Positions 1 to 53,280 of a stretch of 53,280 nt of DNA are shown here, one piece after another. Source of the DNA: Nitratifractor sp. (lineage in GTDB: Bacteria > Campylobacterota > Campylobacteria > Campylobacterales > Sulfurovaceae); the NCBI GenBank assembly GCA_015488535.1, contig WFNP01000072.1, positions 1-53,280 of the forward strand, read 5' to 3'. Every line of letters begins with the position of its first letter. Within the stretch, counting starts at the first letter, position 1. The notes beneath the pieces were generated by a model. It was not told the DNA's origin and made no database searches. It worked only from the letters and a program-made list of their open reading frames with translations. A program made the position numbers and the translations under genes.

Positions 1-1
1 A

Positions 2-922
2 ATGAGAGAAATTTCAAATAAATTAGGAATAAATATAAAATTACAAGATAACTTTTTATATACATCTCAAATTGTATTAAAAACACATAAAAAAATTATT
101 GCAAAGAAGCTGAAAGAAAAATTTGAATCCCACTCAATGCCAATTAAAGGCTTTATCGCGAAGGAGAAATTTAAATTGACAATTCCAAAACTTGACTTAA
201 CCTCACTTGTCATTGGTGTAATTTTACTTTTATTGACTGCATATATTGCTTTTATTTTAAATATAAATTCAGGGACACAATATTGGATTACAAGAATTTT
301 TGGAAGTTTAGGTACGGCATTGGTTATAACAGCATTTTCTAAGCATTCTATTCAAGCAAAAATAAATATTCCTACTTATGCTATAACAGCTACAGGAGCA
401 ATCGCAGTATTTTTATTACTATACCTTGTGAATCCTGCTAATGAACCTATATATAATACTAAGGCTAATGGAACAAATATTATAAATCATGGAAATAATA
501 ATATTGTTATTATTAATAAAAAATCAAATCAAAAGTTTTATAAACAATTTCAAATTGAAAAATCATTAAATACTCAATTATTAATTTTACTATCAAAGAA
601 TAATTCTGATTATTTACAAAAACTTGCATACGACCCAAAGTATTTAACTACAAACTTTATAAATTCATTTAACATTTATCAGAATATAGACAATAAAAAA
701 ACTATTTCTTATTTAGTAGAGTTAAGAAGTTTATTGATAGATATTAATAATAAAATTAAAAAACTACATGATGCTAACCTTGATATGTTAAGTGGAAATT
801 TACAAAGTATGCAACAAGCAGTTTTTAATTTTGCAAATGTGAGCAATCAAGCAAAAAGAGCCATAGAACTATATAGGCTTATAGAAGAAACACATAACAA
901 ATCATTGGAGAGAAATATTTGA
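2..922 (+). CDS. Hypothetical membrane protein, possibly 5'-truncated by the window edge
   Basis: I do not recognise this 306-residue product. It starts with an ATG at the second base of the window, so the true start may lie upstream. The first 60 residues are basic and soluble. Three hydrophobic segments follow (about residues 67-87, 96-113 and 123-143), then an Asn/Ile/Lys-rich region and a helical, coiled-coil-like C-terminal half (about 160-306). Base and codon use are clearly more AT-rich than in the housekeeping genes downstream, which suggests acquired DNA. Its stop codon lies in the left arm of a perfect inverted repeat, and a toxin-antitoxin pair follows in the same direction. The membrane topology is seen in the sequence; the function is unknown. 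Confidence 0.6.
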   Translation: MREISNKLGINIKLQDNFLYTSQIVLKTHKKIIAKKLKEKFESHSMPIKGFIAKEKFKLTIPKLDLTSLVIGVILLLLTAYIAFILNINSGTQYWITRIFGSLGTALVITAFSKHSIQAKINIPTYAITATGAIAVFLLLYLVNPANEPIYNTKANGTNIINHGNNNIVIINKKSNQKFYKQFQIEKSLNTQLLILLSKNNSDYLQKLAYDPKYLTTNFINSFNIYQNIDNKKTISYLVELRSLLIDINNKIKKLHDANLDMLSGNLQSMQQAVFNFANVSNQAKRAIELYRLIEETHNKSLERNI

Positions 923-944
923 CCCTGTGGCTCAAATATTTCTC
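910..944. repeat. 13-bp perfect inverted repeat, 9-base loop
   Basis: The arms GAGAAATATTTGA (910-922) and TCAAATATTTCTC (932-944) are perfectly complementary around the loop CCCTGTGGC. The left arm contains the last codons and the TGA stop of the upstream gene. No T-run follows on either strand, so it is not a textbook intrinsic terminator. It could still end transcription, stabilise the mRNA 3' end, or mark an insertion junction. Confidence 0.6.
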
Positions 945-966
945 AATTCAGTCGTTAGCATCATAT

Positions 967-995
967 TTGCATCTCAAGTCTTAATTTGGTACAAT
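967..995 (+). promoter_or_regulatory. Sigma70-type promoter of the toxin-antitoxin operon
   Basis: TTGCAT (967-972) and TACAAT (990-995) are separated by 17 bases and stand just upstream of the Shine-Dalgarno GAAGGAG (1005-1011) and the antitoxin ATG. This is the most complete -35/-10 pair noted in the window. Such operons are usually repressed by their own antitoxin at this position, but no clear operator palindrome was seen. Confidence 0.55.
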
Positions 996-1016
996 ATAAA
1001 GACTGAAGGAGATTTT

Positions 1017-1289
1017 ATGCAAATTGTAAACGATATAAAGCCTGTTACCTACCTCAAAAGTAGAACAGCTGATGTTCTAAAATATATCAACGAGACTCAC
1101 AGACCTATGATAATCACACAAAACGGTGAAGCAAAAGCGGTGATTCAAGATCCGAAAAGTTATGAAGATATGAAAAATGCTCTTGCAATTATGAAGCTTC
1201 TTTCATTTTCAGAAGAAGATATTAGGAGAGGAAATTTTCATAGTGAAGAAGAAGTTTTCGACTCTGTTGAAGCACTCCTTAACAAATGA
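1017..1289 (+). CDS. Antitoxin, Phd/YefM family
   Basis: This 90-residue protein is the labile antitoxin of a type II toxin-antitoxin pair. The N-terminal half carries the Phd/YefM DNA-binding fold pattern (VTYLKSRTADVLKYINETHRPMII, then QNGEAKAVI and a tyrosine in SYED). The acidic C-terminal tail (EEDIRRGNF, EEEVFDSVEALL) is the part that usually wraps around the toxin. The ATG at 1017 is chosen over an upstream in-frame GTG at 927 because it has GAAGGAG five bases upstream and begins where family members begin. Its TGA overlaps the toxin ATG as ATGA, so translation is probably coupled. Family assignment is firm; the target of the toxin is not visible. Confidence 0.88.
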   Translation: MQIVNDIKPVTYLKSRTADVLKYINETHRPMIITQNGEAKAVIQDPKSYEDMKNALAIMKLLSFSEEDIRRGNFHSEEEVFDSVEALLNK

Positions 1290-1627
1290 GTAAAACATAT
1301 CAAGTTCAATGGACTTCAAATGCAAAAGAAGACCTTTTAAATATCGTTGATTATATCAAACAAGATAGCGTGGTAAATGCAAGAAAAGTGTATGAACAAA
1401 TAAGAGAAAAAGCAAACTCCAGCAACTTTTTTCCATTAAGAGGTAGGGTTGTCCCTGAACTTCAAAAAGAAGGTATAACCATCTATAGAGAACTGATTGT
1501 ACAACCTTGGAGAGTAATGTATAAAATTGAAAACAATACTGTTTATATTATGGCTATATTTGATTCAAGACAAAATGTAGAAGAGTTGCTATTACAAAAA
1601 CTATTAAAAGCAAGAATACAAGAATAA
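1286..1627 (+). CDS. Toxin, RelE/ParE superfamily
   Basis: This 113-residue protein is the toxin partner of the preceding antitoxin, sharing four bases (ATGA) with it. The pattern W-T-x-x-A-x-x-D-L near residues 10-18, the mid-protein G-R-V-V-P-E-L, the Y-R-E-L-I segment and WRVMYKI followed by IMAIFDSRQN fit the ParE/RelE fold. The conserved arginine of YREL and a hydrophobic strand near the C-terminus resemble ParE-type members more than ribosome-dependent RelE, so gyrase inhibition is more likely than mRNA cleavage. That last point is inference. The length is normal and the frame intact, so the module looks functional. Confidence 0.87.
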   Translation: MSKTYQVQWTSNAKEDLLNIVDYIKQDSVVNARKVYEQIREKANSSNFFPLRGRVVPELQKEGITIYRELIVQPWRVMYKIENNTVYIMAIFDSRQNVEELLLQKLLKARIQE

Positions 1628-1701
1628 TTACCAAGTGATAATAATAGATTTTACACAATCAGCTATATTCTTATTTAATGTGACATAAGTTAAAAACCTC
1701 T

Positions 1702-2505
1702 CTATCTTTTCTTTTTAAAACTCTTTATACCTCTTTTTGAGACAGATATAAACGCCAGTAGAAATATAGCTTCCAAAATCATAGATATGACAGTCACTTT
1801 AAGAGTGCCGTGATTATCATCTGTATATGGCAAACCTCCCGTATTCATACCGAAAAAGCCCGTTACCAGCGTCAGAGGCAGGAATATGGCAGATATAATA
1901 GTCAGCCAATACATAATTTTGTTCATATGCTCATCTACTTTTGTGCGGTAAAAACTGTGCAGGTTGTCCAGCTTTTCCATTGCTGATTTGGACAGATAAT
2001 CTATACGACGCATATGCTCTAAGAGGTCTTCATACTCCATTTTTTCAAAACCCTCAAAGTTTTTATAACGATGTATAAATCTCTCAAATGATATTACAGC
2101 GTGCAGCATAAGCCTGTTTATAAGTGATACATCTTTTTTATACATTAACCACTTATCCATAAAATGGCTGTCGGTGCTATCACTGTATAGACTCTCTTCA
2201 AGTCTGTCTATATCTATATGGTATGATTGAATCTCGGATAAAATATTGTCTATTTTTGCATCCAAATATCCATGTAGCGAATCAAAACCTCCCATTTTGA
2301 TAAGTTGTTTGCTATCTCTGGAGTATTTATATACCTCATTATTCTCTATAACAAAAGCATAAGAGTGGATAGTAATTCCCTCTCTGTCTATTTCGGGCAA
2401 TCTCATTATAAGTGCTGAATAGTCATTTGCACTCTCAAATACCGACGGATGGTCTGATGTCTCTATATCCTCCAGGATAATCTCATCTATATTATCTATG
2501 GTCAT
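1702..2505 (-). CDS. CorA/ZntB-family divalent cation transporter
   Basis: This 267-residue inner-membrane protein belongs to the CorA metal ion transporter family. A long soluble N-terminal domain leads into a stalk helix and two C-terminal membrane helices. The family signature Gly-Met-Asn (GMNTGGLPY) ends the first helix, and a basic tail (KRGIKSFKKKR) follows the second. The glycines after GMN resemble ZntB and related transporters as much as CorA, so the ion (Mg, Co, Ni or Zn) cannot be fixed from sequence. The start at 2505 is preferred over one 19 codons upstream because AGGA lies just before it and the upstream extension would run into the divergent promoter region. Confidence 0.85.
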   Translation of the reverse strand: MTIDNIDEIILEDIETSDHPSVFESANDYSALIMRLPEIDREGITIHSYAFVIENNEVYKYSRDSKQLIKMGGFDSLHGYLDAKIDNILSEIQSYHIDIDRLEESLYSDSTDSHFMDKWLMYKKDVSLINRLMLHAVISFERFIHRYKNFEGFEKMEYEDLLEHMRRIDYLSKSAMEKLDNLHSFYRTKVDEHMNKIMYWLTIISAIFLPLTLVTGFFGMNTGGLPYTDDNHGTLKVTVISMILEAIFLLAFISVSKRGIKSFKKKR

Positions 2506-2538
2506 ACTATTCCTATTTTTAAATATTTTTGTTGTCGC

Positions 2539-2544
2539 TATAAT
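2539..2544 (+). promoter_or_regulatory. -10 element (TATAAT) for the membrane-anchored gene at 2575
   Basis: A consensus TATAAT lies 30 bases before the ATG in the short gap between two divergent genes. No matching -35 is visible, as is usual for Campylobacterota vegetative promoters. Confidence 0.45.
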
Positions 2545-2574
2545 AACACAAACAAAGAGCATAAAGGCAATATT

Positions 2575-4011
2575 ATGAAAAATAGTATTTTAAAAATAGC
2601 AGGAGTTATATCTGTATTGTATATCTTGGCACTGATTTATATATCAAGCAATGCACAAAAGCAGTTTGACATCTATATCAATAGTATGAACAGATTGACT
2701 CCATCAATCAAATCCAAAGTCATCTCATTTGATGGCACATTGACAGGAGCCAAAGCCAAAGTCCAAACCAGTATAGATGACCCTGAGCTAAAAAATCGAG
2801 TAAATCAGATACTAAAATTACCAATAGAGACGGATATGAGACTCAAATATGGTCCGTTGGTATATTTGGCAGACAATATACACCTGGCAGTGGCAGGCAC
2901 GCAAAAGAGTATGAAAATCTCATCTATGATAAAAGATGACGCTTTAAATCAATACAAGAGTGTATTTCCCGATGATATAAATATAAACTTATACTCTCTC
3001 ATCTCATTTTCAAACAAAGCAAAAGAGTCAATGAAAATAGATATCAAAAAGGTGCTTGACAATCAAGAGGATTTGGAGTTTGATTTGACTCCCATCAAGA
3101 TAGACAGAGATTATGATATCTATACGCTAAAAGGTATAAACAAACTTCATATAGATAATCTAAAAATATATGAATTGACAAACAAAGAGCTGTTGGGCAG
3201 TCTCAATAATATAAACTCTTCATTTAAACTAGATGCTATCTCAAAAGATGGATTGGTATATGGTGATTACAATATAGGAGCGGAGCAAATAACTATAAAT
3301 ACAGAAAAACAAAATCAGAGTATAAAATTTTCATCTAAAAGCAAAATATCACTAAAAAACTCTGACAAAGAGTATGCAACTTTAAAGATAGAGAGTAAAT
3401 TAAAGACTCTAAATCCTACTGCCAAAACTCTTGCAATGGGTATCAACTCTGCCAAAACAGTAATACAACTTCACAATTTGGGTCAAAAAGGTCTGGAAAA
3501 GTTGCTAACACTTCAAAAAAGAAGAATCCAAAACCAAAGAGCTATGCAAATAGCAGCTGCGAAAGGGGACAGTAAGGCTCTTGGCAGGGCTTTGGCAAAT
3601 ATAGCCAGACTGGATAATGAGTTTGTCCCTGTCCTCAATCATATATTTATCAAAGGCAAGAGTCAGATAGATATAGATGAAGAGATTCAAAGCGACAAAA
3701 AGAGCCATATAACTCTAAATGCTACATATATGGGCGAACCTCTAAGTGGTGATATTATGAATGCTCTTGTAGTACTTGCTTCAAGAGCCGACAGACTGTT
3801 TAATGCCCATCTTGATATCAAACTTGAAAAATCACTGACTCAAAAGCTATACCCTCAGGCAAGTTGGATACTTGATTCAATGGTAAATAAAGCAATGGCA
3901 AAAGATGAGAACGGATTTTATATTCTAAAAGCTGATATGAAAGATGGAAAAATCATTATCAACCATACCAAATATGCACCTCAAGAGTTGATAATGTTGA
4001 TTTTGATGTAA
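2575..4011 (+). CDS. Membrane-anchored protein of unknown function, possibly DUF945-like
   Basis: This 478-residue protein has one N-terminal hydrophobic segment (about residues 5-24) that should act as a signal anchor, leaving a large periplasmic domain. The remainder is a long series of alternating beta-rich stretches without cysteines or an obvious catalytic motif. A helical basic segment sits near residues 300-340 (KRRIQNQRAMQIAAAKGDSKALGRAL). The overall plan (anchor, then a long beta-repeat domain with an L-K-Y-G-P segment) resembles the YdgA/DUF945 family, but I hold that only as a possibility. It begins 69 bases from the divergent transporter gene and ends nine bases before the asparagine synthetase gene, so the latter two are probably co-transcribed. 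Confidence 0.7.
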   Translation: MKNSILKIAGVISVLYILALIYISSNAQKQFDIYINSMNRLTPSIKSKVISFDGTLTGAKAKVQTSIDDPELKNRVNQILKLPIETDMRLKYGPLVYLADNIHLAVAGTQKSMKISSMIKDDALNQYKSVFPDDININLYSLISFSNKAKESMKIDIKKVLDNQEDLEFDLTPIKIDRDYDIYTLKGINKLHIDNLKIYELTNKELLGSLNNINSSFKLDAISKDGLVYGDYNIGAEQITINTEKQNQSIKFSSKSKISLKNSDKEYATLKIESKLKTLNPTAKTLAMGINSAKTVIQLHNLGQKGLEKLLTLQKRRIQNQRAMQIAAAKGDSKALGRALANIARLDNEFVPVLNHIFIKGKSQIDIDEEIQSDKKSHITLNATYMGEPLSGDIMNALVVLASRADRLFNAHLDIKLEKSLTQKLYPQASWILDSMVNKAMAKDENGFYILKADMKDGKIIINHTKYAPQELIMLILM

Positions 4012-4020
4012 AGAGTTTTT

Positions 4021-5811
4021 ATGTGTTCTGTATTTGGGATAATCGGAAAATATGATAAAAAAAGAGCTGATACAGCATCAGATACAATATCTCACAGAGG
4101 CGAAGACGGTATTTGTGAGATAGCAGAGGATAATATCTATCTACACTACAACAGATTGGCTGTTACAGACATAGACAGAGATACCAAAATTGAACGATTT
4201 GATGATACACTAATCCTCTTTAACGGAGAGATATACAATTACAAAGAGTTGTCTGCCGGTGATGATATTTCTGAAGCTAGAGCAATATATGAAACATACA
4301 TTAAATATGGAGTGGATTTTGTATCACATCTGCGTGGTATGTATGCCATAGCCATAATTACACCTGATGAAGTGATACTTGCCAGAGATTTGTTTGGCAA
4401 AAAGCCTCTGTATTACTCAATAGAGAATAATAAATTAATATTTGCCAGTGAAGCAAGAGCCATCATCTCGTATAGAGGTAAGGCAAGAGTAGATAGAAAA
4501 ATATTTTCCCAACTGCTCTTTTTTCAGAGTGTAATACCTCCAAACAGCTTCTATCCTGATATCAGACAGTTAGCCCCCTCCGAAGTGCTTGTTTATGACA
4601 AAAAAAATAAAAGTGCCAAATCACTCTTCCCTTATACTCCTGTTTACAGCGGTAAATATATAGATAACAGAAACAAAGCCTTAAAAGAGATAGAGAAGCG
4701 TTTAAAAGAGGCTGTAGAGATAAGAATACCAAAAGAGGTCAAATGGGGATGTCTGCTCTCCGGTGGGCTGGATTCATCTCTAATCAGCTCTTTGTCAGCA
4801 CAAATCAGTGGCAAAATAGATACATTCAGTATAGGATATGAGGGCTTTGACAAATATGATGAGAGAGGCTATGCCCAAATTGTAGCCAGACATATCGGCT
4901 CAAATCACCATGAATTTGTAATGAGCAAAGATGACTTTTTAAAGAGTCTCAATGAGCTGACAGAGCATCTTGATGAGCCTCTTCTTGACCCTGCTGCCGT
5001 GCCTTTGTGGCATATGCTCAAGCAGATTAAAAAAGCGGGATTTAAAACTATCCTCAGTGGTGATGGTAGTGATGAGCTATTTATGGGATACAGACTCTAC
5101 AGAGAGTATTTTGATATAGAAAAAGCTTCAGAGCTGAGATATAAAAATTGGCTTAGAAACTACTTCAAAGCCAACTTTTCAATGAACAAAGAGTGGGAAA
5201 GATACAAAAGGATATTTAGCGACAGACTGCTGTTTCGCTCTATGGCGGAGCTGTTTACAGATTTGCAACTCAACAGACTCTTGAAGCTGAATGTAGCCGA
5301 TGACAGCTCATTGAGACATATAGAGCCTCTGTTTAACAGATTTGAAGATGCCGGAGGCAAAGACAAAAGAGACTGGTATAGCTACTGCGATATAAATACC
5401 CTGCTATCAGAGCTATTTTTGAAGAAACTAGACAGAGTATCTATGGCTCACACAATTGAGGCAAGAAGTCCATTTCTGGATAAAAATCTCGTAGAGTATA
5501 TATTCTCTATCGAGCCTTCTTTGAGATTGAGCGGTGAGATAAAAGCTCTGCTCAAAGATGTAGCCACTCCATACCTACCCAAAGAGATAATAGACAGAAA
5601 GAAAAAAGGATTCAGCTACCCATTCATTGAGTGGCTCAAAGAGAGCGGTGAGCTTGAAAAAATATATCAAGCCCAAAGAGAGTTTAAAATATTCAGAGAT
5701 GATGCTCTGGATGAATTGATAAAACGAAGCGGAAAACAGACTAGATTCAAGCACCATATTTATGCTATGTATTTTCTTTCAGCGTGGATGATAAAGCATT
5801 ATAATAGATGA
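4021..5811 (+). CDS. asnB: Asparagine synthetase (glutamine-hydrolysing)
   Basis: This 596-residue enzyme transfers the amide of glutamine to aspartate with ATP. The N-terminal class II glutamine amidotransferase domain has the nucleophile Cys2 and glutamine-site motifs (NRLAVTD, FNGEIYNY, ARDLFGKKPLYY). The synthetase domain carries the ATP pyrophosphatase loop SGGLDSS near residue 245, SGDGSDELFMGY, and LDRVSMAHTIEARSPFLD. One oddity is HRGED near residue 30, where most members read HRGPD. The protein could make free asparagine, or amidate a surface or peptide substrate as some paralogues do. The context does not decide this, although a polysaccharide locus lies 9 kb away. It follows the upstream gene by nine bases. 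Confidence 0.88.
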   Translation: MCSVFGIIGKYDKKRADTASDTISHRGEDGICEIAEDNIYLHYNRLAVTDIDRDTKIERFDDTLILFNGEIYNYKELSAGDDISEARAIYETYIKYGVDFVSHLRGMYAIAIITPDEVILARDLFGKKPLYYSIENNKLIFASEARAIISYRGKARVDRKIFSQLLFFQSVIPPNSFYPDIRQLAPSEVLVYDKKNKSAKSLFPYTPVYSGKYIDNRNKALKEIEKRLKEAVEIRIPKEVKWGCLLSGGLDSSLISSLSAQISGKIDTFSIGYEGFDKYDERGYAQIVARHIGSNHHEFVMSKDDFLKSLNELTEHLDEPLLDPAAVPLWHMLKQIKKAGFKTILSGDGSDELFMGYRLYREYFDIEKASELRYKNWLRNYFKANFSMNKEWERYKRIFSDRLLFRSMAELFTDLQLNRLLKLNVADDSSLRHIEPLFNRFEDAGGKDKRDWYSYCDINTLLSELFLKKLDRVSMAHTIEARSPFLDKNLVEYIFSIEPSLRLSGEIKALLKDVATPYLPKEIIDRKKKGFSYPFIEWLKESGELEKIYQAQREFKIFRDDALDELIKRSGKQTRFKHHIYAMYFLSAWMIKHYNR

Positions 5812-5826
5812 GGAGTAATTTTAGTA

Positions 5827-5840
5827 ACTGATGTTACGCA
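5827..5840. repeat. Copy 1 of a 14-bp dispersed motif, inside a 5+4+5 palindrome
   Basis: ACTGATGTTACGCA here recurs exactly, in inverted orientation, at 21279-21292. In this copy it overlaps the palindrome GTAAC-TGAT-GTTAC (5825-5838, to within a base). Both copies lie in gaps between genes. It may be a remnant of a dispersed non-coding repeat family. Confidence 0.5.
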
Positions 5841-5883
5841 TATAACTTGAAACGACCTTGTTTAAATACAATTTATTCTTGTT

Positions 5884-5961
5884 GGGGTGGGGCTAAAGCC
5901 TCACAAAAAAAGATTAGCTTCAAGAAGTAGAATTAAAGTCCCATCCCCTAAAATAGAGCTT
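5884..5961. repeat. Structured intergenic segment with imperfect inverted repeat
   Basis: GGGGTGGGGCT (5884-5894) is imperfectly complementary to AGTCCCATCCCC (5937-5948). A smaller hairpin, GTGGGGC-TAAA-GCCTCAC, spans 5887-5904. The segment is far more GC-rich than its surroundings and lies between the convergent asnB and glmS genes. TCCCCTAAAATAGA at 5944-5957 nearly matches 48611-48624. It may serve as a transcription barrier or be a decayed repeat element; no coding potential was seen. Confidence 0.4.
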
Positions 5962-6028
5962 CTTAACAATAGATTTAAAGTATTGTTTCAGCTCCACTTT
6001 AAAGCAACACCAAATCCACCTCTAATCT

Positions 6029-7834
6029 CTATTCTACGGTTACACTTTTAGCCAAATTTCTAGGCATATCTACATCATTACCCAGTCTGACAGATATCTC
6101 CAATGCAAGAAGCTGAGTTACCAACATCATCTCAAAAAACTCTGTCATGGGGTGAGAGTCATGTTTGATTGCTATAAAATCATCAGCTATATCAAAAGGC
6201 TCTGCCGATATAGCCAGTATTGTAGCATCTCTGGCACTGAGTTCTTCTACATTGGAGCGGATTTTATCAGACAAAATTGTAGAAGGCATCAGAGCTATCG
6301 TAAACAGTTCACTGTCTGCCAAAGCGATAGGTCCGTGTTTCATCTCCCCTGCCGGATACCCTTCGGCATGAAGGTAGCTAATCTCTTTGAGCTTCAAAGC
6401 ACCTTCAAGTGCAAGTGGATAAAAGAGGTCTCTTCCTATAAAAAAGAAACCGTGTCCGTGCAGGTAGCGTTTGCTGAGACGATGTATCTTTTGGTGCAAA
6501 GACTCCTCTACTCTCAATACCACAGGTATATGCCTCATAGCCTCTATCTCTTTGCTCAAAATCTGACTATCTATACCTCTATCTTGTGCCAGATAGAGTG
6601 AAAGCATCCATAGTGTCAATACCTGGGTAGCAAATGCTTTGGTGCTTGCCACACCTTTTTCTATACCGGCTCTTGTAAGGATAGATACATCACTCTCTCT
6701 TACTATAGATGAGTTATCCACATTGCATATTGCCAGACTTTTAAGACCTGCTCTTTTGACCATTTTGAGAGCCTCAAGAGTATCGGCAGTTTCACCGCTT
6801 TGGGATACGGAGATAAAGAGCGTTTTCTTCTGTAAAAGAGGCTCTTTGTATCTAAACTCCGAAGCTATCTCTACAGAGCATCTGATTTTTGAAATTCTCT
6901 CAAACAGATACGAAGCAGTAAGCGCGGCATGATAGCTGGTGCCACAGGCACATATACGGATATCTTCCACATCATCAAAAAAGCCCTGCGGTATCTCTTC
7001 AAAATTGATTTGGCTGTCCAAAACTCTGCCAAGCATAGTATCAGCAGTTACTATACTCTGCTCATATATCTCTTTTTCCATAAAAAATCTGTAACCATCT
7101 TTGCGGGCGGTATCCACATTGGCAGGTAGAGGTTTCATCTTGGGGCTAATCTCACTCTCACCGTTATACAGCAAAATATCTCCCATCTGGGCATATCCGT
7201 AATCACCGTCTTCGAGATAATAAGCCTCTCTTGCTCTGCCTATGACAGCAGTATCAGATGATGCAAAATAGACATCTTCTCCATCTGGAGCTATCAGAAG
7301 AGGAGAGCCATTCTTGGCAAAAAATATTTTACCCTCGGCAGAGCGACTGATTAGCAGTATGGCATATGCTCCTTCAAGCCTCCCTACTGTCTTTTTAAAG
7401 GCTTCAAAAGCCTCTAATCTCTGACTCAGATAAAACTCATAGAGATGGACTATCACCTCTGTATCTGTCTGACTCAAAAAGGCTATCCCCTCTTTTTCGA
7501 GTTCATCTTTTATCTCTTTGTAATTTTCGATGATACCATTGTGGACTACGAAACTCTCTTTGCCAAGATGCGGATGAGCATTTAGCTCTGTAGGTTTGCC
7601 GTGTGTAGCCCATCTGGTATGCCCTATCGCCACTCCAGGACCGTAGCTCTGAAAATTTTCAGTCTTTTTTATGAGATTGTCCAACTTGCCTACAGCCTTG
7701 AAATACTCTATATCATCTCCACTCAAAACTGCAATACCGGCAGAGTCATACCCTCTGTACTCCAACTCTTTTAATCCATCTAAAATAATCTCTTTTTTTT
7801 CTTTGGCTCCTGTATATCCTACTATTCCGCACAT
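6029..7834 (-). CDS. glmS: Glutamine--fructose-6-phosphate aminotransferase
   Basis: GlmS makes glucosamine-6-phosphate from fructose-6-phosphate and glutamine, the first step toward peptidoglycan and LPS amino sugars. The 601-residue sequence has Cys2 after the initiator (MCGIVGYTGA), the class II amidotransferase motifs HTRWATHG and HNGIIEN, and two SIS sugar-isomerase domains (CGTSYHAAL, SQSGETADT, STKAFATQ, EGALKLKEISY). It ends in the standard LAKSVTVE. The length is normal. The ATG has GGAGAG just upstream and lies 13 bases inside the glnD reading frame, so it is the last gene of a gdhA-glnD-glmS unit. No glmS ribozyme is expected, because the gene has no leader of its own. Confidence 0.97.
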   Translation of the reverse strand: MCGIVGYTGAKEKKEIILDGLKELEYRGYDSAGIAVLSGDDIEYFKAVGKLDNLIKKTENFQSYGPGVAIGHTRWATHGKPTELNAHPHLGKESFVVHNGIIENYKEIKDELEKEGIAFLSQTDTEVIVHLYEFYLSQRLEAFEAFKKTVGRLEGAYAILLISRSAEGKIFFAKNGSPLLIAPDGEDVYFASSDTAVIGRAREAYYLEDGDYGYAQMGDILLYNGESEISPKMKPLPANVDTARKDGYRFFMEKEIYEQSIVTADTMLGRVLDSQINFEEIPQGFFDDVEDIRICACGTSYHAALTASYLFERISKIRCSVEIASEFRYKEPLLQKKTLFISVSQSGETADTLEALKMVKRAGLKSLAICNVDNSSIVRESDVSILTRAGIEKGVASTKAFATQVLTLWMLSLYLAQDRGIDSQILSKEIEAMRHIPVVLRVEESLHQKIHRLSKRYLHGHGFFFIGRDLFYPLALEGALKLKEISYLHAEGYPAGEMKHGPIALADSELFTIALMPSTILSDKIRSNVEELSARDATILAISAEPFDIADDFIAIKHDSHPMTEFFEMMLVTQLLALEISVRLGNDVDMPRNLAKSVTVE

Positions 7835-10290
7835 ACGCTCTCCGTCAATTCTTTTGTTATAGATTCGATATTATGGCAAAAGTTACCGTTTTTCTCTATT
7901 AAAAAGAGGTCATTTGCTCTGCTTTTGATTGTGTGAATTTTGGCTGAAGAGATATCTATGCCATATCTGTCAAATATATCTATAATATATGCCAAAAGCC
8001 CTTTTTGATCTTTTGTTTTGATTTTCATAGAGGCATACTCTTTAGAATGCTCACAATCTATATCTATCTCATCTTTATGTATCACAGGCACAATCAAATC
8101 CATATTTATACCACCCATAAACGACTCTCTTACTATCTGCTCAATCAGCTCTATTTCACTATCATCAGCCTTGAGTCTAAAATCTATTTTAAAATATTTC
8201 AAATCATCAAAAAGTTTGGCTATATCCATACCCACTACTTCCAAACGGGATAATCTATGCAGAATATATGCAATATTTATATCTCTTCGTCTGATTATTG
8301 TTATGGTCAAAAATTTCTCATTGGAGATAGTGAAACTAAAATCACCCGTATTGTGTGCCAATCTTGCAAGTTCGATAATTTCACTGTTTGTATGTCTGAT
8401 AAAAAATGCATTGGATGGAATTGATAATATCTTTTTTCTCAAACTCACAGGCAGAGCCTGGAATTTACCACTTCGCTGGAGTGACTCTACTCTTTTCATC
8501 CTCTTTGCTGTCTCATCAATAAGATTGGATTTATCCAGTGCCTCTACGGCATTGTCATACAGTTTGCGTATGAGTTTGGAGCTAAATGGATTGTAAACAT
8601 CTGTGCCGACCCCTTTCATATCGCTGTATGTAAGAATATATATCATATCAAGCATCTTTTTATTGCCAAATCGTGAAAGAAATCTCAAGACTACCTTTTC
8701 ACTGTATATATCCTCTCTCTGTGCCGTTACACTCATCAAAGTATGATACTGAACCAGCCTCTCTCCCATATCTTTCAGATTCTCATCTATACCGATTTTG
8801 GAAGCAAAAACTCTAAACAGAGAAGCTCCTACAAGATGATGGTCTCTTTTTCTGCCTTTTCCGGCATCATGAAGAAGTGCTGTGATTTTGAGCATCTTTT
8901 TTTCATTTTTAGATAACGCTTCAAAGAGTGATGCTATAAACTCATCTTCAATATTTTCCATATATTCAAGTGTTTTTAGAGAGTGTTTATCTACTGTATA
9001 TCTGTGATATCCGTCAAATTGAGGCAGACTGATTACCTTTTTCATAGCAGGTATCACAAATCCCAAAAGTTTGGCTTCTGACAAAGCTCTCAATACAGAG
9101 TGGCTGTGCGGTGTATCAAATACTGCTAACAAGGCTTCATATATCTCACCGTCTGTATGCTCTGGTTTTGGTGCATCTATCAGCATCTTCAGCAGTCTTG
9201 GATGAGCCCTCCATTCACTCTGCATAGAGCGGATACTCATTACTCTTATAAGTTCACAAAAACTATAATCTTTTTGAGCCGGAAGAAACTGTTCATCATA
9301 AAATTCAGGGAGTATATCGCATATCATCTCTTCTATCCAGATACGGCTGTATAGATTTACACTCTTTAGTTTTTCATTAAGATTTTTGGCAAATCTAAGC
9401 TGAGCATTATATCCTTCACCAACACCCAAAATAGATGCCACTTCAGGCAGAAGCTCCAATCTTAATCTATCCTCTTTTTTACCATTGATGATATGCAGAG
9501 CATTTCTTACTCTATACAGATAATCCAAAGAAGTCCGAAATTCTCGGTAATCCCTGTCGCTTACTATAGCAGAATCTATATCTTTGATTTGAGGGACATT
9601 ATACAGCACTTTGGCTATCCAAAATACAGTATTTGCATCTCTAAAGCCTCCTACACCCTCTTTGATATTGGGTTCCATAGTCAGAGGATGCTTTATTTTC
9701 ATCTCTCTTCTCTCATAGAGTTTGGCACGGATATACTCTGTGGGCTTGTCTTTTCGTATTCTGTTGAGCTCATTTTCTACCTCTGCCCACAAAAATTTGG
9801 AGCCTTCTACAAAACGGGATTCAAGCAAGGCACTTTTGATAGTGATATCTTCTTGGGATACTTTATACAGCTCTGATACTTCATGGACTCTGTGTCCTAG
9901 TTTCAACCCACTGTCCCAAAGAATATATAGCATCTTCTCTATAATAGCCTGAGAATCGTATCCACTCAAATCCTTATAGACAAACATCACATCTATATCA
10001 GATTTGATACAGAGTTGCTCTCTGCCATAACTCCCAAGTGCCACTACGGTAACAGGAACACTGTTTTTCATCGGAAAATATGAGCCAAATGCTCTGCGTG
10101 TAGCTACCATATATACTATTTTGAGAATATCATCCATCTTTTTTGTATGACGATAGATAAAATCTCTTATATCCTGACGAAATATATCAGGAAGTTTTGA
10201 AAAATACTCTTTCAACTCACTTTTTAAAATCTTGGCTATCTCAAAATCATCTGCACCACTTGCCAATGCATTTTCGATTTTTTCTGTCAT
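7822..10290 (-). CDS. glnD: [Protein-PII] uridylyltransferase / uridylyl-removing enzyme
   Basis: GlnD is the glutamine sensor that adds UMP to PII when nitrogen is scarce and removes it when glutamine is high. The 822-residue protein has the nucleotidyltransferase motif GSYGR (86-90) with the metal aspartates of SDID (98 and 100). The HD hydrolase domain has H435 and HDAGKGRKRDH from 474. Two C-terminal ACT-type regions complete the order, one near 690-750 and one near 755-820 (KTKDQKGLLAYIIDIFDRYG). All catalytic residues are present, so both activities are plausible. It starts three bases after gdhA ends and overlaps glmS. The glutamine synthetase in this window lacks the adenylylation tyrosine, so PII is the likely sole target. 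Confidence 0.95.
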   Translation of the reverse strand: MTEKIENALASGADDFEIAKILKSELKEYFSKLPDIFRQDIRDFIYRHTKKMDDILKIVYMVATRRAFGSYFPMKNSVPVTVVALGSYGREQLCIKSDIDVMFVYKDLSGYDSQAIIEKMLYILWDSGLKLGHRVHEVSELYKVSQEDITIKSALLESRFVEGSKFLWAEVENELNRIRKDKPTEYIRAKLYERREMKIKHPLTMEPNIKEGVGGFRDANTVFWIAKVLYNVPQIKDIDSAIVSDRDYREFRTSLDYLYRVRNALHIINGKKEDRLRLELLPEVASILGVGEGYNAQLRFAKNLNEKLKSVNLYSRIWIEEMICDILPEFYDEQFLPAQKDYSFCELIRVMSIRSMQSEWRAHPRLLKMLIDAPKPEHTDGEIYEALLAVFDTPHSHSVLRALSEAKLLGFVIPAMKKVISLPQFDGYHRYTVDKHSLKTLEYMENIEDEFIASLFEALSKNEKKMLKITALLHDAGKGRKRDHHLVGASLFRVFASKIGIDENLKDMGERLVQYHTLMSVTAQREDIYSEKVVLRFLSRFGNKKMLDMIYILTYSDMKGVGTDVYNPFSSKLIRKLYDNAVEALDKSNLIDETAKRMKRVESLQRSGKFQALPVSLRKKILSIPSNAFFIRHTNSEIIELARLAHNTGDFSFTISNEKFLTITIIRRRDINIAYILHRLSRLEVVGMDIAKLFDDLKYFKIDFRLKADDSEIELIEQIVRESFMGGINMDLIVPVIHKDEIDIDCEHSKEYASMKIKTKDQKGLLAYIIDIFDRYGIDISSAKIHTIKSRANDLFLIEKNGNFCHNIESITKELTESVCAE

Positions 10291-10293
10291 CTC

Positions 10294-11661
10294 TCACACA
10301 GCTCCCTGATCTATCATAGCATCTGCTACTCTTCTAAATCCGGCGATATTTGCACCCATCAGCAAATCACCCTCTTGTCCAAATTCTTTGGATGTATTGT
10401 ATGCCGTATTAAATATGTTTCTCATTATCTCAAAGAGTTTTGTATCCACCTGGGCAAATGTCCAATTTTGCATACTGGCATTTTGTGCCATCTCCAGCTG
10501 ACTTACCGCCACACCTCCGGCATTTGCCGCTTTTGCCGGTCCAAAATATACTCCGTTGCTCTTGAGATATGCCATAGCCTCTGGAGTAGTAGGCATATTA
10601 GCTCCCTCATTCACCAATATACAACCGTTTTTTACCAAATTTTTAGCATCTGTCAGAGTCAGTTCATTTTGTGTAGCACTCGGAAATGCCACATCACACG
10701 GCACACTCCATGCTGCATGTCCGCCTTCGGGGTATTTATGTAGAGGTATATATTGGGCACCTTTATGGATATTGGCATACTCTGCAAGTGAGCCTCTTCT
10801 CTCCATCCCTTTTATAGCCTTTAGCGTATTTAAATCTATCCCGTTTTTATGATAAATGGTTCCTTTACTGTCTGAGCATGTTACAGGTATTGCACCCATT
10901 TTAAGCAGTTTTTCAATCGTATGTATCGCTACATTACCTGCACCTGATACAGCACACACTTTGCCTTTGATTTCATCTCCATATTTATTCAAAATATTCT
11001 CAGCAAAATATACAGAACCGTATCCAGTAGCCTCTATCCTGCCTTGAGAGCCTCCCCAACTGGTCTTTTTACCTGTCAAGGCTCCTTCAAAACGCACAGT
11101 AAGTCTTTTATACTGACCATAGAGGTATCCTATCTCTCTTGGTCCTACTCCGATATCTCCTGCCGGTATATCTCTGGTCTCTCCCATATGTCTATACATC
11201 TCATTCATAAATGATTGACAAAATGCCATAATCTCATTGTCACTCTTGCCTTTGGGGTCGAAGTTGCTTCCTCCTTTGCCCGCACCTATATCCAAACCGG
11301 TAAGAGAGTTTTTGAATATCTGCTCAAATCCCAAAAATTTAACAATTCCAAGATTGACTGTAGGGTGAAACCTAAGCCCCCCTTTGTATGGACCAATTGC
11401 AGAGTTAAACTGGACTCTATATCCCAGATTACTCCTGATTTTGCCTGAATCATCTACCCATGTAACTCTGAATATAATTGTCCTCTCAGGAGTTACTATC
11501 CTTTCAAGAATTGAATAATCTTTATATCTTCTGTCCTCTTCAAGCAGAGGTATAAGAGACTCAAAAACCTCTGTCGTAGCTTGATAAAATTCATTCTGTC
11601 CGGGTGAACACTCTCTTACATAATTTAATACACCCTTTACATACTCTCTAGCACTACTCAA
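10294..11661 (-). CDS. gdhA: NADP-type glutamate dehydrogenase
   Basis: The 455-residue enzyme reductively aminates 2-oxoglutarate to glutamate. The catalytic region PYKGGLRFHPTVN, GLDIGAGKGGSNFDPKGKSD and RDIPAGDIGVGPREIGYL is intact, followed by the Rossmann motif SGAGNVA and the C-terminal segment EGANMPTTPEA. Length and motifs fit the hexameric bacterial NADP-dependent type used for assimilation. The start is a TTG at 11661 preceded by AAGGAT six bases upstream; no better ATG is near. It lies 50 bases after pta and three bases before glnD in the same direction. This couples ammonium capture with the PII-modifying enzyme. Coenzyme choice is inferred from the family. Confidence 0.95.
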   Translation of the reverse strand: MSSAREYVKGVLNYVRECSPGQNEFYQATTEVFESLIPLLEEDRRYKDYSILERIVTPERTIIFRVTWVDDSGKIRSNLGYRVQFNSAIGPYKGGLRFHPTVNLGIVKFLGFEQIFKNSLTGLDIGAGKGGSNFDPKGKSDNEIMAFCQSFMNEMYRHMGETRDIPAGDIGVGPREIGYLYGQYKRLTVRFEGALTGKKTSWGGSQGRIEATGYGSVYFAENILNKYGDEIKGKVCAVSGAGNVAIHTIEKLLKMGAIPVTCSDSKGTIYHKNGIDLNTLKAIKGMERRGSLAEYANIHKGAQYIPLHKYPEGGHAAWSVPCDVAFPSATQNELTLTDAKNLVKNGCILVNEGANMPTTPEAMAYLKSNGVYFGPAKAANAGGVAVSQLEMAQNASMQNWTFAQVDTKLFEIMRNIFNTAYNTSKEFGQEGDLLMGANIAGFRRVADAMIDQGAV

Positions 11662-11711
11662 AATATATCCTTTGGTTATTGATTTAATAAAAATAGTAAT
11701 ATCAATACTAA

Positions 11712-13805
11712 CTACCTGTTATTTTTTCCTGCTTTATACTCTAAATTTTCTGCCTGAATAGCCGTAATGGCTACAGTGCTGACTATATCATCTACACTGC
11801 AACCTCTGCTTAAATCATTGACTGCTCTTTTAAGTCCCTGCAATACAGGACCTATTGCGATAGCTCCTGTGGAGCGTTGGACAGCTTTATATGTATTGTT
11901 GCCGGTATTTAAATCAGGGAATATAAATACATTGGCTTTGCCTGCTACTTTTGAATTTGGCATTTTTAGTCTTGCAACTTCCATATCAATAGCTGCATCA
12001 TACTGAAGCGGTCCCTCTATAGGGATATCATCTCTTATCTTTTGTGCCAAATCTGAGGCTTTTTTGACTTTTTCTACATCTGCACCCTTGCCACTGCTAC
12101 CACTTGAATAAGAGAGCAGTGCCACTACCGGCTCTATACCGAAAGCTTCAGCAGTCTTTGCAGAGCTAAGAGCAATTTGGGCTAACTGTTTGTAATCTGG
12201 ATTCACTACTATCGCACAATCACCATATACTAATACTCTAGTCTCTAGGCACATAAAAAATACACTTGAAACTGTCTCAATACCTTTAGCAGTGCCAAAT
12301 ATTTGAAGTGCAGGACGGACAGTCTCGGCGGTAGTATGGGTAGCTCCGCTTACCATACCGTCAGCCAATCCCTCCTCTACCATCATAGTGGCAAAATAGC
12401 TGATATTTTTGACTGTATCTTCAGCATCTTTTAGAGAAATTCCCTTATGCTTTCTGAGATTGTAAAATGATTTTGCAAATCTATCTATAAGCTCAGGATT
12501 TTCATTATCCACTATTTCAACCTGACTCAAATCTATACCTATTGCAGTGGCTCTTTTATGGATCTCTTCTTTTTTACCAAGCAGTATAATATCAGCTATA
12601 CCTCTGCGTGATATTTTTTCAGATGCTTCAAGCACTCTTCTATCATCTGCTTCTGGCAAAACAATTCTCTTTTTCAGTTTTGAAGCTTTTGTAAAGATAC
12701 GGTGTAAAAACATTACAGGAGTCATAATATCACTCATCTCTTTTGTAAGTGATGATTCAATACTCTGTATATCTATATATTTATCAAAATGCCCAAGTAG
12801 TAAATCAAGCTTTCTGCTATGAGCTGGTGTGAGTCTGGCTTCTGCCAAGAATGCTCTTTGAGCCAATGTCATGGTATCATCACTGCTTCGAGCTATCACT
12901 ATCGGAAAATCTTTGGCAGATTGATATAGTTTGATTACACTCTCAGCTACAGGTAAATCTCCTCCTACTATCATAGCCGAAGCTGTCCCAAAATCATCAG
13001 AATAAGCAGCACTGAGAATGGTAATCAAAATATCTGAGCGGTCTGCCGGTGTGATTATCAAATCTGAATCTTTAAGATGATTTAAAAAATTTTCCGGACG
13101 CATGGCAGCGACTTTGATATCAGATACACTCTGTTGCAGTTTTACACTGTCATTGCCATGAAGCAACTCTGCATTGGTAGCTTCTAGTATATCCATGACA
13201 GTAGCCTTGTCCAACTCTTCATTATATGGTATTTTGTATATAAATACCCCTTCTGACACTATAGAGTTGTCACTATATATTTCATCTGTCACTCTGTTAA
13301 TAATCAAAGCCATAGGCTCCAAACCCTCATCTTTGACTGTTTTAATCCATATATCGGCTTCATCATCTGTATCTTTATTGTTGTCTGCTCTCATGACACC
13401 AATCAAAGCCGAAGAGAGATTCATAGCCACTGATATATTGATATCTCTTTGAGCCAATTCTGTGAGAGTGGCATCTGTAAAACCCATACACAATACAAAA
13501 TCATACTCTCTTTTCAGATTCTCAAAATCAGTAATAATCTTTTCATAAACTGCCTCTTGATTATCCTGGGCAAACATATGCTCTACATCTTCTACGGTGA
13601 ATGAATGGCACTCTTTTGGATTTTGCTTCAATTTAAACAGGGATATCACAGTATCAGAATCCAAATCTCTGCCTCTGTCTAATATGGGTTTGAAAAATGC
13701 CACTTTTTTGTATCTACGCTTTAGGATATTCATAAGTCCAAGTGTCACAAACAGTGAGCCACTGCCTTCTTTGGCAGGAGCTACAAATACAGACTCTATA
13801 TTCAT
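11712..13805 (-). CDS. pta: Phosphate acetyltransferase, long form
   Basis: Pta interconverts acetyl-CoA and acetyl-phosphate. The 697-residue protein is the long form. An N-terminal P-loop domain related to dethiobiotin synthetase (VAPAKEGSGSLFVTLGL, near residues 8-25) is followed by a DRTGG-like regulatory region (near 220-330). The catalytic PTA domain (about 370-690) has LPEADDRRVLEA, DGMVSGATHTTAETVRPALQI, QYDAAIDMEVA and FPDLNTGNNTYKAVQRS. In the P-loop the usual GKT/GKS is altered to EGSGSL, so nucleotide binding there is uncertain. No acetate kinase gene is adjacent, though the two are commonly paired. It starts three bases after the CYTH gene with AAGGTAAATA before the ATG. Confidence 0.94.
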   Translation of the reverse strand: MNIESVFVAPAKEGSGSLFVTLGLMNILKRRYKKVAFFKPILDRGRDLDSDTVISLFKLKQNPKECHSFTVEDVEHMFAQDNQEAVYEKIITDFENLKREYDFVLCMGFTDATLTELAQRDINISVAMNLSSALIGVMRADNNKDTDDEADIWIKTVKDEGLEPMALIINRVTDEIYSDNSIVSEGVFIYKIPYNEELDKATVMDILEATNAELLHGNDSVKLQQSVSDIKVAAMRPENFLNHLKDSDLIITPADRSDILITILSAAYSDDFGTASAMIVGGDLPVAESVIKLYQSAKDFPIVIARSSDDTMTLAQRAFLAEARLTPAHSRKLDLLLGHFDKYIDIQSIESSLTKEMSDIMTPVMFLHRIFTKASKLKKRIVLPEADDRRVLEASEKISRRGIADIILLGKKEEIHKRATAIGIDLSQVEIVDNENPELIDRFAKSFYNLRKHKGISLKDAEDTVKNISYFATMMVEEGLADGMVSGATHTTAETVRPALQIFGTAKGIETVSSVFFMCLETRVLVYGDCAIVVNPDYKQLAQIALSSAKTAEAFGIEPVVALLSYSSGSSGKGADVEKVKKASDLAQKIRDDIPIEGPLQYDAAIDMEVARLKMPNSKVAGKANVFIFPDLNTGNNTYKAVQRSTGAIAIGPVLQGLKRAVNDLSRGCSVDDIVSTVAITAIQAENLEYKAGKNNR

Positions 13806-13808
13806 TAT

Positions 13809-14318
13809 TTACCTTCCAGGTTTTGGTATTGTCATACTTTTTGAGAGATAACCGTTTGTAAATCTTCTATCATCTGTTACTTCTGTTACTACAATTTCAG
13901 CCAATACATCAGGCATCTTGAATGATTTGGCACTATTTAAATCATCAAACTCTATCTCCAGGATATTCAGCCCTTTTAATCTATCCTTGAAGATATCCAA
14001 CTCAAACTCATATCCATCTAATTCAAAACGACATCTTATTTTTTTGATGATATTTGGGTTTTTTAGCTTTGCATCCTGATACTCTTTGTAACTCACATAC
14101 TCTTCTATCTCCTGCCTTTGCAATCCTGAACCCGTTTTGATTGTATGTATATATCTGTTTCCTGCTCTTCTAAATCTCTCAGCACCAAGTTCATCACTTT
14201 TGATATAGACCTGTTCAATAGACTCTTTTGAGTAACTGATATGCTTTTTTTTGAGAAATTTTTTTACAGAACATGGCAAGAGGAGAAATCTCCTCTCAAT
14301 CTCTATACTATTTTTCAT
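13809..14318 (-). CDS. CYTH-domain protein (triphosphate tunnel metalloenzyme family)
   Basis: This 169-residue protein fits the CYTH superfamily, whose members hydrolyse or cyclise triphosphates in a beta-barrel. The N-terminal signature ExExK appears as EIERR (residues 6-10), so its lysine is replaced by arginine. Alternating charged strands follow (AERFRRAG, HTIKTGSG, EIEEYVSYKEY, RCRFELDGYEFELDIF, LEIEFDD), as expected for the tunnel. A short-chain polyphosphatase or similar activity is typical of stand-alone bacterial members, but the substrate is unknown here. The gene sits three bases before pta in the same operon, placing a possible polyphosphate or nucleotide triphosphatase beside acetyl-phosphate metabolism. 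Confidence 0.83.
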   Translation of the reverse strand: MKNSIEIERRFLLLPCSVKKFLKKKHISYSKESIEQVYIKSDELGAERFRRAGNRYIHTIKTGSGLQRQEIEEYVSYKEYQDAKLKNPNIIKKIRCRFELDGYEFELDIFKDRLKGLNILEIEFDDLNSAKSFKMPDVLAEIVVTEVTDDRRFTNGYLSKSMTIPKPGR

Positions 14319-14412
14319 ATTTTCTAAAATACCGGTTGTAGTGCTTCATATACATGTTTTTAGAAGGAACCAAAAATGTTAATAAGTATCTCATTGTCTT
14401 ATCCTTTGTCTA

Positions 14413-14859
14413 TCAATATGGGGCGAAAATTGTCCATCCTGCAACAGAGCGTTCAAGTATTTCGGCAATCCCTGCCTGTTTGTATTCAATACCGTCTATA
14501 TACTCTTTTTTCTTCCAACCCATTGTCTTCATCGTATTTAAACACCCTACCATCTCTACATCATATCCATCCATAAGAGACTCCAATCGTTTGAGAGTGG
14601 CTTTGTCATAATCTTTTTTGATGACTCTCATACCCGAGCTGTAAAACACCATGGCTACCTGCAAAGTTTCAGGTGGATACTCATTTAGAACATTATTAAT
14701 ACCTCCAATGATATGATTTACAGTATGTAAATCATCTGTTTTTACAGGCACTACCCATTTTCGTGGATGGTCAAAGTCCGGTTTTGGTGAAACAAAATCC
14801 ATTTTGGCAAAGAGTGATACAGTCACAAAACTAAAAATTACCAATATCCTATACAGCAT
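14413..14859 (-). CDS. Secreted DsrE-like protein
   Basis: This 148-residue product starts with a signal peptide (MLYRILVIFSFVTVSLFAK) and should be periplasmic. The mature part matches the DsrE/DsrF-like fold: a strand with VVPVKTDD, an N-terminal helix (VNHIIGGINNVL), VAMVFYSSGMRVI, a helix, and VEMVGCLNTMKTMGW with the single conserved cysteine. DsrE relatives carry or transfer sulfur, and secreted members are common in Campylobacterota, but no function is established for this type. The start at 14859 is supported by TAGGAG five bases upstream and by the signal peptide; an ATG 11 codons further up has no such support. It lies 94 bases before the CYTH gene. Confidence 0.8.
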   Translation of the reverse strand: MLYRILVIFSFVTVSLFAKMDFVSPKPDFDHPRKWVVPVKTDDLHTVNHIIGGINNVLNEYPPETLQVAMVFYSSGMRVIKKDYDKATLKRLESLMDGYDVEMVGCLNTMKTMGWKKKEYIDGIEYKQAGIAEILERSVAGWTIFAPY

Positions 14860-14976
14860 ATATACTCCTACAATTTTGATATTAAATGTCAAATATTATA
14901 TCATACATAATATCTTTTATTGAATAGATATATAAGTATAACTTAATTGATAAAACTAAGATATCTCTTGATAAGT

Positions 14977-14982
14977 TATAAT
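14977..14982 (+). promoter_or_regulatory. -10 element (TATAAT) for the polysaccharide operon
   Basis: TATAAT lies 26 bases before the glycosyltransferase ATG; TTGGAG (about 14998-15003) serves as ribosome site. There is no well-spaced -35. Confidence 0.5.
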
Positions 14983-15008
14983 ACAAACAATTTCACATTG
15001 GAGCCATA

Positions 15009-16163
15009 ATGAAAAAGATTGTTGTAGATATGATACCTCTACTCAGTAAAAGAACAGGTGTAGGTAGATATCTTTATGAAAATATTACAAGAATATCCAA
15101 AATAACAAATGATAATTACTCTTTTGTATATTGGTATGGCTACTACTCATCTAAAATAATAGGTATAGAGTCCAATAGCAATCCACAAAACAGCTTGATT
15201 GGATATACCAAAAAAGTACTAGACAGATTTACACTACTTAAACGAATTGCCAGAAAAGCCACAAGAGTATCAGCCAAAATCAGAGGAAATGAAGTATATG
15301 ATCTGTATTGGCAACCAAACTTTATCCCCGAATCTCATATCAAATCAAAACTGACTGTTACTACTGTCCATGATTTATCTTTTCACCTACACCCACAATG
15401 GCACCCCAAAGAGAGAATAGAGTATTTTACTCAAAACTTCTTTGACAATATCAAACGAAGTGACCATATTATTACCGTATCAAAATATATAAAACAGGAG
15501 ATTATTGATACACTCAATATCGAAGCTGATAAAATCAGTGTCATATACAATGGAATAGATCAAGAGATTTACAAAGAATACAGTGATGATGAGAGTAAAA
15601 CTACAGCAGACAAATTCAACTTGCCTAACAAATATATACTCTTTGTAGGTAGTATAGAGCCTAGGAAAAACCTCATCAATCTATTAAGAGCATATATAAA
15701 TCTACCTGAAAGTATAAAAAATAAATATCCTTTATTGCTGGTAGGATACAAAGGCTGGGGTAATGATGAGATATACTCTATAATCAAAAAGAATAAGAGT
15801 CATATATATTATGTAGGTTATGTCAATGATTTGGAATTGGCACATATCTACTCAAGAGCTTCTTTGTTCATATATCCATCATACTATGAAGGTTTTGGTA
15901 TCCCTCCGATAGAAGCAATGGCATGTGCAACACCTGTTATTGTATCAAACAAAACTTCTCTGCCTGAAGTATGCGGAGATTGCGCACTCTATATAGAGCC
16001 GGATAATCCTGATGATATCAGAGAAAAAATATTATATATACTTAATGATAAATCTCTTCAGCAAAACTTGAGAGAAAAAGGCAAAAAATGGATAAGCAGA
16101 TACAGCTGGGACAAGAGTGCCAAAGAGCATATGATACTATTTGAAAGGCTACTGTCACAATGA
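15009..16163 (+). CDS. Glycosyltransferase, family 4 (GT-B fold)
   Basis: This 384-residue cytoplasmic enzyme transfers a sugar from a nucleotide donor during surface polysaccharide synthesis. The N-terminal acceptor domain starts with VVDMIPLLSKRTGVGRYLYEN. The C-terminal donor domain has LFVGSIEPRKN (near 215), the E-x7-E retaining signature in YEGFGIPPIEAMACATPVI, and a terminal helix. It resembles mannosyltransferases of the WbaZ/MtfB kind, but sugar and acceptor cannot be read from sequence. It opens the locus and shares four bases (ATGA) with the DNA glycosylase gene that follows. Confidence 0.9.
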   Translation: MKKIVVDMIPLLSKRTGVGRYLYENITRISKITNDNYSFVYWYGYYSSKIIGIESNSNPQNSLIGYTKKVLDRFTLLKRIARKATRVSAKIRGNEVYDLYWQPNFIPESHIKSKLTVTTVHDLSFHLHPQWHPKERIEYFTQNFFDNIKRSDHIITVSKYIKQEIIDTLNIEADKISVIYNGIDQEIYKEYSDDESKTTADKFNLPNKYILFVGSIEPRKNLINLLRAYINLPESIKNKYPLLLVGYKGWGNDEIYSIIKKNKSHIYYVGYVNDLELAHIYSRASLFIYPSYYEGFGIPPIEAMACATPVIVSNKTSLPEVCGDCALYIEPDNPDDIREKILYILNDKSLQQNLREKGKKWISRYSWDKSAKEHMILFERLLSQ

Positions 16164-16825
16164 TAATAACAGACTCGTTTGAACTGCTAAAATTACTGAA
16201 AGACAGAGGCTATGACAGAGCAGACTCAGATGAGTGGTGGTGGCCTGAGAGTGGAACAGAAACTGCATTAATAGGAGCAATACTTACACAAAATACAAAA
16301 TGGGAAAATGTAGAAACTTCTTTACAAAGATTAAAGAGTGATAATCTATTGTCTGTTGAGAAACTTGCATCACTGAAAGAAGAAGATATATATACACATA
16401 TCCAAGCCAGTGGATTTTTTAGAAACAAAGCCAAAAATATTATTTTATTGTCTCAACATATACTAAAAGATTTTGAGACATTTGCAAACTTCAAAGAGAG
16501 TGTAAACAGAGAGTGGCTACTTAAGCAAAGAGGTATAGGTTTTGAGACAGCTGATACTGTTTTAAATTATACCTGCTACAAAGAGGCATTTGTAATAGAC
16601 AGCTATACCAACAGACTCTTATTGGCCTTTGGGTATATGATGGATAGCTACAAAGAGATCCAAGAGTGGATAATAGATGGAATCTATGACAGATACGATA
16701 CACTGTTTCCAGATTATAGCAGAGCAAAAGTCTATGCAAGGTCTCATGGTATGATAGTAGAGTATTGCAAAGAGAACAAAAAATCAAAAACAAAAGAGAT
16801 AGATATATCCAAATTGATTCTATAA
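16160..16825 (+). CDS. DNA-3-methyladenine glycosylase, MagIII-like (HhH-GPD)
   Basis: The 221-residue protein is an endonuclease III-fold base-excision enzyme. A helix-hairpin-helix (LLKQRGIGFETADTVLNY, near 120-137) is followed by the catalytic aspartate in VIDSYTNRL. In the hairpin the lysine used by bifunctional EndoIII is replaced by glutamate, which predicts a monofunctional glycosylase. The C-terminal iron-sulfur cysteines of EndoIII are absent. Both traits are known for the Helicobacter MagIII group that removes 3-methyladenine. The gene is translationally coupled to a glycosyltransferase, an unexpected partner. Its 3' end overlaps the convergent glycosyltransferase gene by six bases. 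Confidence 0.86.
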   Translation: MIITDSFELLKLLKDRGYDRADSDEWWWPESGTETALIGAILTQNTKWENVETSLQRLKSDNLLSVEKLASLKEEDIYTHIQASGFFRNKAKNIILLSQHILKDFETFANFKESVNREWLLKQRGIGFETADTVLNYTCYKEAFVIDSYTNRLLLAFGYMMDSYKEIQEWIIDGIYDRYDTLFPDYSRAKVYARSHGMIVEYCKENKKSKTKEIDISKLIL

Positions 16826-17896
16826 ATCTCCTAAAAGCATTTTATACTGTCTGACAATCTCTTTTTTTGTAAACTTATGAAACATACTCTTATCAATCTT
16901 GGGATAAGAGTGCATTGCTTGTTTCATCTTGTCTGCCAAAGCATCTGTATCACCCACAGGTACCAAAAATTGAGACAATTCACCAGTGAGTATCTCAGAA
17001 GGTCCGGTAGGACAATTTGTGCTTACAACAGGTCTATTTAGAGCCAGAGCTTCCAGTAAGACTCTGGCAAAGCCCTCAAAATCCGAAGAGAATGCCAACA
17101 TTGAAGCTCTTTTTATCCATGGATATGGATTGGATTTGAAACCTGCAAGTATCACTCTGTCCTCTAAGGCGTAATCTTTTATGATATCTGCTATTTTATC
17201 CCTGTCTCTACCTTGCCCCAAAAGTATCAATTTATGAGGTAAAGCAGATTTTTTATATGCTTTTATCAATATATCCTGCCGTTTATGAGCGATATCATAT
17301 CTACCTATATGAATGATATAATCTTCATTTGGAATATCATCATCATTTTCATTTGATAATGCTCTTATAGTCTCAAAATCAAAAGCATTGTATATGGTTT
17401 CTACACGCTCAGGTTTTGCACCCAACTCCTGAGTAATATAATCTTTCAATCCCACAGATACAGTAATAAGCCTCTTATTGTCATAGAGCCTTTTATATTT
17501 TGCATATCTGAATTTTTGCTTCATCTTGCCTACAATGCCATAAAAGTTTTTTGTTTCAGCACTCCTGACACAGTGCCAACTATTATCAATATTTGCCATA
17601 CTTAAAATCTTGTTGGAGGGTGAAGAGTTGGAGATTATCATATCTGCACCACCTCTGTTTATATACTCCTCTTTCAGCATTTTTACAATAGATCTTTTGT
17701 TAAAGCGGTGTATATCTTTGTCCAGTATTGTAACTCTTACATTGGCAGGAATTTCATAATCTATTTTATCTTCATATATTATAATTGATGTCTCTATCCC
17801 CTCTTCTGTCATAGCCTGAGCAAGTGTAAGTATAGATTTACCGGCTCCTCCTGAGAGTGAATTGTTAAAGTGTATTACTCTTTTTTTATCATACAT
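16820..17896 (-). CDS. Glycosyltransferase, family 4 (GT-B fold)
   Basis: This 358-residue protein is a second GT4 enzyme. The acceptor domain begins RVIHFNNSLSGGAGKSILTL, a glycine-rich loop usual at the N-terminus of the fold. The donor domain shows IHIGRYDIAHKRQD, LLGQGRDRDKI, and FEGFARVLLEALALNRPVVSTNCPTG with the E-x7-E pattern. It lies on the opposite strand to the rest of the polysaccharide locus. The ATG at 17896 is chosen over one nine codons upstream because AAAGGGA precedes it by a normal distance. Substrate unknown. Confidence 0.88.
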   Translation of the reverse strand: MYDKKRVIHFNNSLSGGAGKSILTLAQAMTEEGIETSIIIYEDKIDYEIPANVRVTILDKDIHRFNKRSIVKMLKEEYINRGGADMIISNSSPSNKILSMANIDNSWHCVRSAETKNFYGIVGKMKQKFRYAKYKRLYDNKRLITVSVGLKDYITQELGAKPERVETIYNAFDFETIRALSNENDDDIPNEDYIIHIGRYDIAHKRQDILIKAYKKSALPHKLILLGQGRDRDKIADIIKDYALEDRVILAGFKSNPYPWIKRASMLAFSSDFEGFARVLLEALALNRPVVSTNCPTGPSEILTGELSQFLVPVGDTDALADKMKQAMHSYPKIDKSMFHKFTKKEIVRQYKMLLGDL

Positions 17897-17949
17897 ATTT
17901 TCCCTTTCATCTGATATAATCATACTGAATATAGGCTGAGGAAATTCTA

Positions 17950-18849
17950 TTGGGTAAGATTAAACGAAATATATTTATAGTAGGGTGTGGTAGAAGCGGA
18001 ACTACTATGCTAGGAGCTATGTTGGGAACAAACAGCAGATGTATCACTACACCTGAGAGCCAATTCAATATGAATATATATAATTCTCTACCATATTTTG
18101 ATGCCTTAAAAGCACTCGATATACTGAAAAATCATCACAGATTCAAGATTTGGGAGCTGGATATTACGGACAATGAAGATATATTAAGCAAGTGTAATAC
18201 TCATCAAGAGTTTATATATACACTTGTATCTGTATATGCACAAAAATTATATCCTGATAAGAATGCTGATATATGGATAGATCATACCCCCAGTAATGTA
18301 AGCCAATGTGATATACTGCTCAAAGTATTTCCCGAAGCAAAAATCATACATATTATTCGTGATGGCAGAGCTGTAGCATCATCACACAAAAAGGTAAAAT
18401 GGGGCAAACACTTTATACCGGATATGGCACAACACTGGACAGAGAGGGTATCTTTGGGTTTGGCAAGTGAGATACAATACCCAAAAAGTATAATGCATAT
18501 CTATTATGAGGATATAGTAGGCAATACAGAAGAGACACTAAAACAGATATGCTCCTTTGTTGATATAGAGTATACTCAGGATATGATAAAAGGTGATGGA
18601 TTTAAACTGCCCTCATATACAAAACATCAGCACAAACTAGTAGGCACCCCTCCAGACTACTCCCGTATAGAGAGTTGGAAAAATGAGTTAAGTCAAAGAG
18701 AGATAGAGATATTTGAACATGGTGCGGGTAATTTATTGAGGATTTTGGGATATGAGCCTGTTTACTCAAATCCAAAACGAATAAAAAGAATTGAAAAACT
18801 GAAATATAGAATAAAAAAAACTCTAAATAGATTGAGAGAGAGATTATGA
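17950..18849 (+). CDS. Sulfotransferase family protein
   Basis: The 299-residue protein matches PAPS-dependent sulfotransferases. The 5'-phosphosulfate loop is GCGRSGTTMLGAML (near residues 12-25), and the 3'-phosphate motif is IHIIRDGRAVASSHKK (near 136-151). The C-terminus is basic (KRIKRIEKLKYRIKKTLNRLRERL) and may touch the membrane. Placed among LPS glycosyltransferases, it may add sulfate to a surface glycan; that is inference from context. Translation starts at a TTG with GAGGA eight bases upstream. It shares four bases (ATGA) with the next gene. Confidence 0.85.
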   Translation: MGKIKRNIFIVGCGRSGTTMLGAMLGTNSRCITTPESQFNMNIYNSLPYFDALKALDILKNHHRFKIWELDITDNEDILSKCNTHQEFIYTLVSVYAQKLYPDKNADIWIDHTPSNVSQCDILLKVFPEAKIIHIIRDGRAVASSHKKVKWGKHFIPDMAQHWTERVSLGLASEIQYPKSIMHIYYEDIVGNTEETLKQICSFVDIEYTQDMIKGDGFKLPSYTKHQHKLVGTPPDYSRIESWKNELSQREIEIFEHGAGNLLRILGYEPVYSNPKRIKRIEKLKYRIKKTLNRLRERL

Positions 18850-19925
18850 AAATATTGGTAATAAAATTCAGACATATAGGTGATGTTCTGCTGACTACAA
18901 CATTTGTAAGAAATTTAAGATTGAGCTACCCAAATGCCCAGATAGATATCGCTGTCAATGATGATTGTGAAGCTATATACAAATATAACAATGATATAAA
19001 CAATCTATTTCTATATCCACGAAAGAGTATAAAAAACAGTAATATATTTAAAAAAATCTTCACAGAGTGGAATTTTTTAAAACAAATCACAGCTGAAAAT
19101 TATGATATCGTATTCAATCTCACCGAAGGTGACAGAGGAGCAATATACTCACTACTTTCCAAAGCCAAAACAAGAGTAGGTGTAGAGAGTAAAAACAGTT
19201 TTATAAAAAAATTAAACCCATATACAATATCTGCACCCTTTCCAAAGAATATACATACGGTAGAAAAAAATCTGCACTATCTCTCTTTGGCAAAGATACC
19301 CGTCATTGATAAAAGAGTCTATATGAGCCACTCCGAGAATGACGAAGCAAAGATTTCACAGCTTCTAAGCAATAAAAATATCGACAGATTTATACATATA
19401 CACCCTGTATCAAGATGGCTCTTCAAGTGTTGGAGCAGTGAAGGATTTGCCGAGGTGATAGACTATATTCAGGATATCTACTCCATACCGGTAATCATCA
19501 CCGCCGCCCCTGACAGCAAAGAGAGGCAAAGAGTAGATAAAATCATCTCTTTGTGCAAAAACAGACCGATAGATTTATCAGGACAATTGACACTCAATGA
19601 ACTCTCCGCTCTGATAAAAAGAGCCGAACTATTCATAGGCGTAGATACTGCACCTATGCATATGGCAGCAGCACATGATACTCCTGTAATAGCACTATTT
19701 GGTCCTACCAATCCCCAAAGCTGGGGACCGTGGGAGAATAGTATCGCAACATCATGTTGGAAAGATATATATCAGACACAATATTGTGGTATCCATACAG
19801 TAATTAGAAGAGAAAAGGGTGAAATACTAGTAACTGATGAGGGAAAAATAAGCACCGGTATGATGAAAATCGAGAGTGATACCGTAATTACCGAAACACA
19901 GAGATATTTAGGGGATAACAAATGA
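18846..19925 (+). CDS. Glycosyltransferase family 9, heptosyltransferase-like
   Basis: The 359-residue protein has the ADP-heptose:LPS heptosyltransferase pattern: N-terminal MKILVIKFRHIGDVLLTTTFVRNLR, a central linker, and the donor-site signature FIGVDTAPMHMAAAHDTPVIALFGPTNPQSWGPW near residues 260-295. It resembles RfaQ/WaaQ (heptosyltransferase III) more than WaaC or WaaF, though the exact acceptor cannot be told. ATGA overlaps join it to the sulfotransferase before it and the O-antigen ligase-like gene after it. Confidence 0.88.
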   Translation: MKILVIKFRHIGDVLLTTTFVRNLRLSYPNAQIDIAVNDDCEAIYKYNNDINNLFLYPRKSIKNSNIFKKIFTEWNFLKQITAENYDIVFNLTEGDRGAIYSLLSKAKTRVGVESKNSFIKKLNPYTISAPFPKNIHTVEKNLHYLSLAKIPVIDKRVYMSHSENDEAKISQLLSNKNIDRFIHIHPVSRWLFKCWSSEGFAEVIDYIQDIYSIPVIITAAPDSKERQRVDKIISLCKNRPIDLSGQLTLNELSALIKRAELFIGVDTAPMHMAAAHDTPVIALFGPTNPQSWGPWENSIATSCWKDIYQTQYCGIHTVIRREKGEILVTDEGKISTGMMKIESDTVITETQRYLGDNK

Positions 19926-21163
19926 CTAAATGGAAACAGTACCTCTATATAGGTTCACCAGTATATAGCTATATACTCAATACACTCTTTTTGCTTTATG
20001 CCGCACTGCTTCCATTTTCAAATGCTTTTGATACCCATACCGGTCCATATCTGATACTGCTATTTTGGATACTTGAGGGTAATTTTTCAAACAAATTATC
20101 CAGACTGCTCTCAAACAAAGCACTTACTCTGCTATCTGTGTTTTTTGCAATAACTGCACTCTCTCTTTTGTGGAGTAGCGATACTCACAAAGGATACAAA
20201 GAGTTAGAGTATTACTTTGTGATTTTTTCTCTGCTGATTACTGTATCAAGCTCAATAAAAAAAGAGTTTATCAAACCTGCTGTATATATCTTTCTGACTT
20301 CTATGTTTATAAGTGAGATATACTCTTATGGCATATTTTTTGGTATTTTCACTCCCAAAGGAGCCAGTCCCTATAATCCCTCTCCACCATACATTCATCA
20401 CTTGAGATACAGTATCTTTCTTGCTGTTACTTCTATCATCTTACTTGCCAAGAGCCTGGACAATAGAGAAAACAGGGCTATGAGAATATTTGAGACTCTC
20501 TTTTTCATATCCACTACGGCAAATCTCTTTATCAATGGTGGCAGGACAGGGCAATTGGCATTTGTAATTGCACTTGTAATACTGCTGATATACAGGTTTG
20601 GTTTCAGCTTAAAAACAATTGTATCGGCTATATCACTAATATCTGTCATATTTGTATTGGCATATAAATTTTCACCTGTATTTCACGACAGAGCCAATTT
20701 GGCACTGAGTGATATTCAAAAAATAGTCCAAAATCATAATCTGCACAACTCATGGGGTGAGAGAATAGCTATGACAATCGTAGCATCAAATATGATAAGC
20801 AAACATCCTATTGTAGGAGAGGGTATCGGTGATGCTATGCATAGCTACAAAGAGCTTATCTATACCCCACAATTACAACAATATGCATTTACAGAGCATG
20901 TGCCTCATGTGCATAATCAATATCTACAAATAGCCATACAAAGTGGCACAGTTGCTATGCTTGTTTTTATACTCTTTCTTATATTTTTGTGGAAGACAAA
21001 ATGTCACGACAGAATGGATCAGGCTATATTACACTCTGTAATTGCTATATTCATATTTGGATTTTTTACAGATGTATTGCTTAGAAACTATGTAGCCGGA
21101 CTGTTTGGTTTTACCGTAGCAATATTATTAGTGAAGTGTTGTGACAAAGGCATTGGGCATTAG
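19922..21163 (+). CDS. O-antigen ligase / polymerase family membrane protein
   Basis: This 413-residue polytopic protein has about ten hydrophobic segments and a long periplasmic loop (about residues 255-330) ending in HVPHVHNQYLQIAIQSG. The H-x-N-x-Y-L pattern just before a membrane helix is the Wzy_C signature of WaaL ligases and Wzy-type polymerases. Either role would complete the surface glycan made by the preceding genes. The stop codon lies in a three-copy 7-bp tandem repeat. Confidence 0.87.
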   Translation: MTKWKQYLYIGSPVYSYILNTLFLLYAALLPFSNAFDTHTGPYLILLFWILEGNFSNKLSRLLSNKALTLLSVFFAITALSLLWSSDTHKGYKELEYYFVIFSLLITVSSSIKKEFIKPAVYIFLTSMFISEIYSYGIFFGIFTPKGASPYNPSPPYIHHLRYSIFLAVTSIILLAKSLDNRENRAMRIFETLFFISTTANLFINGGRTGQLAFVIALVILLIYRFGFSLKTIVSAISLISVIFVLAYKFSPVFHDRANLALSDIQKIVQNHNLHNSWGERIAMTIVASNMISKHPIVGEGIGDAMHSYKELIYTPQLQQYAFTEHVPHVHNQYLQIAIQSGTVAMLVFILFLIFLWKTKCHDRMDQAILHSVIAIFIFGFFTDVLLRNYVAGLFGFTVAILLVKCCDKGIGH

Positions 21164-21169
21164 GCATTA
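21149..21169 (+). repeat. Three 7-bp tandem repeats spanning a stop codon
   Basis: GGCATTG, GGCATTA, GGCATTA follow each other without a gap. The TAG stop of the O-antigen ligase-like gene is formed inside them. Gain or loss of a unit would change the last residues of the protein by frame change. Confidence 0.6.
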
Positions 21170-21278
21170 TAACTATATTATGCATATATACAATTAGTCA
21201 AACTAAAAATTGGGTTTAAACGGGACTTGCATTAAAACAGAGCTTTGGGACATAATATTGCTTAATCTCATTTTTATG

Positions 21279-21292
21279 TGCGTAACATCAGT
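21279..21292. repeat. Copy 2 of the 14-bp dispersed motif, inverted
   Basis: TGCGTAACATCAGT is the exact reverse complement of 5827-5840. The surrounding gap (21164-21430) holds no gene. It also contains TTAAAACAGAGCTT, close to TAAAATAGAGCTT at 5949-5961, and the topA promoter. Confidence 0.5.
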
Positions 21293-21380
21293 CAGTAGAT
21301 TTGTCAATTAAAAAAATAATTTGATTGCCCTATTTTCAATAAACAATATACAAATATATTTATAGAGATATATCCATTTG

Positions 21381-21389
21381 TGCTACAAT
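21381..21389 (+). promoter_or_regulatory. Extended -10 promoter of topA
   Basis: TGCTACAAT is an extended -10 (TGn plus TACAAT), 41 bases before the topA ATG, with GAGAGGAGAG as ribosome site. No -35 is evident. Confidence 0.55.
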
Positions 21390-21430
21390 GACAAAAAAAG
21401 TTTCTCAACCATAACGGTGAGAGGAGAGAT

Positions 21431-23626
21431 ATGAAAAATTTAATAATAGTCGAATCACCGGCAAAAGCAAGAACTATCAGTAATTTTCTCGGCAAAGATT
21501 ACAAAGTAGTCGCTTCAAAAGGACACATCAGAGATTTACCAAAAAGCAGTTTTGGTATCACTATAGAAGATGGCAAATTTATACCAAAATATACTATTCC
21601 CAGAGATGCCTCTCCCACAGTCAGAGAGCTTAAAAAACTGGCAAAAGATGCAGATACTGTATATATCGCAACCGATGAGGATAGAGAGGGTGAAGCAATA
21701 GGTTATCATATAGCCAAAGCCATAGGCAAAGAGCCAGAGACACTGCCTCGGATTGTATTTCACGAAATTACCAAAAATGCCATAACAAATGCACTTGAAA
21801 ATCCACGCAAAATAGATATGCAAAGTGTCGATGCACAGCAGACAAGACGACTGCTTGATAGAATAGTGGGTTACAAACTCTCACCTCTGCTTGCCAGCAA
21901 AATCCAAAAAGGACTCAGTGCCGGCAGGGTTCAGAGTTCGGCTCTTAAAATCGTAGTCGATAGAGAAAGAGAGATAAAGGCTTTCAAACCTCAAGAGTAT
22001 TGGAAGATAAATGCTCTGTTTAATAAGACGGTAGAGTCTGAAATATACAGCTTTGACGGCAAAAAGATAGATAAGATGACACTCTCCAATGAGGCACAAG
22101 CCAATGAGATAGTAGAATCGGCAAAACAGGAGAGTTTCACAGTAGCCTCTATCGACAAAAGCAGACGAAAGAGCAAAACGCCACCACCGTTTATGACATC
22201 TACACTACAACAGACTGCCTCCACTCAGCTTGGATTTTCACCCAAAAAGACTATGATGATAGCCCAAAAATTATATGAGGGTGTCAATACCGACAAAGGC
22301 TCAATGGGTGTAATTACCTATATGAGAACAGATAGTCTAAACCTCGCAAAAGAGGCTGTAGAAGAGGCAAGAGCATTCATATCAGAGCAGTTTGGAGAAA
22401 AATATCTACCGTCCAAACCCAAAATATATACCTCAAAATCAAAAGGGGCACAAGAGGCTCACGAAGCCATAAGACCGACTAGAACAGATTTTACTCCTGA
22501 TTTGGCAAAAAACTATCTATCTGCAGATGAGCTTAAACTTTACCGTCTGATATACAACCGCTTTTTGGCATGTCAAATGACAGATGCCGAGTTTGAAGTG
22601 CAGACTATTCTCTTCAAAGGTGACAGAAGTATATTCAAAGCAAACGGCAGAAAGCTGATATTTGACGGTTTTTACAAAGTTACAGGATATAACGAAAAAG
22701 ACAAACTGCTTCCGGAGCTAAAAGAGGGTTCAAGTGCTACACTTGACAAAATAGAAGCCACTCAACACTTCACAGAGCCTCCGGCAAGATATACCGAAGC
22801 TTCACTCATCAAAAAACTGGAATCTCTGGGTATAGGTCGTCCAAGCACTTATGCACCGACTATTACGATACTCCAAAACAGAGAGTATATCAAGCTGGAG
22901 AAAAAAAAGATTTATCCTACCGAGATAGCATTTACAGTCATTGAGATGCTGGAAAAACACTTCCCCGAAATCGTGGACAGCAATTTCACATCCCGAATGG
23001 AAGAGGCTCTTGACAAGGTAGCCGAGGGTAAAGAGGATTGGCAAAAGATTTTGGCAGAATTTTATGAGCCTTTTATGCAAAAGATAGCAAAGGGTAAAAA
23101 AGAGATAAAATCACTCAAAGTAGCCAAACCGACAGGTGAAAAGTGTCCTGAATGCGAAGATGGAGAGTTGTTGATACGAAAAGGAAGATATGGGGAATTT
23201 ATAGCCTGTAGCAACTTCCCAAAATGTAAATACAGCAGAAATATAGACAAAGACGGCAAAATAGAAGAGCCTGAAAAGACAGATGAAGTCTGCGACAAAT
23301 GTGGCTCTCCTATGGTAATCAAAAACTCCAGAAGAGGCAAATTTTTGGCTTGTAGTGCATATCCCAAATGTAAAAATACAAAATCTCTCATACCTCCCAA
23401 AGAGTTGTCTGTTCCATGTCCGGAGTGCGGAGGCAAGATTATAGAAAGAGAGGGCAAAAGAGGAGTATTCTACGGCTGTGCCAACTACCCTGAGTGTAAA
23501 TTTATAGCCAATTTTGAGCCTACAGACAAGAAGTGTCCGGAGTGCGGATATATAATGGGACGCAAAACATTCCGTAAAAAAGAGATATATGAGTGTCTCA
23601 AGTGTAAGCACAGAGAAGATGCATAA
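21431..23626 (+). CDS. topA: DNA topoisomerase I
   Basis: TopA relaxes negative supercoils. The 731-residue type IA enzyme has the TOPRIM start (LIIVESPAKARTISNFLG), the acidic triad ATDEDREGEAIG, RRLLDRIVGYKLSPLLASKI, and the active-site region GVITYMRTDS carrying the catalytic tyrosine. Four C-terminal zinc ribbons, each with paired CxxC motifs, occupy residues about 570-729 (CPECEDG, CDKCGSP, CPECGGK, CPECGYI). The length is normal for the group. Its own extended -10 promoter precedes it. The last bases overlap the start of the phosphoesterase gene. Confidence 0.97.
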   Translation: MKNLIIVESPAKARTISNFLGKDYKVVASKGHIRDLPKSSFGITIEDGKFIPKYTIPRDASPTVRELKKLAKDADTVYIATDEDREGEAIGYHIAKAIGKEPETLPRIVFHEITKNAITNALENPRKIDMQSVDAQQTRRLLDRIVGYKLSPLLASKIQKGLSAGRVQSSALKIVVDREREIKAFKPQEYWKINALFNKTVESEIYSFDGKKIDKMTLSNEAQANEIVESAKQESFTVASIDKSRRKSKTPPPFMTSTLQQTASTQLGFSPKKTMMIAQKLYEGVNTDKGSMGVITYMRTDSLNLAKEAVEEARAFISEQFGEKYLPSKPKIYTSKSKGAQEAHEAIRPTRTDFTPDLAKNYLSADELKLYRLIYNRFLACQMTDAEFEVQTILFKGDRSIFKANGRKLIFDGFYKVTGYNEKDKLLPELKEGSSATLDKIEATQHFTEPPARYTEASLIKKLESLGIGRPSTYAPTITILQNREYIKLEKKKIYPTEIAFTVIEMLEKHFPEIVDSNFTSRMEEALDKVAEGKEDWQKILAEFYEPFMQKIAKGKKEIKSLKVAKPTGEKCPECEDGELLIRKGRYGEFIACSNFPKCKYSRNIDKDGKIEEPEKTDEVCDKCGSPMVIKNSRRGKFLACSAYPKCKNTKSLIPPKELSVPCPECGGKIIEREGKRGVFYGCANYPECKFIANFEPTDKKCPECGYIMGRKTFRKKEIYECLKCKHREDA

Positions 23627-24164
23627 AAAAGATATATACCCTGTAATCGGTATCATCTCAGATACACACAAACGACTGGATTTGCAATCTCAGGCGATAG
23701 CAAGACTCAAAGAGTGTGGTGCTACACACATACTCCACGCAGGAGATTTTGAATCTTCAGAAGCTCTTAAAGCACTCTCTGAGTGTGGACTCCCCTATGC
23801 TGCAGTATTTGGTAATAATGATTATGCCCTGAAAGAGACAGCATCAAGATACAGAATAAAAGCAGAGCCATATTATATAAAGATAGATAATTTGAAAATC
23901 AAAATGATGCATCTGCCATACTATATGACACCAGACAGCGATATCGTCATATATGGACATCTACACATATTCAAAAGCTCCATAGAGGGTAAGACACTAT
24001 TTATCAATCCGGGAGAAGTATGTGGCAGAGAGAGTGGAAATACAGATGCCGTCATTTTATACAGAGAAGATGACAGATATATCATAGAACACCATTTCAA
24101 ACCTGTATATAATCATTCTACCTGGCAAAAGGAGAGAAAAATATATCCTATAAGTGCTAATTAA
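23619..24164 (+). CDS. YfcE/MJ0936-family metallophosphoesterase
   Basis: The product (181 residues from this start) is a small calcineurin-like phosphodiesterase. Metal ligands appear in order: D-x-H in GIISDTHKR, GD in LHAGDFES, GNND in VFGNNDYA, a single histidine in MMHLPYY, and GHLHIF. FINPGEV closes the fold as in YfcE. The usual second histidine motif (THG) is reduced to MHLP. Substrate unknown; relatives act on phosphodiester model compounds. The ATG at 23619 overlaps topA by eight bases and gives the normal N-terminus. An in-frame ATG at 23589 would add ten residues and is possible. Confidence 0.86.
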   Translation: MHKKDIYPVIGIISDTHKRLDLQSQAIARLKECGATHILHAGDFESSEALKALSECGLPYAAVFGNNDYALKETASRYRIKAEPYYIKIDNLKIKMMHLPYYMTPDSDIVIYGHLHIFKSSIEGKTLFINPGEVCGRESGNTDAVILYREDDRYIIEHHFKPVYNHSTWQKERKIYPISAN

Positions 24165-24171
24165 AAGATAT

Positions 24172-25095
24172 TCACTTCTCACAAATACAGCAATTTGCCT
24201 TACCATTGTCTTTGGCTCTGTAGAGTGCTTTGTCAGCATACTCTAAAAGCTCTGCTTTGTTGTTGGAATATAGAGGATAAAAACATCCTCCGATACTGCA
24301 ACTGCTCTTTATGGTATTACCTCCATACTCTATAACAAAATGTGATAATTCAGAGAGTTTTGTTTTTAATACATCTATCGATTTTTGAGTATTCAGATTT
24401 TCTACAATCAGTGCAAATTCATCTCCTCCAATTCTAAACAGAATATCATCTTCTCTTATACTTTGTCTGATATATTTTGGTAAACTTTTCAATACCTCAT
24501 CACCTGCAGGATGTCCGTAATTATCATTAATATATTTAAAATCATCCAAATCTATTAGAAAAAGCCCCATAATAGTATCAGACTGCTCTGCTTCAGCCAT
24601 AACCCTATCCAGACTCTTTTCAAAATTTAGACGATTTGGCAAACCGGTAACAGTATCATAGAGTGCTTTTTGCTCCAAATCCTGTATCTTCTCTTTTAAG
24701 TGCTGTTCATAATATCTGGCTCTTACCAAATTCATACACACTTTTTCAAGTTTGACTAACAGTTTTTCTACATCAAGAGGTTTTATAATAAATGAATCTA
24801 TCCCGATATCTATTGCTTCAAGCAGTATATCCCTTTGATCAAAAGCACTGATAATTAAAACCGGCACAGAATCATCAAACTCTTTGATATTTCTTGCCAT
24901 CTCCAAGCCATTCATTATAGGCATATTTATATCAGTAAGCACAATATCAGGTCTCTCACTATAAAAGATATCCAGCCCCTCTTGACCATTATAAGCTTGA
25001 TATATCTTTTTGAAATCTTCCTCAAACAAGATGCTTAACATCGCTTGTGTCTCTTTATCATCTTCTACTATCAATAGTGTGAAATCTTTAAACAT
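24172..25095 (-). CDS. Response regulator with GGDEF output (diguanylate cyclase)
   Basis: This 307-residue protein joins a receiver domain (residues 1-120; acid pair EDD, phospho-acceptor in VLTDINMP, lysine in IIKPLD) to a GGDEF domain (about 150-305) with intact RIGGDEFALIV. The product inhibition site RxxD is present five residues before the motif (REDD). It should make cyclic di-GMP when phosphorylated. It lies at the edge of the signalling locus, convergent with the phosphoesterase gene seven bases away, and has AAGGAT upstream of its ATG. Partner kinase unknown; the large kinase at 25966 is a candidate by position only. Confidence 0.92.
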   Translation of the reverse strand: MFKDFTLLIVEDDKETQAMLSILFEEDFKKIYQAYNGQEGLDIFYSERPDIVLTDINMPIMNGLEMARNIKEFDDSVPVLIISAFDQRDILLEAIDIGIDSFIIKPLDVEKLLVKLEKVCMNLVRARYYEQHLKEKIQDLEQKALYDTVTGLPNRLNFEKSLDRVMAEAEQSDTIMGLFLIDLDDFKYINDNYGHPAGDEVLKSLPKYIRQSIREDDILFRIGGDEFALIVENLNTQKSIDVLKTKLSELSHFVIEYGGNTIKSSCSIGGCFYPLYSNNKAELLEYADKALYRAKDNGKANCCICEK

Positions 25096-25214
25096 ATCAA
25101 ATCCTTGTTTTTACTATCTGAATTATAAAATAAAAATATCAGTATAATAACTGTAAAATCTGTAGAATTTGGTAATAAACCTTATAAATAGAAAAATATA
25201 ACCATATTTAATAC

Positions 25215-25220
25215 TATAAT
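25215..25220 (+). promoter_or_regulatory. -10 element (TATAAT) for the OmpR-type regulator
   Basis: TATAAT lies about 85 bases before the ATG at 25306, implying a leader of about 80 bases. A second TATAAT on the same strand at 25143-25148 is an alternative. The gap is extremely AT-rich, so chance matches are likely. Confidence 0.3.
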
Positions 25221-25305
25221 AATTTTGAGTCCGTATTTTATAAAGATATTATCATTTATGCGGATATAAATTAAATCTAAACTTTTTGAGGCAGTAACTA
25301 TTAAA

Positions 25306-25965
25306 ATGAACCCTATAAAAATCTTATTGGTAGAAGATGATGAATTTGCATCAAAATTAATTTACGACTTTTTAACAGAGTGTGATTTTGAAGTAGTGCC
25401 TGTATTTACGGCAACTGATGCAATATCTTATATCAAAAGTGAAAACTTTGATATAGTCCTATTGGATATAAATTTACCGGATTATGATGGATTTGAAGTT
25501 CTAAAGAGCATAAGACAATACTTATTGGTCCCTATAATTGTAACAAGTGCTTACAGTGATACCAAATTTAAAATACTCTCTTTTAGATATGGTGCAAATG
25601 ACTATATGTGTAAACCATTGGCTCTAGAAGAGTTGGAAGCAAGGATATGGTTACAGTTAAAGAAAAACAGTCATATTAAAATTGATGAAGAAGAAGCTGT
25701 TTTTCAAATAAAAAATTCAATTGTATATTTTAAAAACAAACCATTGGAATTGACTTCAATAGAATTTAATATATTATCATATCTTATAAAGATGAAAAAT
25801 CAAACAGTAAAAAGAGAAGATATAATAGAGTATATATCCAATATCAAATCCAATCGTTCACTTGATAATCATATCAAAAATATTCGTAAAAAAATTGCTA
25901 AAATCGATGCCAACACCCAATATATCAAAACTATATATGGAGTCGGCTATACTATGATATTTTAA
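25306..25965 (+). CDS. OmpR/PhoB-family response regulator
   Basis: The 219-residue DNA-binding regulator has an N-terminal receiver (LLVEDDEFASKL acid pocket, phospho-acceptor in IVLLDINLPDYDGF, switch threonine in VTSAY, lysine in MCKPLALEEL). Its C-terminal winged helix (about 125-219) has ELTSIEFNILSYL, the recognition helix in RSLDNHIKNIRKKI, and the wing IKTIYGVGYTM. It is the only DNA-binding output in the signalling locus. Its stop codon abuts the stop of the convergent kinase gene with no base between, so the pair may be regulated together. Confidence 0.93.
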   Translation: MNPIKILLVEDDEFASKLIYDFLTECDFEVVPVFTATDAISYIKSENFDIVLLDINLPDYDGFEVLKSIRQYLLVPIIVTSAYSDTKFKILSFRYGANDYMCKPLALEELEARIWLQLKKNSHIKIDEEEAVFQIKNSIVYFKNKPLELTSIEFNILSYLIKMKNQTVKREDIIEYISNIKSNRSLDNHIKNIRKKIAKIDANTQYIKTIYGVGYTMIF

Positions 25966-28900
25966 TTACAACTCTTGAAGAGGAAGTCTAATTTTAAATA
26001 ATGCTCCCTCTTGGGTGTTTGTTACACTCAAAGAACCCTTCATATGCTTTTCTATAATTAATTTACTCATATAAAGTCCAAGACCTGTACCATTTTTATC
26101 TTTTTTGGTAGAAAAGTATGGTTCAAAAATTTTCTCAAGCAGATCTTTGCTTATACCTCCTCCAGTATCTTTTATATAAATTACAACTTCTTTATCATAC
26201 TTTTGGATATCTATCTCTATCTCTTTTTTTTCACTATTATTCTCCAAAATAGCATCTTTTGCATTTCCTACCAGGTTCATAACAGCTTGTCCAAGTTCAT
26301 TTGGATAACCATAAAGCTGGATATTTTTATCACCATTTAATACAAATTTAATAGAGTTTTTTGTTAATAATGGATTCATAATGGAATGAATATGCTCTAT
26401 CACATCGTCCAACAAAAAATATTTTTTCTCTTTATCTGGTTTGAAAAAGTTTCTAAAATCATCTATAGTATCAGACATTTGTTGTATCAATCTATAACTG
26501 TCTTTGTGAAAACTCTCTATTTTTTCATCATTTAGTTTCCCTTTTTTATACTGTATTACAAGAGTTTGCATCAATATCGAGAGGTTATTTAAAGGCTGTC
26601 TCCATTGATGTGCAATCATAGATATCATCTCTCCCATTTGTGCCAGACGGCTTTGATGAAGCATCATTTTATCTTTGTCACGATTTAGAGTAACCTCCTT
26701 TGCTACTCTGTCTTCTAATGTTTTATTAAGATAATCTATCTCTTTATTTAGTCTTTTCAGCTTTATATTTGCAATAGTAATAATTAAAATAATAATTCCT
26801 AAAACAGCTATAACTTTAAACATCAAAACATAATCTATCTTTTTAATTACTGTCTGTGATGTGGTCCATTTATCATTGATGATTTGGTGAGTCTCAGGAG
26901 GAATATCTGATAATACTTTATCAATAATACTGTATAGCATATCATCTCTTTTGCCTACAGCCATAGAGAGCTTCATTTTCCAATCCAAATATCCTGCTAC
27001 TTTTAGTCCTTTTAGTCCATATACTCGTTGATAATATGCCAAAATAGGAAGAGTAGCTACTGTAAAATATGCTTTACCACTTCTGACCTTTTCAAAAGCT
27101 TCTTCATAAGTTTTAGTTCCTACAATTTTAAGTCCCGGATATTTTTTATATAGTATCTGAATAAGCCCGCTTCCTTCTTTGCGAGCCATACTCTTATCTG
27201 CAATAGTATTAAAAGATGTAACCAAAGGACTGTTGTCACGGGTTATTATAGCTATTGGATACTGCAGATATGGTCTTGTAAAGTATGCATACTTTTCCCT
27301 TATTTCAGTTCGTGTAGCAGCAGGGAGAATATCACATTTTCCTTCTTTAAGATATTCTTGAGCTTCTATCCATGTACTTGTGGGAATATATGTCAATTTC
27401 ACATGTAATTTATTGGCAATAAGAGAAAGTGTATCAATAGATATGCCTTTAGGTTTATCATTTTCTACAAACTCTATAGGTTTCCAGTTGGGATTACAAC
27501 AATATCGTATTTCATGCAATCCTTTCAAATAATCTTCCTGGGCTATACTAAATGGACTTATCTCCTTTCTTTGTATATCAAACCATTTTGATTTTATTCT
27601 CTTTTTCTCTTCATCTGTAACTGAATCAATAGCCTTTTGAAATATTTCACGCAAAATTGGTTCATCTTTTCTCACACCTATACTGAGCTTTGTTTGCAAA
27701 TCCGGAGTATCACTTATTGACATATAAGGTATTATCAGATTATATCTATTCATCAAATACTTAACGACTCCATAACTCTCTATGAGTGCATCGGCCTTAT
27801 TATTCAAGACAGCCGTAATACACTGCAATACATTATCATAACTCTTCAGATGTATTTTGGGATAGTATTTTTTCAAATACCACTCTATAAAAAATCCTTT
27901 TGGAACTGCTACTGTTTTGCCTTTCAAATCTGATATATGTTTAAATCCTGCAGTGTTTGAAAAAATAGCTTTTCTTGAGACATCATAAGGTGTGGTGAAA
28001 TTGATAAATTTTTGTCTATCTTTTGTCTTTACAATATTGGATATTACATCTATACGACCCTCTTTTATGAGTTTGAGAAACTGATCCCATGTATAACCAC
28101 TGACATACTCTATTTTTATCCCAAGTTTTTGGGCAAGCAGATTCATATAATCTATCACAAATCCTTTTGCCTGTCCATTTTCATTGAAATTATATGGTGC
28201 CCAGTTTCTTTCATTGTGGACTTTTATTGTCCCTTTTTTACGAAGATATGCAATCTCTTCTTTTGTCAATTTAACATGTTTTACTCTATTATATTTATGA
28301 TTTTCATAAATTTTTCTTATTCTGTTCAACTCCTCTTTGGGCAAAGAATAAAAATATGAGAGTTCCGGAATTGGAGAAGCTTTTGAAAAATCAAAATCCT
28401 TTTTATATACAATTATGACTTTACCAAGATTTAAACTATCTTGATCGTTAAAATAGATTATATTGGCTCTTATTTCACCTGTAGGTTGTGTGGGATAACT
28501 TTTTGACACAGTCAAAAAAGTCCTGTTTAATTTATTATCTATAATCTTGATAGATAATATATTGTCATTCCTCAAAAATATTTCAAGTATTTTTCTCAAC
28601 TTTTTTGGGTGTAACATATAAAGATACTGAGATGATATATCAGCAACAAGATTGATATAATCTATAAGAGGATAAAAATTGTGAGTATTATTGTATTTAA
28701 CAATCTCCTCATATATACCATTGGCTTTAATTCTTTTTAAGCCTTCATTAAATTGGTCTCGAAGCTTTTTTGAGCGAAATACACTACAGTATCCTTTATC
28801 TTTTTTAAAAACAGGATGATAATCAAATTCATCATGATTATTGAACATGGTTTTATACCACTTGAAAATATTTTTATCTATCAAAATGGCATCATATTCA

Positions 28901-29445
28901 CCAGCAAAAAACTTTTTGACATCATCTTTTTGTGACGGATTATCATGATAATGCTCTTTATATACACCATTTACAGGATTGAAATAGTATTGAAACTTCT
29001 CTCCCAAATCATGCCATGCTCCATTCCATGCAACAAAATTTATTCTTGTCAAATCTTTAATGGAATCTATCTTTAGATGCTTGTTGTGTGGAGTAATGAC
29101 ATAGTTTTTATAAAAGACAAAATTATCGCTGTAATATATACCGTCTGCATCTTTTTCTTTGCTTATAGATGATGAACCGTTAAAGTCATTATGCTCTTTT
29201 AAAATATTCTCCAGATAGTATTTGGACATTTGCACAGCCTCTATTTTATACCCATAAGGCTCCAAAATGGCTCTCATTAAATCAGGTTCTATACCCTTGG
29301 CACCAGTTTTACCAAATACAAAAGGAGGCTTGTCAAATCCAAAAGCAATTTTAATAGTATCTGAAGCTGACAGACTCTGAATAATTATAAAACATAAAAA
29401 AATAGATATATACAGTGATTGTAATATTTTATAATTATTATTCAT
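25966..29445 (-). CDS. Sensor histidine kinase with three tandem solute-binding domains
   Basis: The 1159-residue protein has a signal segment (1-27) and three periplasmic type 3 solute-binding modules: about 30-255; about 405-625 (KVHNERNWAPYNF, GFVIDYMNLLAQKLGI); and about 643-865 (NPNWKPIEF, GISIDTLSLIANKL). A membrane helix (about 873-893) and coiled coil follow, then a complete kinase core: phospho-acceptor His946 in MIAHQWRQPLNN, N-box NLVGNAKDAI (Asn1061), DTGGG (1093), and GTGLGLYMSK (1119). Residues 256-400 link modules one and two. Such domains bind amino acids or similar small solutes, so this is probably a BvgS-like nutrient sensor, but it has no receiver domain of its own. It overlaps the upstream gene by eight bases. 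Confidence 0.93.
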   Translation of the reverse strand: MNNNYKILQSLYISIFLCFIIIQSLSASDTIKIAFGFDKPPFVFGKTGAKGIEPDLMRAILEPYGYKIEAVQMSKYYLENILKEHNDFNGSSSISKEKDADGIYYSDNFVFYKNYVITPHNKHLKIDSIKDLTRINFVAWNGAWHDLGEKFQYYFNPVNGVYKEHYHDNPSQKDDVKKFFAGEYDAILIDKNIFKWYKTMFNNHDEFDYHPVFKKDKGYCSVFRSKKLRDQFNEGLKRIKANGIYEEIVKYNNTHNFYPLIDYINLVADISSQYLYMLHPKKLRKILEIFLRNDNILSIKIIDNKLNRTFLTVSKSYPTQPTGEIRANIIYFNDQDSLNLGKVIIVYKKDFDFSKASPIPELSYFYSLPKEELNRIRKIYENHKYNRVKHVKLTKEEIAYLRKKGTIKVHNERNWAPYNFNENGQAKGFVIDYMNLLAQKLGIKIEYVSGYTWDQFLKLIKEGRIDVISNIVKTKDRQKFINFTTPYDVSRKAIFSNTAGFKHISDLKGKTVAVPKGFFIEWYLKKYYPKIHLKSYDNVLQCITAVLNNKADALIESYGVVKYLMNRYNLIIPYMSISDTPDLQTKLSIGVRKDEPILREIFQKAIDSVTDEEKKRIKSKWFDIQRKEISPFSIAQEDYLKGLHEIRYCCNPNWKPIEFVENDKPKGISIDTLSLIANKLHVKLTYIPTSTWIEAQEYLKEGKCDILPAATRTEIREKYAYFTRPYLQYPIAIITRDNSPLVTSFNTIADKSMARKEGSGLIQILYKKYPGLKIVGTKTYEEAFEKVRSGKAYFTVATLPILAYYQRVYGLKGLKVAGYLDWKMKLSMAVGKRDDMLYSIIDKVLSDIPPETHQIINDKWTTSQTVIKKIDYVLMFKVIAVLGIIILIITIANIKLKRLNKEIDYLNKTLEDRVAKEVTLNRDKDKMMLHQSRLAQMGEMISMIAHQWRQPLNNLSILMQTLVIQYKKGKLNDEKIESFHKDSYRLIQQMSDTIDDFRNFFKPDKEKKYFLLDDVIEHIHSIMNPLLTKNSIKFVLNGDKNIQLYGYPNELGQAVMNLVGNAKDAILENNSEKKEIEIDIQKYDKEVVIYIKDTGGGISKDLLEKIFEPYFSTKKDKNGTGLGLYMSKLIIEKHMKGSLSVTNTQEGALFKIRLPLQEL

Positions 29446-31918
29446 TTAAATACTCTAATATTGAATTTTTGACACGCTCCATCTCTTCATTATATTTTTT
29501 TATAAATCCCGGCAGTAGTTCCAGCTTGTTATAGAGATATAATTTATATATCTCATTTGCTGCATGGTATAAATCTTTTGCACCTATAGTGCCGGATAAT
29601 CCCATAATATCCAGCATAAGTTGCTGGAGAGCTTCCAGCCTTTTTTGCTCATAAAGACTCACCGCAACCTTGCCACTTTCCCCATATACTTCAAGAAACT
29701 CTTTTAAAAGCTCTCTGTAAAAAATAGGATTACCGCCACTCATCTTCAATCCAACATCTATATCCAATCCGTCTATATCTCTCTTGTGCTGAGATACAGC
29801 TATATTGTCTTTGGCTTTGTCTCTGTTTTTGCCTACAAATATATCCAGGACTGTATATAGTTTTCCTATATTTATAGGCTTTGGTAAAAAGGCATCCATA
29901 TCACTGGCTTTCATCTTATCTATCTCATGCTCCAATACAAGAGCAGTCAAAGAGACTATAGGCAGACTTTGGACACCTTGAAGCTCTCTAATCTTTTTGG
30001 TAGCGGTAAATCCGTCCATGATTGGCATATTGATATCCATAAGCACAAGGTCATAATATTTGCTACCTTTATCCTCTATCATATGCAGAGCCTCTTCTCC
30101 GTTGGATGCTATATCTATATATATTCCTGCTCTTCTTAAAACTGTATCTATCATTCTTTGATTTATTTCATTGTCTTCTGCCACCAAAATTTTGGTTCCG
30201 GCAAAGTCGGCCAAATCTTGAATCTTTACATTCGGTTTCTCTTCTACATTGGAGATAAATTCTCTTTTATGGTTACGATTTTTCTCTTTGTCTCCAAACT
30301 CCTCTTTTATCTCTTTGGAGTAAAGATTTAATATCAGCAAAAATACATGCTCTTGATTTAGAGGTTTTTTTACACTTTTATCAAACAGATAGCTGTATAG
30401 ACTCTTTGACTCACCCTGAAGAATATTTTCCATACATACCATTTTTACATCATATTTCTCTCTCAACATTTGACTGTATGTCTCAAAACCGGGATAGATA
30501 AGATCACAATCTATAAGCACAATATCATATTCGCTCAAATTTGGACGCTCTTTTACGAAATCATCTGCAGTATCTATCGTCACTTTGTGTCTGAAATATT
30601 CAAAGAGATTTTTTTGTGCCACTGAAGCATGATAGTGTCTGTTTGTAATATATACACTCTTTTGAGTATATTTTTTGCTTGGCAGTCTATATTTTCGTCT
30701 CTCCTCTTTTAATCCTCCTACCGGAATAGAAAGTTCTATTACAGCCCCGCCATTTGGCAGTTTTTTTGCAATAATATCACCCTCCATCAAAGATACCAAT
30801 TCATAGGCTACATATAATCCTAGTCTGCTGTATGTGCCGGTCTCATCTACAAATTGAGGCACAAAATAGTTCTCTTCACTTATATTTTCATGCTCTATCT
30901 CACCATAGGGTGTAATTTTCATCTCTAAAAAAGAGTTATCCTGATATGGTTTGTCTATAGAGATAGAGAGTACTACTTCGCCTCTTTCCATGAGTGAAAA
31001 TTGATGCTCAATCAAATTACGCAAAATATTGACTGTATTGGTAAAGTCACCAATGGCATAAACAGGCAATGAATGCTCTATATCCAAAACCAGTTCAATA
31101 TCTTTTTGAGGATATTTACCTACAAATGAGCCAACCAAATCATCCAACATATTATTGATTTTAAACTTCTCATGCTCAATAGTCACTTTTTTGGATTTTA
31201 TTTTCAAAAACTCCAAAAGGTTATTGGTGGTATCAAGTATTTTATTCTCTGTCAATACCATCTCTTTCAACTCTTTTGGAGCTTTTTCATCACCTATATC
31301 AGATATTACCTTTTGGGTATTTTCTATCATATCTTTACTCATAGAGTAGATATTTTCACCCAGTTTGGAGAACAGCTCATGCTGTTTTATCTCCATCTCT
31401 TCCTGTCTTTTACGCATAATTCTATGTTGCTGTAAAATACGGTTTATCTGCAAAGAAGAGAAAAACAGAGCCAATATTCCTATTACTGCCAATGCAAACA
31501 GAGCTATCCACAGGGACCAATCCGTATCTTGTGACGGAGTATCTATGGTAGTATATACTATCTCTTTTTTGGTTTTTGGTGCTGATGAAATCAGAGATAC
31601 CAAAACAGCATCAGGAAAAAGTTTTTTTGTCTGAAAATATATCACAGCCAACTGTTTATTATCCGCAAAAGGACCAAATACAATGATATAATCTTTATCT
31701 TCAGACATAACTCTAGGCATTTTGTCTGTAGATATATTTATCTCTGAGAGTAAAGAATCAGAAGATATTATACGCTGTGCTTTTTTACTCAAAAGCTTTG
31801 CACTGTTTAGATTGTCCGTATCTCCCAATATTATCAATTTCTCTACAGGCAGACTTCCAAAACCCCATATTGTCAATGACAACAATATCAATATTACTTT
31901 TACCATACTTTTATACAT
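29438..31918 (-). CDS. Pseudokinase: SPOR-like domain, degenerate kinase core, two receivers, degenerate Hpt
   Basis: Numbering is from a GTG at 31927 that gives 829 residues; the ATG at 31918 (826 residues) overlaps the previous stop by eight bases and is preferred. The order is signal segment (8-25), SPOR-like periplasmic domain (28-110, with DYIIVFGPF), membrane helix (137-157), then a HisKA-like helix pair in which the phospho-acceptor histidine is Glu191 (LFSKLGENIYSMSKD). The ATPase-like domain has N-box NLIEH (Asn to His308) and no DxGxG. A degenerate receiver (424-540) precedes an intact receiver (578-700, VAEDNE, Asp631, KPIN). The Hpt-like tail has Leu772 where histidine belongs. 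It should neither bind ATP normally nor relay phosphate except by Asp631. Paralogue of 32455-35037. Confidence 0.88.
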   Translation of the reverse strand: MYKSMVKVILILLSLTIWGFGSLPVEKLIILGDTDNLNSAKLLSKKAQRIISSDSLLSEINISTDKMPRVMSEDKDYIIVFGPFADNKQLAVIYFQTKKLFPDAVLVSLISSAPKTKKEIVYTTIDTPSQDTDWSLWIALFALAVIGILALFFSSLQINRILQQHRIMRKRQEEMEIKQHELFSKLGENIYSMSKDMIENTQKVISDIGDEKAPKELKEMVLTENKILDTTNNLLEFLKIKSKKVTIEHEKFKINNMLDDLVGSFVGKYPQKDIELVLDIEHSLPVYAIGDFTNTVNILRNLIEHQFSLMERGEVVLSISIDKPYQDNSFLEMKITPYGEIEHENISEENYFVPQFVDETGTYSRLGLYVAYELVSLMEGDIIAKKLPNGGAVIELSIPVGGLKEERRKYRLPSKKYTQKSVYITNRHYHASVAQKNLFEYFRHKVTIDTADDFVKERPNLSEYDIVLIDCDLIYPGFETYSQMLREKYDVKMVCMENILQGESKSLYSYLFDKSVKKPLNQEHVFLLILNLYSKEIKEEFGDKEKNRNHKREFISNVEEKPNVKIQDLADFAGTKILVAEDNEINQRMIDTVLRRAGIYIDIASNGEEALHMIEDKGSKYYDLVLMDINMPIMDGFTATKKIRELQGVQSLPIVSLTALVLEHEIDKMKASDMDAFLPKPINIGKLYTVLDIFVGKNRDKAKDNIAVSQHKRDIDGLDIDVGLKMSGGNPIFYRELLKEFLEVYGESGKVAVSLYEQKRLEALQQLMLDIMGLSGTIGAKDLYHAANEIYKLYLYNKLELLPGFIKKYNEEMERVKNSILEYLNE

Positions 31919-32435
31919 ATTTTTCACTTTTCAAAATTTTATGCATCAAATCTTTTTGCTGATACTCCAATTCATCCTGCATCTTTTTGATTTTAGATGC
32001 TCTGATTAATACGAATATAATACCAGCTATTCCTATTAGAGCAATAGCTATCAATACAGACCATTCAAGTAAAAAACTCTCATAATCTCCATTCTTTATA
32101 TCTTGTTTGACTAATACCCTTTTAGCATCTTTATTATCTATTATCAATGCTGAGGGATACTTTTTGTGTAAAATTATACTGATTTTGTTTGTTTCATTCC
32201 TATCTTTGACTGCTGAGACAAGTATCCATTGATTAGCTACTTTTATACTTTTTACATGAGGCAATGATTTTTTATTTTGTTTATCAAAATCTTTACTTGA
32301 TATCTCTTTGTTTATTTTATTGACCTGTTTTTCTGCATCTTCTTTGCTTCCTTGCATATCCAGCACAAGCAGACTGTTACTCCCATATACAGAGAGTGTA
32401 ATTAACACGGTTATTAAAAGATGTAAAACTTTCAT
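31911..32435 (-). CDS. Small membrane protein with SPOR-like periplasmic domain
   Basis: This 174-residue protein has a signal peptide (MKVLHLLITVLITLSVYGS), a periplasmic domain (about 20-110), one membrane helix (about 124-146) and a short charged coiled-coil tail (KIKKMQDELEYQQKDLMHK). The periplasmic domain repeats the pattern of both neighbouring pseudokinases: WILVSAVKDRNETNKISIILHKKYPSALII here corresponds to DYIIVFGPF and FPDAVLV there. It looks like their N-terminal third without the cytoplasmic modules, so it may pair with them in the membrane. The gene begins 19 bases after the upstream gene with AGAGGAT as ribosome site and overlaps the downstream gene. I know of no named family. 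Confidence 0.82.
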   Translation of the reverse strand: MKVLHLLITVLITLSVYGSNSLLVLDMQGSKEDAEKQVNKINKEISSKDFDKQNKKSLPHVKSIKVANQWILVSAVKDRNETNKISIILHKKYPSALIIDNKDAKRVLVKQDIKNGDYESFLLEWSVLIAIALIGIAGIIFVLIRASKIKKMQDELEYQQKDLMHKILKSEKYV

Positions 32436-32454
32436 ATAATCCTCTTTTTATATA

Positions 32455-35037
32455 TTAAACATTATGCTCAAACTGCTCTAGATATACTCTGATTGATTTG
32501 CTTACTCTATTTAATGCATCCTGATAATCTTTTACATAATGTTGCAATAAAGGCAGTTTATTATATCCAAATACTCTATGAATCATAGATGATGCATGAT
32601 ATACCTCTTTTGCCCCTATAGTTCCGGCAAGTCCCATCACATCGAGATTGAGTTGCCTCAGCTCTTCTAATCTGTGTTCGATAAGATACTTCATCGCTTT
32701 ATCTCCGCTGTCTCCGTATATCCTCAAAAACTCTTCAAGAATCTCTCTGTAAAATATAAGGTTATTATCTACATGTCTGAGTCCCTCTACAATATCTATG
32801 CCTTCAAGTTTGAGAGGTTTACTGGTTTTTTTGGATACTTTTTTCTTCTGAGGCTTATATTTAAGATACATCTTAAATACTGTATATAATTTACCAAGAT
32901 GCAAAGGTTTTGGAAGGTATGCTCTCATACCACATTTTTCCATTCTCTCTATTTCAATCTCTGTGCTTAATGCTGTCAATGCTACTATTGGCAGTTTGTC
33001 AGCTCCGGGTATTTGAAGTATCTCCTGAGTGGCTCTGTATCCATCCATAATAGGCATATTTATATCCATCAAAACAATATCGTAACTCTCAGGTCCTTTG
33101 TTTACTACCAACTCTACAGCTTCTTTACCATTTTCTGCTGTATCTAGCTCCATACCTGCATTTTCCAAAACTCTAAGTATCATTTTGAGATTTATCTCAT
33201 TATCTTCGACTATGAGGATACGGGATTTTCTAAAATCTGCAAAACTCTCAACTCTGATATTTGGAGCAGTAGGCACATTTCTGATAAATTTCTCTTTTTT
33301 ACTGCCTCTTAGTCTTTTATCTTCGATGAGACTTCTTTTGCCATCTTTGTCATCAGAATCAACATCTGTATATAGATCAATTATGAGTAAATATACCCTC
33401 TCTTGATTTAGTGGTTTTTTGACCCTTTTATCAAAAACTTCATACCATGAGTGTTCGGTATCTATATCGAAGATATTACTCAATCCTACTATTTTGACAC
33501 CTCTTTGTCTTTTTAGTATCTTTAGATATCTTACAAAATCATCATATAGCAAAGACTCCTCAACCAGTATTATGTCATACCCTTCAAGGTCTGGCATTCT
33601 CTCTCTGAAATTCTCCTCTGTATCTATTGTTACATTATGTCTGAAATAGGAAAACATATTTTTTAATGCTTTGGAAGCATGATAGCTTTGATTGAGAATA
33701 TATACATCTTTTTCTATCATGGAGCGTTCAGGAAGAGGATATTTTCTATACTTCTCTTTACCTTCAGGCTCATCCATTGGTATAGATATGCTTATCAGTT
33801 TGGATTCTTCCGATATCGTCTGAAGAGCTATTTTTCCTCCCATCAACTGTATCAGACTGTGTGCCACAAAGAGTCCGAGTCTTTTATATTCTCCTCTTTT
33901 TTCATCAAAATATGGAACAAAATAGTCTTCTATACCTATCTCTTCTTTTATAATGCATCCATTTTGGGTAATTTTAATCTGTAAATCCAATTTACCATTG
34001 TATGTATTGTATGATGCAATATCTACCAATATCTCACCCTCTTCAAGATACTCTATCATATGCTCCAACAAATTTGTGCAAATCTCTCCCATCTGGGTAA
34101 GGTCTCCGACTAGATACTTGGGCAAAGCTCTGTCAGGATTGAAAACAAGCTCTACTGCATCTCCATGAAACCTGTTTACCAAAGGACCTACAATATCATC
34201 AAGCATACTATTTATATTGAATGAGTCTTCCTTGATTTCAACTTTATGTGCTTTGAGTTTCAAAAATCTCAACAGTTTTTCTGTAGCATTTAAAAGCTTG
34301 GACTCTTTACGCATCACATGTTTTAGTTTGTGACCCACATCTTCTTGTTCGACTTCTGAGATTACACTCTGGGTGCATTGCAAGACATCTTTGCTCATAC
34401 TATATACACTCTCTCCCAAATCAGAAAAGAGTGAACTTTGTCTATGCTCCATCTCTTTTTGTTTGTTTCTCATCTCTTCATATTTTTGAGTTATTTTTGC
34501 TACTTTTACAGATGATATATAAAGGTCTATGAGAAATATTATTATCAATAGTATTCCAAAACCGCTAATCCACCACATCCATCCTCCACCTATATCACCT
34601 GAATATTGATTGGATGTTTCTCTTATGACTACGGGGTGCAGTGGTTTTGGATTTGGCTGTTGGCTTGTTGTATCTGTTTTAAGACTCTGTCTGGGTGAGG
34701 ATTCCTTCTCATTTGTAAGCTCTTTTTTTGCAGATGTTGAAACAGGTATGGTAAAAGCTGAGGGAAATTTGTCTTTGGCTCTAAATAATATAGTTGCCAA
34801 TTTTGCGTCATTATCAACAGGACCTGCTATCAAAAGATAATCTTTGCCACTTTTTTGTAACTTTACAGTAACTTTAGTAATATCATTTTGAGATAAAATA
34901 TTTTCAAACTCTTTTTTCTTATCAAGCATTACGGATTTATTCTTTCCTACCGTCAATACTATATTGAATGCTGAAAATACAAACCCTGTAAATACTACAA
35001 GCAAGATTATAATTCTGTGTATTGGATTGATTCCCAT
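32455..35037 (-). CDS. Pseudokinase paralogue: SPOR-like domain, degenerate kinase core, two receivers, degenerate Hpt
   Basis: The 860-residue protein is the first gene of the operon and a paralogue of the one at 29438. An N-terminal hydrophobic segment (8-24), SPOR-like domain (25-97, DYLLIAGPVDNDAKLA), a Pro/Ser-rich linker (98-145) and a membrane helix (153-172) lead to the coiled coil. In the kinase-like part the histidine site is Glu209 (LFSDLGESVYSMSKD) and the N-box is NLLEH (His326); DxGxG is missing. A degenerate receiver (443-557) lacks the acceptor aspartate (ILVEESLL). The second receiver (606-727) is intact with EDN, Asp658 and KPLH. The Hpt-like tail has Leu798 in place of histidine. 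AAAAGGTAAGTAG precedes the ATG. Confidence 0.88.
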   Translation of the reverse strand: MGINPIHRIIILLVVFTGFVFSAFNIVLTVGKNKSVMLDKKKEFENILSQNDITKVTVKLQKSGKDYLLIAGPVDNDAKLATILFRAKDKFPSAFTIPVSTSAKKELTNEKESSPRQSLKTDTTSQQPNPKPLHPVVIRETSNQYSGDIGGGWMWWISGFGILLIIIFLIDLYISSVKVAKITQKYEEMRNKQKEMEHRQSSLFSDLGESVYSMSKDVLQCTQSVISEVEQEDVGHKLKHVMRKESKLLNATEKLLRFLKLKAHKVEIKEDSFNINSMLDDIVGPLVNRFHGDAVELVFNPDRALPKYLVGDLTQMGEICTNLLEHMIEYLEEGEILVDIASYNTYNGKLDLQIKITQNGCIIKEEIGIEDYFVPYFDEKRGEYKRLGLFVAHSLIQLMGGKIALQTISEESKLISISIPMDEPEGKEKYRKYPLPERSMIEKDVYILNQSYHASKALKNMFSYFRHNVTIDTEENFRERMPDLEGYDIILVEESLLYDDFVRYLKILKRQRGVKIVGLSNIFDIDTEHSWYEVFDKRVKKPLNQERVYLLIIDLYTDVDSDDKDGKRSLIEDKRLRGSKKEKFIRNVPTAPNIRVESFADFRKSRILIVEDNEINLKMILRVLENAGMELDTAENGKEAVELVVNKGPESYDIVLMDINMPIMDGYRATQEILQIPGADKLPIVALTALSTEIEIERMEKCGMRAYLPKPLHLGKLYTVFKMYLKYKPQKKKVSKKTSKPLKLEGIDIVEGLRHVDNNLIFYREILEEFLRIYGDSGDKAMKYLIEHRLEELRQLNLDVMGLAGTIGAKEVYHASSMIHRVFGYNKLPLLQHYVKDYQDALNRVSKSIRVYLEQFEHNV

Positions 35038-35046
35038 CTACTTACC
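35035..35046. repeat. Left copy of a 12-bp inverted repeat at two divergent starts
   Basis: Read on the minus strand, GGTAAGTAGATG covers the ribosome site and start codon of the pseudokinase gene. The same 12 bases occur on the plus strand at 35164-35175 at the start of bioB, 117 bases away. Confidence 0.5.
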
Positions 35047-35137
35047 TTTTCTGAAACAGAACTTTTTTAATAATATCATATTGAGAGTTAAGCTATAGTT
35101 ATAAATTTTTTCATATTAATCAATAGATAAAATCCGA

Positions 35138-35143
35138 TATAAT
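35138..35143 (+). promoter_or_regulatory. -10 element (TATAAT) of bioB
   Basis: TATAAT is 29 bases before the bioB ATG, in the gap shared with the divergent signalling operon. No clear -35 or BirA-type operator was seen. Confidence 0.5.
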
Positions 35144-35163
35144 GACATACTGTCAGTTTTAGG

Positions 35164-35175
35164 GGTAAGTAGATG
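35164..35175. repeat. Right copy of the 12-bp inverted repeat at divergent starts
   Basis: GGTAAGTAGATG here includes the bioB start codon and mirrors 35035-35046. Confidence 0.5.
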
Positions 35176-36024
35176 ATAAACGATAAAGTATATCTATGTG
35201 CAATAAATAATATAGAAAGCGGAAGCTGTAATGAAGATTGTAAATTCTGCACTCAAAGTGTCAGATATAAAGCAGATATCTCACGATACAGCCGTAAAAG
35301 TATAGAGACTGTTATAGCTGAAGCCAAAAAAGCCGTATCTGCCGGTGCTGTCGGATATTGCCTTGTGAGTGCAGGAAAAGGTTTGAGTGATACAATGACA
35401 GAATATATAGCCCAAACAGCCTTTGACTTGAAAAAAGAGTTTCCCTCACTTCATATAATAGCCTGTAACGGTACTGCAAATAAAGAGCAGTTAAAACACC
35501 TAAAAGACAATGGAATATCCAGTTACAATCATAATCTTGAGACAAGCCGTGAATATTATCCCAATATATGCACTACACACTCATGGGATGATAGATATGC
35601 CACCTGTGAAAATGTCAAGAGTGTAGGCTTGGCACTATGCACAGGAGGTATTTTTGGTATGGGAGAGACTCCTTATGACAGAGAGAGTCTGATTAAATCT
35701 ATCTTGTCTCTCTCTCCGGAAGCTTCTCCATTAAATTTTTTTATCCCAAATCCTGCTCTGCCTCTGAAGAAGAGGAATATAGATACAATTACTGCTCTTG
35801 ATATGATATCCCGTATCAGAAAAGGTCTGGGTAAAAATGCTATAGTGATGGTGGCAGGAGGTCGTGAACTAATCTTTGAAGGCAAAGAGAAAGAGATGTT
35901 TGAAGCCGGTGCCAACTCTATAGTAATCGGAAACTACCTGACTGTATCAGGTAATGCTCCCCAAAGTGATTTGTCACTACTTCAAAAACTTGGCTATGCC
36001 CCTGCGGATATCTGTGATGCATGA
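35173..36024 (+). CDS. bioB: Biotin synthase
   Basis: BioB inserts sulfur into dethiobiotin. The 283-residue radical-SAM protein has CNEDCKFC (CxxxCxxC for the 4Fe-4S cluster) near residue 18. Further cysteines sit in IIACNGTA and LALCTGGIFGMGE, with YNHNLETS and VAGGRE as expected for the second cluster and substrate site. It is shorter than the E. coli enzyme (about 346), chiefly at the N-terminus, as is usual in Campylobacterota. It shares eight bases with the antiporter gene that follows. Confidence 0.93.
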   Translation: MINDKVYLCAINNIESGSCNEDCKFCTQSVRYKADISRYSRKSIETVIAEAKKAVSAGAVGYCLVSAGKGLSDTMTEYIAQTAFDLKKEFPSLHIIACNGTANKEQLKHLKDNGISSYNHNLETSREYYPNICTTHSWDDRYATCENVKSVGLALCTGGIFGMGETPYDRESLIKSILSLSPEASPLNFFIPNPALPLKKRNIDTITALDMISRIRKGLGKNAIVMVAGGRELIFEGKEKEMFEAGANSIVIGNYLTVSGNAPQSDLSLLQKLGYAPADICDA

Positions 36025-37189
36025 AGATATAGTATTAATTTGGACACTCTCATTTGTAATATGGCTATCTCCGTTTATTGCCAAATTTATAAAAATGCCT
36101 ACTGCACCTATAGAGATTATAATAGGTGCGATACTGGCATATTTTGGACTGTTATACAAAAATAATTTTTTTGATTTGATAGCTGAAGTAGGATTTTTGT
36201 ATTTGATGTTTTTAGCCGGTATGGAGGTCAATTTAAAACAGACACTTCAAGACTCTTCGGGTATCATGAAAAAAGCTTTTTTATTCATACTGCTACTTGG
36301 GGCATTGGCAATTATCAGCGGAGTGATTTTGGGATTTAGTCCAATAGTTATAATATCTCTTCCTCTTATATCAGTAGGATTGTTGGCATCACTTAGCAAA
36401 ATATATGACAAAAAAGAGCCTTGGTTGCAACTTGCAATTACAGTAGGTATTCTTGGAGAGGTATCTAGTATTATCGCCCTGACAGCATTGGATGCTGCCA
36501 GCACAGTAGGTTTTGGATGGGAGCTGTTTGTCAAGCTGGGATATCTCGTAGCCTTTTTGATAGGTATATCTATGATTTACAAACTTCTTCATCTTCTGTT
36601 TTGGTGGTATCCTGAACTCAAAAACTCTCTAATGCCCACAATAGATACAGCAGACAGAGATATCAGACTTGGTATGGCTCTGTTTTTCATAATGGTCAGT
36701 GTAATGCTTGCTCTTCATCTAGAGTTGGCTCTTGGTGCATTTATAGCCGGGGTTGCCATTGCTGCATTTTTCCACTACAACAAAAGTCTGGAAGAGAAGA
36801 TGTCAAGTCTTGGTTTTGGTTTTTTGGTTCCAATATTTTTTATACATGTAGGGGTATCTTTTGACCTGCATTCACTGCTAATACCAGGTGTTGTAAGCGG
36901 AGCTTTGCTTATAACTGTCACAATGATAGCAATCAGAGTCCTTGCTGCTTTTCCAATGCGTCATGTAGAGAGCAAAAAAGAGGTACTCATAGCTGCAATA
37001 TCATTGGCTATGCCTCTTACACTCTTGATAGCAGTTGCAACAATAGGATACAACTCGGGAAATATAGACCTGATTACATACTATCAGCTGATTTTAGCAA
37101 GTCTCTTTGAAGTAATTATAGTTATGTTTATCATCAAACGATTTCGTCCAAAACCAGATTTCAGAAAGAAAAAACAAGACTCAAAATAA
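36017..37189 (+). CDS. Cation:proton antiporter, CPA2 (KefB/NapA-like) family
   Basis: This 390-residue polytopic membrane protein has about 11-12 helices and no C-terminal TrkA-N domain. Characteristic segments are PIEIIIGAILAYFGLL, FLYLMFLAGMEVNLKQT (compare the GLE/GMD pattern of CPA2) and the later core helices LELALGAFIAGVAIA and GFLVPIFFIHVGVSFD. It probably exchanges Na+ or K+ for protons. The ATG at 36017 gives the standard N-terminus just before the first helix; upstream in-frame starts would lie deep in bioB. The 3' end overlaps the convergent folC by nine bases. Confidence 0.88.
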   Translation: MHEDIVLIWTLSFVIWLSPFIAKFIKMPTAPIEIIIGAILAYFGLLYKNNFFDLIAEVGFLYLMFLAGMEVNLKQTLQDSSGIMKKAFLFILLLGALAIISGVILGFSPIVIISLPLISVGLLASLSKIYDKKEPWLQLAITVGILGEVSSIIALTALDAASTVGFGWELFVKLGYLVAFLIGISMIYKLLHLLFWWYPELKNSLMPTIDTADRDIRLGMALFFIMVSVMLALHLELALGAFIAGVAIAAFFHYNKSLEEKMSSLGFGFLVPIFFIHVGVSFDLHSLLIPGVVSGALLITVTMIAIRVLAAFPMRHVESKKEVLIAAISLAMPLTLLIAVATIGYNSGNIDLITYYQLILASLFEVIIVMFIIKRFRPKPDFRKKKQDSK

Positions 37190-38332
37190 ACTTTTCAAAA
37201 AAGATTCAACTGTATAGAATGAGCCAAATACCAGATAATTCTCATTGGGATTTATCTGGTTGTCAAAATCTTTATATTTAATATCCAAACTATCCAACGC
37301 CCTTTTTAATTTATCTTTGCTTACTGCCCGTGGTGTATCTATATCAATAATTTCGACTCTTTTTATTTTTGGCTTCAAAATTTTGAGAATTTTTAAGTAT
37401 TCTTTATCATCAAGGGTATTATATATCAGCACTGTATCTCTTTTCATAGCTTCAAATACAGCCACAGCAGCCAAAATATTATGACCTACATCTATATAGA
37501 TATTATCCTTTAATTTGTAATATCTTCCAAAAAGTTCCAAATCTTTTAGATACTCTGTTTTAGGCTTAATACCTATCAATTCCACTACATTTAATGCCAC
37601 AGATATATTTGTTTGCAGATATTTGGGATAACCCTTTTGCTCCATTATCTGTTTGAAATCAGAACTGTTTAAATATCTATCGATATCTATATTTTCAATA
37701 ATAGAATCTTGTAACTTAGCTATATCTTTGGCAATTTGATAAACCTCTTGATGAATTTGAGCAGATAGCACTACTCTTTTACTCATAGCTCTTAGTTTGG
37801 TAGATGCAATATCTTTAATAGTCTCTCCCAAAAACGCCTGATGGTCTATACCGATAGGAGTTACAACTGTCAGCACTCTGTTTTTATATAGAGTTGTGGC
37901 ATCAAACTCTCCACCAAGTCCAGCTTCCAAAACTATTAAATCACAATCTTGAAACAGAACAAAAGCCAAAAGTGTGGTATATTCAAAGTAGCTCAATTTT
38001 TCTCTGATATCTTCACTCAGTAGAGTATATAATTTTTTGTGAGCCTCTTGTATCTGTGTATCACTGGCATTACTGCCATCTATCCACAATCTTTCATTAA
38101 ATTGTAATATATGAGGAGAGCTGTAATGAGCTACTCTTTTGCCACTTTTGTATGCCAAATGGGCTATTGCTCTGCCTGTGCTTCCTTTGCCGTTTGTTCC
38201 TATTAGATGAATTGCATTAGGTGAAGAGATATGATTTGATATTAAAGAGTATGCCTTTTTTATTATATTTGTATCTATCTCTTTGTAGTAGAGACTCTTT
38301 TTATCTATAAAATCTTTAAAAGATGGTATCAA
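37181..38332 (-). CDS. folC: Bifunctional folylpolyglutamate / dihydrofolate synthase
   Basis: FolC adds glutamate to dihydropteroate and folates. The 383-residue Mur-ligase-like protein has the ATP loop IGTNGKGSTGRAIAHL (near residue 43), YSSPHILQFNERLWIDG, EAGLGGEFDATT, TPIGIDHQAFLG and the C-terminal domain with IDVGHN. It starts with a TTG that overlaps the lptE stop as TTGA; no ATG fits the N-terminus. It is the last gene of leuS-lptE-folC and overlaps the convergent antiporter gene. Confidence 0.9.
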   Translation of the reverse strand: MIPSFKDFIDKKSLYYKEIDTNIIKKAYSLISNHISSPNAIHLIGTNGKGSTGRAIAHLAYKSGKRVAHYSSPHILQFNERLWIDGSNASDTQIQEAHKKLYTLLSEDIREKLSYFEYTTLLAFVLFQDCDLIVLEAGLGGEFDATTLYKNRVLTVVTPIGIDHQAFLGETIKDIASTKLRAMSKRVVLSAQIHQEVYQIAKDIAKLQDSIIENIDIDRYLNSSDFKQIMEQKGYPKYLQTNISVALNVVELIGIKPKTEYLKDLELFGRYYKLKDNIYIDVGHNILAAVAVFEAMKRDTVLIYNTLDDKEYLKILKILKPKIKRVEIIDIDTPRAVSKDKLKRALDSLDIKYKDFDNQINPNENYLVFGSFYTVESFLKSLF

Positions 38333-38847
38333 TTGAGATATCCTTTTTGAGAGATAAATGCTATCAGTTTATCCATAGCCTTTTTGATACTGTAATGAAT
38401 GGCGGTATCTCTTGCGATTGAAGAGGTTAAAGAACTGGCTTTAATTCCTACATCTTCATCTATATGAATTACTTTATGATATTTGCCTTTTTTGGTGATA
38501 ATATCAAATGTAATATCTGTATGGACTCTGTATCTGATTACATATCCGTTATTATCATAATTTAAAGCAGAGTAAGAGAAGTGATATTTAGGGACTAGTA
38601 TAACAGAATCGGCCTCTTTTTTATTGGATACCACCTGGGTATCAAGCCTTGTGCGAAGAGTCCTCATAATCTCTTCTTTTAAAAAGACCCCGTTATCCGG
38701 CTCCACCGCATCTATTTTTACATCTACAAATACTTTATCTCCCAATATATCACTGCTATATTGAGATATCGGCTTATATCCACATCCTCCAATTATCAGA
38801 AGCGGTGCAAACTGCATCGCTGAAATTAAAAACTCTCTTCGCTTCAC
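38329..38847 (-). CDS. lptE: LPS-assembly lipoprotein LptE
   Basis: The 172-residue protein has a basic start, a hydrophobic stretch and a lipobox (LIIGGC, cysteine 22) followed by GYKP, the standard start of mature LptE. It should plug the LptD outer-membrane barrel and help insert LPS. The Arg-Arg pair in MKRREFLI is also compatible with Tat export, but lipoprotein export by Sec is normal for this family. It uses a GTG start 18 bases after leuS ends. Position directly after leuS matches the usual order in proteobacteria. Confidence 0.82.
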   Translation of the reverse strand: MKRREFLISAMQFAPLLIIGGCGYKPISQYSSDILGDKVFVDVKIDAVEPDNGVFLKEEIMRTLRTRLDTQVVSNKKEADSVILVPKYHFSYSALNYDNNGYVIRYRVHTDITFDIITKKGKYHKVIHIDEDVGIKASSLTSSIARDTAIHYSIKKAMDKLIAFISQKGYLN

Positions 38848-38865
38848 TACACCGCCCCTTTTAGA

Positions 38866-41307
38866 TTATTTTGGTTTTATTACAAAATTGACCAACTTAT
38901 TTGGAACTACTATCTCTTTGACAATCTCCATACCATCAAGCCATTTGGCACCTCTATCTTTTGCCACTTTAAGTATCTCTTCTTTACTTGCATCAGCCAT
39001 AACCTCTATTTCACTTCGTCTTTTACCATTGATACTGACAGCATAAGTGATGGAGTCTTTTACAAATACCTCATCTTTGATTTCAATTTTATCTTTTAAG
39101 TTTTTCATACCAAAAAGTTTATCACTCATCTCTGAGGCTATATGAGGCACAATTGGCTCCAAAAGATGAAGCAGTATATAGATTCCCTCACTCCAGACTT
39201 TATCATCATCTTGCTTATCAAGAGCATTCAGTGCCTCCATTACACCTGCTATTAGGGTATTAAAGGCAAAACTTTTGGTATATACATCTTCACCCCTTTT
39301 GAGTGCTTCATACACTTTTGCTCTTGCCTCTTTTGCCTCTTTGCTCAGTGAGCTATGCTCAATTTCCGGAAGATAATCATATTTAACCTTTTCACTCTTT
39401 GAAGCCAACTTTTTGAGGAATCTATAAGCCCCTTCAACTGCACTATCATTCCATTCAAGCTCTTTTTGTGGAGGTGCTGCAAAAAGTATAAAGAGTCTCG
39501 CTGTATCTGCTCCATACTTCTTTATTATTTCATCAGGATCGACAGTATTACCTTTGGATTTACTCATCTTTGCACCATCTTTTAGCACCATTCCTTGAGT
39601 AAGCAATCTCTCAAAAGGCTCATTAATATTGTGATATCCCAAATCTCTGAGAGCTTTTGTGAAAAATCTTGCATACAAGAGGTGTAAGATAGCGTGTTCT
39701 ATTCCACCAATATATTGATCTACGGGTAGCCAATATTTTGAAGCATCTTTATCTATTCCTATCTCTTCCCACTTTTTGGGATTGACTGCATATCTGAATT
39801 GATACCAACTACTCTGCACAAATGTATCAAGTGTATCAGTCTCCCTAATTGCATCTGCTCCACAATTTGGACATTTGCAATATTTCCAAGTTGGATGATT
39901 TTCAAGAGGATTGCCTTCTCCAGTAATTTCTACATCATCTGGTAGAGTAATAGGAAGATTTTCTATCTTTTCAGCTACAAGCCCACACTCTGGACAATGC
40001 ACAAGTGGAATAGGAGCACCCCAATATCTTTGTCTATTTACTCCCCAGTTTCTAAGCTTGAAATTGATTTGCTTTTTACCCAATCTTTCAGCTTCAAAAA
40101 AGGCAATAATCTCTTTTTTGGCTTGATTATTATCTTTGCCACTGAATACACCGCTATCTATCAATTTGCCATCACCTGTATATGGTAAAGTTTCTCCACC
40201 CTCTATGACTCTGATAATTGGTAGATTGTATTTAGTAGCAAACTCAAAATCCCTCTCATCATGAGCAGGAACTGCCATTACAGCACCTCCACCATAACTT
40301 GCCAATACAAAATTGGCTGTCCAAACCGGAATATCTTTGCCTGTAAGTGGATGAATTACACTAATTCCAAGAGGATACCCCTCCTTATCAGCCTGAGCTC
40401 TGTCTCTTTCACTCATATTTCTGATTTTTTCCAAAGCTTTTACCGTATCTTCCGGCAAAAGATTATTTTCAAGCATATACTCCACTATTTTATGCTCCGG
40501 TGCAAGAGCTGAGTATGTTACTCCAAATATTGTATCTGGTCGAGTTGTGAATACTTCATATCCGTCAAAATTATTATCAAGAAGTTTTTTACTCTCATCA
40601 CTAAGCTCAAACTTAAACTCCAACCCTTCTGAGCGACCTATCCAGTTACGCTGCATAGTAATTACCTGATGAGGCCATTTACCCTCTAAGAGTTTTAAAT
40701 CATCTAGTAACTCTTCGGCATATCTTAATATATCCAGATAGTATCCTGGCATCTGTTTTTGGATTACAGGATTATCACATCTCCAACAGCACCCATCTTC
40801 TACCTGCTCATTAGCAAGTACAGTATGACAACTTTCACACCAATTTACGCTATTGTTTTCTCTATACAAAAGCCCACTGTCAAACATTTTAATAATAAAC
40901 TCCTGCTCCCATTTTGTATAGAGTGGGTCGCAAGTTGCAAACTCTCTATCTTTTGAAAAAGATAATCCAAGAGATGATAACTCTTTTCTCATATAATCTA
41001 TATTGTCATAAGTCCAGTTTTTAGGGTGTAGTCTGTTTTTGATTGCTGCATTTTCAGCCGGCATTCCAAAAGCATCCCAACCTATCGGATGCAAAACATT
41101 AAACCCCTGCTTACGATAATATCTTGCAAGTGCATCACCTATACTGTAGTTACGCACATGCCCCATATGTATCCTGCCACTTGGATATGGGAACATACTA
41201 AGAATATATTTTTTCTCTCTGCTTTCATCTTCAAAAGGCTCAAATGCCTTCTCCTCTTCCCATCTCTTTTGCCATTTTTTCTCTATATCCAAAGGATTAT
41301 ATTCCAC
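38866..41307 (-). CDS. leuS: Leucyl-tRNA synthetase
   Basis: The 813-residue class I synthetase has the HIGH region [14 protein letters not shown], an editing domain ([12 protein letters not shown], and [16 protein letters not shown]), a zinc-binding insert ([17 protein letters not shown]) and [12 protein letters not shown], ending in the anticodon-binding and C-terminal domains. All functional motifs are intact. Translation begins at a GTG with GGAG about eight bases upstream. It heads the leuS-lptE-folC operon and is divergent from dnaX. Confidence 0.97.
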
Positions 41308-41403
41308 TATACTACTCCGTTTATAATCTATTTGAAAATGATTATATCCAATTGTTGATTATCGATAATTTTATTAATATCTCCATTCAAAGCAAAAATC
41401 TAA

Positions 41404-41409
41404 TACAAT
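41404..41409 (+). promoter_or_regulatory. -10 element (TACAAT) of dnaX
   Basis: TACAAT lies 29 bases before the TTG start in the leuS-dnaX gap, with AAAAGGA as ribosome site. No -35 visible. Confidence 0.4.
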
Positions 41410-41438
41410 AAAAGCAATATTATCAAAAAGGATTAGAT

Positions 41439-43121
41439 TTGGCATTAGCGTTAGCGAGAAAATATCGCCCCAAATCATTTGATGACCTTGTAGGTCAGGA
41501 TACTGTATCTTTGACTCTTGCTCAAGCACTAGATGGAAACAGACTATCCCATGCTTATCTATTCTCCGGGCTTAGAGGAAGTGGTAAGACTTCTACTGCC
41601 AGGATATTTGCAAAGGCTCTGTTATGTGACAATGGTCCTACATCCAAACCTTGTGAGGAGTGTATCAATTGCAAAATGGCAAATGAAAACCGCCATATGG
41701 ATATTATAGAGATGGATGCTGCAAGTAACAGAGGTATAGATGATATAAAAGATTTAATTGAGCATACCAAATATAAGCCATCAAGCGGAAGATATAAAAT
41801 ATTTATTATAGATGAAGTGCATATGCTGACTACTCAAGCTTTTAATGCTCTTCTTAAAACTCTTGAAGAGCCTCCTGATTTTGTGAAATTTGTCTTAGCC
41901 ACCACAGACCCGCTAAAGGTACCTGCTACCATTTTATCAAGGACTCAACACTTCAGATTTAAAAAAATACCCCAAAGAATCGTATCCAAACATCTGGAGC
42001 ATATTTTAAATCTTGAAAATATAGAGTATGAATCTGAAGCTATAGATATCATTGCAAGAGCCGGAGCGGGAAGTTTAAGAGACTCTCTTACTCTGCTTGA
42101 TCAGGCCATTGTATATGCAAAAGATAAAATAGATTTGATTACAGTTACTACAATGCTGGGTATTATCGACCCTGGCCAACTGGACAATTTGTTAGATGCA
42201 ATCTCTGATAAAAACAGACAAGAGATATTAAATTTTGTCTCATCATCTGCCGAATATGAAGCAGAGATGATAATAGATGAATTGACTATGCGTCTTAAAA
42301 GTATGTTGCTTGAAGGTGATAACAGATTTACACCTCTTATAATGGATAGATTTTTTAGAGTATTGGCAGATGCAAAAAGCTTACTACAGATAGGCAGTGA
42401 GAGTGAATTTGTATTGACTTTGACACTCTTGAAGATGACAGAAGCTCTCTCAATCAGAGATATAGATGAAACAATAGATATGCTTAAAAAAGAGCTGGAG
42501 TCTAACAAAGGAGTAACTGTTTTATCTCCTCAGCCTAAAATCAAAACTCCCCAAAAACAGAAACCATCAAATACAACACAAGTGCAAAAAGAAGAAAAGA
42601 CTCCGCAAACTTCAAATACTCAATTGAAATTTAATACTCTGATTGAAAAACTCTATGACAGAGAGTATGAACTAGGAGATATATTTAAAAAGAATATTAC
42701 TTTTAAATCCTTTGAAAACAGTGAGCTTATTTGGATATCCAAAGCCCAGGGAGAAGATAGAAATTTTTTGATAAACAGATGGAGTATTATCAGAATGTTT
42801 GTCCAGGAAATTTTTGGACTGGATACAAAAATAAAAACAGAAAAAGAGAGTAACAATACTCAGGAGGATAAAAAAAAATCCATCAATCAAACTGCTAACA
42901 AGCAGATAAAAAACAGTAGTGAGTGCAACCTGCCACAAAATGCTGTAACATCAAGCACAATAGAGGCTCAAGAGTTACCCTCAAGCTGTATGAATCCCGA
43001 TACAGGCAGTAGTGAAGCATCCAAAGAGAAAGACCCTTCTACGCTATTACAAGAGCCTATGGTAAAAGAAGCTATAGAGCTGTTTGGTGCAAACAAGGTG
43101 AGGATTAGACCCAAGAGTTAA
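41439..43121 (+). CDS. dnaX: DNA polymerase III subunit gamma/tau
   Basis: The 560-residue clamp-loader ATPase has LARKYRPKSFDDLVGQ, Walker A GLRGSGKT (44-51), four zinc cysteines (63, 72, 75, 78), DEVHM (125) and FVLATTDPLKVPATILSR. Domain III extends to about 365; a low-complexity linker is followed by a small folded region (about 390-460) and a conserved tail ending in EAIELFGANKVRIRPKS. The start is a TTG with AAGGA seven bases upstream. A run of nine A (codons 478-480) just after AGGAGG could cause slippage to a shorter product. Confidence 0.95.
   Translation: MALALARKYRPKSFDDLVGQDTVSLTLAQALDGNRLSHAYLFSGLRGSGKTSTARIFAKALLCDNGPTSKPCEECINCKMANENRHMDIIEMDAASNRGIDDIKDLIEHTKYKPSSGRYKIFIIDEVHMLTTQAFNALLKTLEEPPDFVKFVLATTDPLKVPATILSRTQHFRFKKIPQRIVSKHLEHILNLENIEYESEAIDIIARAGAGSLRDSLTLLDQAIVYAKDKIDLITVTTMLGIIDPGQLDNLLDAISDKNRQEILNFVSSSAEYEAEMIIDELTMRLKSMLLEGDNRFTPLIMDRFFRVLADAKSLLQIGSESEFVLTLTLLKMTEALSIRDIDETIDMLKKELESNKGVTVLSPQPKIKTPQKQKPSNTTQVQKEEKTPQTSNTQLKFNTLIEKLYDREYELGDIFKKNITFKSFENSELIWISKAQGEDRNFLINRWSIIRMFVQEIFGLDTKIKTEKESNNTQEDKKKSINQTANKQIKNSSECNLPQNAVTSSTIEAQELPSSCMNPDTGSSEASKEKDPSTLLQEPMVKEAIELFGANKVRIRPKS
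42862..42878 (+). promoter_or_regulatory. dnaX: Possible slippage site in dnaX: AGGAGG followed by nine A
   Basis: AGGAGG (42862-42867) is followed after two bases by nine A (42870-42878), read in frame as three Lys codons. A -1 slip meets TAA at 42896-42898; a +1 slip meets TAA at 42907-42909. Either gives a product of about 485-490 residues without the conserved C-terminal tail. dnaX slippage is known in E. coli (ribosomal) and Thermus (transcriptional, at a nine-A run). Whether it happens here is inference. Confidence 0.35.
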
Positions 43122-43124
43122 ACT

Positions 43125-44081
43125 CTATCTCTTCCGATATGGGTCAATTTTGATTAGTATCAAATCAGCTACCATATTGCCTAATAGTGTAAGAAATGCA
43201 CCAATTATCATAATACCCATAATTACAGGATAATCTCGGGCTAATGCACTCTGATAAAACAGCATTCCCATACCGTCTATTGAAAATATCTGCTCAATAA
43301 TTACACTTCCGCCCAATAATCCTGGCAGTGACAATCCCAATATAGTAACAATAAAAGGCATTAGATTTGGAATAATATATCTTTTTACAATTACTCTATC
43401 ATCCAATCCCCTGGCTCTTGCAAAAAATATATAATCACTCTTTAAAATATCCTTTGTCAAAGAGCGAATATATAAAAGCAGTGAGCCAAATCCGGTAAAT
43501 ACCATTACACCAATTGGCAATACCATATGCCAGGCAATATCAAAGCACTTTGCAAATCCCTCTTTTGGCTCAAGAGACTCTATACCTGTAATTGGAAAGA
43601 GTTGGAGCTTTAGACTAAATATGAGTATAAGTAGTAGTGCCAAATAGAATGAGGGTGTAGCATAACTGATTAAAGATATCTGCTTGATACCCTTTTCATA
43701 ATCTCCACCCTTTAATGCACTTTTGATTCCATATCTCAAAGAGAGAGAAAATATCAATACCATAGCTGTAATATTCATACCCAAAGTTATACCTATTCTA
43801 GAGGCTATCTCAGAAGATACACTATTTCCACTTGCAAATGATATACCAAAATCAAATCTCAAAATAGATTTCAGCCAATCAATATATTGTATAAAAAGAG
43901 GCTTATCCAGACCATATACAGCTTTTAGATGAGCTATAGCTTCCGGTGTCATATTGGGATTTAGCCCTCCACCGGCAAAAAAGCTATTGGGTGCTGCGTG
44001 TATGGCAATAAATCCTATCAAAGAGATAAGTAAAAGCATTGCCATAAGATAAGATATCTTAGAAATTATCAAACGAAACAT
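43125..44081 (-). CDS. ABC transporter permease, DppB/OppB type
   Basis: This 318-residue inner-membrane protein has six hydrophobic segments and the permease EAA loop FARARGLDDRVIVKRYIIPNL near residue 222. The N-terminal Y-G-L-D-K-P-L and the C-terminal GSVIIEQIFSIDGMG are typical of dipeptide/oligopeptide permeases. No second permease, ATPase or binding protein is adjacent, so partners must be elsewhere. The ATG at 44081 overlaps the preceding TGA by one base (TGATG), which implies coupling to the Rpn-like gene. Its stop lies three bases from that of the convergent dnaX. Confidence 0.88.
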   Translation of the reverse strand: MFRLIISKISYLMAMLLLISLIGFIAIHAAPNSFFAGGGLNPNMTPEAIAHLKAVYGLDKPLFIQYIDWLKSILRFDFGISFASGNSVSSEIASRIGITLGMNITAMVLIFSLSLRYGIKSALKGGDYEKGIKQISLISYATPSFYLALLLILIFSLKLQLFPITGIESLEPKEGFAKCFDIAWHMVLPIGVMVFTGFGSLLLYIRSLTKDILKSDYIFFARARGLDDRVIVKRYIIPNLMPFIVTILGLSLPGLLGGSVIIEQIFSIDGMGMLFYQSALARDYPVIMGIMIIGAFLTLLGNMVADLILIKIDPYRKR

Positions 44082-44950
44082 CAACTATTTAAATAATCTT
44101 TTAATTTTTGAACACTTACTCCAAACTCATTGGCCACCTGTTCAAGAGGCAAACCAAATTTATTTACCATTATAGACATACTTCTAAATTTCTCCTCTTC
44201 AATACCCTCTTTTCTACCTCTTTCAATGCCTTTTTCTATACCTTTTTCTATGCCTTTTTCTATACCTTTTTCAATGCCTCTTTCAATGCCTCTTTCCAAC
44301 ATTAGTTGATAAGTTGGTAAATCTTCTAGTTTAGTATTTCTCAACATCTGTTGTACCTCCTTTATCATATCTTGCAAATTTCTATTAGTTGATAGAGTAT
44401 CTAATATAATCATATACTTTTCTAAATTATGCTCATTCTCACCTGTAAGCTCTTTGAGTCGAGAGATAATATATTTAATTACCTCTTTTTCATCTTTGCC
44501 TTTAAAATCACACAATATAGATAAGACCAAGGCATCCGGTGTATCCATTTGCAAAAATTTTTCACAATCTATTGTATGCATATCTATCAGATTATAACAA
44601 AACTCTATATTAGTATCTTTTATACACCTTTTTATATAACATTTATCTTTTCCTATATATATCAAATATTGTCTGATTGGCAGTTTTGGATAGATTGTTT
44701 TTATATCACTGTAATATCTCATCATTCTAAGAGGCATTTTAGAGTCATTATTGTTTTGTATCTCTATATGTAATATTTCCAAGTTACCATTTATATTGCA
44801 TTTTGCTACAATATCAGCTTCTCGTTTTTCTACTCTTTGAAGCTCTTTATCTACAAATTGGATATCACTTATATCTAAATTGAGGATATATTTGGCTATA
44901 TCCTCTGCTATGGTTTTGATAGTATCTTTGGTAGTAATATCTTTTTTCAT
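44081..44950 (-). CDS. Rpn/PD-(D/E)XK nuclease family transposase-like protein
   Basis: The 289-residue protein matches the Rpn (formerly transposase_31/PDDEXK_2) family. Its nuclease core shows READIVAKC and, after a short loop, LEILHIEIQNNND, giving the D...E-x-Q form of PD-(D/E)XK. The mid-region RMMRYYSDI and LPIRQYLIYIG are typical. Near the C-terminus a repeat of GIEK/GIER units precedes a charged segment and a small helix-turn-helix-like tail (LPLEQVANEFGVSVQKLKDYL). Family members promote recombination or degrade DNA. It follows tpiA by seven bases, an odd place for such a gene. Confidence 0.82.
   Translation of the reverse strand: MKKDITTKDTIKTIAEDIAKYILNLDISDIQFVDKELQRVEKREADIVAKCNINGNLEILHIEIQNNNDSKMPLRMMRYYSDIKTIYPKLPIRQYLIYIGKDKCYIKRCIKDTNIEFCYNLIDMHTIDCEKFLQMDTPDALVLSILCDFKGKDEKEVIKYIISRLKELTGENEHNLEKYMIILDTLSTNRNLQDMIKEVQQMLRNTKLEDLPTYQLMLERGIERGIEKGIEKGIEKGIEKGIERGRKEGIEEEKFRSMSIMVNKFGLPLEQVANEFGVSVQKLKDYLNS
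44218..44289 (-). repeat. Six 12-bp tandem units encoding GIEK/GIER
   Basis: On the plus strand the units read CTCTTTCAATGC or CTTTTTCTATRC variants, six in a row. Each encodes four residues, so changes in copy number keep frame. Such arrays are frequent in Rpn-family genes and vary among relatives. Confidence 0.8.
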
Positions 44951-44957
44951 CAAGACA

Positions 44958-45656
44958 CTATTTGGCTTTATCTATCATCTCTAAAAAGCTATCAGCTTTA
45001 AGTGATGCAGAGCCTACCAATACACCATCTACATTTTCAATAGATAGTATCTCTTTTACATTTTCAGGCTTGACACTGCCACCATAAAGTATAGGTGAAG
45101 AGATTTTTTTTCTAAGCTCCCTGTGGGTATTAGCTATCTGCTCACTCTTAGCACTTAGTCCTGTGCCAATAGCCCATACCGGCTCATAAGCTACAATCAA
45201 TCTGTCATAATTTATATCGATACCATTAAACTGCTCCCATAGAAACTGAGCTACTGCTTCATCTCCTTTTTCTCTTAATTCAAGAGGCTCACCTATACAG
45301 TAAATAATACGAAAATTATGCTCTTTAAACCATTGAAATTTTTTAGATACAAACTCTTGAGACTCTCCAAGTATAGAGCGTCGTTCACTATGACCTATCA
45401 ATATTGTATCAATATCAAACTCTTGCAACTGCTCAAGACCAATTTCACCTGTATAAGCTCCATTTATTTGATAATAGGCATTTTGAGCACCTATTGTAAT
45501 AGAGCCATTCCAACTGCACAAAGCCGTAGAGGGAGGAAATACAAACACCTCATCATCTTGCATATCTCTACTGTCTAATCCCTTTTGTAAAGAGTTTAGA
45601 TACTGCTGTGTAGAAGCTCTTGTATGATTCATTTTAAAATTTGCAGCAAATATCAT
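44958..45656 (-). CDS. tpiA: Triosephosphate isomerase
   Basis: The 232-residue enzyme interconverts dihydroxyacetone phosphate and glyceraldehyde-3-phosphate. Motifs: AANFKMNHT (catalytic Asn, Lys), IGHSERRSI (His), VAYEPVWAIGTG (Glu and the mobile loop), and LYGGSVKPENV. It is about 20 residues shorter than E. coli TpiA, as usual in this phylum. The ATG at 45656 has GGAG five bases before it; an adjacent GTG at 45659 is less likely. It is coupled to pgk. Confidence 0.95.
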   Translation of the reverse strand: MIFAANFKMNHTRASTQQYLNSLQKGLDSRDMQDDEVFVFPPSTALCSWNGSITIGAQNAYYQINGAYTGEIGLEQLQEFDIDTILIGHSERRSILGESQEFVSKKFQWFKEHNFRIIYCIGEPLELREKGDEAVAQFLWEQFNGIDINYDRLIVAYEPVWAIGTGLSAKSEQIANTHRELRKKISSPILYGGSVKPENVKEILSIENVDGVLVGSASLKADSFLEMIDKAK

Positions 45657-45658
45657 CA

Positions 45659-46867
45659 CTACTCCTGCAAAGCTGTAATACCGGGGAGTTCTTCACCCTC
45701 AATTAGCTTCAAACTTGCTCCTCCACCGGTACTGACAAATGTCATCTCATCTACATCTCCCGCTCTTTGAGCCACATCAGCAGTATCACCACCACCTACT
45801 ATTGTAGTAGCATGAGTTTCAGCTATATAGTGAGACATCTTTATGGAGCCTTTTGCAAATTTATCCATCTCATACACACCCATTGGTCCATTCCATATAA
45901 TAGTATGGGCATCATTTAGTGCTTCTCTAAAGAGTCTTGTAGTAGCAGGACCGATATCAAGTCCCATCCACTCTTTTGGTATCTCCTGCGTTGGCAGATA
46001 TTTCACGGTAGTATGCTCACTAAACTCAGGGGCTACTACCACATCTACAGGCAGATAAAATTTAATACCATTTTTTTGAGCCTTCTCCATGATATGCAGA
46101 GCCTCTTCAATCAAATCCTCTTCAACAAGAGAGTTACCCACTTCATAACCCATAGCTTTTAGGAATGTAAAAGCCATACCTCCACCGATAATAATTTTAT
46201 CTACCTTCTCAATCAATTTATTGAGTGCTTCCAATTTACCGGAGACTTTACTACCGCCTACCACAGCTATAAAAGGTCTTGACGGATGCTCAAGCACTTT
46301 GGAGAAGAAATTTACCTCTTTTGCCAGTAAAAATCCTGCTGCTTTATGCTCCTGATCATAAAATTTTGTAATTGCATGGATTGAAGCGTGTTTTCTATGG
46401 CATGCTCCAAAAGCATCATTTATATAAATTTCACCAAATTGTGACAACTCTTTGGCAAAATCCATATCATCTTTTGTCTCTCTTGCATCAAATCTCAGAT
46501 TTTCAAGCAAAAGCACCTCTCTTGGCTCTAATTTCTCAAATAACTCTTTGGCTTTTGATGAAACCACTTCACCACTTTTGGAATCATCAAAATATAACTC
46601 CTGCTTTATTTTTAACAGATTATCCAATCTCTTATATACAGGATACAGACTATACTTTTCATCAAATACTCCCGCTTTGGGTCTTGAGAAGTGAGAAGCC
46701 AAAACCACCTTGCACTCTCTGTCTATACAGTATCTTATTGTTTGTAGTGCTGCTCTTATTCTTCTATCATCTGTAATATTTCCAAATTCATCTATTGGCA
46801 CATTAAAATCACATCTGATAAATACCGTTTTACCATCAATATCCAAATCTCTGATTGTATTTAGCAT
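45659..46867 (-). CDS. pgk: Phosphoglycerate kinase
   Basis: The 402-residue glycolytic enzyme transfers phosphate between 1,3-bisphosphoglycerate and ADP. It has the N-terminal signature [48 protein letters not shown], and the C-terminal GGGDTADV and [21 protein letters not shown]. No residue of note is missing. AAGGA precedes the ATG. It heads a minus-strand unit pgk-tpiA-rpn-permease; the usual partner gapA is not in the window. Confidence 0.97.
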
Positions 46868-46992
46868 ATACTATCCTTCTCCTCATTGAAGCGGGGCTTC
46901 TATAATTTATGTTAATATTGTTCTTATATTTTACTCAAGCAAATATCCAAAATGGCTGAATATAAGCTATAAGAGATACAGGAGCATTCTTA

Positions 46993-47547
46993 ATGGGCAG
47001 AAACGATACCCATACAGCTATATACGGAGGCAGTTTTGACCCTCCACATTTAGGACACAAAGAGGTGATTACAAAAGTTCTCTCTTTGCCCTCAATTGAT
47101 AAAATTATTGTAGTCCCTTCATGGCTAAATCCATTTAAAGATAATTTTCACTCTCCGTCTGAAAAACGCTTAGAGTGGACAAAAAAAGTATTTTCAGATA
47201 TCAGTAGAGTAAAAATAAGTGATTTTGAAGTCTCAAAAAAAAGAGCTGTATATACAATAGAGACTTTTGAAGCTCTGAATAAAGAATATCCAATATCTCA
47301 TATTATAATAGGAGCAGACAATCTCAAATCAATAGATAAATGGAAAGATTTTGATAAATTAAATCAGAGTATAGAGTGGATAATTGCCAAAAGGCGAGGA
47401 TATGATATAGTTACAACTTCACTTCGCTCTTTTAAAATCATTGAAACAGATACTCCAATTAGCTCAAGTGAGATTAGAGCAGGCAGAGGATTGGAGTTTG
47501 TAGATGATAAAATAGTAGATGAAGTAAAAGAAATTTATGGAATATAA
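46993..47547 (+). CDS. nadD: Nicotinate-nucleotide adenylyltransferase
   Basis: NadD adenylates nicotinate mononucleotide in NAD synthesis. The 184-residue protein has IYGGSFDPPHLGHKEVI (GxFxPxHxGH), VVPSWLNPFKD, FEVSKKRAVYTIETFEAL, IIGADNLKSIDKW and the second nucleotide motif ISSSEIRAG. Length is normal. GGAG stands eight bases before the ATG. rsfS follows 11 bases later, a common bacterial pairing. Confidence 0.95.
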   Translation: MGRNDTHTAIYGGSFDPPHLGHKEVITKVLSLPSIDKIIVVPSWLNPFKDNFHSPSEKRLEWTKKVFSDISRVKISDFEVSKKRAVYTIETFEALNKEYPISHIIIGADNLKSIDKWKDFDKLNQSIEWIIAKRRGYDIVTTSLRSFKIIETDTPISSSEIRAGRGLEFVDDKIVDEVKEIYGI

Positions 47548-47558
47548 AAAGGATATAT

Positions 47559-47900
47559 ATGTCTATTACAATAGATGAGAGAGTAGAAAGAATTGTAAAA
47601 CTGCTTGATGAGAAAAAGGCTGAAAATATTGAGGTATTTGATTTAAGAGATACGGATTATATTGTAAAAGAGGTAATCATTGCCGATTCAATGGGAGGCA
47701 AACACACTTCTGCATTATATGACTATATGAAAGAGATTCTCAAACCTTTGGGAGAAGAGTTCATATCTTCAGATGAGAGTGATGATTGGATAGTAGTGGA
47801 TATGGGTGATATACTGGTGCATATCATGACTCCGGCATACAGAAGGAGATATGATTTGGAAGAGTTTTTATCCTCACTCGGAAAAGAGAAGCAAGATTAA
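47559..47900 (+). CDS. rsfS: Ribosomal silencing factor
   Basis: The 113-residue RsfS/Iojap protein binds L14 of the large subunit and blocks subunit joining. It has VFDLRDTDYIVKEVIIADSMGGKHTSALYDYM and WIVVDMGDILVHIMTPAYRRRYDLEEF, the hallmark segments of the family. It follows nadD, as in many bacteria. Its end overlaps the convergent small membrane protein gene by four bases. Confidence 0.94.
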   Translation: MSITIDERVERIVKLLDEKKAENIEVFDLRDTDYIVKEVIIADSMGGKHTSALYDYMKEILKPLGEEFISSDESDDWIVVDMGDILVHIMTPAYRRRYDLEEFLSSLGKEKQD

Positions 47901-48217
47901 TTATATCTTGCCCCTTCCAAAAAGTTTAAAGCAAATACCAAAGCTATATTAAGAAGTGGCAAAGCATATATCCATAGATAGAGTTTATCTCTGATGATAT
48001 ACAGCACTGTAGCTCCCCAAGATAGCAATATCACCAATATATGCACAGCAAACAGAGGAGGGATAGAGCGTGTTATCATACCTGCATAAAAAATTGTAAA
48101 TGTATATAAAAACAGGAGTGATGCTCTTATACTCTTTTGTTTATCTCTTTTTCGTTTAAAATCAAACAATAGCAATAATATTGATAGCAACATAAGCAAA
48201 ACAATTTTGCCTGTCAT
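47897..48217 (-). CDS. Small integral membrane protein, unknown function
   Basis: The 106-residue product is hydrophobic, with about four membrane segments (near 3-18, 33-48, 55-75 and 82-98) and a basic loop FKRKRDKQKSIR after the first. I do not recognise a family; similar small proteins occur beside rsfS in relatives only as far as I can guess. The ATG at 48217 is preferred over one nine codons upstream, since GAGAGGTGG lies about six bases before it. Confidence 0.65.
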   Translation of the reverse strand: MTGKIVLLMLLSILLLLFDFKRKRDKQKSIRASLLFLYTFTIFYAGMITRSIPPLFAVHILVILLSWGATVLYIIRDKLYLWIYALPLLNIALVFALNFLEGARYN

Positions 48218-48262
48218 AAAAATCCACCTCTCAAAAATAACCAAGATACCAATCTTTTTTAG

Positions 48263-48268
48263 TATAAT
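48263..48268 (+). promoter_or_regulatory. -10 element (TATAAT) of tatA
   Basis: TATAAT is 50 bases before the tatA ATG. TTAGGAGC supplies the ribosome site. Confidence 0.5.
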
Positions 48269-48318
48269 AGCACGAAATCAACCGCTTTGAAGTGGTAATT
48301 ATATATTAGGAGCAGATA

Positions 48319-48552
48319 ATGGGTATGCCAAGTATGCCAGAGTTGTTGGTAGTTTTAGCTATTGTAGTATTACTTTTTGGTTCAAAAAAAATTCCGGAGT
48401 TGGCAAAAGGTTTGGGAAAAGGAATCAAAGATTTCAAAAAAGCTATGAATGAAGATGAGGAGACTACTACTGCTGAAGCCAAGAAAGAGATAGAAAATAA
48501 AGAAGGAAACAAGGTATCTTCTAGCGAAAGCAAAGAGACTAAAGCTTCTTAA
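48319..48552 (+). CDS. tatA: Twin-arginine translocase subunit TatA
   Basis: The 77-residue protein has a short N-terminal membrane helix ([24 protein letters not shown], with the FGxxKIPE signature), an amphipathic helix ([19 protein letters not shown]) and an acidic, Lys/Ser-rich tail. It oligomerises to form the pore of the Tat pathway for folded proteins. tatB and tatC are not adjacent, which is normal in Campylobacterota. Preceded by GGAG. Confidence 0.95.
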
Positions 48553-48581
48553 TCTTTTAAATTTACTGACTAAAAAATACT

Positions 48582-48610
48582 GGAGTGATTAAACTATTTT
48601 TATTCACTCC
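48582..48610 (+). terminator. Hairpin after tatA
   Basis: GGAGTGA and TCACTCC form a 7-bp stem, extended after one mismatch by TAAA/TTTA around the loop CTATT. It lies between tatA and argS. No T-run follows on the plus strand, so termination is plausible but not certain. Confidence 0.45.
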
Positions 48611-48651
48611 TCCCCTAAAACAGATTCCAAAACTTACAATAGGATAATTAT

Positions 48652-50346
48652 ATGAAGATAAAAGAGCAGTTAAACAGCCTAATAGCAGATGCACTTAATG
48701 CTATAAATGTCACAGATAGTAATATTCAGGTAGTAGAAGCCGGTAAACCGGAGTTTGGTGATTATCAATACAATGGAGCTATGGGATTGGCTAAGATTTT
48801 AAAAAAGAAACCACGAGATATAGCTCAAGATATCGTAGCCAATATTCCCAATAGTGATATGATAGAAAAACTTGAAATTGCAGGTCCTGGATTTATAAAT
48901 ATTACTATCTCTTCAAAGTGGATAGCAAAAAGAGTTGATGAGATAAAAGATGATGATAGATTGGGAATAGCAAAAAAAAGCAATCCTATAAAAGTGGTGG
49001 TAGATTATTCCGGTCCCAATATGGCAAAACAGATGCATGTGGGACATCTTCGCTCTACTATTATAGGTGATACACTGGCTAATCTATTTACATTTTTGGG
49101 TGATGATGTAATCAGACAAAATCATATAGGAGACTGGGGAACACAGTTTGGTATGCTAATAGCATATCTTGAAGAGCTTGGCAAAGGCTCTGAGGGAAGC
49201 TTAAAAGATTTGGAGCAGTTTTACAAAGATGCCAAAAAGAGATTTGATGAAGATGAAGCATTTGCTACAAAATCAAGAGAATATGTAGTCAAACTACAAG
49301 GTGGAGATATACACTGCCTGGAGCTTTGGGAGAATTTCATAGATAAATCTTTGGGACATTGTGAAGAGGTTTATAGCAAACTTGGTGTAAATCTTACAAG
49401 AGATGATGTCAAGGCTGAGAGTAGTTATAATGATGATTTGGCAAATATAATAAAAGAGTTGGAAGACAAAGGATTGCTTCAAACAAGTCAAGGTGCAAAA
49501 TGTGTATTTTTGGAAGATAGTCCAAATCCACTGATAGTGCAAAAGAGTGATGGTGGATATCTGTATGCTACTACCGATTTGGCAGCAATTAAGTTCAGAT
49601 GCCAGAAGTTAAAAGCAAAAAGGGTATCTTATGTGGTAGATGCCAGACAATCTGAGCATTTCAAGCAGGTTTTTGAAGTAGCCAAAAAAGCCGATTTTGC
49701 ACCAGAAGATACAATCTTGGAGCATATATCATTTGGTATGATGCTAGATAAGAGTGGCAAACCGTTTAAAACCAGAGACGGTGGAACAGTGAAATTGATT
49801 GATTTGCTTGATGAAGCAGTCCAAAGAGCCAAAAAATCTATCACAAGAAGAGATACTTTTAATGAAAATGAGCTTGAAAAAGTAGCTGAAATTGTCGGCA
49901 TTGGAGCAGTAAAATACTCTGATTTATCCATAAACAGAGAATCAAATTATATATTTGACTGGGATAAAATGTTGAGTCTTGACGGGAATACATCGCTATA
50001 TCAACAATACGCTTACGCAAGAATACAATCAATTCTAAGAAAAAGTGAAAGAGTCTTGGGAGATATTAAAATAGGCGATGAGTTGGAAAGAAGATTGGCA
50101 CTGAAACTTTTACAACTTGAAGATATATTAATAACTACTGCAAAAGATGCCAAACCCCACTATATAGCATCATATCTATATGATTTGACTACACTTTTTA
50201 TGAAGTTTTATGAGAATAATCCTATCTTAAAAGATGGTATTGATGAAGATATCAAAAAGAGCCGTTTGGCATTAGCCAGTGTGGTGGCAAATACAATTAA
50301 ATTATCACTTGATATTATGGGTATAGCAGTATTAGAGAGACTATAA
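48652..50346 (+). CDS. argS: Arginyl-tRNA synthetase
   Basis: The 564-residue class I synthetase begins with the N-terminal Add-1 domain (residues 1-110, FGDYQYNGAMGLAK). The catalytic core follows with VDYSGPNMAKQMHVGHLRSTIIGD (HIGH motif HVGH) and IGDWGTQFGML. The KMSK motif is absent, as in most ArgRS; its place is SFGMMLDKSGKPFKTRDGG. The C-terminal DALR domain has YQQYAYARIQSI. AGGA stands before the ATG. The PHP phosphatase gene starts immediately after the stop. Confidence 0.97.
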   Translation: MKIKEQLNSLIADALNAINVTDSNIQVVEAGKPEFGDYQYNGAMGLAKILKKKPRDIAQDIVANIPNSDMIEKLEIAGPGFINITISSKWIAKRVDEIKDDDRLGIAKKSNPIKVVVDYSGPNMAKQMHVGHLRSTIIGDTLANLFTFLGDDVIRQNHIGDWGTQFGMLIAYLEELGKGSEGSLKDLEQFYKDAKKRFDEDEAFATKSREYVVKLQGGDIHCLELWENFIDKSLGHCEEVYSKLGVNLTRDDVKAESSYNDDLANIIKELEDKGLLQTSQGAKCVFLEDSPNPLIVQKSDGGYLYATTDLAAIKFRCQKLKAKRVSYVVDARQSEHFKQVFEVAKKADFAPEDTILEHISFGMMLDKSGKPFKTRDGGTVKLIDLLDEAVQRAKKSITRRDTFNENELEKVAEIVGIGAVKYSDLSINRESNYIFDWDKMLSLDGNTSLYQQYAYARIQSILRKSERVLGDIKIGDELERRLALKLLQLEDILITTAKDAKPHYIASYLYDLTTLFMKFYENNPILKDGIDEDIKKSRLALASVVANTIKLSLDIMGIAVLERL

Positions 50347-51126
50347 ATGCTTATAGATTTACATAACCATACAACACTCTGTAATCACGCAGAAGGCTCA
50401 ATGAGCGAATATATTGAACAGGCGATATCTCAAGGAGTCCAAATTTATGGCTTTTCAGACCACGCCCCTATGGATTTTGATAAAAAATACAGAATGAGCT
50501 TTGAGGATATGAGCAGATATGAGAGTGAAGTAATTGAACTGAAAAACAGATTTAAAGATAGCATAGATATAAGGCTTGGATATGAGGTGGATTATCTGCC
50601 GGGCTATATGGACAGCAGAGTATTAAATGCAAATGTAGATTATCTTATAGGCTCAGTCCATTTTATAGATGGCTGGGGATTTGACAATCCGGAGTTTATC
50701 GGTAAATATGAGCAGATGGATATAGATGAGATTTGGCAAAAATATTTTGATGCTATTGAGCAGATGGCGAAAGATAAACTGTTTGATATAGTAGGACATT
50801 TGGACCTTATCAAAGTATTTAAATTTATGCCAAAAAAAGATATAAAAGATATCGCTTCAAATGCCTTGGATGAGATTGCCAAATCGGGTATGGCAATAGA
50901 GATAAACTCTGCCGGATTTAGAAAACCTATTGGAGAAGCTTATCCGTCACTGGCATTACTAAAAATGGCAAAACAAAGAGATATACCAATTACATTTGGC
51001 TCAGATGCACACTCGCCTACACAGGTAGGATATGGTAGAGATGAAGCTTATAAAATGGCAAAAGAGGCAGGATACAAAAAAGCTGTAATATTCAAGAACA
51101 GACAGATACAAGAGATAGATATATAA
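50347..51126 (+). CDS. PHP-domain phosphatase, HisJ-like histidinol-phosphatase
   Basis: The 259-residue protein is a trinuclear-metal PHP enzyme. Ligand motifs: DLHNHTTLCNHAEGS at the N-terminus, GFSDHAPM (near 37), GYEVDYLPG (near 80), IGSVHF, VGHLDLIKVF and GSDAHSP near 218. The closest characterised group is HisJ histidinol-phosphatase of histidine synthesis, so that reaction is the best guess; other PHP phosphoesterases remain possible. The ATG directly abuts the argS stop, implying coupling. No other his genes are near. Confidence 0.87.
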   Translation: MLIDLHNHTTLCNHAEGSMSEYIEQAISQGVQIYGFSDHAPMDFDKKYRMSFEDMSRYESEVIELKNRFKDSIDIRLGYEVDYLPGYMDSRVLNANVDYLIGSVHFIDGWGFDNPEFIGKYEQMDIDEIWQKYFDAIEQMAKDKLFDIVGHLDLIKVFKFMPKKDIKDIASNALDEIAKSGMAIEINSAGFRKPIGEAYPSLALLKMAKQRDIPITFGSDAHSPTQVGYGRDEAYKMAKEAGYKKAVIFKNRQIQEIDI

Positions 51127-51207
51127 TTAAGAGTGTCATTTCGTTACTAGTTTTAATATGCTCAAAAAATAATCAGCTTTTCAATCTTTAAATAGATAAT
51201 GAGTGGC

Positions 51208-51213
51208 TATAAT
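51208..51213 (+). promoter_or_regulatory. -10 element (TATAAT) of glnA
   Basis: GGCTATAAT ends 32 bases before the glnA ATG and AGGAGG (51233-51238) is an ideal ribosome site, consistent with high expression. No good -35 and no sigma54 -24/-12 pair were seen. Confidence 0.55.
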
Positions 51214-51245
51214 ATAGTGTTCAATCAATATCAGGAGGATATTTA

Positions 51246-52676
51246 ATGGGTAAATTTGTAAATAACATAGATGAGTTTTTCTCTTTTTGTAAAGAGAATG
51301 AGGTAGAGTTTGTAGATTTTAGATTTACAGATATCAAAGGTGCTTGGCATCATATTACATATTGTCTAAATGCATTGGATGCTGATATGCTTGAAAATGG
51401 TCTTCCATTTGACGGCTCTTCAATCGATGCTTGGCAGCCAATTAACAAATCTGATATGATACTTAAGCCAGATGTACCTACTGCATTTTTGGATCCTTTC
51501 ACAGCAGACCCTACAATTATAGTATTCTGTGATGTTTATGACATTTATGAAGGTGATTTATATGCAAAATGTCCTAGATCAATCGCTAAAAAAGCATTAG
51601 AGCATCTTAAAAACAGCGGTGTAGGTGATGTAGCATACTTTGGACCAGAAAATGAATTCTTTATCTTTGATAATGTAGTATTCAAAGATAATATCAATGA
51701 AGCCAGTTATATGGTAGATTCAGATGAGGGTGAGTGGGCTGATGGCTCTTTGAGTGAAGATTATGTAAATATCGGACACAGACCTCGAACAAAAGGTGGA
51801 TATTTCCCTGTAATGCCAACTGACTCTACTGTTGATATGAGAGCTGAGATGGTGCAGATTATGCAAGAGATTGGCTTGGAAGTAGTATTACATCACCACG
51901 AAGTTGCTCAAGCTCAAGCTGAAATTGGTGTAAAATTTGGCACACTTGTAGAAGCTGCTGATAATGTTCAAAAGTATAAGTATGTAGTTAAGATGGTAGC
52001 TCACCTAAATGGTAAAACAGCTACATTTATGCCTAAGCCTCTATATGGTGATAATGGTAATGGTATGCATGTGCATCAATCTATCTGGAAAGATGGTAAA
52101 AACCTATTCTACACAGATGGTGAATATGGTAACCTCAGTGATATAGCCAGATGGTATATGGGTGGAGTGCTTAAACATGCTCATACAGTAGCTGCATTTA
52201 CAAACGCTACAACCAACTCTTATAAGAGACTTATTCCTGGATTTGAAGCTCCGTCAATCTTGACATATTCAAGCCAAAACAGATCAGCTTCTATCCGTAT
52301 CCCATATGGTGGAAATGAGAAATCAACAAGAATTGAGACAAGATTCCCAGATAGCAGCTCTTGCCCATACCTTGCATTTACAGCACTATTATTAGCTGGA
52401 CTTGATGGTATTGCAAATAAATATGAGCCAACTGGTCCAATGGATATAGATTTGTTTGAGCTTACTCAAGAAGAGATTGCTGAAAAAGGTATCAAGCAGA
52501 TGCCTCATACTCTAAGAGAAGCAGTTGAAGCAGTAGGAGAAGATAATGAATTCCTAAAAGCTGTAATGACTGAAGATTTCATCAAAACTTATATGGATTA
52601 TAAATTTGAAACTCAAATCATTCCAGATGAAGGAAGACCAACTCCATACGAATTTATCAGCACATACAGTTGCTAA
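51246..52676 (+). CDS. glnA: Glutamine synthetase, type I
   Basis: The 476-residue enzyme makes glutamine from glutamate, ammonium and ATP. Motifs in order: [57 protein letters not shown], and RSASIRIP. The adenylylation region NLYDLP of enteric enzymes reads DLFELT, with Phe404 where the modified tyrosine should be. Helicobacter pylori GlnA has the comparable NLFKLT. Covalent control by GlnE is therefore not expected. AGGAGG lies seven bases before the ATG. Confidence 0.97.
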
Positions 52677-52682
52677 TTTAAA

Positions 52683-52704
52683 AGAGGACTCTCTTGAGTC
52701 CTCT
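52683..52704. terminator. Intrinsic terminator between glnA and msrB
   Basis: AGAGGACTC and GAGTCCTCT form a perfect 9-bp stem with loop TCTT, seven bases after the glnA stop. A T-rich stretch (TATTTTGATTTT) follows on the plus strand. It can serve both converging genes. Confidence 0.75.
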
Positions 52705-52735
52705 ACTACCTATTTTGATTTTAATATTTTTAATT

Positions 52736-53122
52736 TTATCGTTTAACAAACTTCAATGATGCAGAATTTATACAATACCTCTCACCAGTAGGTGCCGGAC
52801 CATCTGGAAATAGATGACCCAAATGGCATCCACAATTTGCGCATCTAACTTCTGTGCGTATCATTCCATAAGATTTATCTATATGACAACTTACTGCATC
52901 TTTGCTCACCGCTCTTGTAAAACTAGGCCAACCGGTGCCAGAATCAAATTTGTCTTTACTGTCAAACAACTCTTTTTCACAGCATTTGCACAAATATATC
53001 CCATCATCTTTATTATCCCAATACTCATTCATAAATGCTGGTTCAGTCCCCTGCTCACAACATACATGATATGAAAATGGGTCAAGTTTTTGACGCATAT
53101 GCTCTTTAAATTTTTCATTCAT
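52736..53122 (-). CDS. msrB: Peptide-methionine (R)-S-oxide reductase
   Basis: MsrB repairs methionine-R-sulfoxide. The 128-residue protein has two zinc CxxC pairs (CKCC near 46, [12 protein letters not shown] near 95), [10 protein letters not shown], and the catalytic cysteine in [11 protein letters not shown]. Length is normal for a stand-alone cytoplasmic enzyme without a signal peptide. The ATG overlaps the TGA of the upstream partial gene as ATGA, so the two are co-translated. Confidence 0.95.
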
Positions 53123-53280
53123 TGATTTTCTCCTAATATATTTTGATCTATAATTTCCATTGGAATATTTTTTTCTTTACAATATTTTTCAATATCTGAA
53201 TCATTTTCAAAATATCTATCATAAAATTCACTAAATTCTTTTTCAATAGAATTATAAAATCTATCATCAACTGATAATAT
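53119..53280 (-). CDS. Partial unknown protein, C-terminal 53 residues
   Basis: An open frame enters from the right edge and ends in a TGA that overlaps the msrB start (ATGA). The visible tail includes [19 protein letters not shown], then [19 protein letters not shown], and ends LGENQ. It is acidic, helical-looking and AT-rich. TTAGGAG inside its last codons is the msrB ribosome site. No family is recognised from this fragment. Confidence 0.6.

Follow-up and report, generated by a model that had tools for sequence, protein, structure and literature searches.

The two proteins encoded at positions 32455-35037 (pseudokinase A, 860 aa) and 29438-31927 (pseudokinase C, 829 aa) on the minus strand belong, as judged from their sequences, to a conserved family found in Campylobacterota. 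Its members resemble the hybrid histidine kinase BarA (DHp-CA-REC-REC-Hpt), with the histidine chemistry removed and the second receiver, REC2, kept. Both lie in the window, the 53,280-nucleotide stretch of Nitratifractor sp. DNA that we analysed, and are 40% identical over their full length. We use the term pseudo-histidine kinase for a histidine kinase homologue that lacks one or more functions and is still part of a TCS network; A and C, which have the histidine kinase fold with its catalytic residues lost and are maintained by selection, are probably such proteins. The family is previously undescribed, and we found no paper on it when searching for work on kinases of Sulfurovum and on kinases that carry SPOR domains.

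Pseudokinase A consists of a SPOR-like periplasmic domain, a TM segment, a coil and then DHp*, CA*, REC1*, REC2 and Hpt*, where an asterisk marks a domain that has lost its active residues, and C has the same layout; all features described here are on the minus strand. DHp* of A, the former HisKA domain (34234-34485), was placed by the predicted structure and profile-profile alignment. Its phospho-histidine position, found by alignment, is occupied by E209 (34411-34413), and a residue check gave E191 (31355-31357) in C, both within LFSxLGE. In CA*, the former HATPase domain (33763-34233 in A), the N-box Asn is replaced by His (H326 in A and H308 in C, within NL[IL]EH) and DxGxG is absent. REC1* (33367-33711 in A) is degenerate, with Glu at the acceptor Asp position and the Lys-Pro pair retained. 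REC2 is intact in both proteins (32866-33225 in A and 29837-30199 in C; Pfam scores 84.4 and 80.7 bits), with the Asp/Asp/Thr/Lys receiver set present (E611/D612, D658, T688 and K710 in A) and the acceptor, D658 or D631, in LMDINMP. Finally, the His position of Hpt* is L798 in A (32467-32805), followed by a conserved D799, and L772 in C (29453-29779, where the Pfam Hpt match of 16.7 bits falls below the 24.6-bit cut-off), in each case ahead of MGLxGTIGA. These residues and coordinates agree with the initial annotation, including its statement that one receiver is kept.

That annotation also proposed that its reading would fail if the histidine were simply shifted a few residues away. We reject this explanation, because a profile-profile alignment pairs E209, gap-free, with the His that an active hybrid kinase has there (...FFANISHEIRTP), and a plain BLASTP alignment of L162, the earliest-branching member, is likewise unshifted (LLVNVSEKIQEP versus FFANISHEIRTP), with Pro at +5 also retained. 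HisKA kinase activity requires in addition a Glu at +1 (E372 in CrdS; PMC3510030), and this residue is missing as well, being Ser in A and Asn in C. Because the +1 Glu is lost as well as the His, the kinase appears to be disabled several times over. Thus the HisKA His, N-box Asn, DxGxG and Hpt His of an active hybrid kinase of the BarA/ArcB type are all absent from A and C, and the receiver is present. Since the His, the +1 Glu, the N-box Asn and DxGxG are all missing, both proteins are predicted to be unable to autophosphorylate and, lacking the Hpt His, unable to relay. The published rate of missing histidines is 0.9% for HisKA domains and 0.9% for Hpt domains (PMC12632262).

The relatives of A and C form one clade of 86 non-redundant proteins from Sulfurovaceae and Sulfurimonas-type Campylobacterota, and the family is present in 99 of the 175 Sulfurovaceae genomes searched. 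His was found at the HisKA site in 0/86 and at the Hpt site in none, so that the random restoration of histidines in homologues, which the initial annotation had named as evidence against it, was not seen among these relatives. In the alignment of homologues the Glu proved to be conserved (73/86, or 85%, with an acidic residue in 77/86 and a conservation rank of 68th among 714 columns); neither the N-box His nor the Hpt Leu is itself conserved, and the Hpt site is Leu, Val or Ile within a strongly conserved Hpt* core that has Asp at +1. The loss of DxGxG holds for the clade of A and C, but not for many relatives, where DTGxG or a trace of it persists. REC2 is highly conserved (Asp 95%, Lys 98%, E611/D612 97-99%), and a small subclade (L035, L043, L164 and L176) has also lost the REC2 Asp. 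Stand-alone REC-Hpt* proteins exist, likewise without the Hpt His, which indicates that the REC2-Hpt* unit is reused. A link of this unit to MscS was considered and rejected, as no MscS was seen next to L038 or L039, the other REC-Hpt* proteins.

That both diverged copies carry the same replacement had been taken as a sign of selection. This argument fails, because every member of the clade lacks both histidines and A and C share the losses by common descent; independent convergence is rejected in favour of inheritance from a shared ancestor. The A/C duplication is older than the split from L045/G003, which shows the same pseudokinase-companion-pseudokinase arrangement. Purifying selection on every one of these domains is nevertheless evident in the pooled pN/pS values (DHp* 0.135, CA* 0.117, REC1* 0.131, REC2 0.096, Hpt* 0.144). 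These values and the family-wide Glu uphold the description of A and C as selection-maintained, catalytically dead hybrid-kinase homologues with REC2 as the sole intact phospho-acceptor. The suggestion that the Glu mimics a charged state found no such backing; other replacements occur at the site despite the 85% Glu, and Glu imitates phospho-His poorly.

Between A and C lies a third gene (31911-32435, 174 aa), which was absent from the initial annotation and overlaps C by 17 nt. It is homologous to the N-termini of both pseudokinases and encodes a SPOR-like domain, a TM segment and a short coil that stops where DHp* would start. This companion adjoins 33/35 members that have the same periplasmic domain and 0/49 members without that domain, and the six independent pairs on starred branches that are informative all fit this pairing (p=0.031). 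The association is new here. In predicted structures, the periplasmic domain of A (residues 24-98; 34744-34968) and the companion have a beta-alpha-beta-beta-alpha-beta topology that matches solved SPOR domains. Foldseek retrieved 1x60 (CwlC; prob 0.98, TMt 0.61) and 6i05/6i09 (RlpA) with E values of 0.025-0.15, at which ferredoxin-like folds score alike. Pfam SPOR (PF05036) matched 3/38 members, with a best E value of 0.007 that did not reach the gathering cut-off, and a sequence search of the PDB for a SPOR identity gave nothing relevant. We therefore call the domain SPOR-like, and tentatively so. A and C are predicted to be anchored in the inner membrane, with the periplasmic SPOR-like domain common to them and the separately encoded companion.

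Structure prediction, which the initial annotation had called for, gave a confident AF2 fold of A (pLDDT 86-97 per block), whose best PDB matches are ShkA (6qrj, best overall), RetS (6dk7/6dk8, closest for the histidine kinase core) and DivL (4q20). The top NCBIfam matches are BarA, TorS and ArcB, which share the domain order DHp-CA-REC-REC-Hpt; however, the scores of A and C, 175-178 bits, fall below the BarA cut-off of 890, and all His sites, unlike those of BarA, have been lost. RetS from Pseudomonas, which acts with GacS, is a hybrid whose target is a second hybrid kinase, as is proposed here, but its sensor differs, and it is not known to have a companion gene or Hpt*. Plant AHP6-type pseudo-HPt proteins share an Hpt fold without His; AHP6 is a soluble single domain with Asn at the His site, whereas Hpt* here is fused to a receiver and has Leu, Val or Ile. 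DivL, a Caulobacter pseudo-histidine kinase, also has a HisKA fold without His, no kinase activity and a maintained replacement residue, but this is Tyr rather than Glu; DivL comes from a different phylum and has PAS domains, and is not known to have receivers or Hpt. It senses DivK~P (PMC4211667). RcsD of the enterobacterial RcsD/RcsC phosphorelay is also a homologue of hybrid kinases that is anchored in the membrane and has an inactive ATPase domain, and it is linked to envelope stress (PMC7418988). RcsD, however, relays phosphate through an Hpt His that is still functional, whereas the present family has lost the Hpt His (Leu in A and C) and keeps a receiver instead. ShkA, a Caulobacter hybrid kinase, has the same DHp-CA-pseudo-REC1-REC2 order and is an active kinase with c-di-GMP gating at REC1 (PMC12632262).

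The loss of the histidines, together with one working Asp switch and, in the usual case, a small membrane partner from the adjacent gene, suggests that the family regulates other kinases and is not itself one. We see an even chance that these proteins form a pseudokinase complex that is anchored in the envelope, has REC2 as its switch and regulates active hybrid kinases or the receivers of such kinases. In such a complex, the companion and the pseudokinase would pair via their homologous periplasmic, TM and coil segments, and REC2 would either receive its phosphoryl group in trans from another kinase or Hpt or simply bind one. The DHp* four-helix bundle, in which the Glu is conserved, could be the surface on which a phosphorylated receiver or an active hybrid kinase docks. 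Depending on the state of the envelope and on whether REC2 is phosphorylated, the assembly might then modulate an active hybrid kinase or its receiver, much as DivL acts in the CckA pathway and RetS acts on GacS. A more specific proposal, which we hold only tentatively, is that in most Sulfurovaceae a His-Asp-His phosphorelay kinase has been turned into a two-protein envelope-sensing allosteric device. One part would be a hybrid pseudokinase that is dead for phosphotransfer and has one phospho-Asp as its only switch; the other would be the SPOR-like membrane companion, which co-evolves with the pseudokinase and is homologous to the N-terminus of the latter in truncated form. Together they would read the cell-wall state and control active hybrid kinases.

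The intact REC2, the His-less Hpt* with its conserved core and +1 Asp, and the occurrence of REC-Hpt* units alone would also fit a phosphate sink or competitor, in which REC2 accepts phosphoryl groups from active kinases, or binds the receivers of these kinases, and passes none on, while Hpt* acts as a decoy in the manner of plant AHP6. However, a sink has no need of DHp*/CA* conservation, the Glu or the pairing of periplasmic domain and companion, all of which it leaves unexplained, and we consider it unlikely. We think it less probable still that DHp* is a dedicated phosphatase that dephosphorylates a receiver, for which the His is not strictly required. HisKA phosphatase activity depends mainly on Thr or Asn at +4 and tolerates the loss of His and the +1 Glu (PMC3510030), and the +4 residue is Asn or Thr in 34/86 relatives; but it is Asp, Ser or Glu in 36/86, including Ser in A and C, and the CrdS mutations N375D and N375A abolish activity (PMC3510030). 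Phosphatase action via the +4 residue is thus inconsistent with the residues found in the 86 relatives.

The initial annotation pointed to the active SBP_bac_3 histidine kinase at 25966-29445 as phosphodonor, and a dedicated module can be imagined in which this kinase, with the regulator at 25306, phosphorylates the REC2 domains. The two genes share a strand, and the start of the kinase gene overlaps the end of gene C by 8 nt, but gene placement in relatives speaks against a conserved partnership: the pseudokinase lies between bioB and yfcE without the kinase and regulator genes; orthologues of the kinase (64-66%) in G005/G006 are on contigs other than the pseudokinase's; the kinase/regulator pair occurs together in G001 and G011, both without a full-length pseudokinase of the family; and G003, the nearest tandem-pair genome, has no orthologue of the kinase or the regulator. 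The already weakened module is therefore very improbable, and a conserved unit of the pseudokinases with this kinase, the regulator and the GGDEF protein at 24172 is rejected. Lastly, the erosion of ATP-binding motifs to different degrees along the tree might point to decaying phosphorelay-kinase remnants retained by chance. Because pN/pS is 0.10-0.14 over the cytoplasmic domains, however, this is not decay; with frames intact in almost all members and the Glu, REC2 and Hpt* Asp conserved across a divergent clade, the idea is in practice refuted.

To our knowledge, most of the bacterial pseudo-histidine kinases described so far are isolated examples, whereas this is a large family in which the HisKA and Hpt histidines are both lost and one receiver is kept. 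Because early branches retain parts of the catalytic machinery, the conversion from enzyme to regulator can be traced step by step. The Pfam HisKA model gave no match in any member scanned, and the family therefore escapes the usual pseudokinase counts. Regarding partners of the proposed regulatory complex, we found none conserved throughout the family, most members being lone genes amid housekeeping genes. In all four genomes examined of genus g10, however, the pseudokinase gene directly adjoins, or shares a few bases with, the gene of an active hybrid kinase with FFAN[ML]SHE[IV]RTP. This operonic kinase was seen in that genus only, whose pseudokinase no longer has the membrane domain or helix 1 of DHp; together with the paired companion gene it provides concrete partners for testing. 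Its closest homologue in the window's genome, the hybrid kinase G000:C8:6744-8321 (45% identity), is for this reason the best partner candidate there.

Pseudokinases A (32455-35037, minus strand, 860 aa) and C (29438-31927, minus strand, 829 aa) are 40% identical, and a 174-aa companion gene (31911-32435, minus strand) lies between them. Their genome, of which the window is contig C72, is 1.87 Mb; its closest named relatives are Nitratifractor and Sulfurovum MAGs. Every residue named in the initial annotation was confirmed at its position in A and C. In these proteins Pfam matched nothing beyond the second receiver (Response_reg, REC2) and, weakly, HATPase_c; it recognised neither HisKA nor Hpt in them, and HisKA in 0 of 47 aligned family members. 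Three alignments concur that a Glu truly replaces the HisKA His: it occupies the His column in a family MAFFT alignment that includes active hybrid kinases, it corresponds to the His in a profile-profile alignment with the active hybrid kinase L200, and plain BLASTP again places it opposite the His (L162, the earliest-branching family member, LLVNVSEKIQEP; L200, FFANISHEIRTP). An AF2 model (mean pLDDT 82) predicts DHp helices, a CA domain, a pair of receiver folds and, for Hpt, a bundle of helices; its top PDB matches were ShkA, RetS, other kinases and DivL.

Of the Sulfurovaceae genomes searched, 99 of 175 gave strong matches, as did 43 in a sample of 399 from the order, both lists including canonical kinases among their weakest matches. 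A tree built from the DHp-to-Hpt region places 87 rows in one clade (SH-aLRT 100) that lacks the HisKA and Hpt His throughout, with active kinases outside it. Two neighbours of this clade, L082/L085 and L194, retain the HisKA His and have lost the Hpt His; the former, Sulfurimonas hybrid kinases with HisKA, N-box, DTGIG and REC2 intact and Met at the Hpt site (L082:7863-10550, L085:7851-10520), are possible intermediates. Because these neighbours lack the Hpt His but keep that of HisKA, and basal L162 combines the HisKA-site Glu with an intact N-box Asn and DTGIG, this quick tree with some nodes open suggests that the Hpt His was lost before the HisKA His, and the ATP-binding motifs last. Upstream of L162, a frame stopping ~10 nt before the pseudokinase encodes the end of another His-less Hpt domain (ASELKGVLAKIGA), so this genome, G084, has a tandem pair too.

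Among 86 non-redundant members, the conserved features are the HisKA-site Glu (E73 D4 Q3 Y3 and single others), the REC2 site (Asp in 82, Lys in 84) and an Asp at Hpt +1 (80 members); the HisKA +1 Glu is retained in six. Of the replacements first noticed in A and C, the Glu is thus conserved across homologues, whereas the N-box and Hpt columns vary (Y34 H18 N13 F10 D8 and L38 V17 I13 R7 F4 plus others, respectively), so that the His and Leu seen in A and C are local variants. In L043, L044 and L176 of genus g11, the REC2 Asp is also lost (Asn), no companion is adjacent, and the HisKA site is Tyr, as in DivL. Constraint on the dead domains (pN/pS 0.135 for DHp, 0.117 for CA, 0.131 for REC1, 0.144 for Hpt) nearly equals that on intact REC2 (0.096), with 0.273 for the N-terminus/TM, pooled over 15 close pairs of which one, L102/L120, consists of active relatives. 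These values favour selection over decay, as initially argued from the two diverged copies; that argument is itself weaker than it appears because both copies inherited the losses.

The strongest new result is the pairing of the companion with the pseudokinase periplasmic domain. The companion has a signal/anchor, a periplasmic domain and a TM helix, followed by a short coil that stops near the point at which DHp would begin. A companion-only profile detects pseudokinase N-termini (C at E 2e-12, A at E 3e-7), which are therefore homologous to the companion. It directly adjoins 33 of 35 pseudokinases with a periplasmic domain (verified by eye beside L020 and L165) and 0 of 49 without. The tree holds nine changes of the domain and eight of the companion, and the two go together in all six informative independent pairs (starred branches; sign test p 0.031). 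This co-occurrence suggests a heteromeric periplasmic/TM assembly. The companion's periplasmic domain has a predicted beta-alpha-beta-beta-alpha-beta order; SPOR gave no significant Pfam match to either periplasmic domain or companion, and Foldseek placed CwlC and RlpA SPOR within the top 20 without significance. Because both searches were non-significant, we call the domain SPOR-like at most, a resemblance of predicted topology and those Foldseek matches.

The SBP_bac_3 histidine kinase at 25966-29445, initially proposed as phosphodonor for REC2, overlaps gene C by 8 nt at its start. Genus relatives carry kefB-bioB, (companion) pseudokinase and yfcE in that order; the window's 24172-29445 segment, carrying this kinase (three periplasmic-binding stretches), a winged-helix regulator and a REC-GGDEF gene, is inserted between pseudokinases and yfcE, and relatives lack these genes at that locus. 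Orthologues of the kinase lie elsewhere in G005 and G006; kinase and regulator are adjacent in G001 and G011, genomes without a full-length family pseudokinase; and neither was found in G003, the nearest tandem-pair genome. Because its orthologues lie apart from the pseudokinase or are absent, this kinase is a local neighbour rather than a conserved partner. Genus g10 offers a better lead: in 4 of 4 genomes examined there, the pseudokinase gene (L247, L248, L249, L250; 653-665 aa, periplasmic part and DHp helix 1 lost) directly precedes an active hybrid kinase gene, either abutting it or sharing a few bases with it. The closest homologue of that kinase in the window's genome, on contig C8, is 45% identical over the kinase and receiver part. 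Two Pfam-recognised Hpt proteins there, on C18 (CheA-length frame) and C28 (His retained in sequence), are possible REC2 phosphodonors.

At the sequence level, these analyses establish a family with no predicted His chemistry, an intact REC2, a membrane anchor, companion coupling and selection. REC2 could act as a phospho-switch and the DHp domain, with its conserved Glu, as a docking surface, the pseudokinase complex regulating either an active hybrid kinase or that kinase's receiver, much as DivL senses DivK~P with neither kinase nor phosphatase activity (PMC4211667). A phosphatase role for DHp is possible in principle, since the His and the +1 Glu are dispensable for HisKA phosphatases; however, they need the +4 residue (PMC3510030), which is not conserved here. 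A phosphate sink or decoy role is a serious rival to regulation of a partner. The suggestion that the Glu mimics phosphorylation found no support beyond its conservation. Pseudo-histidine kinases as such are already known, and a survey found the HisKA His missing in 0.9% and the Hpt His in 0.9% of domains (PMC12632262); in the open literature searched, we found no description of a family with both His lost and a receiver kept, or of one with a truncated companion.

Contig C47 of the window's genome also encodes a stand-alone REC-Hpt protein without the Hpt His (L202:2273-3085, contig positions 10272-11084; 270 aa, FIVDIEGLSGTIGA), whose gene shares 8 nt with the end of a gene for an MscS-like channel; G001, G010 and G011 have similar proteins with a TM. 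A REC-only protein on C47 (L203:2397-3215) is a close relative of the pseudokinase REC2 plus linker, and a DEKRLVLSAKKKGFKGLSPQEKDAVLKYKKIL-type repeat occurs twice at its N-terminus.
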